A stretch of DNA of 64,000 nucleotides from Halalkaliarchaeum sp. AArc-CO (GTDB lineage Archaea > Halobacteriota > Halobacteria > Halobacteriales > Haloferacaceae): the NCBI RefSeq assembly GCF_024972735.1, contig NZ_CP087723.1, positions 2,108,001 through 2,172,000 of the forward strand, read 5' to 3'. Positions 1 to 64,000 of the stretch are shown here, in pieces (position 1 is the first letter of the stretch; each line of letters begins with the position of its first letter). A model generated the notes under the pieces. That model saw only the letters and a list, made by a program, of their open reading frames with translations, made no database searches and was not told the origin of the DNA. The translations under genes were made by a program, and so were the position numbers.

Positions 1-2
1 CG

Positions 3-686
3 GGAGTCGGTCACGTCGGGAAGCTCGCGGCCGAACACCTCCTCGAGGAGTGTGACAGCAAGCTCGTACGGCGGGTATACGCCACGGACTTCCCGCCGCA
101 GGTGAACGTCGACGAGGACGGCGTCGCGGATCTCGTCTGCGCGGAGTTTCACGCCATCGAAACCGAGGGCGCCGACCTGCTCGTGTTGACCGGGGACCAC
201 CAGGCGTCCTCGAACGAGGGGCATTACCGGCTCACTGACGCGTTCCTCGACCTCGCAGCGGAGTTCGGCTGCGAACGCGCCTTCGCACTCGGGGGCGTCC
301 CGACCGGGGAGCTCGTCGAGGAGTATACGGTGCTCGGTGCCGTCTCCGGCGGAGAGCTGCGGGAGGAACTGGAGGCGGCAGGTGTCGAGTTCCGCCCCGA
401 CGAACCTGCCGGCGGTATCGTCGGCGTCTCCGGACTCCTGCTCGGGCTCGGGAAACGCCGGGGGATCGAAGCGACGTGTCTGATGGGCGAAACCAGCGGC
501 TATCTTGTCGATCCGAAGAGTGCCCGCGCCGTCCTGGAGGTGCTGGAAGCTGCCCTGGAGTTCGAGCTGGGATACGAACAGCTCGAAGACAGGGCCGAGG
601 AGATGGAGGAGGTCGTCGGCAAGATCAGAGAGATGCAGGAGGGAGGCTCCGGGATCCCGGACGACGAGCTCCGATACATCGGGTGA
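3..686 (+). CDS. PAC2-family proteasome assembly chaperone-like protein (5' truncated)
   Basis: The reading frame is open from the first bases of the window, so the start lies outside; 227 residues are visible, compared with roughly 245 in archaeal PAC2 proteins. The product is a soluble protein of the PAC2 (PsmG2/PbaA-like) superfamily, recognised from the glycine-rich core GGIVGVSGLLLGLGKRRG and the following CLMGETSGYLVDPKSA segment, with an acidic helical tail rich in Glu. Family members in eukaryotes and archaea chaperone assembly of the 20S proteasome or related rings; in haloarchaea the role is not established. The PAN ATPase gene lies about 5 kb downstream, which loosely supports a proteasome link. 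No downstream operon partner is evident; the thiolase gene begins about 150 nt later. Confidence 0.8.
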   Translation, partial: GVGHVGKLAAEHLLEECDSKLVRRVYATDFPPQVNVDEDGVADLVCAEFHAIETEGADLLVLTGDHQASSNEGHYRLTDAFLDLAAEFGCERAFALGGVPTGELVEEYTVLGAVSGGELREELEAAGVEFRPDEPAGGIVGVSGLLLGLGKRRGIEATCLMGETSGYLVDPKSARAVLEVLEAALEFELGYEQLEDRAEEMEEVVGKIREMQEGGSGIPDDELRYIG

Positions 687-833
687 GGGCGAAGACAGTG
701 GTCGACACTCCGGCACACATATGAGCGACGTTGCGGTACCTACGAGTATGACGAATCGTGACACGACAGCGGCGGTCGACGGGACCGTTCGGTCCCGTCC
801 CGTCCACACGGTATCTGAATGGGGACGACAGCA

Positions 834-2000
834 ATGACGGGAGTTCGCGTTGCAGGCGTCGGATTGACCCACTTCGGACAGCATCCGGAGCGAACCGGAC
901 GGGACCTGTTCGCGGAGGCGAGCCAGCTTGCCTTCGAGGACGCGTCGGTCCCCCGCGGGGACGTCGAACAGCTCAACTACGGCAACTTCATGGGCGCGCT
1001 GGCGGAGCATCAGGGCCACCAGGCGCCACTGATGGCCGAGGCCGCCGGGATCGACTGCCCCGCCACCAGGTACGAGGAGGCGTGTGCCTCCGCGGGCGTG
1101 GCGGTCAGGGAGGCCGTAAAGACCGTCCGGAGCGGCGAGGCGGACGTCGTACTCGTCGGCGGGATGGAACGAATGACGAACCTCGGCACCGCCGGCGCGA
1201 CCGAGGGACTCGCCATCGCCGCCGACGACCTCTTCGAGGTGCGCGCGGGAATGACGTTCCCGGGCGCGTACGCCCTGATGGCGTCGGCGTACTTCGACGC
1301 GCACGGCGGCAGCCGGGAGGACCTGGCAGCCGTCGCCTCGAAGAACCACGGCAACGCCGTCGAGAACGAATACGCGCAGTACCAGCAGGAAGTCCCGGTC
1401 GAGAAGGCGATGGACGCCCCGCCGGTCGCGGAGCCGCTTCACCTGTTCGACTGTGCGCCGATCACCGACGGCGCCGCCGCGCTGGTGCTCGTTTCCGACG
1501 ACTACGCCGCGGCGAACGATCTCGATGTCCCCGTCGGGATCGTGGGCAGCGGACAAGGAACCGACAACCTCGCGCTCCAGGATCGCGACGAGCTGGCGTG
1601 GACGCCCGCGACCGAACAGGCGGCGGAGATGGCGTACGCCGACGCCGCAATCGAGGCCGACGACGTCGAACTCGCGGAGGTGCACGACTGCTTTACGATC
1701 GCAGAGGTGCTGGCACTGGAATCTCTGGGCCTCTATGACCCGGGACACGCGGCCGGGGCCGCCCGCCGCGGGGAAACGACCGCCGGCGGCGACCTGCCGG
1801 TGAACCTCTCGGGCGGGTTGAAAGCGAAGGGTCACCCGGTCGGCGCCACCGGCGCCTCGCAGGTGGTGGAAATGACCCGCCTGCTCCGGGGGGATCATCC
1901 GAACAGCGACGCCGTCGACGACGCCAGGCTCGGGATCACCCACAACGCCGGCGGGACGGTCGCGAGTGCAGTGGTTCACGTCCTGGAGGTGGTCGCATGA
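834..2000 (+). CDS. thiolase family protein (acetyl-CoA acetyltransferase / SCP-x type)
   Basis: A 388-residue thiolase-superfamily enzyme of the archaeal SCP-x-like class. The nucleophilic Cys is about residue 84 in EEACASAG, the catalytic His lies in HDCFTIAEV, and the C-terminal GGLKAKGHPVGATG is the second active-site loop. Known members condense or cleave acyl-CoAs; archaeal relatives form complexes with a DUF35/OB-fold protein, and such a gene overlaps this one by 4 nt (ATGA). I chose the ATG at 834 (MTGVRVAGVG), which matches the family's usual N-terminus; an in-frame ATG at 819 is possible. Together with the nearby 3-hydroxyacyl-CoA dehydrogenase it suggests short-chain acyl-CoA metabolism (acetoacetyl-CoA formation, mevalonate or beta-oxidation), but the substrate cannot be read from sequence. 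Confidence 0.9.
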   Translation: MTGVRVAGVGLTHFGQHPERTGRDLFAEASQLAFEDASVPRGDVEQLNYGNFMGALAEHQGHQAPLMAEAAGIDCPATRYEEACASAGVAVREAVKTVRSGEADVVLVGGMERMTNLGTAGATEGLAIAADDLFEVRAGMTFPGAYALMASAYFDAHGGSREDLAAVASKNHGNAVENEYAQYQQEVPVEKAMDAPPVAEPLHLFDCAPITDGAAALVLVSDDYAAANDLDVPVGIVGSGQGTDNLALQDRDELAWTPATEQAAEMAYADAAIEADDVELAEVHDCFTIAEVLALESLGLYDPGHAAGAARRGETTAGGDLPVNLSGGLKAKGHPVGATGASQVVEMTRLLRGDHPNSDAVDDARLGITHNAGGTVASAVVHVLEVVA

Positions 2001-2431
2001 GCGACCGGAGCGACCGCACCCGGAGCGACCGCCTCCGGACCGACGGCGGCGAGGAGCCGGGTGACGCCGGCTTCGACGAATGGCTCGCGGCGATCGGTGA
2101 CGGCGAGGGCTACTATCTCGAGTCACCGAGCGGCGATGGGTCGCTGCCGCCGCGCCGCATCTGCCCGCACAGCGGTTCGAGTGACCTCGAGGAGAAACCG
2201 CTCCCCGAGACGGGCGAGATCGAGGCCGTCACCGTCGTCCACGTCGCCTCGCCCCAGTTCGCCGAAGACACCCCGTACGCGACCGCCGTGGTCGACTTCG
2301 GCCCAGTTCGACTGACGGGGGTCGTTCGGGGGATCGACCTCGAGGAAGTCGAGACCGGAACGACCGTCGAGCCGACCGTCGAGGAGCGCGAGACGACGGG
2401 TGATCCGCTCCTCGTGTTCCGGCCGGTTTGA
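1997..2431 (+). CDS. Zn-ribbon/OB-fold (DUF35) partner of thiolase, degenerate ribbon
   Basis: A 144-residue DUF35-family protein translationally coupled to the thiolase (start overlaps its stop). DUF35 proteins normally carry an N-terminal rubredoxin-like zinc ribbon (two C-x2-C pairs) followed by an OB fold, and in archaea bridge thiolase and HMG-CoA synthase. Here the ribbon position reads RRICPHSGSSDLEEKPL: only one Cys remains, so zinc is unlikely to bind. The OB part (residues about 70-144: GEIEAVTVVHVASPQF, TAVVDFGPVRLTGVVRG) is intact. The first 25 residues are charged and low complexity. The coupling makes a structural role with the thiolase likely; acyl-CoA handling by the OB fold is inferred from the family. 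Confidence 0.85.
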   Translation: MSDRSDRTRSDRLRTDGGEEPGDAGFDEWLAAIGDGEGYYLESPSGDGSLPPRRICPHSGSSDLEEKPLPETGEIEAVTVVHVASPQFAEDTPYATAVVDFGPVRLTGVVRGIDLEEVETGTTVEPTVEERETTGDPLLVFRPV

Positions 2432-2468
2432 ATCCCCCCGAGAGCAGCCCGTCACCGAACGCAGGACC

Positions 2469-3395
2469 TCACGGGACGTCCATCGATTTCGTGATCTCGT
2501 CGACGAACTGATCGGGATACTCGACGTGCGGGAGGAGTTTCGCGTCGTCGAACACGACGAGCCTCGCGTCGGCGGCCTCGGCAATCTCCCGGCCCCGTGA
2601 CAGCGGCGACACTTCCGCTTCACGGCCCCAGATCACGGTTGCGGAGACGTCCAGCTCAGAGAGCGCAGCGCCGAGGTCGACATCGATGTTGAGATACCCC
2701 GAGAGGAACGCCCCCGGCGCGAACCGTGCGTTCGGTCGATGTCCTGTCTGCCACTCGTACTCGACCCACTCGTCGGTGAGGTTCGCGGGATCGTAGTAGC
2801 CGTGGTCGGCGTTGAAGTACTGGATCGCCGGCCGCGAGACCGAGAGGTTAAACAGCGCCTCTCCGACGACCGGTGTCCGGATCAGTGTCCGGAGCCACGC
2901 TTTCGGCGGTTCGGGACCGCCAGTGGTGGAGGGACAGACCAAAAGCAGCCGGGAGACGTCGGCGTCTTCGGCGGCGGCAACGGCGTAGGCGCCCGAAAGC
3001 GACGACGCCAGGACCGCCGGCTCGTCGTACGGTTCGAGGAACTCGTGGATAAAGTCGACGTACAGCTCCGGCGAGTAGTCGATCGCCGGACGGTCCGAGC
3101 AGCCGTACCCCGGGAGGTCCGGCGCGACCACGTGGTACTCCTCGGCGAGACGATCGAACACCTCCCGCCACTCGCCGCTCGTCGCGACGGCGCTCGTTCC
3201 GTGAATCAGCACCAGCGTCGGATCGGCGGGATCACCGGCGAGGGTGTGTGCGATCTCCATGCCGCGCCAGCGGTAGCTCCGCTGTTCCCCGGGGAGTGGC
3301 TGGTCGAGCGGTTCCGTTCGGCGGAGCCCCCGGTTCATAGCCGCGAGGGTTCCCGCGGCGAGTGCACCGTAGCTCGCGAGTCGACGGAGGTTCAT
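2469..3395 (-). CDS. alpha/beta fold hydrolase
   Basis: A 308-residue alpha/beta hydrolase. After a short hydrophobic N-terminus (YGALAAGTLAAMNRG) come the oxyanion strand LVLIHGTSAVATSGEW, the motif VVAPDLPGYGCSDRP, the nucleophile elbow AVLASSLSGAYAVAAA (Ser in S-S-L-S-G rather than the common G-H-S-L-G), the acid region VIWGREAEVSP (Glu where Asp is usual) and the catalytic His in KLLPHVEYPDQF. Substrate unknown; family members hydrolyse esters, lactones or haloalkanes. The start is ATG at 3395; more distal in-frame starts would read through the AT-rich upstream sequence. It is convergent with the thiolase operon, leaving only 37 nt between stops, and lies 3' of the hbd gene on the same strand. 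Confidence 0.85.
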   Translation of the reverse strand: MNLRRLASYGALAAGTLAAMNRGLRRTEPLDQPLPGEQRSYRWRGMEIAHTLAGDPADPTLVLIHGTSAVATSGEWREVFDRLAEEYHVVAPDLPGYGCSDRPAIDYSPELYVDFIHEFLEPYDEPAVLASSLSGAYAVAAAEDADVSRLLLVCPSTTGGPEPPKAWLRTLIRTPVVGEALFNLSVSRPAIQYFNADHGYYDPANLTDEWVEYEWQTGHRPNARFAPGAFLSGYLNIDVDLGAALSELDVSATVIWGREAEVSPLSRGREIAEAADARLVVFDDAKLLPHVEYPDQFVDEITKSMDVP

Positions 3396-3502
3396 GTCCG
3401 AAGGGTAGTTCGCCAACAGCTTATATCCGGGCGTTTCCGAACGTCCAATCATTCCGATCACCCTCCCCGAGGACCTCTCGAACGGGACGAGAGAACGCCG
3501 GC

Positions 3503-4357
3503 TCAGTACTCGTAAAACCCTCGTCCGGTTTTCTTTCCGAGGTCGCCGGCTTCGACTTTTCGCTTGAGCAGATACGCCGGCTGATACCTGTCTCCGAGCT
3601 CCTCGTGAAGCGTTTCGCTGGCGTGGAGACAGATGTCGAGCCCGATGTGATCTGCGAGCTCCAGTGGCCCCATCGGGACGTTCGTCCCGAGTTTCATCCC
3701 AGCGTCGATGTCCTCTTTCGTCGCCACGCCCTCGTCGTACGCTCGTATCCCTTCGTTTATCCACGGCATCAAGATCCGGTTCGTCACGAAGCCGGGTTTG
3801 TCGTCCGACTCCCAGGTCGTTTTGCCCAGTTCCTCGGCGAATCCGTGAGCGAACGAGACGACCTCCTCGTCGGTGTGTTCCCCGACGACGACCTCGACCC
3901 CCTCCATCAGCGGGACCGGGTTCATGAAGTGGAGTCCGACGACGAGTTCCGGACGTTCGGTGGCGGCCGCGATCGAGGTGATCGAAAGCGTCGAGGTGTT
4001 GGTCGCGAGCACGACGTCGTTCGGAAGCTGTTCGTCGAGCGCTTCGAACACCTCGTGTTTGACGTCGAGATCCTCGAGTACCGCTTCGATGACAACGTCG
4101 GCCCCGGATAGTTCCTCGAGGTCAGTTACGCCGGTGATTCGCGAGGTGATTTCCGCGGGCGAGGCGTCGAGGCGATCCTTCTCCGCGAGACGTTCGAGAC
4201 TCGAGTCGATCCGGTCGAGTCCATCCTGGAGGTACTCGGCTTTCACGTCCCGCATCACGACGTCGTAGCCGGCGGTCGCTGCGGCCTGGGCGATCCCGCT
4301 ACCCATCGTTCCGGCGCCGACGACGCCGACTGTCTCTATTTCGGATAGTCCGCGCAT
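3503..4357 (-). CDS. hbd: 3-hydroxyacyl-CoA dehydrogenase (3-hydroxybutyryl-CoA dehydrogenase type)
   Basis: A 284-residue single-domain 3-hydroxyacyl-CoA dehydrogenase, the usual length for Hbd. The Rossmann motif GAGTMGSG is at residues 14-21, the catalytic His 143 is in VGLHFMNPVPLMEGVEVV, and the C-terminal NRILMPWINEGIRAYDEGVA and GPLELADHIGLDICL helices are typical. It oxidises (S)-3-hydroxybutyryl-CoA or similar with NAD(P) in the cytoplasm, in beta-oxidation or its reverse. A TATA-like TTACTAT centred near 4383 gives a near-leaderless transcript starting at ATG 4357. It sits near the thiolase (opposite strand), consistent with a shared acyl-CoA function. Confidence 0.92.
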   Translation of the reverse strand: MRGLSEIETVGVVGAGTMGSGIAQAAATAGYDVVMRDVKAEYLQDGLDRIDSSLERLAEKDRLDASPAEITSRITGVTDLEELSGADVVIEAVLEDLDVKHEVFEALDEQLPNDVVLATNTSTLSITSIAAATERPELVVGLHFMNPVPLMEGVEVVVGEHTDEEVVSFAHGFAEELGKTTWESDDKPGFVTNRILMPWINEGIRAYDEGVATKEDIDAGMKLGTNVPMGPLELADHIGLDICLHASETLHEELGDRYQPAYLLKRKVEAGDLGKKTGRGFYEY

Positions 4358-4455
4358 ACACGGCGTTGCGGGTGGACGGATAGTAAGCGTGGTGTCCCAG
4401 AGCGTGCTGTCCCAGGCGCGGGAGCTGCAGAAAACGGCGGCCCTCGGTGTGACAT

Positions 4456-5613
4456 TCATTCGTACAGCGACCGGATCAGCCGCCGCAAGCGCCGCCCCCG
4501 GTGTGTTCGATTCCGATCGCGGATCCGTCCGGTCCCCAGCAGAAACCGACCGAGGCCGTAAATCCCGCCGGCGAGGACGGTGTTTATGGCGACGATCGGG
4601 AGCCAGGGGTGGATCCGGTACAGCTCGTCGATCACTGGAGCAGGCAGCACAGCGAGATAGCGTCGCTCGGTGACGAACCGACGGTATGCACCGGTCTCAT
4701 CGGGTGCAGACAGCGTAAGCGTCGCGGTGGTCTCGGACCGGGAGCCGACGTAGGTGTGCTCCGGCTCGACGGCCACCCCCTCGCTTGCGGGTTCGAGGTA
4801 GACGTGGACCGGCACCAGCCCGGCGTTGGGAACGAGATACGGGAGCTCCTCTGCGGTACCCCGCTCTATGACGGTGGGGTTGTCGGACTCGAACTCCGCG
4901 GAGACGACCGTGAACTGTTCGGTTCCGGCCGGAACGACCATCGCCGCGGTGGCGGTGATCACGAGCACGAGCGCGAGCACGAGAAGCAGGGTCCGGGCGG
5001 ACGTGCCGGTGTTCCGGGTGCGCTCTCGGAGTCGCTGTTTTCCCGCCGAGCCGAACAGGAGGTAGTCGGCCGCGTAGGCCAGGACCGAAAGCGCAAAGAG
5101 CACGTACGCGATCCCCTGTGGTCCGAGCAACGCCCGCGTCCCGAGCGCCGCCGCCAGCTGGCGCTGGATCGTCTCGAGCCCCGCCTGCAGCCCCATCACC
5201 GCCGTCCCCAGATGCGGGATGGCGACGACCGATCCGCCCACCTGCAGCGCCGTCGCGACCACCTGTGCGTCACGCACGACGGGTTCGTCGCCATCCTGAT
5301 CGGTGAACGGGTTGGCGTCCCCGCGGGTTATGTAGCCCTGCTCGGTCACCTCGACGACGCGGTGGGTGGTGAGCCCGCCGCCCTGGATCTCCTCGGCATG
5401 GAAGACGATCACGTCACCCTGCTGGATCTCGCCGGACAGCTCCGCCGGAACCGCGACGAACCCGTCTCCCGGATCGAGCGTCGGTTCCATACTGCCGGTC
5501 TCGACGAAGCTCAACAGGATCGGCTGGCCGAGAAACTGTCCGACGACGAGCGCAATGACGACGGCCGCGAGCGCGAGCTGCAGCGTCACCGAAAGCGCGC
5601 GTTTGAGATCCAT
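4456..5613 (-). CDS. signal peptidase I (archaeal/ER type, S26B)
   Basis: A 385-residue membrane protease that removes signal peptides on the outer membrane face. The N-terminal membrane helix (residues about 5-28) is followed by the catalytic Ser41 in [16 protein letters not shown], the His84 motif TTHRVVEV that replaces the bacterial Lys, and Asp residues in [11 protein letters not shown]. The catalytic domain is followed by helices near residues 150-175 and 200-225, an extracytoplasmic beta-rich domain (about 225-335) and a last helix near 345-365, so it is roughly twice the length of a minimal S26B enzyme. The C-terminal tail is Arg-rich. A TATA-like CTTATAA near 5664 implies a 5' leader of about 25 nt. 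Confidence 0.9.
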
Positions 5614-5766
5614 TCGGAATCGGTCCCCCGAAGCGACGTGCGAGTGAACGGCGGCCGGGATTATAAGCACCCCGCCGGACACCTGATTGGTACCCCTCGA
5701 GAAGAGAGCAGACCCTCCCGTCGACCCAAAGGCACATTTAGGCGGGAGACAAAGCGAGACCAAGAG

Positions 5767-6990
5767 ATGTCCCGGAGCCCGTCGCTCCCCGACCGCCCGC
5801 GCCTGGAGCTCGATCCCGAGATGAGCGACGCCGAGCGGTTGGACGCCATCCGCGAGCATTACAGGCGCATCGTGGGCGTAAACGAGGAGCTGGAACAACG
5901 GTTGGCACAGACGCGGAGTCGTCGAGAGCAGCTCCGCGAGAAAGTAGATCGATTACAGCGGCGAAACGAGACGCTGAAAACGTCCGCGCTGTACATCGCC
6001 AGCGTCGAGGAATTGACCGACGACGGCATCGTCATCAAACAGCACGGCAACAATCAGGAAGTGCTGACAGAGGCGTCCCCGAAACTCGAGGATGCCCTCG
6101 AAGCGGGAGACAGGGTCGGGATCGACGACTCGTTTGGCATCCAGACCCTTCTGGACGACGAAACCGACGCCCGGGCACAGGCGATGGAAGTCGAGGAGTC
6201 GCCCGAGGTGACCTACGACGACATCGGCGGGATCGACGAGCAGATCCGGGAGGTGCAGGAGGCGGTCGAGGACCCGCTTTCGAACCCCGAGATCTTCGAG
6301 ACCGTCGGCGTGGAACCGCCCTCGGGCGTGCTGCTGCACGGCGCACCGGGGACGGGCAAGACGATGCTCGCGAAGGCGGTCGCAAACGAGACGGACGCGA
6401 CGTTCATCAAGATGGCCGGCTCCGAACTGGTCCGGAAGTTCATCGGCGAGGGCGCCCGGCTGGTCCGTGACCTGTTCGACCTGGCGGCCGAGCGGGAGCC
6501 GGCAGTCATCTTCATCGACGAGATCGACGCGGTGGCCTCCAAGCGGACCGACTCGAAGACCTCCGGCGACGCGGAGGTCCAGCGGACGATGATGCAGTTG
6601 CTCTCGGAGATGGACGGCTTCGACGATCGCGGGGACGTGCGGATCATCGCCGCCACCAACCGCTTCGACATGCTCGATGAAGCGATCCTCCGGCCCGGCC
6701 GGTTCGATCGGCTCATCGAGATCCCCAAACCCGACGAGGAGGGCCGTCGGAAGATCCTCGAGATCCACACCCGGGAGATGAACGTCGACGACGACGTCGA
6801 CTTCGCCGACCTCGCGACGGAGCTGTCCGGCTATTCTGGGGCCGACATCGAATCGCTGGTGACGGAATCGGGAATGTTCGCGATCCGGGACGACCGGACG
6901 ACCGTCGAACGTCGTGACTTCGAGGACGCCATCGAGAAGCTCGACCACACCGACGACGGGCCCGACGGCGTCGTCCACTACCAGTACTGA
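5767..6990 (+). CDS. pan: proteasome-activating nucleotidase PAN (AAA+ ATPase)
   Basis: A 407-residue Rpt-like AAA+ ATPase that unfolds substrates and feeds them to the 20S proteasome. It has an N-terminal coiled coil (about 20-80), an OB domain (about 85-150), Walker A GAPGTGKT (about 192-199), Walker [10 protein letters not shown] (about 246-254), the sensor AATNRFD and arginine-finger region [13 protein letters not shown]-like CATTTAGG centred near 5738 places the transcript start at ATG 5767, supporting this start over upstream in-frame codons. The C-terminus ends HYQY, so the canonical hydrophobic-Tyr-any tripeptide is not at the very end. It is divergent from the signal peptidase gene. 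Many haloarchaea carry two PAN paralogues; I cannot tell which this is. Confidence 0.93.
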
Positions 6991-7059
6991 CGACCGCGTC
7001 GCGACGGCCTCTCGCTGCAGAACGCAACTCCTTAACGCGTCGGTGACCCAGTTTCGGTA

Positions 7060-7536
7060 ATGAATCGGATCCACGTCGCCGGCGGCGTCGGGGTCGCCCC
7101 CACGGAGATGGCCGCCTACGACGCGGCGCTTTCGGACGCGAACCTCCACAACTACAACCTTGTTCGCGTGTCTTCGATCGTTCCCGCGGGGGCTGCGGTC
7201 GAACGCGTCGACCGGGCGCCGGACCTCGGGCCGGCCGGTAACCGCCTCACCGTCGTGGAGTCGCAGATCACGGCCCCCCCAGCGGAGACCGAAGAGCTCG
7301 CCGCGGGACTGGGGTGGGCAACGGGCCCGGGGCCGGGACTCTTCTACGAGGCGACGGGACGGGATCCGGATGCGGTCCGTCGGGAACTCGAAGACGGGCT
7401 CGAGGCGGGCTGTAAACTCCGTGACTGGGAGCTACCGAACCGCGAGTTCGAGGTGACCACCGCGGTTCCCGAGACCGATGGCTGGACGACAGTGGTGACG
7501 CTGGCGGCGTACGGCGAGAGCGAACCGATCTTGTGA
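7060..7536 (+). CDS. pdaD: pyruvoyl-dependent arginine decarboxylase
   Basis: A 158-residue PvlArgDC proenzyme. The self-cleavage serines are Ser38-Ser39 in LVRVSSIVPAG; cleavage there generates the pyruvoyl cofactor on the new beta-chain N-terminus. GPGPGLFYEATGR and the Cys/Asp/Trp segment CKLRDWELPNREFEV are also family features. The enzyme makes agmatine from arginine. In archaea agmatine feeds polyamine synthesis and the agmatidine base of tRNA-Ile(CAU). A TATA-like CCTTAACG centred near 7034 gives a leaderless start at ATG 7060. An arginase gene at 40.9 kb would compete for the same substrate. Confidence 0.93.
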   Translation: MNRIHVAGGVGVAPTEMAAYDAALSDANLHNYNLVRVSSIVPAGAAVERVDRAPDLGPAGNRLTVVESQITAPPAETEELAAGLGWATGPGPGLFYEATGRDPDAVRRELEDGLEAGCKLRDWELPNREFEVTTAVPETDGWTTVVTLAAYGESEPIL

Positions 7537-7705
7537 AACCAATCACGCGTGTCGTCGCGGTGGTCAAAAGTGGAGGGAGGTTTCGATCGGGACATCACCG
7601 GGGTACACCGCTCGGAGGGACGGCGATCCGGTTCAACTCTCGACCGTCGTCCCGTTCGGTGTGCCGACCGACAGAACAGTCGCTCTGCGTGTTGCCTCAT
7701 GAAAA

Positions 7706-7790
7706 CGCCGAGGGGGAGATTTGAACTCCCGAGTCCTGACGGACAGTTGCTCTCGAGGCAACCGCCTTGGCCGGGCTAGGCTACCTCGGC
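7706..7790 (-). tRNA. tRNA-Ser (anticodon CGA)
   Basis: Read on the minus strand, the 7-bp acceptor stem GCCGAGG/CCTCGGC, a D arm (GCC...GGC), the anticodon stem GTTGC/GCAAC with loop CTCGAGA (anticodon CGA, codon UCG), a long variable arm (GTCC-GTCA-GGAC) and the T arm GGGAG-TTCAAAT-CTCCC form a class II tRNA. The discriminator is G, as expected for Ser. CCA is not encoded and no intron is seen. A TATA-like CCTTAAAA (7816-7823) lies about 29 nt upstream. Confidence 0.95.
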
Positions 7791-7815
7791 TCGTTTGGTA
7801 TTCTGCGACGGGACG

Positions 7816-7823
7816 TTTTAAGG
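7816..7823 (-). promoter_or_regulatory. TATA box of tRNA-Ser
   Basis: The minus-strand sequence CCTTAAAA is centred about 29 nt before the mature 5' end of tRNA-Ser at 7790, standard spacing for archaeal promoters. Confidence 0.6.
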
Positions 7824-7889
7824 TTTACCAACGACGTCGACCGGAGGCGGTCGACGGTGTGCTGCTCGACACGTATTCGAGTCCGACGG

Positions 7890-8537
7890 TCACAGTCGGT
7901 CGTCGATCGCTGCAGAGATCGCATCGTACGTCGGGTCGACCTGCTGGTCGTCGACGAACACGGTGGGGGTTCCGCTCACGCCCCGGTTTACTCCCTCCTC
8001 GCGGTCGGCACCCACGACCGTCTCGTACGGCTCGAACTCCGCGTCGGCGATGGCGAGACAGCCGTCGTCGCCGACCGTCTCGGCGTGCTCCTCGATCGCC
8101 TCGTAAGAGTAGCCGTCCCCCCGAAGCTGTTCGAACAGCAGCGTCGCGTACTCGAAGTAGGTTTCGTCGTCGAACCGCTCTTGCACCCCGCGGGCTGCGT
8201 TCGCGACCGGTTCGGACCAGTCGCCGTCGGCCGGAATCGGGAAATCGTACTGGCGGAACTGGACGAGCCCCTCCTCGACGTACTCGGTACGGAACTCGGG
8301 GAACGCATCGAGCTTGAACGTCGCACAGTGGGGACAGGCGAAGTCGTCGAACGCCGAGACGACGACGTCGGCGTCGTCGGGACCCAGCGTCGGGCGTTCG
8401 AGGTCGGTCACCGGATCCGGTTCGGTCAACTCGCAGTCGTGGGACTGGTCGGGACCGCCGAGACAGCCCGCAAGGGCGACCGTGGCGGCGCCGCCCAGCG
8501 TCGCGAGCACTGTCCGTCGAGAGACGGGACGCTCCAT
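7890..8537 (-). CDS. DsbA/thioredoxin-fold lipoprotein (thiol oxidoreductase)
   Basis: A 215-residue exported thioredoxin-like protein of the DsbA/DSBA_2 group. The N-terminus has a twin-arginine motif (SRRTVLATLGG) and a lipobox LAGC with lipid-attachment Cys25, so it is probably Tat-exported and membrane anchored. The active-site C68-P-H-C71 sits in FDDFACPHCATF, the cis-Pro loop is GVSGTPTVFVDDQQV (about 190-204), and a helical insertion lies between them. It likely oxidises or isomerises disulfides in secreted proteins; the C-P-H-C motif favours oxidation. The tRNA-Ser gene lies downstream on the same strand. The substrate is unknown. Confidence 0.88.
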   Translation of the reverse strand: MERPVSRRTVLATLGGAATVALAGCLGGPDQSHDCELTEPDPVTDLERPTLGPDDADVVVSAFDDFACPHCATFKLDAFPEFRTEYVEEGLVQFRQYDFPIPADGDWSEPVANAARGVQERFDDETYFEYATLLFEQLRGDGYSYEAIEEHAETVGDDGCLAIADAEFEPYETVVGADREEGVNRGVSGTPTVFVDDQQVDPTYDAISAAIDDRL

Positions 8538-8612
8538 ACGGGAGTGTCGGTGCGGGCGAACTTAACGCCTACGAGCGATTCGCCTGGCGTACCTTTCGAC
8601 CGGACTCGAAAA

Positions 8613-8786
8613 TCAGTCGTCTGCGGGGCTCTCTGTCGCCGCCTGGACCTCCTGGAGCAGCCGGTGGAGCGGGAGCCGCAACCCGACCCGGTTGGCGAGG
8701 AGCGCGATCGGGAACAGGACGATCCCGACCGCGACGATCAGTTGGTGAACAGCGAGCATGACGGCACTGCGTGCGCGTTGGATCAT
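8613..8786 (-). CDS. small single-pass membrane protein (57 aa)
   Basis: A short gene encoding 57 residues, starting MIQRARSAVMLAVHQLIV. Residues about 9-30 form one hydrophobic segment (MLAVHQLIVAVGIVLFPIAL), followed by a basic stretch and an acidic end (ATESPADD). The strongest evidence is the promoter: minus-strand TTTATATAT (8814-8822) is centred about 32 nt before ATG 8786, giving a nearly leaderless transcript. I do not recognise a characterised family. Its function is unknown; similar tiny membrane proteins flank unrelated genes in haloarchaeal genomes. Confidence 0.65.
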   Translation of the reverse strand: MIQRARSAVMLAVHQLIVAVGIVLFPIALLANRVGLRLPLHRLLQEVQAATESPADD

Positions 8787-8813
8787 TGCCTACTCGGCGG
8801 TGGGAGCGCACCC

Positions 8814-8822
8814 ATATATAAA
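8814..8822 (-). promoter_or_regulatory. TATA box of the 57-aa membrane protein gene
   Basis: A strong AT-only TATA element (TTTATATAT on the minus strand) about 32 nt before ATG 8786 in an otherwise GC-rich context. Confidence 0.65.
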
Positions 8823-8881
8823 GGTGTCGAGAGGGAGGTGTCGGTTACCCCTCCGCAGTCTTGCGTTTTTTCGAATTCCGG

Positions 8882-8897
8882 CTGCAACCGGTTGCAG
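8882..8897. repeat. 16-bp perfect palindrome CTGCAACCGGTTGCAG
   Basis: A perfect inverted repeat in the 290-nt gap between the small membrane protein gene (leftward) and the UPF0212 gene (rightward). It lies about 60 nt upstream of the leftward TATA box and about 180 nt before the rightward start. It could be a dimeric regulator site or a hairpin. The rest of the gap shows only a weak TATA-like CTTATGA near 8960 and no credible gene. Confidence 0.5.
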
Positions 8898-9076
8898 AAG
8901 TGCAAGCGACCGTTTCACGGTGGATTACCTGGAGTGGCCCTCCCGTGGATATCCGTAACTTATGAGGAACGAAGCCGTCTCGTGCGCCTTTCGAACGGGG
9001 AAGTTCGGGCCCAGAACGGGCGAAAATCGGCCCGCGAACCGCAAGACACGAAACCCCGGGTCTCGTTGGACGCCAC

Positions 9077-9439
9077 ATGAGCAATTACCTCGTTGCGATG
9101 GAGGCGGCCTGGCTGGTTCGCGACGTAGAAGACATCGACGACGCGATCGGCGTGGCCGTAAGCGAGGCGGGGCGGCGCCTCAACGATCAGGACAAAGAGT
9201 ACGTCGAAGTCGAAGTCGGGGTGACGACCTGTCCCGCCTGCGGGGAGCCGTTCGACTCGGCGTACATCGCTGCGGAGACGGCGCTCGTTGGACTTCTCCT
9301 GGAGATCGAGATCTTCAACGCCGAGGGGGAGGAACACGCCACCCGGATCGCGAAAAGCGAGGTCGGGGGTGCACTCCGCGACGTCCCGCTTTCGGTCATC
9401 GAGGTCGTCGAGACCGAGTCCGACGAGGACGACGAGTAG
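9077..9439 (+). CDS. UPF0212 / DUF555 family protein
   Basis: A 120-residue protein of the archaeal UPF0212 (DUF555) family, starting MSNYLVAMEAAWLVRDVEDI. A central C-x2-C pair (TTCPACGEPFDSAYI) may bind a metal; I see no second pair. The C-terminus is very acidic (ESDEDDE). Family function is unknown; the conservation across euryarchaea and absence of membrane segments suggest a cytoplasmic housekeeping role. The nearest TATA-like element is about 115 nt upstream, so a 5' leader of roughly 90 nt is possible. It lies 75 nt upstream of cysS on the same strand. Confidence 0.85.
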   Translation: MSNYLVAMEAAWLVRDVEDIDDAIGVAVSEAGRRLNDQDKEYVEVEVGVTTCPACGEPFDSAYIAAETALVGLLLEIEIFNAEGEEHATRIAKSEVGGALRDVPLSVIEVVETESDEDDE

Positions 9440-9513
9440 CGGGGAGGAGCACCCGGCCGCGATTCCACGATTATTCGACGCTTTCAAACGCTCGCCGTGG
9501 GTAGAGGCTCCCG

Positions 9514-10992
9514 ATGACCCTTTCGGTGACCAACACCCTGTCGGGCGAACGCGAGGCGTTCGAGGTCGACGACGGCGAAGTCCTGCTGTACGTCTGTGGC
9601 CTGACGGTCTCGGACGACGCCCACCTCGGTCACGCCCGGGCGTGGGTGCACGCCGACATCATCCACCGCTGGCTCGCATACCTCGGCTACGACGTCCGCC
9701 ACGTGGAGAACGTCACCGACGTCAACGAGAAGATCACCGCGCGGGCGGGGGAACGTAACGACTGGGAGACCGAATCGGACGTGGCCCGTCACTTCACCGC
9801 GGAGATCTTTGCGGACATGCGCGGGCTCAACCTCCTGCGCGCGGAGGTGTATCCACGGGTCTCCGAACACGTGTCCGAGATCATCGACCTGGTCGAGACG
9901 CTCGTCGATCGGGGATACGCCTACGAGTCGAACGGGTCGGTCTACTTCGACGTCACGCAGTTCGACGACTACGGCCGGCTGTCGAACCAGGAGCTCGAGG
10001 AGCTGGAAGCCCAGGGTGATCCCGACGAGCGCTCCGAGAAGCGACATCCCGCGGACTTCGCGCTGTGGAAAGCCGACGGCGTCAGCGAGTCCGCCGTTCG
10101 GGAGCACCGGAAACACGAACACGACGGCGCGCTTCCGACCGGACAAACCTGGGACTCCCCCTGGAGTGAAGGTCGTCCAGGCTGGCACGTGGAGTGCTCG
10201 GCGATGTCGATGACGCACCTCGGGGAGACCATCGACGTCCACATGGGCGGGCGCGACCTGGTGTTCCCTCACCACGAAAACGAGATCGCCCAAAGCGAGG
10301 CCGCAACCGGCGAGCGGTTCGTGCGCTACTGGCTCCACAACGGGCTGCTCGAGACCGAAGGCGAGAAGATGAGCTCGAGTCTGGGCAACTACTGGAGCGT
10401 CTCCGACGCGCTCGGGGAACTCGGCGTCAACGTCGTTCGGACGTTCTACGCGGGCGCACAGTATCGGACCGACCAGGCCCTCTCCGAGGACGCGCTCGCG
10501 GAAGCCCACGAACGGTTCGAGCGACTCCAGCGGGCTTATGAGACTGCAATGGCGGCAGCCGACTCGGTCGACGCGGCGACCAAAGCCGAAGACGAAGCGC
10601 TCCATGACGCCGTCGAGGCGACGCGAAGCGAGTTCGAAGCGGCGATGAACGACGACTTCAACGTCCGCGAGGCGATGGCGGCGCTTCTGGACCTCGCTGC
10701 CGCGGTCAACCGCCACGTCGAAGCCAGCGAGACGTACGACTACCCCGGACTCAGGCGGGCGATCGAGACGCTCGAAACGTTCGGCGAAGACGTGCTCGGG
10801 CTCCAGTTTACCGGGGTCGACGACGGCGACGCCACGCTGGCGGACGAGCTCGTCGAACTCGTGTTACAGATCCGAGAGGAGGAACGCGAGGCCGGCAACT
10901 ACGAACGTGCCGACGAACTGCGGGATGCCCTCGACAACGTCGGAGTCGAGGTCGAGGACAGCCCGGAGGGGCCGACCTACCGGTTCGAGTGA
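9514..10992 (+). CDS. cysS: cysteinyl-tRNA synthetase
   Basis: A 492-residue class I aminoacyl-tRNA synthetase that charges tRNA-Cys. The HIGH-type motif HLGH is at residues 37-40, zinc ligands include Cys28 (YVCGLT), the Cys of WHVECSAMS and HHENE, and the KMSKS motif is EKMSSSLGN (about 284-292). The C-terminal DALR-type helical domain (about 340-450) and the end segment AGNYERADELRDAL are typical. Length is normal. No sign of truncation. Confidence 0.96.
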   Translation: MTLSVTNTLSGEREAFEVDDGEVLLYVCGLTVSDDAHLGHARAWVHADIIHRWLAYLGYDVRHVENVTDVNEKITARAGERNDWETESDVARHFTAEIFADMRGLNLLRAEVYPRVSEHVSEIIDLVETLVDRGYAYESNGSVYFDVTQFDDYGRLSNQELEELEAQGDPDERSEKRHPADFALWKADGVSESAVREHRKHEHDGALPTGQTWDSPWSEGRPGWHVECSAMSMTHLGETIDVHMGGRDLVFPHHENEIAQSEAATGERFVRYWLHNGLLETEGEKMSSSLGNYWSVSDALGELGVNVVRTFYAGAQYRTDQALSEDALAEAHERFERLQRAYETAMAAADSVDAATKAEDEALHDAVEATRSEFEAAMNDDFNVREAMAALLDLAAAVNRHVEASETYDYPGLRRAIETLETFGEDVLGLQFTGVDDGDATLADELVELVLQIREEEREAGNYERADELRDALDNVGVEVEDSPEGPTYRFE

Positions 10993-11079
10993 CGCGACCG
11001 CGGGATCGGTCGGAGGTGAGACCGGCGGTCGACCGGACCGCCGACAGCTATTTTCCCGGCGGTGGCGTATTCCCCTCCC

Positions 11080-11586
11080 ATGATCGTCGAGCGCGTCGGG
11101 GAGTACCGCAAGCGAGTTCACGACGAACTCAAGCGGGCGTTCGCCGACGATCACACGCCCCGTGAAGTCGCCGGGAGCTTCGCAGTCGGCGTGTTTATCA
11201 CGATGTTGCCGACGCTCGGGACCGGCCTGCTTTTGTTCGTCGTGCTCGTGGCGCTGTTCAAGTCGATCAGCAAGATCGCCCTGTTCGCATCGGTTCTCGT
11301 GTTCAACCCCGTCGTCAAGTGGGGTGTCTACGCCGCCAGTTTCACGCTGGGCACGCTGCTGCTCGGACCGGTCGAAGGCGTCACGATGGCAGACGTCTCG
11401 CTTTCGGCCGGCCCCGAGATCGTCGTCAGGCTGCTGGTCGGTAATCTGGTGCTCGCGGTCCTCGCGACGGTCCTCGGCTACGTCGTCGTCTTCCGCCTCG
11501 TCGTCTCCTACCGGGAGCAGCTCGAACCGCTGGAGGAGGCGATCGAGGAGGTCGTCGACAGGACGCTGGACCCGGACGCAGCGTAA
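11080..11586 (+). CDS. DUF2062 domain membrane protein
   Basis: A 168-residue integral membrane protein of the DUF2062 family. After an amphipathic basic N-terminus come the family hallmark AGSFAVGVFITMLPTLGTG and further hydrophobic segments (about residues 45-65, 70-95 and 110-145), ending in an acidic helix. Family members are sometimes found next to glycosyltransferases, but here the neighbours (cysS, a DUF357 gene) give no hint. I used ATG 11080; an in-frame GTG at 11062 is less likely. Function unknown. Confidence 0.82.
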   Translation: MIVERVGEYRKRVHDELKRAFADDHTPREVAGSFAVGVFITMLPTLGTGLLLFVVLVALFKSISKIALFASVLVFNPVVKWGVYAASFTLGTLLLGPVEGVTMADVSLSAGPEIVVRLLVGNLVLAVLATVLGYVVVFRLVVSYREQLEPLEEAIEEVVDRTLDPDAA

Positions 11587-11624
11587 ACCGGTACAGAACC
11601 GCACAGGTACGCATTCCTCACGAC

Positions 11625-11909
11625 CTAGCTGGTGAACAGGTCGCTGTCCCCGGGAACCGAAAACAGTCCCATCCGCACGCCACAGTCGAGCCAGCCGTAG
11701 CCGTACGAGTACGAGGCAAGCGCGTTGACCGGGTCGTCCTCTTCCCTGAAGTGACGGCCGTCCTCGAGGTAGGATTCGGCCATTTCCCGACAGTCACTCG
11801 CGGCCTCGCCGAGCGGTGTCCCTTCGGGAACGGCCCGATCGGCGACATCGAGTGCGTCCGCGAGCATTCGTTCGTACCGATCGACCTTCTCTTCGAGCTC
11901 CGCGGGCAT
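11625..11909 (-). CDS. DUF357 family protein
   Basis: A 94-residue helical protein of the archaeal DUF357 family, starting [20 protein letters not shown]. The signature is the second half: [38 protein letters not shown] (read in parts), an alpha-helical hairpin related to the TPR/HEPN-like all-helical folds. It is probably cytoplasmic and oligomeric; the biochemical role is unknown. It is convergent with the DUF2062 gene (39 nt apart) and divergent from the thymidine kinase gene, with about 118 nt between starts. Confidence 0.82.
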
Positions 11910-12027
11910 GCGCTGGGATTGGATTTCGATCCCGATAGACGTTCCCCTGTGTCGTGTCGAGAAACGCCGAGGCGGCGACCCACAGCTGTTCGAAACTGTT
12001 TTGCTCGTGGCCGAATCGCCCGTACTT

Positions 12028-12660
12028 ATGCACGCCATTACGCGCTCGGGGTGGATCGAGGTGATAACGGGGTCGATGTTCTCCGGGAAGACCGAAGAAC
12101 TGCTTCGGCGGCTCCGGCGTGCAGACATCGCGGGCCAGGAGATCGTCGCGTTCAAGCCGGCGATCGACAACCGATACGGCGAAGCCACGATCGGGTCCCA
12201 CAACGGGCGCCAGTGGGACGCACGGATCGTTCCCAACGAGGGCGATGCGGTGTGGGAGCTGTACGACCGATACGACGGCGAGGAAGTCGTCGCGATCGAC
12301 GAGGCGAACTTCTTTTCCAGTGAACTCGTTGAGGTGTCCCAGACGCTGGCGTCGGACGGTGCACGCGTCATCGTCTCGGGGATCGACCAGACGTTCCGCG
12401 GGGAGCCGTTCGATCCGGTACCGCGCCTGATGGCCGTCGCGGAGTACGTCGACAAACTCCAGGCGATCTGTTCGGTCTGTGGCGAGCCCGCCACCCGAAA
12501 CCAGCGGCTCATCGACGGCGAGCCAGCCCATCGGGACGACCCGACGATCCTCGTCGGCGCCGAGGAATCCTACGAGGCCAGATGCCGGAACTGTCACACC
12601 CTCCGGACCGGACCGCGGGAGGACCCGGTCGACCGGTCCGCCCCTGAAGCCGACGAGTAA
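12028..12660 (+). CDS. tdk: thymidine kinase (type II)
   Basis: A 210-residue thymidine kinase that phosphorylates thymidine for salvage. It has the P-loop GSMFSGKT (15-22), the magnesium/lasso region starting at Asp91 ([13 protein letters not shown]), the motif [15 protein letters not shown] that lines the thymidine site, and a structural zinc site made by Cys148, Cys151, Cys186 and Cys189 (CSVCG and CRNCH). The start is ATG 12028; a TATA-like GTTTTGC centred near 11999 agrees. The last 15 residues form a charged tail. Complete and typical. Confidence 0.94.
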
Positions 12661-12692
12661 CCGTCATACGGTTCCGGCACGTACCCGAGCCA

Positions 12693-13304
12693 GTGACGAC
12701 CTGGATCGACACCCCGGAAGGGGGACGGGACCGCGGTCCACGCGCACTCGTTCGTGCCTGGATCGAAGTGCTCGTGCGTCCGCGCCGGTTCTTCGGGACG
12801 GCGATCGCCCCGGCCGACCAGGCGCCGGCGCTGTTCTTCGCGATGGCGGTGACGGCGACGTCGATCGGGGGATTGTTTCTCGCCGTGCCCGGCCTGTCTC
12901 CCACCGTCGGGGGCAGCTCACTGGTCGGCGGTGCCGTCGTCGGCGGTCTCCTGGTGGTGCTTGTCACCCCGGTGACGTTGCACCTGACTGCTGCGGTCGG
13001 AACGATCGCGCTCGTCGTGGTGGCTCCCGATCGCGGCGGCGTCAGTGAAACCGTTCAGCTCGTGGGATACGCGAGCGCCCCGTTGGCGCTGGTTCCGGTC
13101 CCAGTCGCGCTCGCCGACGTCTCGATCGCCAGCGCGATGTGGACCGGCATCGCGTACGCGGGGATCCTGCTTTTTGTCGGAATCGCGGCCAGACACGGGA
13201 CGGGACCGGTTCGTACGGTTCTCGCCGCGCTCCCGCCGGTCGTCTTCGCGGGTGGGGTCGTCACCGCGATCCGGGTCGGAAACGCCGTCGTGTTTGGCGG
13301 TTGA
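12693..13304 (+). CDS. Yip1-like / YIP1 family integral membrane protein
   Basis: A 203-residue protein beginning at GTG 12693, 32 nt after tdk. The N-terminal segment VRAWIEVLVRPRRFFGTAI, with the short basic motif before the first helix, is characteristic of prokaryotic YIP1-domain proteins. About five hydrophobic segments follow (near residues 45-65, 75-105, 125-145, 150-165 and 175-198). Function in archaea is unknown. It may be cotranscribed with tdk, but the pairing has no obvious functional sense. Confidence 0.72.
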   Translation: MTTWIDTPEGGRDRGPRALVRAWIEVLVRPRRFFGTAIAPADQAPALFFAMAVTATSIGGLFLAVPGLSPTVGGSSLVGGAVVGGLLVVLVTPVTLHLTAAVGTIALVVVAPDRGGVSETVQLVGYASAPLALVPVPVALADVSIASAMWTGIAYAGILLFVGIAARHGTGPVRTVLAALPPVVFAGGVVTAIRVGNAVVFGG

Positions 13305-13415
13305 ACGGAGTTGCAGACCCGAGCTGCGGCTGCAGTCGAATCAACTGCTGTCATGGGTCGGTCCGCGTCCGACTTTCGACAACCGTTTTAGGCCGCGGCT
13401 ATTTCGTTCGTTCAA

Positions 13416-15602
13416 ATGGGTTCGTGTATCATCTGTGGTGTGTCTGTCGACGGCCGAATATGCGACAGCCACCAGGAAGACGTCGTTTTCGAGTTTCGTG
13501 GAGATTCCCCGGACCAGCTGGTTTCGGGTCGATACTACCGTGGCACCGTCGACGGGTACGCCGACTTCGGCGTGTTCGTCGATCTCGCGCCGGGCGTCAC
13601 CGGGCTGTTGCACCGCAGCGAGCTCGACCGCCGGCTGGAGTCGCTCGACTGGGAGCCCGGCGAAACGGTGTTCGTCCAGGTGAAGAACGTCCGTGACAAC
13701 GGCAACATCGATCTCGGCTGGTCGATCCGCCAGGCCGAACGCGAGTTCCGGGGCGCGCTGATTCAGGACGGCGACACCGATCGGGAGCCGGAGACGGAAG
13801 CCGACGACGAAAAAGAGACGCAGGGTGACGACGAGGACGTAGCGAAACCGGACAGCGGCGAGGAGGACGTTGCGACGACCGACGACCGGGCGATCGAACG
13901 GAGCGCCGAAACGGACGCCACGAGTGGTGGCGAGCCGACCGAAGTTCGGGATCCGTCCGGCAACGCGGGTACGACTGCCGTAACGAAGTCGGAGGCGGCA
14001 ACCGAAGCCACCACCGAGCCCGAAGCCGAGTCCGAACCGGAAGCCGAGTCCGAAGCCGAGTCCGAACCGGAAGCCGAGTCCGAACCGGAAGCCGGAACGT
14101 CCATCGATCGGGTGTCCGTCGAAGCGCTGTCGGACGCCGTCGGCGAGACGATCCGCCTCGAAGGAGAGATCGTGAGCGTTCGCCAGACCGGCGGCCCCAC
14201 GGTGTTCGAACTCCGCGACGAAACCGGGGTCGTGGACTGCGCCGCGTTCGTGGAACCCGGAGTCCGCGCGTATCCGGACGTCGGCGTCGACGACGTCGTT
14301 CGGCTCGAGGGTGACGTCGAGCTCCGGCGCAACGAGATCCAGATCGAGACCGAAGCGCTCGTCGTCCTCGAGGGAGACGACCGCGACGAAGTCGTAACGC
14401 GGCTCGAGGACGCCCTGGCCGCGAAGGCCCGTCCGGACGTCTTCGAGCCGATCGGGAACCACGAGACGGTCGAGGCACTGCGCGAGCCGATCCTGGACGC
14501 CGCAGAGGCGCTCCGTCGGGCCGTCCTCGAGAGCCGACCGATCGTCGTCCGACACCCGGCGACGGCGAACGGCTACCTCGCCGGTGCTGCCGTCGAGCGC
14601 GCAGTGTTGCCGCTCGTGGCAAAGGAGTACGCCGGCTCCGACGCCGAGTACCACTACTTCAAACGCCGTCCGCTGGAGTCGTCGGTGTACGACATGGACG
14701 ACGCGACGATGGACGTCACGCGGATGCTCCAGGACCGGGACCGACACGACGAGAAGCTCCCGGTGTTTCTGCTGCTTGGAACGGGAGCGACCGCCGAGTC
14801 CGAGGACGGGCTGGACCTGCTCGACATTTACGACGCCACGCGGGTCGTCGTCGACGCCGAGCCGGCGGATCCGGAGGCCGGCGACCACGCGGCAGTGCTC
14901 GTCGCGCCCGACGAGGACGACGAAGACGACCTGTCGGTGGGTGCGCTCGGAGCCGAACTCGCCGCGGCGATCGACGACGGCGCCCGGGACGGGCTCGCAC
15001 ATCTTCCCGCGACGAGCTACTGGGAGACGGCTCCGGGGACGTACGCCCGGGTCGCCGACGAGGCGGGCTACGACGCCGACAGGCGGCGCGATCTCCGCGA
15101 GGCGGTCGCGCTGGAGGCGTACTATCAGTCCTACGAGGACAAACGGGAGCTGCTCACCGATCTCCTGTTCGGGGACGGTGGCGCGGATCTCGCAGCGCAC
15201 GTCGCCGAACAGTTCCGCGTGAAGGTCGACACCGAGGTGGCGACCGCACGCGAGAACCTCGAGCGGACCGCCCGCGACGGCGTCGAACTCGCACTGCTGG
15301 ACACCGACGCGTACACCCATCGGTACGACTTCCCCCCGACGTCGCTGCTGCTCGATGAACTGCACCGCCGGGAACGAACCGACGGCGCGTTCGCGACGAT
15401 CGGCGTCGGCACCGACGAGCTGTTCGTCCGGTCGACGTTCGACGTCGACCTTCGGGCGGCCGTCGACGACGCCCGGGAGGCCGTTCCCGAGGCGGATCTC
15501 GGCGTCGCCGACCTGCGCGACGGCCGCGTGGAGTTTCTGGCCGGCCGCCGGGAAGACGCCCGGGACGCGATCGTCGACGCCGTCGTCGATCAGGCCCGAT
15601 AA
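13416..15602 (+). CDS. RecJ-like DHH-superfamily protein with Zn ribbon, S1 and OB domains; catalytic motifs lost
   Basis: A 728-residue multidomain protein. Order: zinc ribbon C4-x2-C7-x7-C15-x2-H18; S1 domain (about 35-110, GTVDGYADFGVFVDLAPG); an acidic Glu/Pro/Ser linker (about 115-225) with repeated EAESEP units; an OB fold (about 230-310, IRLEGEIVSVRQTGG); then a DHH-type domain. Active relatives have a D-x-D in motif I; here it reads RHPATANGY (R379-Y387). The DHH motif position reads VVVDAEPADP. Both metal-binding sets are therefore absent, so this is probably a non-catalytic DHH protein, as eukaryotic Cdc45 is. The TATA-like GTTTTAGG near 13388 supports ATG 13416. A structural role in replication or repair is inferred. 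Confidence 0.82.
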   Translation: MGSCIICGVSVDGRICDSHQEDVVFEFRGDSPDQLVSGRYYRGTVDGYADFGVFVDLAPGVTGLLHRSELDRRLESLDWEPGETVFVQVKNVRDNGNIDLGWSIRQAEREFRGALIQDGDTDREPETEADDEKETQGDDEDVAKPDSGEEDVATTDDRAIERSAETDATSGGEPTEVRDPSGNAGTTAVTKSEAATEATTEPEAESEPEAESEAESEPEAESEPEAGTSIDRVSVEALSDAVGETIRLEGEIVSVRQTGGPTVFELRDETGVVDCAAFVEPGVRAYPDVGVDDVVRLEGDVELRRNEIQIETEALVVLEGDDRDEVVTRLEDALAAKARPDVFEPIGNHETVEALREPILDAAEALRRAVLESRPIVVRHPATANGYLAGAAVERAVLPLVAKEYAGSDAEYHYFKRRPLESSVYDMDDATMDVTRMLQDRDRHDEKLPVFLLLGTGATAESEDGLDLLDIYDATRVVVDAEPADPEAGDHAAVLVAPDEDDEDDLSVGALGAELAAAIDDGARDGLAHLPATSYWETAPGTYARVADEAGYDADRRRDLREAVALEAYYQSYEDKRELLTDLLFGDGGADLAAHVAEQFRVKVDTEVATARENLERTARDGVELALLDTDAYTHRYDFPPTSLLLDELHRRERTDGAFATIGVGTDELFVRSTFDVDLRAAVDDAREAVPEADLGVADLRDGRVEFLAGRREDARDAIVDAVVDQAR
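14020..14096 (+). repeat. in-frame acidic repeat (EAESEP units) in the DHH protein linker
   Basis: Short in-frame direct repeats built from GAAGCCGAGTCCGAACCG encode alternating EAESEP and EAES units in the disordered linker between the S1 and OB domains. Such tracts can change in copy number without shifting the frame. Confidence 0.8.
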
Positions 15603-15614
15603 CGACGGATCGAC

Positions 15615-15667
15615 CCCGCAACGGCCGAAGCGACGACCCGCAACGGCCGAAGCGACGACCCGCAACG
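15615..15667 (+). repeat. 22-bp tandem direct repeat upstream of elp3
   Basis: Units starting CCCGCAACGGCCGAAGCGAC begin at 15615 and 15637, with a partial third copy from 15659 that diverges after about 8 nt. The array fills the space between the DHH gene stop and the elp3 TATA box (TTATTCG, 15674-15680). Confidence 0.85.
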
Positions 15668-15703
15668 ACACCCTTATTCGCGTCACGCCGTGACTGTGTG
15701 CCG

Positions 15704-17416
15704 ATGAGGTCCGACACCGACGACGTCGACGAGACGCACACGCAGGTGTGTACCGAGCTCGTCGAGCGGATCCTCGCGGGCGAGGTCGACCGGGAGAACC
15801 TCGAGTCCGCCAAGCTCGACGTCTGCTCGGCCCACTCGGCGTCGACGGTGCCGAAGAACACCGAGCTTCTGGATCACGCGCCCGACGACCGTCGGGAGGA
15901 AGTGAAGGCGGTCGTCCAGCGCAAGCCGGTCCGGACCGCGTCGGGCGTCTCCCCGGTGGCGATCATGACGTCGCCACAGCTGTGCCCGCACGGCAAGTGT
16001 CTCTACTGTCCCGGAGGGCCGGCCTCGGAGTTCTCCTCCGCCCAGTCGTACACCGGACACGAACCCGCCGCCGCTCGTGGCAAACAAAACGAGTACGACC
16101 CCTACGGCCAGGTGACGCTCCGCCTCGAGCAGCTCCGGGCGATCGGCCACCCGGTGGACAAGGTGGAGCTGATCGTCATGGGCGGGACGATGACGGCACG
16201 GAGCCACGACTATCAGGAGTGGTTCCTCAAGCGGGCGCTCGCGGCGATGAACGACTACGACGTCGAGTCGGATCCCCACCCCGCCGAGGACGAGAGCTTC
16301 AAACCCGATCCCGAGGAGTACGAGTTCCGCTACCTCGAGGACGTTATCGCAAAAAACGAGACTGCCGACGTCCGCAACGTCGCGACGACCTTCGAGACGA
16401 AGCCCGACTGGTGTGACCCCGAACAGATCGACCGGATGCTGGCGCTCGGCGGCACGAAAGTCGAGGTCGGCGTCCAGACCACCTACGAACGGATCAACCG
16501 AGAGATGCACCGAGGGCACGGAATCGAGGCGTCGAAGGACGCCAACCGGCGGCTCAGGGACGCCGGGTTCAAGGTCGGGTTCCACATGATGCCCGGCCAG
16601 CCCGGGATGACCGAAGAGATGTGCCGGGAGGACTTCCGCCGGCTGTTCGAGAGTCCGGAGTGGCGCCCGGACTACCTGAAGATCTATCCCACGCTCGTGG
16701 TGCAGGGGACCAGAGTGTACGACATGTGGAAACGCGGCGAGTACGAACCGCTCTCGAACGAGGAGGCCGCAGACGTCGTCGCCGACGCGATGGGAGAGAT
16801 CGCGCCGTACACCCGCCTCCAGCGTGTCCAGCGGGACATCCCCGCCGACTTCATCGAAGCCGGCGTCTGGAAGTCCAACCTCAGGCAGCTGGCCGACCAA
16901 CGCGCAAAAGAGAAGGGGATCGAACCGCGGGACATACGAGCGCGGGAGGTCGGGATGAACGATGCCGATCCGGATCCGGACGACATCGAGTTCACCGTTC
17001 GGGAGTACGAGGCCGGCGGCGGCACCGAACAGTTCCTCAGCTTCGAGGACACGGTCAGGGACCTCCTGGTCGGGTTCTGCCGGCTCCGGTTCCCCTCCTA
17101 TGCTCCCGGTCAGCCAGGGGCACCCGACGGCGCCGACGACCCGGTCCGGCGGGAGCTCCAGGACGCCGCGGTCGTGCGCGAACTCCACGTGTACGGCAGC
17201 GAGGCTGCCATCGGCGAAGAGGGCGACTGGCAACATCGCGGCTACGGAACGCGACTGATCCGGACGGCCGAAGAGATCGCCGAAGACGCCGGCTTCGAAA
17301 AGCTCAGTGTCCTCTCGGGGATCGGCGTTCGGGAGTACTATCGGGAGAAACTCGGATACCACCAGGACGGGCCGTACGTTTCGAAACGACTCGACGGGAC
17401 GCGTCAGGGACTGTAA
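15704..17416 (+). CDS. elp3: tRNA uridine(34) 5-carboxymethylaminomethyl-modifying enzyme Elp3 (radical SAM / GNAT)
   Basis: A 570-residue Elp3 homologue that uses SAM radical chemistry and acetyl-CoA to install the cm5-type modification at wobble uridine. The radical-SAM cluster ligands are Cys94, Cys99 and Cys102 in CPHGKCLYCPGG; KVEVGVQTTYERINREMHRGH and GFKVGFHMMPGQPG are barrel motifs; the C-terminal GNAT domain (about 440-570) contains QHRGYGTRLIRTAEEIA, the acetyl-CoA loop. A TATA-like TTATTCG centred near 15677 puts the transcript start at ATG 15704, favouring it over the GTG at 15698. The 3' end overlaps the convergent membrane gene by 13 nt. Confidence 0.95.
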   Translation: MRSDTDDVDETHTQVCTELVERILAGEVDRENLESAKLDVCSAHSASTVPKNTELLDHAPDDRREEVKAVVQRKPVRTASGVSPVAIMTSPQLCPHGKCLYCPGGPASEFSSAQSYTGHEPAAARGKQNEYDPYGQVTLRLEQLRAIGHPVDKVELIVMGGTMTARSHDYQEWFLKRALAAMNDYDVESDPHPAEDESFKPDPEEYEFRYLEDVIAKNETADVRNVATTFETKPDWCDPEQIDRMLALGGTKVEVGVQTTYERINREMHRGHGIEASKDANRRLRDAGFKVGFHMMPGQPGMTEEMCREDFRRLFESPEWRPDYLKIYPTLVVQGTRVYDMWKRGEYEPLSNEEAADVVADAMGEIAPYTRLQRVQRDIPADFIEAGVWKSNLRQLADQRAKEKGIEPRDIRAREVGMNDADPDPDDIEFTVREYEAGGGTEQFLSFEDTVRDLLVGFCRLRFPSYAPGQPGAPDGADDPVRRELQDAAVVRELHVYGSEAAIGEEGDWQHRGYGTRLIRTAEEIAEDAGFEKLSVLSGIGVREYYREKLGYHQDGPYVSKRLDGTRQGL

Positions 17417-18063
17417 CTTTCGGGGCGGCCGGAGTTTTGGCGTCGAATGGTTCGCCCGGCAACGTATAGCGGAAGGCCGAAAATCGCGATGATCGGGATC
17501 GTCACGAGGACGACCGGGAGGGTGAAAAGCAGCACGAGAATCACCCACCCACCCTCGAGGACGGCAAGGAGCGGAATTGCGACGAGCATTAGCACCGGAA
17601 TAATACCTATGCCTGCGAGTAGGAGGTATCGATGCCTGGGGTCTGCGGCAACCCCGAGCGGAAATAGCAAAGCAGCGATGTAACAGACGTAAACAGGGGC
17701 AGGAGCCAGCAGCTCGGGGCTGATCGTGCCTCCCCGGACGATGTCGGGCGCGGAGACGACTGCCGCGCTCGCGACGAACACGACAGCTGCGATAGCGAGC
17801 GATGTTCGAAACGTCAGTCGCGACAGCCATCCAGTCCGTCGCCGCACGATGAGGACAGCCCCAACGCCAAGATGAATCACACCCAGACCGGACGCAGCCC
17901 AGCCGACGAGGTCGAGGGCGTCTCCCGGCAGTCCTCCAATAGAGACGCCGGGAACAGCGGGAAGTTGGGCGACGCCGAGCCAACCGATTCCGATGAGTAT
18001 CAACCCGACGCCAGCCCATCGGCGATAGCGATCGAGATACTCGTGAATACTCTCTGCAGGCAT
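17404..18063 (-). CDS. polytopic membrane protein of unknown function
   Basis: A 219-residue protein with about six hydrophobic segments (near residues 18-40, 50-70, 85-105, 122-140, 147-172 and 175-200) separated by short basic loops (RRRTGWLSR, DPRHRY). The N-terminus MPAESIHEYLDRYRRW is amphipathic and there is no signal peptide. I do not recognise a family. Its 3' end overlaps that of elp3 on the other strand. Codon use and GC content resemble the neighbours, with slightly more AT-ending codons. Confidence 0.7.
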   Translation of the reverse strand: MPAESIHEYLDRYRRWAGVGLILIGIGWLGVAQLPAVPGVSIGGLPGDALDLVGWAASGLGVIHLGVGAVLIVRRRTGWLSRLTFRTSLAIAAVVFVASAAVVSAPDIVRGGTISPELLAPAPVYVCYIAALLFPLGVAADPRHRYLLLAGIGIIPVLMLVAIPLLAVLEGGWVILVLLFTLPVVLVTIPIIAIFGLPLYVAGRTIRRQNSGRPESYSP

Positions 18064-18225
18064 CCTACTCGATTACGTGTGGTACTCATTCGGTCGACGG
18101 TTAACGGTTCGTGTTACTCAAAAGGCGGCTTGACTCACGGACTGGCTCGGCCGTTCGAAGGATCGACTCGCCTCATTCAAATCCCTTCGAGAAGGCTCTT
18201 CGATCTCGCTTCGCTCGATCAGCAG

Positions 18226-18299
18226 AGCCAGGGCAGGGATTTGAACCCCGGAAGTCTCGATTACAAGTCGAGTGCATGAACCACCCATGCTCCCCTGGC
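18226..18299 (-). tRNA. tRNA-Thr (anticodon TGT)
   Basis: On the minus strand the acceptor GCCAGGG/CCCTGGC, D stem GCAT/ATGC, anticodon stem CTCGA/TCGAG with loop CTTGTAA (anticodon UGU, codon ACA), a 5-nt variable loop and the T arm CGGGG-TTCAAAT-CCCTG form a complete tRNA. The discriminator is U, as in archaeal tRNA-Thr. CCA is not encoded and no intron is visible. The 160 nt downstream (18064-18225) hold only the promoter of the membrane protein gene. Confidence 0.95.
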
Positions 18300-18385
18300 G
18301 CGTCGCGGTGCAGGCGTTTCTACTGTGTCCTCCTTTGAGTCTCTGTCGTTTTTCGCCACCGGGCTAACACCCAGCGCTCGACCGG

Positions 18386-18871
18386 TCACTCCTCGAATCG
18401 CTTTTCGAACTCGATCCGGTGTGGACTGTAGCCGTGCCGCCGGTAAAACCGGCGTGCGCCCTCGTTTTCGGCCATGGCGTCGAGCGACACCGCCTCGGCC
18501 CCGGCCTCGCGGAGCGTCCGTTCGGCGGCTTCGAGTAGCCGTGATCCGACGCCCTGATTTCGGGCCTCTGGACGAACGTAGAGGTTGTCGACGATGCCGC
18601 GGGTCACGTCCTGCCGATATCGACCTGTCTCCATCGAAAACATGACGAACCCGAGTGGCTCTTCGTGGTCCTCGGCTGGAGTTGCATCGGCTCCCGGACG
18701 CGCAACCAAAATGGTGCCGGAGACGACTCCCCGACCGATCGCTTCTCGGATCAAATCGCGGTTCGCCTCCGAAAACAGGTGAGAGTCGTACGCCCGCTGC
18801 TCGGCGGCGAGTTCGACCCACCAGTCTGCGAGCAGATCCACCTCGGACAAGGTGGCGGGTTGGACGTGCAC
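18386..18871 (-). CDS. GNAT family N-acetyltransferase
   Basis: A 161-residue GCN5-related acetyltransferase. The acetyl-CoA-binding segment is VRPEARNQGVGSRLLEAAERTL (Q-x-x-G-x-G/S form), preceded by the beta-strand DNLYV and followed by AVSLDAMAENEGARRFYRRHGY, the usual C-terminal signature. The substrate is unknown; haloarchaea have many such enzymes. The gene is divergent from XPB with about 96 nt between starts and lies 86 nt upstream of tRNA-Thr on the same strand. Confidence 0.88.
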   Translation of the reverse strand: MHVQPATLSEVDLLADWWVELAAEQRAYDSHLFSEANRDLIREAIGRGVVSGTILVARPGADATPAEDHEEPLGFVMFSMETGRYRQDVTRGIVDNLYVRPEARNQGVGSRLLEAAERTLREAGAEAVSLDAMAENEGARRFYRRHGYSPHRIEFEKRFEE

Positions 18872-18939
18872 GATGTCGAATTGGGCGAGGCGAGTAATAA
18901 GGATGGGCGGCGGAAAGCGGTCGACGGCGTCGACGAGAC

Positions 18940-18947
18940 TTTATTTA
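18940..18947 (+). promoter_or_regulatory. TATA box fixing the XPB GTG start
   Basis: TTTATTTA is centred about 24 nt before GTG 18968, so the transcript probably begins at or next to that codon and the longer upstream open frame is not translated. Confidence 0.6.
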
Positions 18948-18967
18948 CGGCGGGCGTTGGAGGCGGC

Positions 18968-20350
18968 GTGGCGATCGAACTCCGATTCCGGGACGGAACG
19001 ATCCACCTCGCCGACGGGGTAAGTGATCGCTCATCCGACAGCGAATTACTGTCCGATCTCGAATCCCTCCCCGGCGTCGAACCGGATCCACGATCTGGCG
19101 GGTACCGGGCGCCGGCCTCCAGTTACGCCGCCCTCCGAGACGCCATCGAAGAGCGCGGTCTGTCGTACGAGGATCGAGTGTTCGACGATCGAGACGAACG
19201 CAGGCTCGAGCTCGCGACGGACTACCGCCTCCGGGAGTACCAGGTCGACGCACTCGACGCCTGGGAGGAGGCCGGCCGATGCGGCGTGATCGAACTCCCG
19301 ACCGGCAGCGGGAAGACCGTGATCGCGATCGCCGCGATCGCGTCGGTCCGGCGCCCGACGCTCGTGGTCGTCCCCACGATCGACCTGCTGAATCAGTGGG
19401 AGCGGGAACTCAACCGGGAGTTTTCGGTTCCGATCGGTCGGTTCGGCGGCGGCGAACAGCGACGGGAGGCGATCACCGTCTCGACGTACGACTCCGCGTA
19501 TCTACGGGCCGACGACGTCGGCGACGCCTTCGAGTTCGTCGTCTTCGACGAGGTGCACCACCTCGGGGGCGAGGGGTACCGCGACATCGCCCGACTGCTC
19601 GCTGCGCCGTCCCGTCTGGGGTTGACGGCGACGTTCGAGCGACCGGACGGCGCCCACGAGGCGATCGCCGAACTGGTCGGGGATCGGGTGTATCGGCTCG
19701 ACGTCGACGACCTCGCGGGCGAGCACCTGGCCGCGTACGACATCAAACGGATCGAGGTCGAACTCACTCCCGAGGAGCGGGAGGCGTACGAAGCGGCTCA
19801 GGAAACGTTCGTCGACTATCTTCGGTCGTCGAACCTCCAGTTACGTAGCGGCAGTGACTATCAGAAGCTGGTGTTGCGTTCCGGCAACGACCCCCGGGCA
19901 CGGGAGGCGCTGTTGGCCAAACAACGGGCACGGAACGTGATGATGAATGCAGACGCGAAAGTGGACGCGCTCGCACGGATCCTCGAGCGGCACCGCGAGG
20001 ACCGGATCATCGTCTTCACCGCCCACACCGAACTGGTGTACCGGCTCTCGCGTCGGTTCCTCCTGCCGGCGATCACGAGCGAAACCGGGACGTCGGAACG
20101 CAGGCAGATCCTCGAACGATTCAGGGACGGTCGCTACTCGCGAGTCGTGACCGCAAACGTGCTCGACGAGGGGGTCGACGTTCCGGACGCGAACGTCGCT
20201 GTCGTGCTGTCGGGGTCGGGCAGCGAACGCGAGTTCACCCAGCGACTGGGACGAATCCTCCGGCCGAAGGACGGCGGCGGCCGGGCCCTTTTGTACGAGG
20301 TCGTGAGCGACGAAACGGCCGAGGAACGGGTTGCAAGTCGGCGGCGGTGA
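18968..20350 (+). CDS. xpb: XPB/Rad25-type DNA helicase
   Basis: A 460-residue superfamily 2 helicase of the archaeal XPB type, which unwinds DNA in nucleotide excision repair together with the nuclease Bax1. After an N-terminal damage-recognition-like region (1-80) come motif I LPTGSGKT, motif II FDEVHH, motif III GLTATFERPDG, the thumb region (VDYLRSSNLQLRSG), and motifs V-VI ANVLDEGVDVPDA and QRLGRILRP. GTG 18968 is supported by the TATA box 18940-18947. Bax1 is encoded at 22.2 kb on the same strand; three leftward genes lie between them. Confidence 0.92.
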   Translation: MAIELRFRDGTIHLADGVSDRSSDSELLSDLESLPGVEPDPRSGGYRAPASSYAALRDAIEERGLSYEDRVFDDRDERRLELATDYRLREYQVDALDAWEEAGRCGVIELPTGSGKTVIAIAAIASVRRPTLVVVPTIDLLNQWERELNREFSVPIGRFGGGEQRREAITVSTYDSAYLRADDVGDAFEFVVFDEVHHLGGEGYRDIARLLAAPSRLGLTATFERPDGAHEAIAELVGDRVYRLDVDDLAGEHLAAYDIKRIEVELTPEEREAYEAAQETFVDYLRSSNLQLRSGSDYQKLVLRSGNDPRAREALLAKQRARNVMMNADAKVDALARILERHREDRIIVFTAHTELVYRLSRRFLLPAITSETGTSERRQILERFRDGRYSRVVTANVLDEGVDVPDANVAVVLSGSGSEREFTQRLGRILRPKDGGGRALLYEVVSDETAEERVASRRR

Positions 20351-20375
20351 GATTGTCGGGAGAACCAACGCTGCT

Positions 20376-20783
20376 TCAACAGTCGAGAATGACGCCGTCC
20401 CGCGGGTCGTCGTCGGGGTCGAACCCTTCAGTTCGGTACACCGTGTCCTCTTCGTCGACGAGATACTGTGCCACGACGAGGAAATCGACGTGTTCGTCCG
20501 GCCCCTCCTCCTGGGTTCTCGTTGCGCCGAAAGCGGTTTCGAGTTCGAAATACGCTCCGTCCTCGCGTGCGGCTGAATCGACGACAGTCGGTTCGAGCGG
20601 GTCGTCGATCGTCAGATCGGGACCGTCGATCAGTTCGGTCTCGACGTGGTCGATTTCACAGTCGATCACTCGTCCCTCGACGTCTGCGGGCTCGACCGCG
20701 CCGTTCTGCCCGGTATCCAGACAGCCAGCGAGAATCGTCCAGCCGGCGGCGCCGATCGTTGCGAGCACGGTTCGGCGGTTCAT
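20376..20783 (-). CDS. putative lipoprotein of unknown function (135 aa)
   Basis: A 135-residue protein with a Tat-type leader (MNRRTVLATIGAAGWTILAGC) and lipobox Cys21, so probably exported and lipid anchored on the outer face. The mature part is acidic (DGPDLTIDDPLEPTVVDSA) and predicted mostly beta. I recognise no domain. It is convergent with XPB (25 nt between stops). The start at ATG 20783 is chosen because it begins the twin-arginine leader. Confidence 0.75.
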   Translation of the reverse strand: MNRRTVLATIGAAGWTILAGCLDTGQNGAVEPADVEGRVIDCEIDHVETELIDGPDLTIDDPLEPTVVDSAAREDGAYFELETAFGATRTQEEGPDEHVDFLVVAQYLVDEEDTVYRTEGFDPDDDPRDGVILDC

Positions 20784-20862
20784 ATCAGTCGCTACTGGGG
20801 TGCGAATAAATGTTTCCTGAAGACTCAAACGGTGTTTTTCGCTATCGGGAGGGCGAGACGGA

Positions 20863-21549
20863 TCAGATCGGTAGATACGCGCTGGCGTTCGGGAACACCG
20901 GCGGTACCGACACCATCACGTCCAGCACGATCAGCCCCACAAAGTGGGCGACCACGACCGGGAGAATCGATCTGGTTCTGTAGGCCACCCAGCCGAACAG
21001 CAGACCCACGCCCGCCGACAGAGCCATCTCGATCGTCGGTCGGGGGACGTGGACGAGCACGTACACCGGAACATGGACGACGATACATGCAGGACCGAGA
21101 TGCCGGAGCCCCACACACAGCAGTCCCCGGAAATACGTCTCGGTGACGGCGGTGAGCACGAGTAACCCGAGCACGTGGCCGAGATACCCCGGAAACTCCA
21201 GGGTCGCCCCCCACATCGGATAGGCGTTCCGGACCGCCGGTAACGACGCCCCAACAACGTAAAACGGCAGCACGAACAGGGTAAGCCCGGCTGCAGCGAC
21301 CGCCGTTTCCCGATCGACCGTCCAGCCGAGTTCCTCGCGGAGGCTTCCGTCGTAGCTTGCCGCCAGGCCGATCGAGAGTGCCCCGTAAACGATCGCATCA
21401 CGGAGGATGCGCTCCCCGAACGACCCGGTCGACCACAGTGTCCACGCGAGGGCGACGACCGGCACGCTGGCGAGTACCGCAAGCGACCAGTACTGACGGT
21501 CGGGCGTAGTGTCCTGTCTCGGCATGTGTGCTTTCGCGTCTGTGCCCAT
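20863..21549 (-). CDS. CPBP-family intramembrane protease-like protein (Rce1/CAAX type)
   Basis: A polytopic membrane protein of about 228 residues, of the CPBP (Abi/CAAX protease) family. Conserved family motifs appear as ETYFRGLLCVGLR (normally E-E-x-x-x-R), HVPVYVLVH and VVAHFVGLIVLD. About seven hydrophobic segments are present. Motif 1 has Glu-Thr where most active members have Glu-Glu, so proteolytic activity is uncertain. The start is not fixed: ATG 21549 and ATG 21525 both precede the first helix. Family members process prenylated proteins or give bacteriocin immunity; the archaeal role is unknown. Confidence 0.78.
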   Translation of the reverse strand: MGTDAKAHMPRQDTTPDRQYWSLAVLASVPVVALAWTLWSTGSFGERILRDAIVYGALSIGLAASYDGSLREELGWTVDRETAVAAAGLTLFVLPFYVVGASLPAVRNAYPMWGATLEFPGYLGHVLGLLVLTAVTETYFRGLLCVGLRHLGPACIVVHVPVYVLVHVPRPTIEMALSAGVGLLFGWVAYRTRSILPVVVAHFVGLIVLDVMVSVPPVFPNASAYLPI

Positions 21550-21617
21550 CCGCAAGGGTCGATCTACCGTCGACCCACAATCGTCTCCTCCCATTCGCCG
21601 GTTTTGGTCGCCGGTCG

Positions 21618-22121
21618 TCACTCGTCGGTCGTTACCGACGCGTCGACGATGCCTTCTACGGCGAACCGGCCGAACTCGATTCCGGGCTGCAATTCGTAGC
21701 TGTCGGAACCACCGGCCTCGACCGTCACCCCCCGAGTCACCACGAACACCTCATCGTCGGCGGTCACCTCCACGCGCAAGTCACCCGAGCGCTCGGCGTC
21801 GGAGACGTTCTCGACGACGACAGTCACAACGAGCATTCCCTCCTCGTTCTCTCCGAAGTCGAGTGACTCGACCCGGAGATCCCCCGGAGGATCGGTGGGT
21901 TCCGGGGAGTCTTCCCCGTCGTCCGTGTCTTCGGGCGGGTCGACCTCGTCGTCGGTTTCCGGGTCGTAGGCTTGCGAATCAGCGTCCTCCTCGAGTTGAC
22001 CGTCCCGGGGGGTTTCGGGTGGCGAACGGGGTCCCGAGGGCGACCGCTCGTCCCCGATACAACCCGCGAACGCTCCGGCGAGGAGTGTGACACTCGCGCC
22101 GAGGAGTCGACGCCGACGCAT
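21618..22121 (-). CDS. putative lipoprotein with acidic linker and beta-sandwich domain
   Basis: A 167-residue protein with leader MRRRRLLGASVTLLAGAFAGC (lipobox Cys21), a long disordered acidic Pro/Glu/Asp linker (about 25-80) and a C-terminal domain (80-167) with VVTVVVENVSDAERSGDLRVEV, resembling FxLYD/CARDB-like extracellular beta-sandwich folds. Probably surface anchored. It and the two preceding leftward genes form a run of envelope genes that separates xpb from bax1. Function unknown. Confidence 0.75.
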   Translation of the reverse strand: MRRRRLLGASVTLLAGAFAGCIGDERSPSGPRSPPETPRDGQLEEDADSQAYDPETDDEVDPPEDTDDGEDSPEPTDPPGDLRVESLDFGENEEGMLVVTVVVENVSDAERSGDLRVEVTADDEVFVVTRGVTVEAGGSDSYELQPGIEFGRFAVEGIVDASVTTDE

Positions 22122-22210
22122 ACGGATCCGTTTCGGCTTCCGGTATGAAAACGCTCCGGCCTCGCCGGTCCGACGTCCGATCGATCGGGGTCGGTGCCGC
22201 GACTGCCACC

Positions 22211-22218
22211 ATATTTAT
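22211..22218 (+). promoter_or_regulatory. TATA box fixing the bax1 GTG start
   Basis: ATATTTAT is centred about 27 nt before GTG 22242, giving a leaderless transcript beginning with the conserved N-terminus VLRKELLRVSRAGG. Confidence 0.65.
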
Positions 22219-22241
22219 CCGAACGCCCCCAATCCCGGTCC

Positions 22242-23792
22242 GTGCTTCGCAAGGAGCTGCTCCGCGTCTCACGGGCCGGCGGCGGCTATCACCCGCAGTT
22301 CGTGGATCAGGAGGCGCGACCGCTCGCCGCACGCGTGATCGGCACCTACCAGGGCCACGTCGGAAAGCGCCGGGAGCAGCTGGACGCAGCAATCGAATCG
22401 CTCGAACGCGACGCCGACGACTTCAAGCTCGTGCGGGGGTTCGCCGCACTGCTGGACCGTGAGGCCGTCTTCGAGACGCGCGCGCCGATCCCGCCCGAAC
22501 GCACCCGCAGGGTGGCGTTCGAACGCGCCGAGGCCGTCGGGGTGGCCTCCGAAGACGAACGGGACCGGGCGCTGGCGGCAGCCGCCGACCGGCTCGGCGT
22601 CGCTCCCGACGACGTCGAGCAGTCGCTATACGCCGATCGGGAGCCGAACCAGTACCTCGCGTCCTTCGAGAGTCCGTGGGGACCCGACGAGCTGCTCGAC
22701 CGATACAATCTCTCGCTGGCTCAAACCGCGCTGTTCGACGCGACGGAGGTGCGGATCCGGAGCACCGAACCGCGGGAGCTCGTCTCCGCGGTCAAGCGGC
22801 TCGGCCTGTTGTACGAACTCCGCCGGACCGACGGCGGTCGGGAACTGATCGTTACGGGTCCCGACGCGCTGTTCGGCCGGACCCGCCGGTACGGGACGGC
22901 GTTCGCCAGGCTGCTCTCGACGATCGCGGGCGCCCCGGAGTGGCGGCTGTCGGCGACGATCGACGACAGGGGAACCGAACGGGAACTGACGCTGGAAACC
23001 GGCGACGTCCTGCCCCCGACCGGGGAGCCGATCGCGGAGCCGACCTACGACAGCGGCGTCGAGGCCGACTTCGCCGCTCGGTTCGAGGCGTTGGACCGCC
23101 CGTGGACGCTTCGCCGAGAACCGGAACCCCTGGAGGTCGAAACGAGCGTGATGATCCCCGACTTCGCGTTCGACTACGATCACGCCCCGTTTCGGGTGTT
23201 CTTCGAGGTGATGGGCTTCTGGACGCCGTCGTACGTCGACAAGAAACTCGACCAGCTCGCGGCCGTCGAGGAGGTCGAACTGGTCGTCGCGGTCGACGAG
23301 TCGCTCGGACTGGATCCGGAATCGTCCACCGAACAGCGGACCGAAACCGGGGACGCAACGGCGGAGGTGGCCGCCAGGGATCACCGGGTGATCCCCTATT
23401 CGGGAACCGTCCGCGTGAAAGACGTCGTCGACACCCTCCGGGAGTACGAAACCGACCTGATCGCGCGGGAGATCGAACGGATCCCCGAGGAGATCGTCCC
23501 CGACGCCGCGGTCGTTTCCCTCGCCGATCTAGCGGCCGACTACGGCGTGAGCGTCGCGGCGGTCGAAGACAACGCGTTCCCGGACCACCGACTCGTGGGT
23601 CGGACACTGGTGCGACCGGACGTGCTCGAAGAGATCGACGACGAACTCGAACCGGGAATGTCACTTTCGGCGGTCGAGGCGGTGATCGAATCTCGGGGGC
23701 TGTCTGACGCGAGTGCGGTCCTGTCTGCACTGGGGTATCGGATCGAGTGGGAGGGCCTCGGGGGCGGCCGGCTCCGCCGGCGCGAGGAGTGA
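22242..23792 (+). CDS. bax1: Bax1 / DUF790 nuclease, XPB partner
   Basis: A 516-residue DUF790 protein. In other archaea the DUF790 protein Bax1 binds XPB and is a structure-specific nuclease for excision repair. It starts at GTG 22242 (VLRKELLRVSRAGGGYHPQFV). The nuclease-like core is about residues 290-350 (MIPDFAFDYDHAPFRVFFEVMGFW and YVDKKLDQL), a PD-(D/E)xK-type arrangement D...E-V...K. The N-terminal half carries the helical XPB-binding region. The TATA box at 22211-22218 fixes the start. It has its own promoter here rather than following xpb directly. Confidence 0.88.
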   Translation: MLRKELLRVSRAGGGYHPQFVDQEARPLAARVIGTYQGHVGKRREQLDAAIESLERDADDFKLVRGFAALLDREAVFETRAPIPPERTRRVAFERAEAVGVASEDERDRALAAAADRLGVAPDDVEQSLYADREPNQYLASFESPWGPDELLDRYNLSLAQTALFDATEVRIRSTEPRELVSAVKRLGLLYELRRTDGGRELIVTGPDALFGRTRRYGTAFARLLSTIAGAPEWRLSATIDDRGTERELTLETGDVLPPTGEPIAEPTYDSGVEADFAARFEALDRPWTLRREPEPLEVETSVMIPDFAFDYDHAPFRVFFEVMGFWTPSYVDKKLDQLAAVEEVELVVAVDESLGLDPESSTEQRTETGDATAEVAARDHRVIPYSGTVRVKDVVDTLREYETDLIAREIERIPEEIVPDAAVVSLADLAADYGVSVAAVEDNAFPDHRLVGRTLVRPDVLEEIDDELEPGMSLSAVEAVIESRGLSDASAVLSALGYRIEWEGLGGGRLRRREE

Positions 23793-23864
23793 TCCGGCGG
23801 GTCGGGTCCGAGATTGCTACAACCACCCGGGCGTTGAAACCCGAAGACGGGAGGACACCGGTCC

Positions 23865-24632
23865 ATGGCCAGCGAACTCAGACTGTTCGCGGGAGCGTGT
23901 ACGACCACCTTCGAGGGTACCCGGTCGAGAACGCAGCACGGCTACGTCGTCGTGCTGGTCAAACCGGACGACACCGTGCTCGTTCACGACGCGGACGGCT
24001 ACCAACCGGTGGCGTGGCTCACCCGACCCGACGAGGCGTCCGTGGAGACTACCTGCGACGGAACGGACACGGCCCACGGCGGGTTTACGATCACGGCACA
24101 AACCGGCGACCAGCGGCTCACCGTCGAGTCACACGGCGAGGGGACAGTCCGAACGTTCCCGATCGGTGAGGCGGGAGTTCCGGTGGGCGAGTGTGTCGCA
24201 ACCGACTGTGAGGGAACGCTCGCGAGAACAGGTGGCGACGTCGCCTGCGTCGACTGCGGGGAACGCTACGGGCTGCCGGCAGGGGCGACCGTACTGGACC
24301 GTCAGTGTGACGACTGCGGGCTCCCGCAGATCCGCGTGGACCGGGGCGAGACGTTCGAGGTGTGTCTCGATTACACCTGCGAGTCGCTCAACGACCGAAT
24401 TCGGGAGCGATACGATCGCGCGTTCGACTGTCCCGACTGCGGGAGCGATCTCCGGATCCGGGTCACGGACGGCCGCCCATTCTTCGGCTGTGAGGGCTAT
24501 CCCGACTGCGAGACCGCCTTCTCGATCCCCGCCGGCGTCGTCGTCGGCCTGTGCGACTGCGGGCTGCCGGTCTTCGAGACCGCGACCGGACGGCGCTGTC
24601 TCGACGGCACCTGCGACAGCTATCTCGAGTGA
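23865..24632 (+). CDS. NucS N-domain-like protein with topoisomerase-type C4 zinc fingers
   Basis: A 255-residue protein. Residues about 1-80 (RTQHGYVVVLVKPDDTVLVHDADGYQPVAWLTRP, read in parts) resemble the N-terminal DNA-binding half of the mismatch endonuclease NucS/EndoMS, but the nuclease domain is absent. The rest has four Cys clusters: ECVATDC...CVDCG, CDDCG, FDCPDCGSDL...GCEGYPDC (a topoisomerase IA-type C4 finger) and LCDCG...CLDGTC. It probably binds DNA without cutting it. It lies 72 nt after bax1 and 82 nt before endA on the same strand, so a repair role with XPB-Bax1 is a reasonable inference. Confidence 0.78.
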   Translation: MASELRLFAGACTTTFEGTRSRTQHGYVVVLVKPDDTVLVHDADGYQPVAWLTRPDEASVETTCDGTDTAHGGFTITAQTGDQRLTVESHGEGTVRTFPIGEAGVPVGECVATDCEGTLARTGGDVACVDCGERYGLPAGATVLDRQCDDCGLPQIRVDRGETFEVCLDYTCESLNDRIRERYDRAFDCPDCGSDLRIRVTDGRPFFGCEGYPDCETAFSIPAGVVVGLCDCGLPVFETATGRRCLDGTCDSYLE

Positions 24633-24683
24633 GCCACCGATCGCGACGCCGACGCTCTGCCGGCGTGCCCGATCGAACCGGTG

Positions 24684-24690
24684 ATCATAA
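24684..24690 (+). promoter_or_regulatory. TATA-like element of endA
   Basis: ATCATAA is centred about 28 nt before ATG 24715, consistent with a leaderless endA transcript. Confidence 0.5.
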
Positions 24691-24714
24691 GCGGCCGCCG
24701 GCCAGGGATCCCGT

Positions 24715-25821
24715 ATGCACATCGAAGGGACCCTGCGCGGCGAGGAGGTCCGCGTCGGCGGCGACGCGCGACAGCGCTTCTACGACGCCAGGGGCTACGG
24801 CCGACCGCTCGGAGGGAACGAAATCGCCCTCTCCCGGGTCGAGGCGGCACACCTGCTGTTCCGGGGTGATCTCGACGAAGTGACGGTCGACGGACGGTCG
24901 ATGACGTTCGAGGAGTTCTTCGTCGACGCCGCCGCGGCCGGCGACCGGTTCGCGCTCCGGTTTCTGGTGTATGCGGACCTCCGGGAGCGCGGGTTTTACC
25001 TCTCGCCGGTGCGGGAGGGCTGGCCCGGCGAGCGGGCGGTCGATCCCGATGCCCCGGGACGGGTGGACTTCGCCGTCTACGATCGGGGTGAGGGACCGCC
25101 GGACGGATCAGTGGCGTACCGCGTTCGCGTCGTCGGCGAGCGTGAGCGGCTTCCGGCGGCCGAGCTGTCCGGCGTACTCGCGATCGTCGACGAGGAGAGC
25201 GACCTCACCTACTTCGAGACCGGGGCGCCGGCGATGGACGGATCGACGACGCACGACCCCCCTGCGTCAGTCGATGGAGTGCTGCTCGAGGATCGGGTCG
25301 TCGTCTGGGACGCCCCCGACTCACTGTACGAGCGGGGGTTTTACGGCCAGCCCCTCTCCGGGAGAACCGGGCCCGTCGAGGACGCGCTCCAGCTTTCGCT
25401 GGTCGAGGCGGCCTCCCTCGCAGCCGAGGGGGTGCTGTCGCTTTCGTCCGTGATCGGTGGGGACAGCTCGGGGGACGACGTTCCGGCCCTCGCGTCGATC
25501 GTCGAGCGGGGGCGCGCCGTCGAAGGCGAGCGGTTCGATCGCCGGCTCCGGGTGTACCGGCAACTCAGAGACGCGGGGATCGTTCCGAAGACTGGCTTCA
25601 AATTCGGCGCCGATTTCCGCACGTACGCGAACGTAGAATCCGTCGAGGAACTCCCACACTCGGAAACGCTCGTGCGGGTGTTGTCCCCGGATCACGTCTT
25701 CGATCCCCGCGAACTGTCGCTGGACGTCCGGCTGGCGGGCGGCGTTCGCAAGCGAATGGTTTTTGCGTTGACCGACGGGAGTACAGTCGAGTACCGTTCG
25801 GTAGCTCGACTCACGCCATGA
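24715..25821 (+). CDS. endA: tRNA-splicing endonuclease EndA (tandem-repeat form)
   Basis: A 368-residue tRNA-intron lyase of the duplicated (alpha2) architecture typical of haloarchaea and related euryarchaea. The N-terminal repeat (about 1-165: FYDARGYGRPL, LSRVEAAHLL) is non-catalytic; the C-terminal repeat (about 170-368: LYERGFYGQPL, LSLVEAASLA) carries the triad Tyr304 (DFRTYA), His315 (LPHSE) and Lys346 (VRKRMVFA). It cleaves bulge-helix-bulge motifs in pre-tRNAs (in haloarchaea tRNA-Trp and tRNA-Met) and pre-rRNA. The trpS gene follows 13 nt later, forming an operon whose product charges one of the intron-containing tRNAs. Confidence 0.95.
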   Translation: MHIEGTLRGEEVRVGGDARQRFYDARGYGRPLGGNEIALSRVEAAHLLFRGDLDEVTVDGRSMTFEEFFVDAAAAGDRFALRFLVYADLRERGFYLSPVREGWPGERAVDPDAPGRVDFAVYDRGEGPPDGSVAYRVRVVGERERLPAAELSGVLAIVDEESDLTYFETGAPAMDGSTTHDPPASVDGVLLEDRVVVWDAPDSLYERGFYGQPLSGRTGPVEDALQLSLVEAASLAAEGVLSLSSVIGGDSSGDDVPALASIVERGRAVEGERFDRRLRVYRQLRDAGIVPKTGFKFGADFRTYANVESVEELPHSETLVRVLSPDHVFDPRELSLDVRLAGGVRKRMVFALTDGSTVEYRSVARLTP

Positions 25822-25834
25822 CCGGAGCCCAACC

Positions 25835-27412
25835 ATGACCGACGAGAACGAAGCCACGGACGGAGGCAGCGACACGGCAGCCGGCGCGGACGACCTGGCG
25901 CTGGACCCGTGGGGCTCCTCGACCGTCTCCGATTACCGGAAGCTGTTCGAGGAGTTCGGCATCGAGGAGTTCGAGGACGTTCTGTCGGGGGTTCCGAACC
26001 CCCACTACCTGATGCGCCGGGGCGTCATCTTCGGCCACCGGGAGTACGATCGGGTCGCCCGGGCGATGGCGAACGACGAGCCGTTCGCAGCGTTGTCGGG
26101 CTTCATGCCGACGGGTGATCCACACATCGGCCACAAGCTGGTGTTCGACGAGCTGATCTGGCACCAGGAGCAGGGCGGGGACACCTACGGCCTCATCGCG
26201 GATCTGGAGGCCCACTCCGCGCGGGGGATCCCGTGGGAGGAGATCGACGAACACGCTCGCAACTACCTGCTGTCGTTGATCGCGCTGGGTTTCGATCCCG
26301 AGGAGGGAGAACTCTACCGGCAGGCGGACAACCAGGACGTCCAGGATCTCGCCTTCGAACTCGGCTCGAAGGCCAATTTCTCGGAGTTTCAGGCGATCTA
26401 CGGGTTCGAGGGCGACACCAGCGTCTCACACATGCAAAGCGTCGTCACCCAGATGGCCGACATCCTCTACCCGCAACTGGAGGAACCGAAGCCGACCGTG
26501 ATCCCGGTCGGCCCGGATCAGGATCCGCACGTCCGGTTCGCCCGCGATCTGGCCGCGCGGTTGCGCTACTTCGGGATCACCGAGGCGTTCGCGAGTTTCG
26601 AGGTCGATTCGGACGAACGTAAGCTGCTCTCTCGGGCGTACGAGGCGCTGTCGGAAGAGGGCTCCCTGGACCACGAGGACGGGGGGCCACCGCGGTGTGA
26701 AGACGCCGCCGACTGGCTCGAAGAGTCGGCCGACCCATCCCCGGTTCGAGAGTCGCTGGTCGGGAAGCTCCGGGCCGCCGGGAAAGAGCCTCTTCGACCC
26801 CGGGTTCGGTTCCTCGACCGCAACGCCACCGACGAGGCCTTCGAGGCGCTGATCGAAGCGGTGGACGGCGAAAAGCGCGTCTTCGACGAACACGTCGACA
26901 GCTTCGAACTGTCCCGAAAAACTGCCGAGGAGCTGGCCCGCGAGATCGAGATCGACCACGGTGGGTACGGGTTCATGCTCCCCTCGTCGATCTATCACCG
27001 GTTCATGACCGGCCTCACGGGCGGGAAGATGTCCTCCTCGGTGCCCGCGAGTCACATCTCGCTTCTGGACGACCCCGAGGACGGATACGAGAAGGTGAAG
27101 GCGGCGACCACAGGCGGCCGGGAGACCGCAGAACTACAGCGCGAGCTCGGCGGCGAGGCCGACGACTGTCCGGTGTACGAACTGTACGCCTATCTACTGG
27201 CCGGCGACGACGACGAGTTTGCCACCGCGGTGTACGACGAGTGTGTCGGCGGCGAACGCCTCTGTGGCGGCTGCAAGGAACAGGCCGCACAACTCATGCG
27301 GGAGTTCCTCGCGGATCACCAGGAGAAACGCGAGGAGGCCGAAGCGATCCTCGAGGACCTCGATATCGAACTCGACGCCGAACGGCGCGGCGTGCCCGGC
27401 GACGAGCACTGA
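25835..27412 (+). CDS. trpS: tryptophanyl-tRNA synthetase
   Basis: A 525-residue class I synthetase of the archaeal/eukaryotic type. The HIGH motif is PHIGH (96-100) in GFMPTGDPHIGHKLVF and the KMSKS motif is GGKMSSSVPAS (about 396-402). A charged insertion of roughly 90 residues (about 255-345) between the catalytic half-sites (ALSEEGSLDHEDGGPPRCED) lengthens it compared with other archaeal TrpRS, as is seen in haloarchaea. The C-terminus has a C-G-G-C pair (ERLCGGCKEQ). It is 13 nt downstream of endA and probably cotranscribed. Confidence 0.95.
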   Translation: MTDENEATDGGSDTAAGADDLALDPWGSSTVSDYRKLFEEFGIEEFEDVLSGVPNPHYLMRRGVIFGHREYDRVARAMANDEPFAALSGFMPTGDPHIGHKLVFDELIWHQEQGGDTYGLIADLEAHSARGIPWEEIDEHARNYLLSLIALGFDPEEGELYRQADNQDVQDLAFELGSKANFSEFQAIYGFEGDTSVSHMQSVVTQMADILYPQLEEPKPTVIPVGPDQDPHVRFARDLAARLRYFGITEAFASFEVDSDERKLLSRAYEALSEEGSLDHEDGGPPRCEDAADWLEESADPSPVRESLVGKLRAAGKEPLRPRVRFLDRNATDEAFEALIEAVDGEKRVFDEHVDSFELSRKTAEELAREIEIDHGGYGFMLPSSIYHRFMTGLTGGKMSSSVPASHISLLDDPEDGYEKVKAATTGGRETAELQRELGGEADDCPVYELYAYLLAGDDDEFATAVYDECVGGERLCGGCKEQAAQLMREFLADHQEKREEAEAILEDLDIELDAERRGVPGDEH

Positions 27413-27450
27413 GGGGTGTTCTAACGGAGTTTCCGGCAGCCGACGCCGGA

Positions 27451-28746
27451 CTATAGATCGTCCACGACGTCGATCACCTCGTCGATCGCCTCGGCGTATC
27501 GGCGTGCGCTTTCGTATAAAAGCAGCGCGAGGTCGAGTTGCATCGCCCACTCGGAGTCGTCGACCGCGTGGGCGTCTTCCGTCAGGCGTTCCACCCGACT
27601 GTCGGTTGCCCGCACGACGCCGAGCGGGACGGCAGCGAGATGTCCCACGAGCGGATCGTCGCGATCGAGGTACGGTTCGACGGTGTCGATCGCAGCGCGC
27701 TTCCGTGCGCGAAGGTCGTCAGGATCCGCACCGTGTTCGTAGTCGATTTCCTCCCACCAGACGGGATTCGGAACGTCGGAAAACGCCTCGTACAGCGGTA
27801 TTGTCGGGAGCAACAGCACGTGGGTGTGGGCGGCCCGTCCGTGATCGCCGTCATCGAACAGGCGACTCGCGATTTCGGGGGTCCCGCCGAGGTTGCGCAT
27901 GGGCCGTTGCAACGCCCCGATCCCCCGCATGGCGAACGTCGAGTTTGCCCCGTCGATCTCGGGGGCCTCGTGGCGAGCGGGGGCCGCCTCGCGGTGGTGC
28001 TCGTATTCGTCCACGAGACGTTCGGCGGCCGCCGAAAACTCCGGACGATGATTCTCCCCAGAGCGGGTTTCGACGAGGGACTCGGCGTCTTCGACCGCGG
28101 CTGTGGCGCGTTCGAGCTGTCTCCACCGATCTCTGCGTTCGTCTTCCTCGCGTGCGTTCTCGAGCGCGCTGGTGGCCTCGCCGAGTGCCGACTCGATCGT
28201 CGAACCGGCAACGATCGCCTCCCCGAAGCTCGCCCCCCGGTAGGGAACCGAGACGGATTCGATCCGTTCTTCCAGGGCCGACGCACGCTCGGCGAACGGC
28301 TCGAAGGGCAGTTCGTCGGGGGCTTCGTGTGCGAGTATCCCCACCAGACGCGACCGGACCCGTCGGTACGTGAAAAGCGCCTGCCGACGGGCGTAGTGCA
28401 TCGCGGGGACGCCGCGGGACCAGATAGTCACAGTTTCGGGCGCCCTGTCACTCAATCGCGCCCGAAGGTTCTCGATGAATTCCTCGGAGTACCGATCGTA
28501 CGGCGGGTCGAGACGGGGTTCTATCTCCTCGAACCGCTCGACTGCCCGGTCGTACGACGCATCGAGCAGCGTCGAGGTGATGATCTGGTCGTCTTCGATC
28601 CGTGGAACCTCGCTTCCGGTGACCTCACGGAGGTCGAGCACCGACGGGTATCGTCGGATCCGGCGCCGTTGCCAGTAGCCGAGGCCGAGGATGCCGGCGC
28701 CCGCGGCTCCCGTCGCAGCGAGGACGCGTCGTCTGTGGAGGGCCAT
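27451..28746 (-). CDS. hypothetical protein with Tat-like N-terminus (431 aa)
   Basis: A 431-residue protein that I do not recognise. The N-terminus MALHRRRVLAATGAAGAGIL looks like a twin-arginine leader or anchor followed by a basic stretch (WQRRRIRRYP). The remainder is long, helical and acidic, with heptad-rich stretches around residues 165-250 (ESALGEATSALENAREEDE) suggesting coiled coil, and a conserved-looking segment HTHVLLLPTIPLYEAFSDVP. It may be exposed on the cell surface or anchored at the membrane. It is convergent with trpS (38 nt apart) and lies downstream of the Cmi4-like gene. Confidence 0.65.
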   Translation of the reverse strand: MALHRRRVLAATGAAGAGILGLGYWQRRRIRRYPSVLDLREVTGSEVPRIEDDQIITSTLLDASYDRAVERFEEIEPRLDPPYDRYSEEFIENLRARLSDRAPETVTIWSRGVPAMHYARRQALFTYRRVRSRLVGILAHEAPDELPFEPFAERASALEERIESVSVPYRGASFGEAIVAGSTIESALGEATSALENAREEDERRDRWRQLERATAAVEDAESLVETRSGENHRPEFSAAAERLVDEYEHHREAAPARHEAPEIDGANSTFAMRGIGALQRPMRNLGGTPEIASRLFDDGDHGRAAHTHVLLLPTIPLYEAFSDVPNPVWWEEIDYEHGADPDDLRARKRAAIDTVEPYLDRDDPLVGHLAAVPLGVVRATDSRVERLTEDAHAVDDSEWAMQLDLALLLYESARRYAEAIDEVIDVVDDL

Positions 28747-28795
28747 AGCTGCCGGCGACTCGTTCGAATGCTGGCACAGTAAATGTACTGCCGGT

Positions 28796-29398
28796 TCAAA
28801 AGGAAACGTCGGTCTCGATGTCTTCGGTCGCCTCCTCCAGGCCGTCCTCGTGGGCGTCCTGGGCGAGCGGTCCCTCGATGTCCGCGTCGGTCAAAAGCTC
28901 CCGGAACTCGTCGCGGAAGCGGTCGTTCGCCCGGGTGGATTCCAGTTCGGCGTCGACGACCGCCGAATATCGCCGCACCGTTTCCTCGTCGGCGTCCAGC
29001 GTCTCGACGCGTTCCGCCATCGAGACCCCGTCGGCGTGGAGCCGCTTGAGCGTCTCCAGTTCGAACGGCGCGTCCCGGTCCCCGTCGGCGACCAGATGAA
29101 GATCCATCCGGGCACGGAACACCCCCTCCCGATCCACGCCGAGGTGGTCGGCGATGGCGTCGTCGTCGGCGCCGTCGAAGTGACACCGAACGACGTCGAC
29201 GAGCTCCCGGTCGCACAACGAGGAGTCGAACTCGTATCGTTCCCGCATCGTCCCGACGAGTTCCGCCACCCGATCGAGGACTGCCCCCTCGTCCCCGTCG
29301 GTCAGCGATCCGGGCGACTCCACCTGGCCCTCCGTCACCGATTCGGAGCCGGTGGCGTCGATGAAGATCTCCCGTAACTCCTCGGTCTTTTCGTCCAT
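28796..29398 (-). CDS. Cmi4-like haloarchaeal protein (conditioned-medium-induced protein 4 family)
   Basis: A 200-residue acidic cytoplasmic protein starting MDEKTEELREIFIDATGSES, which resembles the haloarchaeal proteins annotated as conditioned medium-induced protein 4. This is from memory and not searched. Two regions resemble small helix-turn-helix folds (DDDAIADHLGVDREGVFRAR near 80-100 and DGVSMAERVETLDADEETVR near 125-145), so a DNA-binding or regulatory role is possible. The TATA box ATATAAAA (29422-29429) is centred 27 nt before the ATG, giving a leaderless transcript. Function unknown. Confidence 0.7.
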   Translation of the reverse strand: MDEKTEELREIFIDATGSESVTEGQVESPGSLTDGDEGAVLDRVAELVGTMRERYEFDSSLCDRELVDVVRCHFDGADDDAIADHLGVDREGVFRARMDLHLVADGDRDAPFELETLKRLHADGVSMAERVETLDADEETVRRYSAVVDAELESTRANDRFRDEFRELLTDADIEGPLAQDAHEDGLEEATEDIETDVSF

Positions 29399-29421
29399 GG
29401 CTGGGAAGGAACGTGTCGAGC

Positions 29422-29429
29422 ATATAAAA
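29422..29429 (-). promoter_or_regulatory. TATA box of the Cmi4-like gene
   Basis: The minus strand reads TTTTATAT, centred 27 nt upstream of ATG 29398. Confidence 0.65.
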
Positions 29430-29480
29430 GGTTGCTGTTCGAACCACAGGGTTCAAGCGCGTCCCGAAAAACGGCCATCC

Positions 29481-30062
29481 ATGGCAACGAGGGCCGAATC
29501 GGTCGAACTCGTCGAGGAAGGAACCGTCACGAACCTCGCCAGGGCCGGGCTGTTCGCCGCGCTGGTCGGCGCGTTCGCGTACGTGGCGATCCCGACGCCG
29601 TTCTCGCCGGCTCCGGTGACCCTGCAGGTGCTCGGGGTGTTCCTCGCCGGGATCCTGCTGGGACCGGCGTGGGGCGGGTTTTCGATGGTGCTGTATCTGG
29701 CGGCCGGCGCGCTGGGCGCGCCGGTGTTCGCCGGCGGCACCGCGGGCCTCGGCGTTCTCGTCGGGGAGACCGCCGGATACCTGTGGTCGTACCCGATCGC
29801 GGCCGCCGTCGTCGGCGCGATCGTCCACCGCGGAACCGAACTGCGCCCCCCGAAGGAGGCAAGTGTTGGCCTCCTCGTCGGCGCGATGGTGGTCGGTGTC
29901 GCCGTCATCTACGGGGTCGGGACGGTCGTGATGGCGGCCGTCCTCGGACTCACTCTCCTCGAGGCGTTCCTCCTGGGGGCGGCCGCTTTCGTCCCGTTCG
30001 AGGTCGCGAAGATCGCCGCCGCCGTCGGAATCGTGCACTCGGATCGCCTCGCCGCAGTGTGA
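29481..30062 (+). CDS. bioY: biotin ECF transporter substrate-binding subunit BioY
   Basis: A 193-residue S component with about six membrane segments. The BioY signature is clear: IPTPFSPAPVTLQVLGVFLAG near residues 35-55, ALGAPVFAGGTAGLGVLVG and ETAGYLWSYPIAA. It captures biotin at the membrane and works with the ATPase and transmembrane (EcfT) subunits encoded by the next two genes, making a dedicated three-gene BioYMN importer. ATG 29481 begins the acidic pre-helix segment MATRAESVELVEEG; upstream in-frame codons lie in the divergent promoter region. A 45-nt gap separates it from the ATPase gene. Confidence 0.93.
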   Translation: MATRAESVELVEEGTVTNLARAGLFAALVGAFAYVAIPTPFSPAPVTLQVLGVFLAGILLGPAWGGFSMVLYLAAGALGAPVFAGGTAGLGVLVGETAGYLWSYPIAAAVVGAIVHRGTELRPPKEASVGLLVGAMVVGVAVIYGVGTVVMAAVLGLTLLEAFLLGAAAFVPFEVAKIAAAVGIVHSDRLAAV

Positions 30063-30107
30063 ACCGATGGCCCGACCATCGACGACGTGGTGTCGGACTG
30101 ATTCAAG

Positions 30108-30836
30108 ATGATCCAGGTCCGTAACGTCACGGTGCAGTACGGAGACGTCGTCGCCGTCGACGACGTTACCCTCCAGATCCCCGACGGCGAGTTCCTCGCG
30201 CTGGTCGGGGCGAACGGCTCCGGGAAGACGAGCCTCGTGCGGACGTTCAACGGCCTCGTCACGCCCGACGAAGGGGAGGTGTGTGTCGACGGCCAGGAGG
30301 TCAGCTCGAACCCCGTGGCCGCCCGGACGGCCGTCGGCATGGTGTTTCAGGATCCCCGCGACTGTTTCGTCGCTGCAACCGTCGGCGACGACGTGGCGTT
30401 CGGGCCGGAGAACCTCGGCCTCTCGCGGAAGGAGATCCGCAAACGCGTAGAGTCGGCGCTTGCAGCCGTGCGAATGGAGGGTCGAGAAGCCGAACGGATC
30501 GACTCGCTGTCCGGCGGCGAACGCGCCAGGGTCGCGATCGCGGGGGCGCTCGCGATGGAGCCGTCACACCTCGTTCTCGACGAGCCGTTCGCAGGGCTCG
30601 ACGCGCCGACGCGGGAGGCGGTCCGCAATCGACTCCGGACGCTTCACGGTGACGGAACCGGGATCGTCGTCGTGACCCACGACGTCGGGACCGTGATCGA
30701 ACGTGCCGATCGTGTCCTCGCGCTCGCCGACGGCGAGATCGCACTGGAGGCGGACGTGAGCGGGGACGCGGCCCCCGATCCAGCGGTCGAGGACCGACTG
30801 GTTGCACTCGGCGTCCCGATTCACGGGCGCGAGTAG
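30108..30836 (+). CDS. bioM: ECF transporter ATPase subunit (BioM/EcfA type)
   Basis: A 242-residue ABC ATPase with Walker A GANGSGKT (34-41), Q-loop VFQDPRDCFV, signature LSGGERARVAIAGALAM, Walker B LVLDEPFAGLD and switch His in VVTHDVGT. The D-P-R/Q-loop form and small size are typical of ECF ATPases. It energises biotin uptake with BioY and the EcfT subunit. It is followed after a single base by the GTG of the next gene, so all three form one operon. Confidence 0.92.
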   Translation: MIQVRNVTVQYGDVVAVDDVTLQIPDGEFLALVGANGSGKTSLVRTFNGLVTPDEGEVCVDGQEVSSNPVAARTAVGMVFQDPRDCFVAATVGDDVAFGPENLGLSRKEIRKRVESALAAVRMEGREAERIDSLSGGERARVAIAGALAMEPSHLVLDEPFAGLDAPTREAVRNRLRTLHGDGTGIVVVTHDVGTVIERADRVLALADGEIALEADVSGDAAPDPAVEDRLVALGVPIHGRE

Positions 30837-30837
30837 C

Positions 30838-31557
30838 GTGCTCCAGTATCGCCCCGACGACACGGTCGCACACCGGCTCGACCCCCGGACGAAACTCGTC
30901 GTCCAGTTCGCGGTGGTCGCCGTCGCGTACGCCTACACAACACCCGAGGGGTTGGCGGTTCTGACGGTCGTTGCGCTCGCGGCGCTTTTCCTCGCCGGGA
31001 CTGGCCCGATCGCCGCGCTGTACGGCTTCCGGTTCGCACTCCCGTTTCTCGTACTGGCACCGATCATCGCCGGCGTCACCGTCGGCCCGCCGTGGTTCTC
31101 GCCGGGCGACGCCGCTGTCACCGGCCTGGCGTCCTACCGGGTCCTGCTCGTGTTGCTCGTGAGCGCGGCGTACGTCCGGTCGACGTCGATCCGGGAGTCG
31201 CGGGCGGCGATCCAGCGGACCGTCCCCGGCCGCCCGGGACAGTTGCTCGGGGTCGGCGTCGCCGTTACGGCCCGGTCCCTGCCGCCGTTGCGCCGGGAGC
31301 TGCTGGCCGTGCGCCGGGCAATGCGCGCGCGCCTCGGCGAGAACCGATCGCTCCGGGACCGGATCGGGCTGCTCGCCGTCGGTGGCGTCTCACGAGCGCT
31401 TGCGAGGGCGGATCGGCTTGCACTCGCACTCCGGGCGCGGTGTTTCTCCTGGAACCCGACGCTTCCGCCGCTGTCGTTCTCGCCGGTCGATTACCTGGTG
31501 ACGCTGGGATCCGTCGTGACGATTCTGCTCGTTTTGACGGACAAAATACTGCGTTAA
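30838..31557 (+). CDS. bioN: ECF transporter transmembrane subunit (BioN/EcfT)
   Basis: A 239-residue membrane protein starting at GTG 30838, one base after the ATPase stop. The N-terminal HRLDPRTKLVVQFAVV is the EcfT signature. Four to five hydrophobic segments span residues 25-110, and the coupling helices carry Ala-Arg-Gly-like motifs: RRAMRARLGENRSL and ALRARCFSW are the usual A-R-x places. It couples ATP hydrolysis to BioY. Confidence 0.9.
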   Translation: MLQYRPDDTVAHRLDPRTKLVVQFAVVAVAYAYTTPEGLAVLTVVALAALFLAGTGPIAALYGFRFALPFLVLAPIIAGVTVGPPWFSPGDAAVTGLASYRVLLVLLVSAAYVRSTSIRESRAAIQRTVPGRPGQLLGVGVAVTARSLPPLRRELLAVRRAMRARLGENRSLRDRIGLLAVGGVSRALARADRLALALRARCFSWNPTLPPLSFSPVDYLVTLGSVVTILLVLTDKILR

Positions 31558-31639
31558 CCGGCCGAACCGAGCGGAGTTACTTAAACGGGTGAACAAGCTC
31601 TTGGCAAGATTTAACCTGTGCGTGGCCACGTGAGAATAT

Positions 31640-35818
<4,179 letters not shown>

Positions 35819-35819
<1 letters not shown>

Positions 35820-38389
35820 TGAGTTCAGAGATACCCGATCCCGACGACGATCACGCCGCAGAGGTACAGGTCGCCCGCATCGAAGACGAGATGGAGCAGT
35901 CCTACATCGATTACGCGATGTCGGTGATCGCGGGCCGGGCGCTGCCGGACGTCCGCGACGGTCTCAAGCCCGTCCACCGGCGCATCCTGTATGCGATGCA
36001 CGAGGCGGGCGTGACCAGCCGGGCGAGCCACCGGAAGTCCTCTTCGGTCGTCGGCGAAACGATGGGTGATTACCACCCGCACGGCGACACCGCGATCTAC
36101 GACACGCTCGCCCGGATGGCCCAGGACTTCTCGATGCGGTATCCGCTGGTGGACGGTCAGGGGAACTTCGGCTCGGTCGACGGCGATCCGCCGGCGGCGA
36201 TGCGGTACACCGAGGCCCGGATGGCCCCGATCGCCGAGGAACTGCTCGCGGATATCGACAGGGACACCGTCGACTTCGCTCCGAACTACGACGACCGGCT
36301 CGAGGAGCCCGAAGTGCTGCCGGCGGCGTTCCCGAACCTGCTGGTCAACGGCTCGTCGGGCATCGCCGTGGGGATGTCGACGAACGTTCCGCCGCACAAC
36401 CTCGGCGAGGTGATCGACGCGACGATCCACCTGATCGACAACCCCGACTGTACGGTCGAGGACCTGATGGAACACGTTCCGGGACCGGACTTCCCGACCG
36501 GGGCGAACATCGTCGGCCGCAATGGGGTTTACAAGGCGTACAAGACCGGCCGCGGGAAGATCCGGGTGCGCGCCGAGTTCGAGGTCGACGAGGAAAAGGG
36601 ACGGATCGTCATCACGGAACTCCCCTTCCAGCAGAACAAGTCCCGGCTGGTCGAACGGATCGCCGACGACGTAAACGAGGGGACGATCCCTGGGATCCGG
36701 GATCTCCGCGACGAGTCGGATCGGGACGGTATCCGGATCGTGATCGAACTCAAGCAGAGCGCGATGCCGGACGTGGTGAAAAACCAGCTGCTCGACAACC
36801 ATCTCGAGCGCACGTTCGGCGTGATCAACCTCGCGCTGGTCGACGGCGCGCCGCGGGTGCTGACGCTCAAGGAGACGCTCGCGGAGTATCTCGATCACCG
36901 CAGGGAGGTGGTCCGGCGGCGCTCGCAACACGAACTCGAGGAAGCCCAGGACCGTGCACACATCCTCGAAGGGCGGCTGCGGGCACTCGAGAACGTCGAC
37001 GACGTCGTCGAGCTCATTCGGAACGCATCGGATCGCGACGCGGCCAAGTCGGCGCTGCGAGAGGAGTACGGCTTCTCCCAGCCCCAGGTCGAGCACATCG
37101 TCGCGATGCAGCTCGGCTCGCTCACCTCGATGGAGTCCGAAGAGATCGAACGAGAGTACGAGGACATCCAGGCCCGGATCGAACGCCTGAACGAGATTCT
37201 CGAAAACGAGTCCGAACTACTCGGGGTTATCGAGGACGAGCTCCGGGAGATCAAGGCAGAATACGACGACGAGCGCCGCACCACCTTCGTCGAGGACGAC
37301 GGCACCGTCACCCACGAGGACCTCATCCCGGAAGCCGAGATGGTCGTCACGATGTCGGAGGACGACTATATAAAGCGGATGTCGCTTTCCACCTTCCGGG
37401 CGCAAAACCGCGGTGGAAAGGGGATCATCGGCACGGAACTGAAGGAAGGCGACAGCGTCTCCTCGGTGTTCGTCGCGAACACTCACGATCTCCTGTTGGT
37501 GTTTACGACACACGGCCAGATCTACGAGCTCAAGACCTACCAGATACCGGAGATGTCGAGAACCGCCCGGGGCAAGTCGGCAGTGAACCTGCTGGACCTC
37601 GAGGACGGCGAGGAGATCACTGCGGTGGTGAACACAGAAGCGCTCTCCGACGAGCAGTACCTGACGATGGTGACCCGGGACGGCTACGTGAAACGGACCT
37701 GCGCGAGCGAGTTCGGGCACATCCTCTCGACGGGGATCCGCGCGATACGGCTCGAGGAGGGCGACGAACTGATCGACGTCGAGGTGACCGACGGCGAGAC
37801 CGACCTCGTGATCGGCACCCGCGGAGGGATGTCGATCAGGTTCGACGAGGAGGAGGTTCGTCCGATGGGTCGCAGCGCCCGGGGCGTGCGCGGGATCCGG
37901 CTGGAGGGCGACGATCGGGTTGCCGGGATTGCGGCGGTAGATCCCGACAGACACAGCTGGGTACTGACAGTGACGGAAAACGGCTACGGCAAGCGGAGCG
38001 ACGTCGGCGCCTACCGCGTGCAGTCGCGCAACGGCAAGGGCCTGATCGACATCAAGACGAACGAACGCAACGGCGAAGTCGTCGGGATCGCGACGGTCGG
38101 CCCGGGAGATCACCTGGTGACGATGAGCCGCGGTGGGCAGATCATGCGCACCCGGGTGGAGGACCTCTCGATCGTCGGTCGAAACACGATGGGCGTGACT
38201 GTCATGGAAGTCGAGCCGGGCGATGCAGTTGCCTGCATGGAGGTCGTCCCGGCCCAGCGGCTGGAGGAGGCGCCAGCCACCGATGAGGATGAGACGACCA
38301 CCGATGAGGATGAGACGACCACCGATGAGGATGAGACGACCACCGACGGGGACGGTGAAGAACCGGACACGGATCAATCGAACAGGTAA
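35819..38389 (+). CDS. gyrA: DNA gyrase subunit A
   Basis: An 856-residue GyrA whose ATG overlaps the gyrB stop by one base. The breakage-reunion domain (about 20-500) carries the active-site Tyr130 in MRYTEARM and the quinolone-resistance region [17 protein letters not shown]. The C-terminal domain has six beta-pinwheel blades; the GyrA box appears as QNRGGKGI, the essential motif for DNA wrapping. The tail (about 820-856) is an acidic Thr/Asp/Glu tract encoded by a 21-bp tandem repeat. The 3' end overlaps the convergent permease gene by 16 nt. Confidence 0.97.
38279..38341 (+). repeat. three perfect 21-bp tandem repeats in the gyrA tail
   Basis: The unit ACCGATGAGGATGAGACGAC plus C occurs three times without mismatch at 38279, 38300 and 38321, encoding T-D-E-D-E-T-T each time in the acidic tail after the last pinwheel blade. 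Confidence 0.95.
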
Positions 38390-40770
38390 TCCATCAGGAA
38401 CCGACCGACAGGACCTCTGGTGTCGGTGTCCTCGTGGGTCTGGACCATTACCGCTGTGCAGTCGACCGAATCGACCAGCAGATCTCCCGGCCGGCCGAGA
38501 ACCCGCCCACGAAAGCCGCCGCGGTCGACGCCGGTCACCAGCAGATCCGCGGTCCCGACGAACCGAACGAGCCCGGAAATCCCGTCCTCGCTTTCGACGA
38601 CCGTCGATCGCGTAGGAACGGTACACAGGGAGATCAATTCGTCGTGGTAGTTCGCCACAGTTCGGCGCTGCGTCTCCGGCGGGTTCTCCGGAATCGCCTG
38701 AAGGAGGTTGATCTCAGCGCCGGTTTCCTCGCCGATCGCGTCCGCGATGAGGAGTTTCAACGGGTCGTACGGTCCACGAGTCGTCACCACGGCAACCTCG
38801 TCGATCCCGTCGAACCCCCGATCTTCGACGAGCAACACGTCACACGGCGCGTTCGCGAGGATCTCGTCCGTCTCGCTGCCGAAGAGCCGACGATGCAACT
38901 CCTCCCGGCGGCGTTCCACGACCAGCAGGTCGTACCTTCCGTACGCCGCCACGTCGATCATGGCACGCTCGTGATCCCTGCTGTCGATCTCCCGGTACTC
39001 GATCGTCGGTCCGTTCCTCCCAGCGGATCCGCGAACGGTTCCGGATTGTCCACCGGACGGTCGAGTTGCCGGTCGGACAGTGCCGTTCTCCGGGAACCAT
39101 TCCGCCGTGTCCCCCGAGTCAGTCGGGAACCAGTCGGGAACGTCGGCAGCGTGAACCTCCGGATGATCCTCGTCAAATACCCGACGTGGAACGTCGAAGA
39201 ACTTCACGAGGGAGACTACCGTCGTCCGCAACCGTCCCAGATCCGCCGAGATCCGGAGCATGTTCCGCTGTGTGTCTTCGGGCGTCCGGTCGGTGATCGC
39301 AACCAGGACGTCGTACTCGGCGTCGTTTTGAAACAGCCTGCGGGTCCGATCGACCGCGGAGACACCGAGACTCTCCCGTACACCCGCCCTGACGGCCCCT
39401 TCGCGGTCGATCGTCCCCCGCGCATACAGAAAGTAGTACGCGACACCCACCGCCACGATGACCGCAGCACCGACGAGCGGAACCGTTCCGACCTGCGTCA
39501 AAACCACGATACCACTGACCATGCCGAACACCTGCATCCAGGGGTATAGCGGCGACGTGAATTCGGGATCGTACTCCTCGATCGCCCCTTCGCGGAAGCC
39601 GACGAGCGCGAGATTGACGAGGACGAAAACGAGGATCTGGAACGCGCTGCCGAACTTGGCGACCTCAGATATCGGGAGGAACGCCACCATAAACAGGATC
39701 ATCCCGCCGGTCACGCCGACGGCGAGAACGGGGGTGTGAAACCGGTCGCTGACGCGTTCGAACGCTGCTGGCGCGAGGTCGTCCCGGGCCATCGCGAACG
39801 GGAACCGCGAGCCCGACAACAGCCCCGCATTGGCCGTCGACGCGAGCGCCAACAGGGCGGCGATCGTTACCCCGACCACGCCGACGCTGCCGAGCGTCTC
39901 CCGTGCAGCGATCGCCATGATCGGGCCTTCGCCCTCCTCGGTGAGCAACCCGTTCGCGTACGCCTCGACGTCGGCCGCTTCCGCAGCGGACAGTTCCGCC
40001 ACGTCGACGACCCCGATGGCGACGTACACGGTCGCAACGTAGATGACAGTAGTGAGTACGAGCGAGCCGACCATCGCCCGAGGAATCACTCTCCCGGGGT
40101 CTTTCACCTCCTCGGCGACGGCAGCGATTTTGATCACGCCGGCATACGAGATGAACACGAGGGCGGTTGCCGCGAGAAATCCGGACTCGCCGACCGCGAA
40201 GGCGCCGTCGATCTGTGCGCCCTGGACCTCACCGAATCCACCGGCGACGAACCACGCCATCACAACCAGCATGAGACCGACGATGAGGAACTGTAACCGG
40301 CCTGTGCTGGACGTACTGACCGCGTTGAGCACGACGAACCCGACTGCGAGAACCAGGGCGAAGGGAACGATCGGATCGCCGAACACCGGAACCTGTACCT
40401 CCCGGAGCCGGGGGAACAGAAACACCAGATACGGCATCCCGCCGATCAACGCGAGCGCCCCTTTAAACGAGAGCATGAACCAGTTTCCAAGGCCCGCGAT
40501 CGTCCCGAGTAACGGTCCCATCCCGCGTTCGACGTACACGTACGAGCCGCCGTCCTCGGGCATCGCAGTGGCCATCTCGGCGGCCGAGAGCGCCGCCGGC
40601 AGTACGAGCACCCCTGAAACGAGAAACGCCATCACGACCGAGGGATGCCCACCGTCGACCGTGACGAAGGCGACGCCGGGAAGTATGAAGATACCGGAGC
40701 CGACCATGGCCCCGATTGCGATCGCAGTCGTCGCCGGGAGTCCGAGGTCCCGCTTCAGCCCAGTCGGCAC
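38374..40770 (-). CDS. APC-family amino acid permease with C-terminal universal stress domains
   Basis: A 798-residue fusion starting at GTG 40770. Residues about 1-430 form twelve membrane segments of an APC transporter (first helix [33 protein letters not shown]). The cytoplasmic half contains two Usp-like domains: about 465-620 ([39 protein letters not shown]) and 640-785 ([38 protein letters not shown]). Such permease-Usp fusions are common in haloarchaea; the Usp parts may bind nucleotides and regulate transport. The transported compound is probably an amino acid or polyamine. Its end overlaps gyrA by 16 nt on the opposite strand. Confidence 0.9.
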
Positions 40771-40899
40771 GGCCCCCTCACCTGTCGCGTTCGAGACGTT
40801 CCACTCGAGTGTAGCCGTTCGGATCGCACGCGAGGAAATTGTCTCCCACCGCGTTTAGACGCCGATCCAAACGAGTTAGGATCACACCGGGGAGCCGGA

Positions 40900-41805
40900 T
40901 TACAACACGCGTTTCCCGAACGCGCTGGCGGCGAGTTCGGTCGCCAGTTCGGCGGTTTCGTTGTGCTGGTCGAGCGTCGGATTCACCTCGACGAGTTCCA
41001 TCGATCGGAGCGTCCCGGTGTCGGCGACGATCTCCATCGCGGAGTGAGCCTCCCGGTAGGTAACCCCGCCCCGGACGGGCGTGCCGACCCCGGGGGCGAC
41101 GTTCGGATCCAGCCAGTCGAGATCGAGGCTGACGTGGAGCCCGTCGACCCCGTCGGTCGCGATCGACAGCGCCTCCTCGACGACTTCGGTGATACCGTGC
41201 TCGTCGATGTCCGACATCGTGTAGGCGGCGAACCCGCGCTCGCGGAGCAGTTCCTGCTCTGCGGGATCGACGCTGCGGAGCCCGACGAGGGCGATGTTCT
41301 CGGGGGAGAGCCGCGGCGCGTTCGCCCACTCCGTGTCGGCGAACTCGTCGATCCCCAGCGCCGCCGCGAGCGGCATCCCGTGGACGTTGCCCGACGGCGA
41401 GGTCGACGGGGTGTTCAGGTCGGCGTGGGCGTCAAACCAGACGGCGCCGACGTTCGCCTCGCGTGCGGTCCCCGAAAGCGATCCGATGGCGACGCTGTGG
41501 TCGCCACCGAGCACGAGCGGCGTCTCCCCGTTGGAGAGTGCGAGTGCAACCTCGTTTCCCAGCTGTCTGGAGACCGCAGCCGTCTCCCGGAGGAACTTCG
41601 CGCGACCGCCCGGGGGTTCGTCTGCGTCCGGATCCCGCTCTTCTGCACGGGGAACGAAGAGGTCGCCACCGTCCCGAGGGTCACTGCCTGCCGACTCGAG
41701 CTCCTCGGCCAGTCCGGCATAGCGGATGGCGGACGGTCCCATGTCGACGCCGCGTCGGTTTGCGCCGAAGTCCGTCGGCGCCCCGATGATCCGGACGGTT
41801 CTCAT
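40900..41805 (-). CDS. rocF: arginase
   Basis: A 301-residue ureohydrolase that closely resembles bacterial RocF arginases rather than agmatinases: [13 protein letters not shown]-like start ([18 protein letters not shown]), manganese ligands His103 (GGDHSVAIG), Asp125-Ala-His127-Ala-Asp129 (FDAHADLNT), Asp228 and Asp230 (SLDLDWLDP), and the arginase signature [17 protein letters not shown]. It converts arginine to ornithine and urea. The start is ATG 41805 ([14 protein letters not shown]). It is divergent from the DUF5793 gene, with 116 nt between starts. In this organism it competes for arginine with PvlArgDC at 7.1 kb. Confidence 0.92.
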
Positions 41806-41921
41806 ACTTCGAGTGGAACTCTCCGGCCGCTTGAACTTCCCGATCGGGCGCAGGATCGACGTGCCGGAGACGGTGTGGGCGTCAAGTTCATACCGTCCCG
41901 TTCCCAACGGACGGACAGGAA

Positions 41922-42404
41922 ATGCGGCGTGACTACTTCGAACTGGACGTCCGAAACGTCGACTGGATCCGGAAGGGCGGCGAGCCGCAAAAGCCGTTCG
42001 TTCGGATCGACTTCCACGGGCCCGAAGAGCTGCTCGAAGGTCAACTCGCCGACGTCGACGAGGACGACGGGGAGCTTCTCGAGGCCGAGAACGTCGACGT
42101 CTCCTTCCGGCTGCTCGAACCCCACGAGGACGACCCCGACGCCGAGGGCGTGGTGAGCGTGACGAACAGGCTCACCGGCGACTTCGTCTTCGAACTCAAC
42201 GCCACGGCCGGGGATGTACTCCAGTTCATCCGCGCCGCACGCGAGTACGGGCGTTCCGACGGCTCGGACGGCCAGTACCGCATCGAGATCGATTACGAGG
42301 GGAACCCACTCGTCGAGTACGAGAAGGGCACGTTCCTCGTGTACGACGCCGACGGGAACCTGCTTCGACGCGAGAGCCTCATTCCCTCCGGGATCGAACT
42401 GTGA
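41922..42404 (+). CDS. DUF5793 family haloarchaeal protein
   Basis: A 160-residue acidic soluble protein starting MRRDYFELDVRNVDWIRKGG, which I recognise as the haloarchaeal DUF5793 family. It is predicted mostly beta, with PFVRIDFHGPEELL and VVSVTNRLTGDFVFELNA segments and a C-terminal YDADGNLLRRESLIPSGIEL. Function unknown. Its stop overlaps the GTG start of the next gene by 4 nt, so the two are translationally coupled. Confidence 0.82.
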   Translation: MRRDYFELDVRNVDWIRKGGEPQKPFVRIDFHGPEELLEGQLADVDEDDGELLEAENVDVSFRLLEPHEDDPDAEGVVSVTNRLTGDFVFELNATAGDVLQFIRAAREYGRSDGSDGQYRIEIDYEGNPLVEYEKGTFLVYDADGNLLRRESLIPSGIEL

Positions 42405-43036
42405 GGAACGTCACGGACAGGCGGCGAAACCCGTTCGGAATGACTCCCCCGTGCGATCGCTACGTTCCGGGGTACGGCGACGCGAACGCCGACTTTCACG
42501 TCGTCGGTGACCATCCCGGCGTCCACGGCGGCATCGAGACGGGTGTTCCGTTCACTGGGGCCCCGTGGTCGGCATCGTTCCTCGCGGCGCTCGTCGACGC
42601 CGGCCTCCTGGTCGACGATGATCCCGAACGGCCCCGGGTGGCGTCGACGTTTTTCTCGTATCTCCACAGCTGTGTCCCCGACGTCGAACCGCCGACCCCG
42701 AAGTCCTACGCCGACATGGAACGGTTCTTCGACGCGGAACTGCGGGCGATTGCCGCCCACGTACTGCTTCCGGTCGGCGAACGCGCAACCGAACACGTGC
42801 TCGAAACCTACACCGCGAGGGATCCGGAGCGCGCACGGGAGATGGATCGGCTTCACGCGAGTGAGCTCCACGGCTCCGGCTTCCTCGTCGTGCCGATCAA
42901 GGACCCCACAGACTGGAGCGACGACGACGCCGACAGACTCGTCGAAGCGCTCGTGGTACTGCAGGCAACCGACTACAGGCGAGAGTCCGATCTCGGCCGG
43001 TTCCTTCCCGGTGGAGACCCGTATTACGTCAGGTGA
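42401..43036 (+). CDS. uracil-DNA glycosylase superfamily protein lacking the catalytic His motif
   Basis: A 211-residue protein from GTG 42401; an internal ATG at 42440 is an alternative. The UDG motif 1 is recognisable as GDHPGVHGGIETGVPFTG (GEAPG...GxPFxG in family 4/5 enzymes) and LLPVGERATEHVL matches the following helix region. The second catalytic motif (H-P-S) is not present: the expected place reads VVPIKDPTDWSDDDAD. The Cys residues of the 4Fe-4S cluster of family 4 are also absent. It may bind DNA or deaminated bases without cleaving, or act on another substrate. It is coupled to the DUF5793 gene. Confidence 0.72.
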   Translation: MRNVTDRRRNPFGMTPPCDRYVPGYGDANADFHVVGDHPGVHGGIETGVPFTGAPWSASFLAALVDAGLLVDDDPERPRVASTFFSYLHSCVPDVEPPTPKSYADMERFFDAELRAIAAHVLLPVGERATEHVLETYTARDPERAREMDRLHASELHGSGFLVVPIKDPTDWSDDDADRLVEALVVLQATDYRRESDLGRFLPGGDPYYVR

Positions 43037-43189
43037 CATCCGTTCATCGACATCGATTTTGAACACTTATTAGTAGTCGTTCGTTCGGGTTTTATCCAAA
43101 TAAAGTAATATTCGAACAGATTATTAGCAACCGCCGGTGAATGTTGGCACGAAAGAAGAGATAAACTTAATATCGTCCTACGACACGAA

Positions 43190-43297
43190 TGGCGCGAAAC
43201 AGTCGCGCCGACACGGACTAGTGCTCCAGTGGCTTGGTCAGTCAATCGACCGTTTCAGGTCGCCCTCCCGGCCGTCCGGTCGGGAGGATCCGTGTCA
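43190..43297 (+). ncRNA. candidate structured RNA between convergent genes
   Basis: This 286-nt gap (43037-43322) holds no credible gene. The first part is AT-rich with TATA-like ATAAACTTAATAT (43161-43173). About 26 nt later begins a hairpin GGCGCGA/TCGCGCC (43191-43197 with 43203-43209), then an 8-bp long-range stem GACACGGA/TCCGTGTC (43210-43217 with 43289-43296) that encloses two hairpins: CGACC/GGTCG (43247-43262) and CCTCCCG/CGGGAGG (43264-43287, extendable to 10 bp with one G-T). The nested arrangement and the upstream promoter suggest a transcribed RNA of about 105 nt. It matches no RNA family I know. It could also be a bidirectional terminator. Confidence 0.35.
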
Positions 43298-43322
43298 CGA
43301 CGAACGCAGTCGAGTCCTACTG

Positions 43323-44708
43323 CTATCCGGCCCGGAGATATCTCCCAACGTCGACGAGGAAGGCGACGACCGCCCCGACCGGAATCACGACGAGCAAAAG
43401 CGCCGTCACCGCGACCGGGACGCCCTCGGCCAACACCCCGGGCACGGGGACGCCCGCCACCGCGAACGGGAGATCGCTCGCGAGCAGGAGCCACACCGCG
43501 GGCAAGAGTGCTGCGACCCCGTACAGGCGAGCGGCACCACGACCGAACCGAAGAACCGTAGTACCGACTGTCACCGGAAGGAGAACGACCCCGACCGCGA
43601 ACGCGATCCCGGTGACAGCGTCCGGTGACGCCAGAACGTACACGATCGGATCAATGAAGCCGGCGCTCGCGAACACCGTCTCCTGGGGTGTAGCTGACAC
43701 CTCGTCGGCCAGCGTGGCGAGAGTGCCCGCGTTGGCGGAGAGATACGCGGAAAGCCCCGCGAGATAGACAACGAGCCCGACGAGTGACGCGTACAACCCG
43801 CGGCGGAGGCCTACCCGATGAGCGTCGACGCCGGTACTCTCGCGCACGTCGGTCGTCGTCGACGGATCCTCATCGGCGGCACCCTGCTCCGATGCAGTCG
43901 TCGTTCCGTTCGTTCGCGGGTCGGTCGTACCGACGCCCGTCGAACTCCCTTCCGCCTTCGATGACGCCGAACCGGACGTTCCCGTCGCGGTTCCGGTAGT
44001 AGAACTGTTTTCGGCAGCGCTCGACCCAGAGGTGGTTCTCCCAGCAGTGGTGTCTGTCGCCGTCGAACCCGTCGCCGTCGAACCCGTCGCCGTCGAACCC
44101 GTCGCCGTCGAACCCGTCGCCGTCGACCGACCGGTACCCGAACCCGTCGACGTGGCGCCACTGGAGGTTGCACCGCTGGAGGTTGCACCGCTGGAGGTTG
44201 CACCGCTGGAGGTTGCACCGCTGGAGGTTGCACCGCTGGAGGTTGTACCGCTGCCGGTCGAAGAGCGCGATTCCTCCCTCGAACCGCTTCGGCCCGTGCT
44301 GCTCCCTGCCGAGTTTGTCCCGCTCGAGGCGGAACCGTCCCATCGGCCGGCGCCGCCGGACGATCCGGCAGATCGTGCGGTCGTCTCGGTCGCAGCGGGC
44401 GTCGGATCCGTTCCCGAAGAGTCCGAACTGTCCGACCCGTCGTCGACCGTCGACACGACCGTGGTTGGAAGCCCGCCGAGCTGTTCTCGGACGTACGATC
44501 GATGACCGAGCCGGTCGTAGCGTGCCCGCTCTTTCGGATTCGAGAGCGTCTCGTAGGCGCGTTTTACGACCTTGAACTGTGCGTCCGCGTTCTCCCTGTC
44601 GTTGACGTCGGGGTGGTATCGGCGGACTGCCCGTCGGTACGCGCGTTTCAACTCCTCGTCGTCGGCGTCCTCGTCCACCTCCAGCAGATCGTAGAAGTCC
44701 GCCGACAT
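43323..44708 (-). CDS. J-domain (DnaJ-like) membrane protein with Ser/Gly/Ala/Thr repeats
   Basis: A 461-residue protein. The N-terminal J domain (about 1-65, FYDLLEVDEDADDEELKRAY and HPD in RRYHPDVNDRENA) would stimulate DnaK. A long low-complexity region (about 80-310) includes six SSGAT and about five GSTAT pentapeptide repeats encoded by 15-bp tandem arrays. The C-terminal part has about four membrane helices (near residues 315-340, 360-390, 400-425 and 430-455). There is no Gly/Phe or zinc-finger domain, so this is not the general co-chaperone DnaJ but a membrane-tethered J-domain protein. It is divergent from the MBL hydrolase gene. Confidence 0.85.
   Translation of the reverse strand: MSADFYDLLEVDEDADDEELKRAYRRAVRRYHPDVNDRENADAQFKVVKRAYETLSNPKERARYDRLGHRSYVREQLGGLPTTVVSTVDDGSDSSDSSGTDPTPAATETTARSAGSSGGAGRWDGSASSGTNSAGSSTGRSGSREESRSSTGSGTTSSGATSSGATSSGATSSGATSSGATSSGATSTGSGTGRSTATGSTATGSTATGSTATGSTATDTTAGRTTSGSSAAENSSTTGTATGTSGSASSKAEGSSTGVGTTDPRTNGTTTASEQGAADEDPSTTTDVRESTGVDAHRVGLRRGLYASLVGLVVYLAGLSAYLSANAGTLATLADEVSATPQETVFASAGFIDPIVYVLASPDAVTGIAFAVGVVLLPVTVGTTVLRFGRGAARLYGVAALLPAVWLLLASDLPFAVAGVPVPGVLAEGVPVAVTALLLVVIPVGAVVAFLVDVGRYLRAG
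44056..44130 (-). repeat. 15-bp tandem array (GSTAT repeats) in the J-domain protein
   Basis: On the plus strand the unit GTCGCCGTCGAACCC is repeated four times (from 44056) with a fifth diverged copy ending at 44130. The minus strand encodes G-S-T-A-T units. Confidence 0.9.
44161..44250 (-). repeat. 15-bp tandem array (SSGAT repeats) in the J-domain protein
   Basis: Six consecutive 15-bp units (plus strand CTGGAGGTTGCACCG) with a single substitution in the last copy. The near-identity shows recent expansion or ongoing homogenisation. Confidence 0.95.
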
Positions 44709-44833
44709 TGTCTGCAATCGAATAGCGAGCCGCCCCGTTTCAACGTGACTCTCTAAATATCAGTACTGAAATCCACGAGGGATCCGCCCGGGCTTTCCGT
44801 ACGTTCATATTCGTTCCCGTCCGATCCGAAAAC

Positions 44834-45865
44834 GTGCAGCGAATACAGCTCGGAAACACGGTGTTCGAGGGCGAAAACGACGTCTACCTGTTCGACGGCG
44901 ATACCACGGCGTTGATCGACACGGGCGTCTCGCTGCCGTCCGTGCGGGAGGAACTGCAGTCGGGGTTGGCGGAGCTGGGCATCTCGTTTGGCGACGTCGA
45001 CGAGATCTTCCTCACTCACTGGCACCCGGACCACTCCGGGCTCGCGGGCGAGATCCAGGCGGCGTCCGGCGCGACCGTCCGGATCCACGAGGCCGACGCG
45101 CCGCTGATCGACGGCAGTCAGCGATCGCTGCTCGAGGATCCCGCGGCACAGCGAGCCCAGTTCGACGACTGGGGGATCCCAGAAGAGCCGAGAGCGGAGC
45201 TCCAGGCGTTTCTCGGAAACGTGATGGAGGACCTCCGCGGCGAGCCGGTCGACACCACACCGATCTCCGACGGGGAGACGTTCGTGGTGAACGGAACGGA
45301 GCTTTCGGTGGTCCACCTTCCGGGGCATACGGCCGGAAGCGTGGCCTACGAGTTCGAGGCCGAGGAGGATCGACTGTCGGAACGTGCCGATCGCCTCCCG
45401 GAACGCGAGGCGTTCGTCGGCGACGTGATCCTGCCGGAGTACACCCCGAACGTCGGCGGTGCCGACACGCGCGTCGAGGATCCGCTCGGAACGTACGTCG
45501 AGAGCCTGGTTTCGATCGTCGAGCGGGGCTGGAACCGGGCGTGGCCGGGGCACCGATACCCGATCGACGATCCCCCCGCCCGTGCGGCGACGATCCTCGA
45601 ACACCACCGCCGCCGGACGCAGCGAGTCGTCGACAGCCTCCGAGAGGAGGGCCCGGCCGACGTCTGGACGGTGTCGGCGCGGCTGTTCGGCGACCTCGAG
45701 AACATCCACATCCTCCATGGGCCCGGGGAGGCCTCCGCTCACCTCGATCACCTCCAGCGGGGCGGCGTCGTCGACCGGGACGACGACGGAGTGTACGCGC
45801 TGTGTGAGGAGTCACCCGACGTCGACGCACTGTTTCCGGCGCCCGCGCGACGATCGAACCTTTGA
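44834..45865 (+). CDS. MBL-fold metallo-hydrolase
   Basis: A 343-residue metallo-beta-lactamase-fold enzyme starting at GTG 44834, supported by a TATA-like TTCATATT centred near 44808. The metal-binding motif is T-H62-W-H64-P-D66-H67, followed by LPGHTAGSVAYEFE and FVGDVILPEYTPNVGGAD, with the last His in RAWPGHRYPI. The C-terminal ~80 residues (PARAATILEHHRRRTQRVVD, HLDHLQRGGVV) form a winged-helix-like domain, as in LACTB2/glyoxalase II-like family members. Substrate unknown; thioester or nucleic acid hydrolysis are both precedented. Confidence 0.88.
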   Translation: MQRIQLGNTVFEGENDVYLFDGDTTALIDTGVSLPSVREELQSGLAELGISFGDVDEIFLTHWHPDHSGLAGEIQAASGATVRIHEADAPLIDGSQRSLLEDPAAQRAQFDDWGIPEEPRAELQAFLGNVMEDLRGEPVDTTPISDGETFVVNGTELSVVHLPGHTAGSVAYEFEAEEDRLSERADRLPEREAFVGDVILPEYTPNVGGADTRVEDPLGTYVESLVSIVERGWNRAWPGHRYPIDDPPARAATILEHHRRRTQRVVDSLREEGPADVWTVSARLFGDLENIHILHGPGEASAHLDHLQRGGVVDRDDDGVYALCEESPDVDALFPAPARRSNL

Positions 45866-45895
45866 GGAGTACGACATCTGGAGCGACGACCGAGG

Positions 45896-47128
45896 CTACG
45901 CCCTGCCCTCGAGGAGCGACTCGACGTATCGGTCGACGTGGCGATCCATGCGCCGCTTGAATCCGGCCCGCCTCGCGAGTCGATCCAGCTCCCGGGAGAC
46001 GTAGGTCCCGTACTGGAGCGCCTTCTTCTCTGCAGTCCAGACCGATCGCGGGACGACGTCGGTTTCGTCGGCGAATCGGCGGAGTGCAACCTTCCGGATC
46101 CCGTCATCGACGAGCAGCTCCGCGGGCAATCGGAGCGCCGCCTCGACAACCCGGTCCTGGAGGAACGGGGCGGCGACGTCGGCGCCGGCCGCCCGGATCG
46201 CCGTTACGTCCCGGGCCAGCTGCTCGGGCAGCGTCGCGATCACCTCCCGGACCGCCCCCCGAACCGACTCCGCCTCGACCCGGTGATCGTCGGCCGGGTC
46301 GACGACCTTCGCGTAGCCGCCGAACAGCTCGTCGGCCCCCTGGCCGACCGCGAGCGTCCCGTAGCCGTCGGCCGCCGCGCGTTCGGCGACGATCGAAAGC
46401 GGGATCGCTATGGCGACGTCCATCGCGTTCGTCCGCCCAGTCGCGGAGACGACGCGGGGGACCGCACGCCGGAGCGTTTCGTGTGTGAGTTCGATCACTC
46501 GCAGGTCCCCCGACCGGCCCATGGCGTCAGCCGCCTCCCGCGCAGCGGCGACGTCGTGACATCCCTCGAACCCGACGACATACAGCGGGGCGTCCGGGTG
46601 GCCCGCCGCCACGAGCGCCGAGTCGACCCCGCCCGAGAAGGCGACGGCGACGTCGTCCGAAGACGACTCTTTCCGGTTCGATCCCTCACCGTCGGGCCGC
46701 TCGATCCCGAGTGCGGGAGCCAGCGCCCCTCGAAGCCGGTCGAGTGCGGCACCGGACGCCTCCGGCGACGGCCTCGGGAGGCGCCATCGCCGTGTCCGGT
46801 TCGCCCATCCCCCGTCGCGTTCCGGCGACCACGTGACACCGGCGGGGAACAACACCGGGTCGTCCAGCGGTCCCGGCTCGAACGCCCAGTCGACGGCAGG
46901 CGGGCCAGTGTCCGATCCGTCTGTCCCCGACGTCTCCGAGGTCGTCTGCCCCTCCAGGAACAGCGGTTCGCGGCCGAGAACGTCCCGGAACAGGGTTCCA
47001 TCGAGCCGCCCCGCAAAGCCCGCAAGCGACGCCGGATACCCGGAACGGGATCCGGGAAGCGGCTCGCGATCCGCGATGGCTCGCCGAACGATCGACGGAT
47101 CCGCACCACAGACGTCGGGTCGTGTCAC
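45896..47128 (-). CDS. asparagine-synthase-like protein, synthetase domain only
   Basis: About 410 residues from a GTG at 47128 (start uncertain). The ATP-pyrophosphatase domain is clear: SGGVDS (165-170), VVGFEGCHDVAAAREAA, GQGADELFGGY and the C-terminal KVALRRFADETDVVP and EKKALQYGT. The N-terminal part lacks a glutaminase nucleophile Cys at position 2, so it cannot use glutamine as AsnB does. It may adenylate a carboxylate and use ammonia or an amine, or be regulatory. It follows the PHP-domain gene by 22 nt and is probably cotranscribed with it. It is convergent with the MBL gene. Confidence 0.82.
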   Translation of the reverse strand: MTRPDVCGADPSIVRRAIADREPLPGSRSGYPASLAGFAGRLDGTLFRDVLGREPLFLEGQTTSETSGTDGSDTGPPAVDWAFEPGPLDDPVLFPAGVTWSPERDGGWANRTRRWRLPRPSPEASGAALDRLRGALAPALGIERPDGEGSNRKESSSDDVAVAFSGGVDSALVAAGHPDAPLYVVGFEGCHDVAAAREAADAMGRSGDLRVIELTHETLRRAVPRVVSATGRTNAMDVAIAIPLSIVAERAAADGYGTLAVGQGADELFGGYAKVVDPADDHRVEAESVRGAVREVIATLPEQLARDVTAIRAAGADVAAPFLQDRVVEAALRLPAELLVDDGIRKVALRRFADETDVVPRSVWTAEKKALQYGTYVSRELDRLARRAGFKRRMDRHVDRYVESLLEGRA

Positions 47129-47150
47129 GGCAGAACAGCACCCATCCGGA

Positions 47151-47849
47151 TCACCCGCGTGCGGTCTCGAGCAGTTCGTCCACCCGACGGTAAATCCGAC
47201 GCTTCGCCCCGCCTGCTGCCTGCCGGAAGCTGATGTGCCAGGGTGTGCGCTTCCCGACGACGCTCGTTCGTCCCGCCGCGATCGCCTCGAGGATCGCCCC
47301 GGAGGTTCGGGCGTCGGCATCGACGTCGGTGACCGCCTGACCGACCATCTCGGAGATGTGCGCGTCGCTGCCGGCAGTCATCGAAAGCCCGCGAGCCCGG
47401 GCGAAGCGTTCGGCCTTCCGGTTGGCCCGGCCGGTGAGCAGCCGGGAGTTGTACACCTCGATCGCGTCGGCGCTCGCGAGCTGGTCGTCGGTGACGTGGG
47501 GGGCGACCCCGTGACGCGACTTCTGAAACGGGTGGGGAATCACGGCGATCCCGCCCTGTTTTCGGATCCGGTCGAGCGTCTCGTCGTACGGGAGCCCCGC
47601 GGGAACGAGCTCCTCGACACCCAGCGCGAGGACGTGGCCCACCGCGCAGGTAACCTCCATGGCCGGAATACCGACGAGCCCGTACTCCGGCGCCAGCTCG
47701 GCGGCCTCGAGGCTCGCGTCGATTTCGTCGTGGTCGGTGACGGCGAGCGCGTCGAGTCCGACGGCCGCCGCCTGCCCGAGGAGGAGTTCCACCGGATCCC
47801 GCCCGTCGTGAGACAGCGACGAGTGCGCGTGTAACTCGACCGATAACAC
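47151..47849 (-). CDS. PHP-domain metal-dependent hydrolase
   Basis: A 232-residue PHP-family protein from GTG 47849 (VLSVELHAHSSLSHDGRDP). The four PHP motifs are ELHAHSSLSHDG, VTDHDE, VIPHPFQKSRHG and GSDAH, which bind three metals in phosphoesterases. PHP proteins of this size include nucleoside 3',5'-bisphosphate and oligoribonucleotide phosphatases (YciV/RNase AM type) as well as histidinol-phosphatase-like enzymes; the exact activity is not readable. The TATA-like TTAAAAA (47872-47878) is centred 26 nt before the GTG. It is divergent from purL. Confidence 0.88.
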   Translation of the reverse strand: MLSVELHAHSSLSHDGRDPVELLLGQAAAVGLDALAVTDHDEIDASLEAAELAPEYGLVGIPAMEVTCAVGHVLALGVEELVPAGLPYDETLDRIRKQGGIAVIPHPFQKSRHGVAPHVTDDQLASADAIEVYNSRLLTGRANRKAERFARARGLSMTAGSDAHISEMVGQAVTDVDADARTSGAILEAIAAGRTSVVGKRTPWHISFRQAAGGAKRRIYRRVDELLETARG

Positions 47850-47871
47850 GGCCGCAGCTACGAGTGTGGAC

Positions 47872-47878
47872 TTAAAAA
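47872..47878 (-). promoter_or_regulatory. TATA box of the PHP gene (fixes GTG start)
   Basis: On the minus strand TTTTTAA is centred 26 nt upstream of GTG 47849. The purL promoter TTAAT (47951-47955) faces the other way about 80 nt further on. Confidence 0.6.
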
Positions 47879-47980
47879 GGATCACGGTAGCATCTGCCGA
47901 TCCGTCGTCCCTGCGTCGAGGGACACCACGTTCGTGCATATAGAAAAGCATTAATCCGCTCTATCTGACCATATAAGTGG

Positions 47981-50209
47981 ATGAGTCTCTCCGATTCGGA
48001 TCACGAGCGCATCACCGCCGAACTCGACCGGGAGCCGACACCTGTCGAGGCGGCGCTTTTCGAGAACCTCTGGAGCGAACACTGCGCGTATCGCTCCTCC
48101 CGACCGCTCCTGGGCGCGTTCGAAAGCGAGGGACCGCAAGTAGTCGTCGGCCCGGGAGACGACGCCGCAGTCGTCGCGGTGCCGAAGCCGGAGGCGTCCC
48201 GTCTTCCCCCGGGCGAGCGGGACGAGCACGACTACACGGACACGTACCTCACGTTCGGCATCGAGAGCCACAACCACCCCTCCTACGTCGATCCGTTCGA
48301 CGGCGCCGCGACCGGGGTCGGCGGGATCGTCCGCGACACGATGAGTATGGGGGCGTATCCGATCGCGCTGGCGGACAGCCTCTACTTCGGCTCGTTCGAT
48401 CGAGACCACTCCCGATATCTCTTCGAAGGCGTCGTCGAGGGGATCAGCCACTACGGAAACTGTATCGGCGTCCCGACGGTCGCCGGCAGCGTCGACTTTC
48501 ACGACGGCTACGAGGGGAACCCGCTCGTCAACGTCGCCTGCGTCGGCCTGACCGACGCCGACCGGGTTGTCACCGCAGAGGCGCAACAGCCGGGAAACGC
48601 GCTCGTTCTGGTGGGGAACGCAACCGGCCGCGACGGGCTCGGCGGGGCGTCGTTCGCCTCCGAAGACCTCGGAGAGGACGCACAGACGGAGGATCGCCCC
48701 GCGGTGCAGGTCGGGGATCCGTACGCCGAAAAGCGGCTCATCGAATGCAACGAGGAACTCATCGAGGAGGAGCTCGTCATCTCGGCCCGCGACTTGGGCG
48801 CGGCGGGGCTGGGCGGCGCCTCCTCGGAGATGGTTGCAAAGGGGGAACTCGGCGCCCACATCCAGCTCGAACGGGTCCACCAGCGGGAGCCGAACATGCG
48901 ACCCCTCGAGATCCTGCTCGCCGAGTCCCAAGAGCGGATGTGCTACGAGGTCCGCCCCGAAGACGTCGGGCGGGTGCGCGAGCTCGCCGAGCGGTTCGAT
49001 CTGGGCTGTTCGGTCATCGGGGAGGTGACCGACGGGAACTACGTGTGCACGTTCGCCGACGAAGCGGGCAGCGAGGACGAGGACGCAACGCGGGACACCG
49101 TCGTCGACGTGCCGGCAGAGTTCCTCGCCGACGGCGCTCCGATGAACGACCTCCCGATGACCGAGCCCGAAACACCCTCCCAGGAGCTTCCGGACGTCTC
49201 GCTGGAGGCGGCAGTCGAAGCAGTCGTTTCGAGCCCGACGACCGCAAGCAAGCGGTGGGTGTACCGACAGTACGACCACGAGGTCGGCGTCCGAACGGCA
49301 GTGGGGCCCGGCGCGGACGCGGCGGTGCTCGCACTCAGGGAACTCGCCCCCGAACCCGAGGCGAACGTCGGCGACGGCGTGGGGCTCGCGATCTCGGCGG
49401 GCGCCAACCCCAACTGGACGAGCGTGGCGCCGTACGACGGTGCCCGGGCGATCGCCATCGAGAACGCCGCAAACCTCGCGGCTGTCGGCGCCCGGCCCCT
49501 CGCGGCGGTTGACTGCCTGAACGGCGGCAATCCCGAAAAACCGGACGTGTACGGCGCGTTCGCCGCGGTCGTCGACGGACTCGCCGACGCCTGTGCCGGG
49601 CTCGACGTGCCGGTCGTCGGCGGCAACGTCTCACTGTACAACGACTCGACAGCAGGTCCGGTGCCCCCGACGCCGACGCTCGCGGTGATCGGAACGAAAC
49701 GCGGCTACGACGCTCCCGGAATCGAACTATCGGGTCGGACGGACACGGAGCTGCTCGTCGTCGGCGAGGGGTCCGACTGCCTCGGCGGCTCCGAGTATCT
49801 CGTCCGGTGTGGCGGGAGCGATCGGTTCCCGACGCTACCGGCGGATCCGGCCGCCGCCGTGGATTCGCTGGCGTGGGTCGCGTCCCTGGAGTCGACGGTG
49901 GCGGCCCACGACGTGAGCCACGGCGGACTCGTCGTCACGCTCGCGGAGATGGTGACCGAAGAGGCGGGCGTCGACGTCTCGCTTCCGGATCGGATCGCGG
50001 CGTTCGAGGAGACGCCCGGACGGCTCGTCGTCGAGACGACCGACCCGAACGCAGTCCGGGACGCTGTCGGGGACGCCGTTCCGGTGGAGTCGCTGGGGGC
50101 GTGTACCGACGACGGTCGCTTCTCGCTGTCCGTGGACGGGGAAACGATCGAACTCTCCGCCGGCGAGATCGCCGAAAAGCGGGCAGTCATCGAACGGGAA
50201 CTGGAGTAG
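47981..50209 (+). CDS. purL: phosphoribosylformylglycinamidine synthase subunit PurL
   Basis: A 742-residue small-type PurL that converts FGAR to FGAM with ATP, using ammonia from the separate PurQ subunit. Motifs: [15 protein letters not shown] near the N-terminus, [29 protein letters not shown] (read in parts), [14 protein letters not shown] and [14 protein letters not shown]. Length is normal for the PurLQS system; PurQ and PurS are not in this window. Transcript starts near ATG 47981, with TTAATCC centred about 27 nt upstream. It marks the end of the housekeeping part of the window. Confidence 0.96.
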
Positions 50210-50566
50210 GAAAATTTGAATACGGAAGACAGCCGACGAAGAAGAAAGTGATATCTCTGCATAATAGTACGTTATAAGACACATATGTGTGAGGAAGGAA
50301 CCACCGAAGAGCAGTTGCGCCGGTTGTCCAGAGAAGTTCCCGCTCACAGATTTTAACCGGTTTGTACAGCAGATGGAGAAATAGATCGAAACGGACCTGC
50401 CGCTGCCGAAAACGTATATAAGATACGATAAGCCGTCATACGGACGTTTGAATTCTTGAAAAGTGATCGCACCCACATAGTATAATATTCCCCACACTTA
50501 ACAAATCGTGTATTTATTAGTATACTACGTTTCCCCACCATACGGCCGAAGGAATCGAAGGGCTAC
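50210..50566. other. AT-rich gene-free stretch with several TATA-like elements
   Basis: Between purL and uspA the composition drops sharply. The stretch contains ACACATATGTGT (50279-50290, perfect 12-bp palindrome), a TATATAAG inside the inverted repeat CGTAT/ATACG (50413-50427), and further TATA-like runs near 50480-50530. I find no credible coding frame: the short open frames lack the acidic composition of the neighbours. It could hold a small RNA or be a scar of mobile DNA. Confidence 0.5.
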
Positions 50567-50632
50567 CGACCGCGTCGGTCTATCGTCCGTTGAAGGGAAC
50601 GACCGCGTCGGTCTATCGCCCGTTGAAGGGAA
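50567..50632. repeat. 33-bp tandem duplication spanning the uspA stop codon
   Basis: Two 33-bp units (50567-50599 and 50600-50632) differ at one position. On the minus strand each encodes V-V-P-F-N-G-R-stop followed by T-D-A-V, so the end of uspA, including its stop, has been copied immediately downstream. Confidence 0.9.
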
Positions 50633-51068
50633 CGACCACGACGGGGCAGCTGGCGTGTGAAAGCACTTCGCCGGGGCGGCTCCCGAACACGGCTTTGCCG
50701 GCCGGGCTCCGCTGACGGCTGAAGAGGTAGATCCGATCGGCGCTGTCCTTCGCTGCGAGTGAGGCGATTTCCTTTCCGGGTTTGTTCCCCGCTTTTATCC
50801 CCCGTACGCGGGTCACAACCGGACTGTCCTCGATGGCGGACTCGATCGCTTTCACGCCGGACTTGCGAGTTGCGAGTTCGTCGAGAGAGTACGGCGCCTC
50901 CGACTCCGGGATGTTCAGGTTCGCACGGGTCGATTCGAGGTCGTCACCCTCGAACACGTAGAGGATGACAACTTCGGTCTCCTCGGACGGTTCGATGTCG
51001 AGCGCGATGTCTGCGACGTCACGGGCCCAGTTCGGATGGCCCGGAACGGAAATGTAGACCGTGTTCAT
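50613..51068 (-). CDS. universal stress protein (UspA family)
   Basis: A 151-residue single-domain Usp from ATG 51068 (MNTVYISVPGHPNWARDVAD). The ATP-binding-type glycine motif is represented by FSRQRSPAGKAVFGSRPGEVLSHASCPVVVVPF (G-x2-G-x9-G-S/T region, here with S-P-A-G and G-S). It is a cytoplasmic stress or nucleotide-sensing protein; its position beside the amine gene cluster is suggestive only. A TATA-like ATAAAAAC near 51124 implies a leader of about 30 nt. The 3' end carries the 33-bp duplication. Confidence 0.88.
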   Translation of the reverse strand: MNTVYISVPGHPNWARDVADIALDIEPSEETEVVILYVFEGDDLESTRANLNIPESEAPYSLDELATRKSGVKAIESAIEDSPVVTRVRGIKAGNKPGKEIASLAAKDSADRIYLFSRQRSPAGKAVFGSRPGEVLSHASCPVVVVPFNGR

Positions 51069-51163
51069 CGGGTGTACGTTCGGCCGACAGCGGTAAGGTC
51101 GTGTCCCCGAACATAGCGAACCGTTTTTATCGGGAGTCGGGAAAACCAAAAAGAGACAGAGAC

Positions 51164-51865
51164 TCAACGCGGGCCGTCCGCAGCCAGATTGAGATACGGA
51201 AGCAGGAACGATACCATCTGTCGTTCGGCCTTTCTGAGGTGATTCGATGCGGTGGTCTTGGTGATCCCGGCTTCCTCGGCGATCTCTTCGAGCGTTACCC
51301 CCCGCGGGATCTCGTAGTATCCGCCCTCGACGGCGGTGTTGAGCACCTCGAGACGGCGGGGCGGGACCGAGCCGAGTAGCTCCTGCCACCCGGCAGCGCT
51401 CGGTGTGACCTCCCGAGAGAACTCTTCGGAGACCCTCTCGAGGGTCACGTCCCCGAATTCCTCGAGCAGTTCGACCGCGTTAGACAGTTCCTCACGGTCA
51501 GAAACGAGCAGGGTGAACCGTTCTCTCCCCCCCTCGAGAACAGTCGGTCCCACTGGAAGGAATCCCTCGTAAAGCAGACTCTGAAGCGGCGTGAACTCCC
51601 CCAGTTCGCTGCGGATGAACAGGGTTGCAACCGACCGTTCCCCGGTGCCGGGAGTGTACCGTTCGATCACGTCCACAGCCGACGTTCGCCGGTGGTTCCG
51701 GATCACTGAAACCGCCTCGGACAGCTGTGAGGATTCCAAAGAGAACAACCCGATGTACTCTCGGTTCCGAAACGTCGACGCGAGGAACTCCCCGAACGCG
51801 TCGTAGTCGGCAAGCTCTTCGGTCCAGTTTCCGGTGTACCGCACGGAGAGTTCGGCTGTGAGCAT
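51164..51865 (-). CDS. bacterio-opsin-activator (Bat)-type HTH_10 transcriptional regulator
   Basis: A 233-residue regulator. The N-terminal ~160 residues form the Bat-associated sensor-like domain (LSVRYTGNWTEELADYD start, SDREELSNAVELLEEFGDV). The C-terminus has the HTH_10 domain: LEVLNTAVEGGYYEIPRGVT, LEEIAEEAGITKTTASNHLR as recognition helix region and KAERQMVSFLLPYL at the end. These archaeal regulators typically control one or a few nearby operons. It lies 41 nt downstream of mttB on the same strand and may be cotranscribed with it. Confidence 0.88.
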   Translation of the reverse strand: MLTAELSVRYTGNWTEELADYDAFGEFLASTFRNREYIGLFSLESSQLSEAVSVIRNHRRTSAVDVIERYTPGTGERSVATLFIRSELGEFTPLQSLLYEGFLPVGPTVLEGGRERFTLLVSDREELSNAVELLEEFGDVTLERVSEEFSREVTPSAAGWQELLGSVPPRRLEVLNTAVEGGYYEIPRGVTLEEIAEEAGITKTTASNHLRKAERQMVSFLLPYLNLAADGPR

Positions 51866-51906
51866 AGTCGGAGTTGATCAGCCGGCCGGCGATGTGTGGA
51901 ATACAG

Positions 51907-53361
51907 TCATTCGCCCTCGAGGATCTCGGTTCGCTTCTCGTCGACGTACGCAAGCAGCTCCGATTGGACGTCGGAATCGATCGTCGGGCGTTCGTACTCC
52001 GCAAGCAGCTCGCCGACCCGTTCGTGGGCGCGTTCGTAGGAGCTTTTCTTTCCGTTCTCCGCCCAGGTGTCGTACGACTTCCGGTCGTACACCTCGGGAA
52101 TGAGAAACTCCGAGCGGGAGTGTGTGAGCGTGTGACGCTTGTTGAGGAAGTGACCGCCCGGCTCCACCTCCTCGATGAGATCCAGCGCGAACGAGTCGTC
52201 GGTGATCTCGTACCCCTCCTCGTACCGCGTTAGATACCGAATCCGGTCACAGTCGAGCACGAACTTCTCCGGCGAGACCGTCGAGTAGGAGTCGAGGATG
52301 CCCGCACCGTGGTAGACGAAGTCGATTCCGCTGAAAAACGTCGTCGACAGCTGGAACATCGCTTCGGTGCCGGCCTGGTCATCCAGCGTCTTCGAGTCGG
52401 TGAGGCCGCCGCCGGCCCGAGAAGGGACGCCGTAGTGATCCGCCATCTGCCCGGCAAAGGAGACGAACAGTGCACCCTCCGGGCTGCCGATGCTGAACGC
52501 GCCGTACCGGACGTCCACGTTCGAACTCGGGAGCCCGTAGACGACGGGCGTTCCCGGGGAGATCTGCTGTGCGATCGTCACCCCCGAGAGGATCTCCGCG
52601 TTCGCAAGCGCCATCGCACCCGGCAGGGTCGCCGGACCGGACGCTGCCGCCATCACCGCCGGAGCGAGGATCACCGGCTGTTCGTGGCTGGCGTACTCGT
52701 AGAGCCCTTCACACATCTTCGTGTCCCACATCCGCGGGGAGACGCTGTTCACGACGGTAATGAGATACGGCCGTTCGACGTCGGGATCCTCGTTGGCGAT
52801 GCCTGCCATCTCGATCGACGCCCTGGCTCGGTCGGCACCCCACGAGGATCCTTTGAACGGTTTGTCAGAATACAGTATATGTCTTTTTATTGTCTCGAGA
52901 TGCTTTACAGACTGGTCGACGTCGTTTGGCTCACAGAGCATCCCGCCGCTGAGGTCGGTCACCTCCGCCATGTGAGCCAGCTTCAACAGCTCCTCGTAGT
53001 CGTCGATCGTCGACGGTCGCCTGTCTTCGTCGTATTTGACGACGTTGGGCGCGCTCCCGGCAGGCAGGATCACACGGTCGTCTCCCCCGACTTCCACCTC
53101 GCGATCGTCCCCCCTCCCGTGGAGCGTGAACGACGACGGCGCCCGGTCGACCGACTCTTCTACGAGTTCCCGTGGGAACCGAACTATCTCCCCGTCGACG
53201 TCACAGCCGGCGTCCGCTAACAGCTCCCGGATCTCTCCGTGCGAGACCTCGATTCCGGTCTCCTCGAGAATAGTAATTGATTTGTTGTGTATCTCTTTTA
53301 CCCCATCATCTGACAGTCGATGATGGCGTGGAACGTCCTCCGTCGTCAACTGGTGCGTCAT
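51907..53361 (-). CDS. MttB-family (trimethylamine methyltransferase-like) protein, non-pyrrolysine
   Basis: A 484-residue member of the MttB superfamily. Typical segments are SITILEETGIEVSHGEIREL, PSTIDDYEELLKLAHMAEV, YGLPSSNVDVRYGAFSIGSPEGALF and HGAGILDSYSTVSPEKFVLD; there is no in-frame amber codon, so it is of the pyrrolysine-free class. Characterised members (MtgB, MtpB, MtcB) demethylate glycine betaine, proline betaine or carnitine onto a corrinoid protein. No corrinoid protein or MtaA/MtgA-type partner is visible in this window. The leaderless promoter has TATA GTTATAC (53385-53391) directly beside a GTTTC palindrome, suggesting control by the IclR regulator. Confidence 0.88.
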   Translation of the reverse strand: MTHQLTTEDVPRHHRLSDDGVKEIHNKSITILEETGIEVSHGEIRELLADAGCDVDGEIVRFPRELVEESVDRAPSSFTLHGRGDDREVEVGGDDRVILPAGSAPNVVKYDEDRRPSTIDDYEELLKLAHMAEVTDLSGGMLCEPNDVDQSVKHLETIKRHILYSDKPFKGSSWGADRARASIEMAGIANEDPDVERPYLITVVNSVSPRMWDTKMCEGLYEYASHEQPVILAPAVMAAASGPATLPGAMALANAEILSGVTIAQQISPGTPVVYGLPSSNVDVRYGAFSIGSPEGALFVSFAGQMADHYGVPSRAGGGLTDSKTLDDQAGTEAMFQLSTTFFSGIDFVYHGAGILDSYSTVSPEKFVLDCDRIRYLTRYEEGYEITDDSFALDLIEEVEPGGHFLNKRHTLTHSRSEFLIPEVYDRKSYDTWAENGKKSSYERAHERVGELLAEYERPTIDSDVQSELLAYVDEKRTEILEGE

Positions 53362-53392
53362 TGTCTAGCACTACGAGCCACACCGTATAACT

Positions 53393-53408
53393 GTTTCTCC
53401 GGAGAAAC
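53393..53408. promoter_or_regulatory. perfect 16-bp palindrome operator between mttB and nitrilase promoters
   Basis: GTTTCTCCGGAGAAAC lies exactly between two divergent core promoters. Leftwards it is 1 bp from the mttB TATA element (GTTATAC on the minus strand, 27 nt before the start). Rightwards it is 2 bp from TTTTTG (53411-53416), about 26 nt before the nitrilase ATG. It covers both BRE positions, so one dimeric regulator could control both genes. I propose the IclR protein at 62.1 kb. Confidence 0.6.
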
Positions 53409-53438
53409 CGTTTTTGCCGGGGGCTCGAATGTGAAATC

Positions 53439-54218
53439 ATGACGACTCCACCGCGCGTTGCAGCCTGCGGGTTCGAGCCTGTCGTCGGCGACGTCGACGC
53501 AAACCGAAACCGCGTTGCAAGTGCCATAGAGGTGCTCCCCGGGGACGTGACGCTTTCCGTCTTTCCCGAACTCTGTGTTTCGGGGTATGATCTCGACACC
53601 GCACGGGAGATCGCAGCGCCGGTACCGGGGCCCCTCACGAAGCCGCTCGTCGAGATCGCCGCATCACACGACACGTCGATGGTAGTCGGCGTTCCCGAAC
53701 GTAGCAGAAACTCCGAGGAGACGGTGTACAATTCACTCGCGTACGTTACTCCGGACGGCGTCGAGGGGGTGTATCGGAAACGGTTCCTGTGGGGCGAGGA
53801 AGCGACCGTCTTCTCGGTCGGCGAGGAACCGCTCGTGACGGAGACCCCCGCCGGAACGCTGGGGTATCTGACGTGTTATGATCTCAACTTTCCGGAGGCC
53901 GAGCTCCCGTACGCACACGCAGGCTGTGACCTGCTCGCGGTGAGTGCAGCCTGGCGGACGGAGTACCTCGACGACTGGCAGCTGCTCGCCCGGGCGAGAG
54001 CGTTCGACGGGAACTGTTATGTGGTCGCCTCGAACCACACCGGGACCCAGCGCGGCCGAGATCACGCGGGGCACTCGCTGATCGCTGGCCCCGACGGGAG
54101 CATCGTCGAGGAGACCGGACCGGAGGAAGGCGCTGCAGTCGCCCAGATAATGGGGACGGAGCTCGAACGCGCCCGAGAACGGAACCCGGTCGCAGAAACC
54201 CGCCGAGAGAAGGAGTAA
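53439..54218 (+). CDS. nitrilase-superfamily carbon-nitrogen hydrolase
   Basis: A 259-residue CN hydrolase with the complete Glu44 (FPELCVSGYD)-Lys114 (GVYRKRFLW)-Cys146 (GYLTCYDLNFPE) triad. It would cleave an amide, nitrile or carbamoyl C-N bond; similar small proteins act on omega-amides, N-carbamoyl amines or deaminated glutathione. The C-terminus is acidic and without a fused domain. It is divergently paired with mttB and shares its palindromic operator, which ties it to the amine regulon, although its substrate is not known. Confidence 0.9.
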   Translation: MTTPPRVAACGFEPVVGDVDANRNRVASAIEVLPGDVTLSVFPELCVSGYDLDTAREIAAPVPGPLTKPLVEIAASHDTSMVVGVPERSRNSEETVYNSLAYVTPDGVEGVYRKRFLWGEEATVFSVGEEPLVTETPAGTLGYLTCYDLNFPEAELPYAHAGCDLLAVSAAWRTEYLDDWQLLARARAFDGNCYVVASNHTGTQRGRDHAGHSLIAGPDGSIVEETGPEEGAAVAQIMGTELERARERNPVAETRREKE

Positions 54219-54252
54219 CAGTCGACGACGGCGGTGACCGAATCGGGAGCAG

Positions 54253-54918
54253 TCAGGTCGCGACGGACGCGTCCCTGACGCCGCCTTCACCGCCGAGATG
54301 TCCTTCGATGCGAGCCAGCACGAGATCGGCGCTGATCGCCAGCAGCGCCCCCGGAATAGCGCCGGCCATCACCCGTGCCATGTCGTAGGTCTGGATGCCG
54401 TTTACCACCATCAGTCCGAGTCCTCCACCGCCGATGAAAACGGCGAGGTAGGCGGTACCGATGGTGAGCACGATGCTGGTACGTATCCCCGCAAAGATGA
54501 CTGGTAATGCCAATGGCAACTGAACCGACCTGAGGATCTCCCAGTCGGTCATCCCCATGCCGCGAGCCGCCTCGATCGTGTTCTCGTCGACGTTTTCGAC
54601 ACCTTTGATCGTGTTGATGATGATCGGAAGGATGGCGTACGCCCACAGCCCGACGATCGACGGCCAGAAGCCGAGCCCGAGAAACGGCAACACCAGCGCC
54701 AGGATAGCGAGCGTCGGGACAGTCTGTGCGGTGTTGCCGAACCCGAGGAGGATCGACCGGAATCGGTCGTTGCGCACTGCAAAAATCGACATCGGGAGAG
54801 CGAACGCGAGTGCTGCCCCCTCCGCCAACGCGACCAGCGCGAGATGCTGGCGGAGCAGAAACAGCACCTCGTCGACGTTCTCTACGAGGTAATAGAGGCT
54901 TTCGACGAACGTGCTCAT
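54253..54918 (-). CDS. quaternary-amine ABC transporter permease (OpuCB/ProW-like)
   Basis: A 221-residue permease with about five or six membrane helices. The EAA loop reads IEAARGMGMTDWEILRSVQLPLALPVI (in two parts), the segment that contacts the ATPase, preceded by YAILPIIINTIKGV. It is the last gene of a four-gene importer operon and overlaps the ATPase gene by 4 nt. Together with a second permease it would form a heterodimeric channel, as in the bacterial OpuC/OpuB choline and betaine systems. It is convergent with the nitrilase gene, with 34 nt between stops. Confidence 0.9.
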   Translation of the reverse strand: MSTFVESLYYLVENVDEVLFLLRQHLALVALAEGAALAFALPMSIFAVRNDRFRSILLGFGNTAQTVPTLAILALVLPFLGLGFWPSIVGLWAYAILPIIINTIKGVENVDENTIEAARGMGMTDWEILRSVQLPLALPVIFAGIRTSIVLTIGTAYLAVFIGGGGLGLMVVNGIQTYDMARVMAGAIPGALLAISADLVLARIEGHLGGEGGVRDASVAT

Positions 54919-55898
54919 ACCCGATCACGGGCGTCGCCCTGAATACTGTACACGTTCTCCCAGGAAACCGTACCCACGACAGTATCCTCTTCGTGGACTG
55001 GAAGCTGATCCCGCCCGCTTTCGACGAGTTTCGACAGCGCGGCGAGTGCAGTGTCATCCGGGGCGACAGCCATCCTCCCTTCCCCATCCACACTAGTGTC
55101 GACCTCCGCAGACTGGATGTCCCCGTCGGAAGACATGATCTCGCGAACCCGCGTGACGCTCAACTTCTTGAGTGGACGGTCCGAACCGATGAAGTTCTCG
55201 ACGAACTCGTTTTTCGGGTTGTCGAGGATCTCCTGTGGTGTGTCGTACTGGACGACTTCCCCGACGTCGAAGATCGCGATCCGGTCGCCCATCTTCAGCG
55301 CCTCGTCGATGCTGTGGGTGACAAACAGGATGGTGGTCTCCAGCTCCTCCTGGATCGAGAGGAACTCGTCCTGGAGGTTCTCCCGCGTGATCGGGTCGAG
55401 TGCACCGAACGGCTCGTCCATGAGCAACACGTCCGGGTCGGACGCGAGCGCGCGAGCGACGCCGACCCGCTGGCGCTGTCCTCCCGAGAGTTCCGTCGGA
55501 TACTGGTGGCGGTACTCCCCTGGCGGCATGTCCATAAGATCCAGAAGTTCGGCCACCCGATCTTCGATCTCGGACTCGTCCCATCCAGTGAGTCGTGGGA
55601 CGGTGGCGATGTTGTCTTCGACCGACATGTGATCGAACAGCCCGATCTCCTGGATGACGTAGCCGGTGTTTCGCCGGAGATCGATCGGGTCGAACTCCGA
55701 AAGCGGAGTCTCGTCCCGGTACACTGTCCCCTCCGTCGGGTCCTCCAGCCGGTTGACGAGCTTCATCGTCGTCGTCTTCCCACAGCCGGACGGCCCGACG
55801 AGGACTGTCGTCGTCCCCTCTTCGACCGTAAACGTGATGTCTTCGATGGCGACTGTCCCGTCGGGATACTCCTTGGTGACGTTTTCGAACGTAATCAT
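54915..55898 (-). CDS. quaternary-amine ABC transporter ATP-binding protein with degenerate CBS tail
   Basis: A 327-residue ATPase: Walker A GPSGCGKTT (35-43), Q-loop YVIQEIGLF, signature LSGGQRQRVGVARAL, Walker B LLMDEPFGALD and switch His in VTHSIDEAL. The first ~245 residues match the OpuA/ProV ATPase family (GYVIQEIGLFDHMSVEDNIA is typical). The C-terminal ~80 residues (VREIMSSDGD, LAALSKLVESGRDQLPVHEE) look like one shortened CBS unit where bacterial homologues have two, which sense ionic strength. Start and stop overlap the flanking permease genes by 4 nt each. Confidence 0.92.
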   Translation of the reverse strand: MITFENVTKEYPDGTVAIEDITFTVEEGTTTVLVGPSGCGKTTTMKLVNRLEDPTEGTVYRDETPLSEFDPIDLRRNTGYVIQEIGLFDHMSVEDNIATVPRLTGWDESEIEDRVAELLDLMDMPPGEYRHQYPTELSGGQRQRVGVARALASDPDVLLMDEPFGALDPITRENLQDEFLSIQEELETTILFVTHSIDEALKMGDRIAIFDVGEVVQYDTPQEILDNPKNEFVENFIGSDRPLKKLSVTRVREIMSSDGDIQSAEVDTSVDGEGRMAVAPDDTALAALSKLVESGRDQLPVHEEDTVVGTVSWENVYSIQGDARDRV

Positions 55899-56605
55899 GA
55901 TAGGGCTCGCTGAATGAATCGGGTAGCCACCGATGGTTCGATCTCTTCGCCGTTGTTGAGACGGAAGATCTGCTCGCTAACCCCGAACGCGTAGTCGAAC
56001 GCCAACGCGAGAAGCGACAGGACGACCGTGGTGACGACGATCATCTCGGTGTGGGCGTAGGAAATCCCGTCAAAGATGAGGTCCCCGAGCCCGCCGGCCC
56101 CGACGAACGCCCCGATCGCCGCGATCCCGATGAGGATGACGACGGCGTTCCGGACGCCGGCCATGATGACCGGCAGCGCGATCGGCAGCTGCACTTTCCT
56201 GAGCAGCTGTGGCGTCGTCATACCCATCGCTTTCCCGGCTTCGAGCGCCGCCGGATCGACGTCGTTGAGCCCGACGTACGTGTTCCGGATGACCGGCAGC
56301 TGCGAGTAGAGGACGAGCGCGACGATGACCGGTCGCGATCCGATCCCGAAGTACGGGATCAACAGCCCGAACAGGGCGATGCTCGGGATCGTCATCATGA
56401 TGCCGGCGAGCCAGATGACCACGGTGGCGAGTCGGCGGTCGTACGTGATGAGGAATCCGAGTGTGACCCCAATCGGGACTGCCATCGCGATGGCGAAGAC
56501 GATTATTTCGATGTGTTCGATCGTCGCCACTGTCAGGCGATCGGAGTTCTCGACGAGGAACTCCAGGTAGGCGACGAAGACGCCGTGCAGTACCGACGTA
56601 AACAT
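55895..56605 (-). CDS. quaternary-amine ABC transporter permease (OpuCD-like)
   Basis: A 236-residue permease with about six membrane segments and the EAA loop PAALEAGKAMGMTTPQLLRKVQLPIALPVI (read in parts). An early segment, LEFLVENSDRLTVATIEHIEI, precedes helix 1. It partners the permease at 54.3 kb. It overlaps the ATPase gene by 4 nt and follows the binding-protein gene by 3 nt, so the operon order is binding protein, permease, ATPase, permease. Confidence 0.9.
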   Translation of the reverse strand: MFTSVLHGVFVAYLEFLVENSDRLTVATIEHIEIIVFAIAMAVPIGVTLGFLITYDRRLATVVIWLAGIMMTIPSIALFGLLIPYFGIGSRPVIVALVLYSQLPVIRNTYVGLNDVDPAALEAGKAMGMTTPQLLRKVQLPIALPVIMAGVRNAVVILIGIAAIGAFVGAGGLGDLIFDGISYAHTEMIVVTTVVLSLLALAFDYAFGVSEQIFRLNNGEEIEPSVATRFIQRALS

Positions 56606-56608
56606 CGG

Positions 56609-57559
56609 TTAGATGTACCCTTCTTCCTCGAGGAACTCCCGAGCGACGTTCTGTGCGTTGCGCTCTTCGATCGCGACCTCCGCGTTCAGTTCCCTGATCC
56701 GTTCGTTCGTGAGCTCCGGCGAGAGGTCATTGAGGAGATCCGCGATCTCCGGGTTTGCCTCGAGTGTCTCCCCGTGGACCATCGGAACAGCGTTGTACGT
56801 CGGGAAGAACAGCTCGTCGTCCTCGAACACGTGGAGATCGAACATCAGGATGCGGGGATCGGTGTTGAACCCCATCCCGACGTTCCCCTCGTTTTGGTCC
56901 AGGGCCTGATACACGATGTCCTCGTCAACCGTCTGGACGTGGTCATTGACGGTTTCGATCGCGTCTTCCTCGAAGTCGTAATACTCGAGCAGCCCCGCCC
57001 ACCCGTCGTCGCGTTCCTGAAACTCCGGACCCAACACGGGATCGAGGTCTGCGGCGTTGCCGTCGTTGGCGTACGCGGCGAGTTCACTCAGGGTGTCGAT
57101 CCCGGTTTCCTCGTACCACCCCGGACGCGCCGTGATCACGTACGTGTTGTTGAGTGGCGACCGTTCGAGAACGGCGATGCCGTGCTCCGCCTCGAACTCC
57201 TCTTGAACCTCCTGGTGGAGTTCCTCCGGATCGGCGATAACCTCCTCCTGCTGTGGTGGGAGCGTGAGCCAGGCCGTCCCCGTGTACTCCCAGTACAGGT
57301 CCACCTCGTTCTCTCGAAGCGCCTCGAAGTTCGGAACAGTCCCTCCGAGCCCAGTTTCGTCTTCGACCTCGACGTCCAGGTTCTCTCCGAGAAGCTCGTA
57401 CGCGAGATATCCGAGGACGCGCTGTTCTGTGAACCGCTTCGAACTGATCGCCACGGAGTCATCGTCCCCGAGACAGCCGGCGATCCCCCCGAACGCGGCG
57501 ACGCTGGCGACCGCACCCGACTGTTTGATGAAGCTCCGTCTCGACGTGTGTGATGCCAT
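56609..57559 (-). CDS. quaternary-amine ABC transporter substrate-binding lipoprotein (OpuCC/OsmX-like)
   Basis: A 316-residue binding protein. The leader has a twin-arginine motif (SRRSFIKQSG) and lipobox GIAGC, giving a Tat-exported lipoprotein. The mature domain has the OpuAC/OsmF pattern: AISSKRFTEQRVLGYLAYELL, FEALRENEVDLYWEYTGTAW (Tyr/Trp residues of the aromatic cage for trimethylammonium groups) and GMGFNTDPRILMFDL. Ligand is probably glycine betaine, choline, carnitine or a related amine. It is the first gene of the operon; an AT-rich TATA element lies at 57585-57597. Confidence 0.92.
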   Translation of the reverse strand: MASHTSRRSFIKQSGAVASVAAFGGIAGCLGDDDSVAISSKRFTEQRVLGYLAYELLGENLDVEVEDETGLGGTVPNFEALRENEVDLYWEYTGTAWLTLPPQQEEVIADPEELHQEVQEEFEAEHGIAVLERSPLNNTYVITARPGWYEETGIDTLSELAAYANDGNAADLDPVLGPEFQERDDGWAGLLEYYDFEEDAIETVNDHVQTVDEDIVYQALDQNEGNVGMGFNTDPRILMFDLHVFEDDELFFPTYNAVPMVHGETLEANPEIADLLNDLSPELTNERIRELNAEVAIEERNAQNVAREFLEEEGYI

Positions 57560-57584
57560 TGCAATACGGGGTTACATAACCATC

Positions 57585-57614
57585 ATATTTAAAAATTGTT
57601 CAATATGAGAGATA
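57585..57614 (-). promoter_or_regulatory. promoter of the ABC importer operon with a degenerate operator-like half-site
   Basis: ATATTTAAAAATT (57585-57597) is the TATA region about 31 nt before the start. Directly upstream, GTTCAATATGA (plus strand, from 57598) matches nine of eleven positions of the same part of the site at 59186 (GTTCTTTATGA), but the right half is not conserved. Confidence 0.4.
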
Positions 57615-57810
57615 GGTTTAATAAGGGCAGGTTCGGCGACCGGGGTGTTCCACGCGAACGACCCGAAACCGACCGGGCATCAGCGACTGTCACGGTCCGG
57701 GCGTTCGATCGACGATCGCGAGATTGTCCGTCAACCCCAATAGTACCAGGTCGAACATCTCAACGGTTTATACGCGGTGCGCCCTCCCTCGTCGTCGACC
57801 GTATTTCCCC

Positions 57811-58809
57811 TCAAACCGAACGAACGAACGACGGCATCGGGAGATCGAGCATCGTCGCTAGTCCCGGATCGGCGCCGACGACCCGCGGTGCGCAGTTGGC
57901 AACGACTGCCGACGTGGCGACGTCTCCGTGGTATCCCCCGTCGACCTCGATCGTTACGTCCGGATCGCTCTCGAAGTCGACGGTGTCGCGGGCCTCGAGT
58001 CCGACCGCCATCTTCAGATCGAGCGTGATCCGCGGGTCGCCGTCGACGTAGCCGTGGGTGACCTGGTGGACGCCGGCGACTTCCCCCTCCTCGACGGTCA
58101 GGTAGTCGGTTTCGAGCCGTTCGTCCGCGACCACGGGATCGATCGTTTCGGAGATCTCTTCGAGCTCCCACCCGAGGGCGGCGCCGAGCATCGCCGCCGA
58201 CTCCGCGGAGCCGACGTGTCCGGCCTCGGTCGCGATCTCGGCCTCGAACTCCGCGACGGTCGTCCCCGCGCCGACCTTGCGCTGGAGCGGCTCCCGACGG
58301 CTTCCGGCGTCCTGTACCCGTTCGACACGGACCGACTCTACCGACTCCATCGGCGTCGACAGCACTGCCGGCATCGCGTCCATCGCGAAGCCGGGATTCA
58401 CACCGGTTCCGAGGCAGGTGCTTCCGTGTTCGCGTGCGGTTGCATCGAGGGTCTTTGCCTCCTTGGCATGGTCCCGCCAGGGATACGCGAGCTCCTCACA
58501 GGTCGTGACGACGTCGTACCCGGCTTCGAGAACGGGTTCGATCTGGGATGTGGCCGGCGGCGCCGCCGACACAGTCGAGTGGAAGACGACGTCCGGATCG
58601 TTCCCGAGCGCCTCCTCGATGTCGTCCGTGACTTCGGCGCCGATCTCGTCGCCGGGTTCGCAGACGTCACCCAGGTCGCGACCGACCTTCTCGGGATCGA
58701 TGTCGACCGCCCCAACGAACTGTACACCACGTCTCTGCGCCGCGCGCACGATGCGTTCCCCGATCGGACCGACACCGAACTGTACGGCGGTGAGTTGGTT
58801 CTCTACCAT
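57811..58809 (-). CDS. NAD(P)H-dependent amine-dehydrogenase-like protein (DapB-fold)
   Basis: A 332-residue oxidoreductase with an N-terminal Rossmann domain of dihydrodipicolinate-reductase type (VQFGVGPIGERIVRAAQRRG) and a C-terminal domain like 2,4-diaminopentanoate dehydrogenase. Other features are FHSTVSAAPPATSQIEP, CLGTGVNPGFAMDAMP (GTGVNPG is family-typical) and GYHGDVATSAVVANCAPRVV near the end. Family members reversibly deaminate or reduce amines, but substrates are mostly unknown. It is divergent from the flavoprotein gene across a 694-nt leader that contains three GTTTC/GAAAC-type palindromes, which places it in the putative amine regulon. The 250-nt gap to the ABC operon has no other gene. 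Confidence 0.85.
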   Translation of the reverse strand: MVENQLTAVQFGVGPIGERIVRAAQRRGVQFVGAVDIDPEKVGRDLGDVCEPGDEIGAEVTDDIEEALGNDPDVVFHSTVSAAPPATSQIEPVLEAGYDVVTTCEELAYPWRDHAKEAKTLDATAREHGSTCLGTGVNPGFAMDAMPAVLSTPMESVESVRVERVQDAGSRREPLQRKVGAGTTVAEFEAEIATEAGHVGSAESAAMLGAALGWELEEISETIDPVVADERLETDYLTVEEGEVAGVHQVTHGYVDGDPRITLDLKMAVGLEARDTVDFESDPDVTIEVDGGYHGDVATSAVVANCAPRVVGADPGLATMLDLPMPSFVRSV

Positions 58810-58955
58810 CTCGAGTACCCCGTGGCCGAGGGATTCCCCGGCCGTGACTTAATCGTTCTGGTCGTCCCAGTACTTCTGCCGGGAAGCGACCGTCGTACGG
58901 CGAGGCTAGTTGACGGGGGTACAGCACAGAAAGCACCGACCCGGGGCCCGAAGTT

Positions 58956-58972
58956 GTTTCCTTATAAGAAAC
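58956..58972. promoter_or_regulatory. operator-like palindrome GTTTC-N7-GAAAC (site 2)
   Basis: GTTTCCTTATAAGAAAC has perfect outer 5-bp arms around a CTTATAA core that is TATA-like. It shares its 5' flank GAAGTT with the site at 59186, exactly 230 bp away. Confidence 0.55.
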
Positions 58973-58998
58973 TATATCTGACCATCACCAGCACTCGG

Positions 58999-59014
58999 CG
59001 AGAAACGTTTCTCG
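58999..59014. promoter_or_regulatory. 16-bp perfect palindrome with inverted half-site order
   Basis: CGAGAAACGTTTCTCG contains the same half-sites (GAGAAAC and GTTTCTC) as the mttB operator, but placed back to back without a spacer. It lies 27 bp from site 2. Confidence 0.5.
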
Positions 59015-59185
59015 GGGGAGAGTCCGGGGGAAACCGACGGTTCTCGACCCGCTGTTTCTCTAGCGGCTGTTTACTATCGTGAAATCACGGATCCACCCGC
59101 CGATCGGGGGCGAGAATTACAACACTATGAGTGTAATTTATTCCGGAGATCGAGGGATTACGGACGAAACCGACCCACGGAAGTT

Positions 59186-59202
59186 GTTCTTTATGAAGAA
59201 AC
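59186..59202. promoter_or_regulatory. operator-like imperfect palindrome (site 3)
   Basis: GTTCTTTATGAAGAAAC keeps the right arm GAAAC and an imperfect left arm (GTTCT), with inner arms TTCTT/AAGAA that pair perfectly. Confidence 0.5.
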
Positions 59203-59397
59203 AGTGATCGTCGCATCCATCGACGGCCGCAGTATCGGCAGGGACGGCAGTTAGCGCGAGCTGTTCCGAGAGAGGTTCTGACGAAGGCGAGGCGAGGGAT
59301 CGAGAGGCATCACGGATCGCTCGGAAATCACCGACGAAAGGAGGGCTCGGTAGCCGGCGCCGGTACATTTTAATACGGCTACGTTGATGGCCCACAC

Positions 59398-59496
59398 ATG
59401 GCAGCAATCCTGTGCCATAGCGATGCGAGCGCGTACTGTACCCGAGGAAGTCCGACGATCGGAGCCGACGGAACGCCGTCTACGGGAGGGGCGTAA
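59398..59496 (+). CDS. possible 32-residue leader peptide upstream of the flavoprotein gene
   Basis: The frame starts MAAILCHSDASAYCTRGS and ends 7 nt before ATG 59504. Its ATG lies 26-27 nt after the centre of TATA TTTTAATA (59368-59375), where a leaderless transcript should begin. GGAGGGG (59485-59491) overlaps its end and could act as a ribosome site for the main gene, although the spacing to ATG 59504 is long. It is either a translated leader (coupling or attenuation) or simply the 5' leader RNA. Confidence is low. Confidence 0.3.
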   Translation: MAAILCHSDASAYCTRGSPTIGADGTPSTGGA

Positions 59497-59503
59497 CCTG
59501 CCG

Positions 59504-62041
59504 ATGACGGACGAAGATTTCCCCGAAAGCGCCGAAACGGTCATTATCGGCGCCGGTATCGTCGGCAACAGTCTCGTGTATCACCTGGCCGAGCGGGGGA
59601 AAACCGACATGCTGCAGATCGACAAGGGACCGCTGCCGGACCCCGGCGGGTCGACGGGACACGCGTCGAACTTCATCATGCCGATCGAGCACAACTCGGA
59701 GATGACCGAACTCACCCACGACTCGATCGAGCAGTTCGACGAGGTCGGAGTCTTCGAGAACAGCGGCGGCATCGAGGTTGCCCGGACCGAACGCCGGATG
59801 GAGGACCTCCGTCGTCGAGCGCAGTCCGCCCAGGCGTTCGGAACCAACGCGGAGATGCTGGAGGCACAGGAGGTCAAACAGCGGGTCCCCTACATCAACG
59901 AGGACGTCATCGAGGGGGGAATGTACACGCCCGACGCGGGAACGTGTGACCCGCTTCGGTTCGGAGAAGTGTATCGCGAGCGCGCGAAGGACATGGACGC
60001 CCTCACGGTCTCGGCGAACACTGAAGTGCTCGACATCCACGTCGACGACGGCGAAGTCACCGCCGTCGAAACCGATCGCGGAACCGTCGAAGTCACCGGA
60101 GAGGTCGTCGTCGCCGCCGGCGTCTGGAGCCCCAAGCTCGCCGAGATGGCGGGCACACGGATCCCGCTGTACCCGGTCGCTCACCAGATGATAAGCGTCG
60201 GTCCGATCGACAAACTCGCCGAGGACGACGGGGAGATCAACTATCCGGTCGTCCGAGACATGGACACACGGATGTACGAGCGACCCCACGGGAACGACAT
60301 GGAGGTCGGTTCGTACGAACACCGGCCGCTGCTTTACGACGTCGACGAGATCCCGTCGATCGACGAGGCCCCGCTCTCCCCGACCCAGTTGCCGTTCACC
60401 GAGGACGCGTTCGAAGACTCGTTCGAACACGCCCTCGAAATCATGCCGGACGTCCTCGACGATCCCGACGCCGGAGTCCGTCACGCGATCGACGGTCTGA
60501 TCTCGCTTACACCCGACGAAGGACCGGTCGTCGGCCCGGTCAACGACGTGGACGGCCTCTGGTCGTGTGCCGCGATCTGGATCCGGCTGGCCCCGGGGAT
60601 CACCAAGGAGATGGCCCGGTGGATGACCGAGGGATGGGGTGCGATGGAGACGGACCTCCACTCGATCAACGTCGCCCGGTTCGACGGCTACGGCCGGGGC
60701 AAGGAGTTCGTCAAGGAGCGCGCCTACGAGGGATTCACGCGCCATTACGGGATCAACCACCCCAAAGAACAGTGGGACCGCGGTCGGGACGTCCGTCGGG
60801 CCCCGTTCCACGACCGCCAGGAGGAACTCGACGCACAGTTCCACGAAACCGCCGGCTGGGAGCGTCCCGCCTGGTATGAATCGAACGAAGACCTCCTCGA
60901 CCGGTATCGCGACGACATCGAGGGGCTGCGGCGGCCCAACGACTGGGATTCCGAGTGGTGGTCGCCAATCATTCTGGCCGAACATCTGCATCTCCGCAAT
61001 GCGGCCGGGATCGTCGGAAACATCGGCTTCGGCATCATCGACGTCGAAGGCGAGGACGCCAGGTCGTTCCTCGAACGGATGGCGGTTGCGCCGATGGACT
61101 TCGAGCCCGGGAAGACGACGTACACGCCCCTGCTCGATTCGGACGCCGCTGCCAGATCCGACGTCACAATTGCGCGTCTCGGCCGGGACCACTTCCGGCT
61201 CATCACGGGCGGAACACGGGTCGGTCCCGACTACCAGTGGCTCAGTCGTCACCTGCGTGACGACGAAGCGGTGTCGCTGTCCGACAGATCCTCGTCGATG
61301 GCGACGATGGGCGTCTGGGGTCCGAACGCGCGAGGGATCCTCCAGGACGCAGCAGAGGAGGACATGTCGGACGAGGCGTTCCCGGCGTACGGTGCACAGA
61401 AGGTGACGATCGGCCCCGTGGAGGGGTGGGCGATCCGCGTCTCCTACGTGGGCGAACTCGGCTGGGAGATCTACGTTCCGATGGAACAGGGCGCCCGCAC
61501 CTGGGACGAACTGATGGAGGCCGGCCAGAAGCACGACCTCCGCCCGGTCGGAACGGAAGTGTACGCAAACACCGGTCGGATCGAGAAGAACTACCGCGCA
61601 TACGGCCACGAACTGCGCCGCGAGTACGACGTAATCGAGGCGGACCTCGCGTTCCACGGCGTGAAGGACGCGGACTTCATCGGCAAAGAGGCGTACGCAG
61701 AAGCTCTCGAGAGCGACCAGGCGGCGACACTCTGTACCCTTTCGGTCGACGATCACGCCCCGAACGGCGGGGAGAAGCGGTTCATGCTCGGCGGCGAACC
61801 GATCCTCGACGAGAACGGTGACGTCCTCGTCGACGAGCAGGGACGCCGTTCGTACGTGACGAGCGCGGAAACCGGGCCGTCGGTCGGAAAACACCTCCTG
61901 CTGTCGTATCTTCCGGCGGAGTACGCAACCGAAGGCGAGCAGCTGCAGGTGCTGTACTTCGGCGAGCAGTACCCGGTCACCGTCGAGGCGGTCGGGAGCG
62001 AACCGCTGTTCGATCCGGAGAACGAACGGCTCCACGGGTAG
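59504..62041 (+). CDS. FAD-dependent dimethylglycine/sarcosine-dehydrogenase-like protein with GcvT C-terminal domain
   Basis: An 845-residue flavoprotein. The N-terminal DAO-type FAD domain has GAGIVGNS (16-23), and GSTGHASNFIMP aligns with the loop whose His (here His53) binds FAD covalently in dimethylglycine dehydrogenase. The middle FAO_M region is about 380-430 and the C-terminal half (about 440-845) is a GcvT-like aminomethyltransferase fold (GVWGPNARGILQDAAEEDM, WAIRVSYVGELGWEIYVPME) that would pass the released one-carbon unit to tetrahydrofolate. It probably oxidatively demethylates an N-methyl amino compound. Start ATG 59504 is chosen by homology; in-frame ATG 59423 is possible. 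Confidence 0.9.
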   Translation: MTDEDFPESAETVIIGAGIVGNSLVYHLAERGKTDMLQIDKGPLPDPGGSTGHASNFIMPIEHNSEMTELTHDSIEQFDEVGVFENSGGIEVARTERRMEDLRRRAQSAQAFGTNAEMLEAQEVKQRVPYINEDVIEGGMYTPDAGTCDPLRFGEVYRERAKDMDALTVSANTEVLDIHVDDGEVTAVETDRGTVEVTGEVVVAAGVWSPKLAEMAGTRIPLYPVAHQMISVGPIDKLAEDDGEINYPVVRDMDTRMYERPHGNDMEVGSYEHRPLLYDVDEIPSIDEAPLSPTQLPFTEDAFEDSFEHALEIMPDVLDDPDAGVRHAIDGLISLTPDEGPVVGPVNDVDGLWSCAAIWIRLAPGITKEMARWMTEGWGAMETDLHSINVARFDGYGRGKEFVKERAYEGFTRHYGINHPKEQWDRGRDVRRAPFHDRQEELDAQFHETAGWERPAWYESNEDLLDRYRDDIEGLRRPNDWDSEWWSPIILAEHLHLRNAAGIVGNIGFGIIDVEGEDARSFLERMAVAPMDFEPGKTTYTPLLDSDAAARSDVTIARLGRDHFRLITGGTRVGPDYQWLSRHLRDDEAVSLSDRSSSMATMGVWGPNARGILQDAAEEDMSDEAFPAYGAQKVTIGPVEGWAIRVSYVGELGWEIYVPMEQGARTWDELMEAGQKHDLRPVGTEVYANTGRIEKNYRAYGHELRREYDVIEADLAFHGVKDADFIGKEAYAEALESDQAATLCTLSVDDHAPNGGEKRFMLGGEPILDENGDVLVDEQGRRSYVTSAETGPSVGKHLLLSYLPAEYATEGEQLQVLYFGEQYPVTVEAVGSEPLFDPENERLHG

Positions 62042-62061
62042 TTCGTTCCGTTCCGTCGAGC

Positions 62062-62078
62062 GTTTATTATAGAGAAAC
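62062..62078. promoter_or_regulatory. operator-like palindrome at the iclR promoter (site 4)
   Basis: GTTTATTATAGAGAAAC ends 3 bp before the TATA element TTTATG (62082-62087) of iclR, which is centred 26 nt before ATG 62110. This is the same position relative to TATA as the palindrome at mttB, and suggests autoregulation. Confidence 0.55.
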
Positions 62079-62109
62079 GAATTTATGGGTGGGCGTGGCA
62101 TCCCCACAC

Positions 62110-62922
62110 ATGACAGAGGCACCCCGGAACGGCTCGATGGTGAAGTCGGGAGAGAAAACCTTCGAGATCGTCGAGATCCTCAAGCGAACCGACGGTGCGG
62201 GTGTCACCGAGATCGCAGAGCAGATGGACGTCTCGAAGAGCACCGTCTACAAGCACCTGCAGACGCTTGTCACTCACGACTACGCCACAAAGGTCGACGG
62301 TGAATATCGCGTCGGATTGCGGTTTCTCGATCACGGGATCTACGCCAGACAGCAGCAGGCGATCTACCGGGTATCTCGCGACAGGATCGACGAACTCGCC
62401 GAGGAAACCGGGGAGCTGGCGTGGTGTCAGACCCACGAAAACGGACGTTGTGTCTACCTGTACGGGGCCGCCGGGATGCACTCGGTGCATCCACCCGAAC
62501 GGGTCGGCAACCGGACGCCGATGCACCAGATCGCCGGCGGAAAGGCGATGCTCGCTCACTTGCCGGAGGAACGGATCGCAGAGATCATCGCACAACACGG
62601 GCTCGAACCCGCGACGGCACACACGATCACCGACCGGGAAGCGCTATTCGACGAGCTTCGAGAGATCCGCGAGCGGGGCGTCGGATACAACCGAGAAGAG
62701 TCGACCGAAGGATTGTACGCCGTTGCCTCGGCTGTTCTCGGACCCGACGGCGAGGTTCTCGGTGCGATCGGTCTATCGGGACCGAAACATCGGCTCGAAG
62801 GCGAGCTGATCGAAACAGAGTTGCCGGAACTCTTGCTCGGGACGGCGAACGAACTCGAACTCAACCTGGAGCACCAGGAGTTCTCCACCGACGGTGGTGG
62901 ATCACCCGTCGTCGAGGGTTGA
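62110..62922 (+). CDS. IclR-family transcriptional regulator
   Basis: A 270-residue regulator from ATG 62110. The winged helix-turn-helix is at about residues 13-70 (GAGVTEIAEQMDVSKSTVYK, HLQTLVTHDYATKVDGEYRV) and the IclR effector domain follows (ELAWCQTHENGRCVYLYG, RTPMHQIAGGKAMLAHLPEE, YNREESTEGLYAVASAVLG). IclR proteins bind palindromic sites as dimers or tetramers and respond to small acids or amines. It lies 68 nt downstream of the flavoprotein gene with its own promoter and a palindrome next to its TATA box. It is the likely controller of the amine region. Its end overlaps the PrpD gene by 21 nt. Confidence 0.92.
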   Translation: MTEAPRNGSMVKSGEKTFEIVEILKRTDGAGVTEIAEQMDVSKSTVYKHLQTLVTHDYATKVDGEYRVGLRFLDHGIYARQQQAIYRVSRDRIDELAEETGELAWCQTHENGRCVYLYGAAGMHSVHPPERVGNRTPMHQIAGGKAMLAHLPEERIAEIIAQHGLEPATAHTITDREALFDELREIRERGVGYNREESTEGLYAVASAVLGPDGEVLGAIGLSGPKHRLEGELIETELPELLLGTANELELNLEHQEFSTDGGGSPVVEG

Positions 62923-64000
62923 CACGAGCGCCGATACCGGTTTCTCGTCGGTCGATAAGACTCTGCGCAGCTGTTCGGCGGTTCCGGATCCGACGTGGGC
63001 GTCGATGAACAGCTGCTGTTTCTTCCGGTGTTCCTCCGCAGTCATGGGTCGTTCCCGTGATCCACGTGGATGCGTCAGCCCGGATCGATAGGTTTCAGAG
63101 GAGGTGTGGATCTCGACTCGGGAGACGGACTGCTCCGGATAGCGTCGCTGGGCCTCCTCGTCGAGGTGCAGCGAAATCCGGTCGACCATCGCGTGAACGC
63201 GGTCGTCCTCCCGCCAGGTTTCGTTCAGTTGCTCGGGAGTGATCCAGTCGCCCCGAAGCAGCGTGATCGCGAGGACGTAGGGGTACGAATACTGTGCCGC
63301 GTCGGGGGTACTGGGACGGGGCGTCTTCAGCTCGATCGCCTTTCGATGGCTGTAGGCACGAACCTGTGTTATCTCGTCGGGGGCGATGCCGTGCTCTTCG
63401 AGGAGTGCAAGCGCCGCATCGATCCCGGAGTGAATCCAGCGGCAGGCGGGATACGGCTTGTAGTAGCTTTCAGTCACCGTGTACTCCCTGCCCAGTGGGG
63501 GGAGATCGAGTCCCTCGAGACCGTTCCATTCGATCTCGTCGAACACGGTGCCCGAGGCCTCGAAGCCCCGTCCGGCCAGTTTTGCGGCCGCGACGCCGAG
63601 GTGGCTCCCCCACCCGATCCCGTCTTTCGTCATCGAACTCGACGGACGCGCGACGGATCGCATCACCGGCGACAGCGGGGCGTTGAACTCCGCGATCCCC
63701 ATCGCGTCCATCGTCGTCTCGACGTCGTAGCCGTACAACCGAGAGACTGCTGCGGCCGCGGCGACTGCGCCCCACGACCCACTGCTGTTGTGCATTCCGG
63801 TCCGCTCGTGGAGCGCCACGGACGCCCGGATCGAGATCTCGTAGCCCGCGAGCATGGCGTCGAGGAACTCCCCCACGGTAGCCTCGACCCCCTCGGCGGC
63901 AGCGAGGGTTGCCGGAACCAGCACCGCTGCGGGGTGCCCCTCCGCGATCCGGTTCCCGTCGTCGACGTCGAGCGCGTTCGCGGCCATCGCGTTCGCGTAC
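62902..64000 (-). CDS. MmgE/PrpD-family protein (start beyond window)
   Basis: The frame is open through the right window edge; about 365 of the usual ~450 residues are visible. MmgE/PrpD features are MAANALDVDDGNRIAEGHPAAV, LDAMLAGYEISIRAS, KPYPACRWIHSGIDAALAL and the C-terminal HPRGSRERPMTAEEHRKK region. Characterised members are 2-methylcitrate and cis-aconitate-type dehydratases or decarboxylases. In this position it may act on an acid released by amine catabolism, but this is speculation. It is convergent with iclR, with a 21-nt overlap. Confidence 0.85.
   Translation of the reverse strand, partial: YANAMAANALDVDDGNRIAEGHPAAVLVPATLAAAEGVEATVGEFLDAMLAGYEISIRASVALHERTGMHNSSGSWGAVAAAAAVSRLYGYDVETTMDAMGIAEFNAPLSPVMRSVARPSSSMTKDGIGWGSHLGVAAAKLAGRGFEASGTVFDEIEWNGLEGLDLPPLGREYTVTESYYKPYPACRWIHSGIDAALALLEEHGIAPDEITQVRAYSHRKAIELKTPRPSTPDAAQYSYPYVLAITLLRGDWITPEQLNETWREDDRVHAMVDRISLHLDEEAQRRYPEQSVSRVEIHTSSETYRSGLTHPRGSRERPMTAEEHRKKQQLFIDAHVGSGTAEQLRRVLSTDEKPVSALVSTLDDG

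Follow-up and report, generated by a model that had tools for sequence, protein, structure and literature searches.

A HAN-type RecJ paralogue without an active site in Halalkaliarchaeum sp. AArc-CO is very probably RecJ4, the scaffold of a RecJ3/aRNase J complex

The gene examined here, recJ4, lies on the plus strand at positions 13416 to 15602 of the window, the whole 64,000-nucleotide stretch of the Halalkaliarchaeum sp. AArc-CO genome that was analyzed. It starts with ATG and encodes an inactivated 728-residue protein of the HAN-type DHH/DHHA1 group, as identified from the open reading frame (ORF), a HAN profile and the fold of PDB 5yh1. About 27 nt 5′ of the start codon is the sequence TTTTAG (13386 to 13391, plus strand), which we take to be a possible TATA-like element of an archaeal promoter, with the transcript presumably leaderless. 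The encoded protein begins with a zinc ribbon of the pattern CxxC...CxxH, read from the sequence (residues 4 to 19; 13425 to 13472), followed by an S1 nucleic-acid-binding domain (residues 38 to 100; 13527 to 13715; PF00575, 33.5 bits, cut-off 22). An acidic, low-complexity, disordered linker of about 35% Asp and Glu (residues 108 to 230; 13737 to 14105) then leads to an OB fold (residues 247 to 316; 14154 to 14363; PF01336, 43.4 bits, cut-off 27) and to a degenerate DHH/DHHA1 domain delimited by its fold match (approximately residues 350 to 728; 14463 to 15599), with all of these features encoded on the plus strand. Neither the DHH nor the DHHA1 model of Pfam reported the protein, and when the whole genome was searched at E ≤ 10, the DHH model was silent at recJ4. 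An antisense ORF of 781 residues (13341 to 15686, minus strand) was regarded as a shadow ORF opposite GC-rich coding sequence, given that the homology sits in the plus frame. The neighbors of recJ4 in the window encode a Yip1-domain protein and Elp3, the latter next downstream. An XPB-like helicase gene (ERCC3_RAD25_C, XPB_DRD and ResIII; 18869 to 20350) is situated about 1.5 kb downstream of Elp3, and DUF555 and DUF357 proteins are encoded at 9077 to 9439 and 11625 to 11948, near CysS and thymidine kinase.

The predicted structure had a mean pLDDT of 84.2, with the zinc-ribbon region poorly modeled (residues 1 to 17, pLDDT <50) and linker residues 130 to 213 and 215 to 227 likewise below 50 in the AlphaFold model. 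The DNA encoding the linker includes a 30-bp tandem repeat (14014 to 14084; 2.4 copies, 97% matches), which is a likely source of length variation; this repeat encodes part of an acidic E/S/P/A stretch.

Profile and structure comparisons placed the protein with HAN. The HAN equivalog model of NCBIfam (NF053577) matched residues 227 to 725 (E 7e-107) at 358.4 bits, short of the curated cut-off of 840 bits, which RecJ3 of the same genome passed at 1085 bits; the intact DHH nuclease motifs that mark HAN are absent from the window protein. The DHH structure of Pyrococcus HAN, 5yh1, was the top match both by sequence (E 1.5e-40) and by fold (Z 43.9, rmsd 2.9, 409 residues, covering residues 319 to 728 of the prediction), with a bacterial RecJ as the second-best fold entry at Z 26.3. 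The matches to RecJ and Cdc45 folds begin at about residue 346 to 355. After residue 350 the longest insert relative to the genome's own RecJ3 was found to be 1 residue; thus, the fold is that of HAN without a CID insert. The HAN branch corresponds to arCOG00429 of the literature.

The distribution and phylogeny of the homologs support the assignment to RecJ4. Matches of the RecJ4 type (E <1e-145) were detected in 144 of the 145 genomes of the haloarchaeal class, the exception being the genome designated G021, while the best RecJ3 match among those listed in the same search reached only 1e-87; RecJ3 itself was present in all 145. In two genomes of the Haloferax group, G076 (L051) and G078 (L058), the RecJ3 match contains one TAA within its stretch, possibly at the match end. 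On an 82-row tree, the 37 RecJ4 rows formed one side of a branch with 100/100 support and the 45 others formed the second side. Named Haloferax relatives were among the RecJ4 group, with the Haloferax volcanii protein itself outside the retrieved set. The Haloferax gibbonsii ortholog is 55% identical to the window protein over 762 alignment columns and has a histidine at position 104; His104 is the residue named as the first of the H. volcanii RecJ4 linker (PMC10470531). Every listed RecJ4-type place was free of internal stops, and the DHH/DHHA1 part was found to be under purifying selection in 28 pairs of Haloferax and Halogeometricum relatives (median dN/dS 0.16), by which a pseudogene or frameshift is ruled out. 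The linker was the fastest-changing region in these relatives (median identity 0.49, dN/dS 0.60). RecJ4 is an ordinary, conserved member of a haloarchaeal protein family that has been described before and in part characterized.

The catalytic ligands were examined in an alignment of 134 homologs, comprising 64 RecJ4-type proteins, 49 RecJ3 proteins, 20 HAN proteins from outside the haloarchaea and the single HAN of G021. All nine ligand columns were intact in the 70 active homologs (RecJ3, 49/49; non-haloarchaeal HAN, 20/20; and the G021 protein). The RecJ4 proteins, on the other hand, retained one (5 proteins), two (20), three (32) or four (7) of the nine, and the window protein only one, Asp480. 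Because RecJ3, the outgroup HAN and G021 have all of these columns intact, the loss in RecJ4 is not a product of chance or misalignment. In the window protein, motif I reads RHPATANGY (residues 379 to 387; 14550 to 14576) where the active form in the genome's own RecJ3 is RHHADGDGM, motif II reads LLGTGA, its Asp replaced by G455 (14772 to 14789), and motif III, the DHH motif, reads VVVDAEPADP with Asp480 kept (residues 477 to 486; 14844 to 14873), all on the plus strand. The pattern of replacement across RecJ4 is uniform, unlike random decay: the first motif-I Asp is Thr in 60 of the 64 proteins, the second is kept in 54 and the DHH Asp in 62. This uniformity might point to residual or altered catalysis, in which a single-metal or changed site still hydrolyzes a nucleotide or nucleic acid. 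We regard such activity as very unlikely, as the window copy alone has Asn (N385) for the second motif-I Asp and keeps one ligand of nine, the motif-II Asp is Gly in 47 of the 64 RecJ4 proteins, and His at the GGGH position was aligned in none of the 64, with the caveat that the motif-IV and GGGH columns are more alignment-dependent than the other ligand columns. Moreover, the motif-I change D366A leaves HAN of Thermococcus kodakarensis almost completely inactive (PMC5717133). The original prediction, which described an inactivated RecJ relative with a ribbon, S1, OB and DHH-like layout, agrees with these findings. The layout is borne out by the Pfam S1 and OB matches, the HAN profile, the 5yh1 fold and the ribbon sequence; the altered motif I and DHH-position sequences were located as it gave them; and the inactivation is confirmed by the one remaining ligand on a HAN-like DHH/DHHA1 fold. 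The alignment with haloarchaeal RecJ paralogs that it proposed separates RecJ3 (9/9 ligands) from RecJ4 (1 to 4 of 9). Its statement that the metal ligands are missing holds for eight of the nine but not for the DHH Asp, D480.

Four RecJ paralogs have been described in H. volcanii, of which RecJ1 and RecJ3 retain the active-site residues and RecJ2 and RecJ4 are predicted to have lost them (PMC7776575). In the Halalkaliarchaeum genome, RecJ1 was identified as the gene in locus L004 (RecJ_archaeal, 648 bits; DHH_CID domain, PF21763) and RecJ3 as G000:C2:962407-964311, the closest active paralog of the window protein (35% identity over the OB-DHH part). Two loci with DHHA1 matches were set aside in the search for RecJ2: L161 resembles by eye an alanyl-tRNA-editing protein, and L154 resembles another DHH-motif protein with no NCBIfam match. 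The L154 ORF (1354 to 2955, minus strand of the locus) encodes 533 residues with DSDADG, DHH and GGGHPRAAGC motifs; its DHHA1 match is below the cut-off and NCBIfam gave none at 0.001, and its motifs suggest an active DHH phosphoesterase from a different subfamily. Because these DHHA1-match loci looked unlike RecJ2, the RecJ2 candidate was instead located by its ribosomal neighbors, at G000:C2:1425994-1427256 (L249:2395-3657), flanked by ribosomal S15 and S3Ae. A small gene between this candidate and S3Ae, unrecognized by Pfam, was taken as Pcc1 from its position. An S15/Pcc1/S3Ae neighborhood was described for the haloarchaeal inactivated arCOG00428 by Makarova and colleagues (PMC3307487). 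The candidate encodes SDTDGDA near its start, had no Pfam match and no PDB sequence match, scored only 20 bits with RecJ_archaeal and matched RecJ1 weakly (36% over 44 residues); with sequence matches weak or absent, the name RecJ2 rests mainly on place.

These paralogs bear on whether the window gene encodes an archaeal Cdc45-type factor, i.e., a catalytically inactive RecJ linking GINS to MCM within the replicative CMG helicase. The inactivated DHH/DHHA1 fold is in keeping with such a factor, the fold comparison also returned human Cdc45 (7pfo_C, Z 22.4; 5dgo, Z 19.1), and the identity of the RecJ protein that serves as Cdc45 among the four of H. volcanii was described as an open question in 2020 (PMC7776575). 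With Cdc45 chains at about Z 15 to 22 in the VIA-align listing, a common superfamily fold is clear and only the type is in question, and the fold is far nearer that of HAN. A CID is present in GAN and Cdc45 but not in HAN (PMC7776575, PMC5717133); PF21763 was unmatched in the window protein at E ≤ 1 but matched the genome's own RecJ1 at 4.4e-36, and a direct BLASTP comparison of these two proteins gave no significant match. The place between S15 and S3Ae is occupied by the RecJ2 candidate, not by the window gene. In addition, H. volcanii recJ4 is dispensable, with RecJ1, RecJ3 and RecJ4 non-essential even in combination according to unpublished data cited in PMC7776575. MCM is listed with RecJ3, RecJ4 and RNase J among Cas1-associated proteins in a passage that is silent on direct contact (PMC9051519). 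Thus, with the CID absent, the neighborhood different, the fold nearer HAN and the branch separate, the Cdc45/GAN assignment was rejected as highly improbable. The Cdc45-type identity suggested in the original prediction fits RecJ1 and the RecJ2 candidate better than this gene of the HAN branch, with the RecJ2 candidate a better candidate for Cdc45 than the window gene; the structural role suggested alongside it is likely, on the scaffold data for Haloferax RecJ4 (PMC10470531). Rather than being the haloarchaeal Cdc45 that is still missing, the 'dead RecJ' of the window most likely belongs, as a subunit, to a nuclease complex known from H. volcanii, and a search for Cdc45 in this genome is better directed at RecJ1 and the candidate for RecJ2.

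In H. volcanii, RecJ3, RecJ4 and aRNase J were found to co-purify at 2:2:1, and deletion of recJ4 abolished the association of RecJ3 with aRNase J; RecJ4 itself 'appears non-catalytic' and is the apparent scaffold of a 3′-5′ nuclease complex with these two partners, while RecJ3, RecJ4 and Cdc48a matter in recovery from DNA damage (all PMC10470531). The Halalkaliarchaeum genome encodes, in addition to RecJ3, an aRNase J (410.6 bits, cut-off 400), and the Rrp41 exosome model had no match in it; haloarchaea have been reported without an Rrp41 exosome match. With RecJ3 and aRNase J present and Rrp41 silent, the window protein was therefore read as a non-catalytic scaffold of the same complex. On the Haloferax experiments (PMC10470531), RecJ4 would not cut but would pair with active RecJ3 and recruit aRNase J, probably through the long acidic disordered linker, to form RecJ3:RecJ4:aRNase J (2:2:1). 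The complex would act mainly as a 3′-5′ exonuclease on RNA and single-stranded DNA, would restrain aRNase J and may aid recovery from DNA damage, with the S1, OB and zinc ribbon parts putatively binding nucleic acid or partners. A structural, non-catalytic role of RecJ4 is thus likely by analogy. Overall, we consider it very probable that the window gene is recJ4, an inactivated haloarchaeal HAN paralog orthologous to H. volcanii HVO_2889 and the scaffold of a RecJ3/aRNase J complex. We infer the binding and function by transfer from Haloferax; the orthology, layout, ligand loss, selection and gene presence were observed directly.

Several observations qualify this transfer. The linker proposed to bind partners is the most rapidly changing part of RecJ4, and the window layout is not identical to that of the RecJ4 studied since the ribbon is kept here and absent in Haloferax. 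The only Lys in the SAMP2-site stretch of H. gibbonsii aligns with Glu357 of the window protein, in a column where 2 of 50 rows carry Lys; the SAMP2-modified lysine of Haloferax RecJ4 is probably absent from the window protein, although the equivalence with K358 is a guess. Furthermore, RecJ3 occurs in G021 together with an aRNase J match slightly under the cut-off (396.2 bits, cut-off 400), with no RecJ4 detected among the matches listed, which suggests that the RecJ3/aRNase J set may not depend strictly on RecJ4. Of 19 genomes examined, 16 had aRNase J above the cut-off and seven, all non-haloarchaeal, had Rrp41. The notion that RecJ4 substitutes for the RNA exosome was unsupported as a simple rule, as six of the 19 (G021 and five other, non-haloarchaeal genomes) had neither an Rrp41 nor a RecJ4-type match.

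The gene neighborhood was also compared. Elp3 was found downstream of recJ4 and in the same orientation, as far as the available flank reached, in 56 of 99 recJ4 loci, including the 10 Haloferax loci (none of which is among those listed without it), and the locus numbers adjoin in H. volcanii (elp3, HVO_2888; recJ4, HVO_2889). The pairing is not general, because in 43 loci, 38 of them with at least 3 kb of downstream sequence, Elp3 was not in the available flank. A regulatory RNA- or ligand-binding protein that acts outside RecJ3/aRNase J, e.g., in tRNA or translation functions with Elp3, would accord with the S1, OB and ribbon domains and with Elp3 next downstream, yet it is the least probable of the alternatives given these 43 loci and the recovery of RecJ3 and aRNase J in the Haloferax purifications (PMC10470531).

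Beyond the scaffold assignment, the ribbon and the active site were found to be distributed in a complementary manner. A CxxC...CxxC/H ribbon precedes S1 in 61 of the 64 RecJ4 proteins, in none of the 49 RecJ3 proteins, in 9 of the 20 outgroup HAN proteins and in the G021 HAN. The RecJ4 proteins without a ribbon (three in the alignment and those of six further genomes, five of Haloferax group g7 and one of g14) begin with MDWIT, past the ribbon; Haloferax RecJ4 is thus atypical in lacking it. G021 (1.9 Mb, 120 contigs, 98% complete) had no RecJ4-type match among those listed (best E 6e-81), and its single HAN (L095; G021:C2:31800-35500) combines the zinc ribbon and 9/9 ligands in one chain. 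As the ribbon stayed with RecJ4 and catalysis with RecJ3, these paralogs resemble two parts of a single ancestral HAN that complement each other. We tentatively suggest, as a possibility somewhat short of an even chance, that after a duplication within the haloarchaeal lineage RecJ3 kept catalysis and RecJ4 the ribbon to form a mutually dependent heteromer, with the G021 HAN as the undivided state. In a smaller tree, G021 grouped with RecJ3 at a support of 81/78, and the alternative of a RecJ3 plus RecJ4 clade was not rejected (AU p 0.257). The RecJ4 stem is long (1.03 in the 82-row tree, 1.9 in the smaller tree), which leaves room for long-branch effects. G021 may represent either an undivided ancestor or a loss of RecJ4, and the duplication that gave RecJ3 and RecJ4 may predate or postdate the G021 split. 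No such partition was found in the portions of the literature on RecJ paralogs and pseudonucleases covered here, and this reciprocal loss of the ribbon and the catalytic site provides a small, testable evolutionary point.

In comparison with known systems, the window protein is most like H. volcanii RecJ4 (HVO_2889), with which it shares the HAN-type order of S1, acidic linker, OB and degenerate DHH-DHHA1, the lack of an active site, the adjoining Elp3 and the presence of the partner genes. It differs from the Haloferax type in its zinc ribbon, in N385 at the second motif-I Asp and in the likely absence of the SAMP2 lysine. HAN of T. kodakarensis and of Pyrococcus (PF0399, PDB 5yh1) is similar in fold, domain order and the lack of a CID, but the window protein is without the catalytic ligands and scores 358 against the 840-bit cut-off; the genome's own RecJ3, in turn, differs from it in having 9/9 ligands, no zinc ribbon and a HAN score of 1085 bits. 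Cdc45 and RecJ2 have likewise been described as inactivated. The likeness of the window protein to GAN, Cdc45 and the haloarchaeal RecJ1 and RecJ2 is that of the DHH/DHHA1 superfamily fold, from which group RecJ4 is set apart by the missing CID, its other neighborhood and its other branch.
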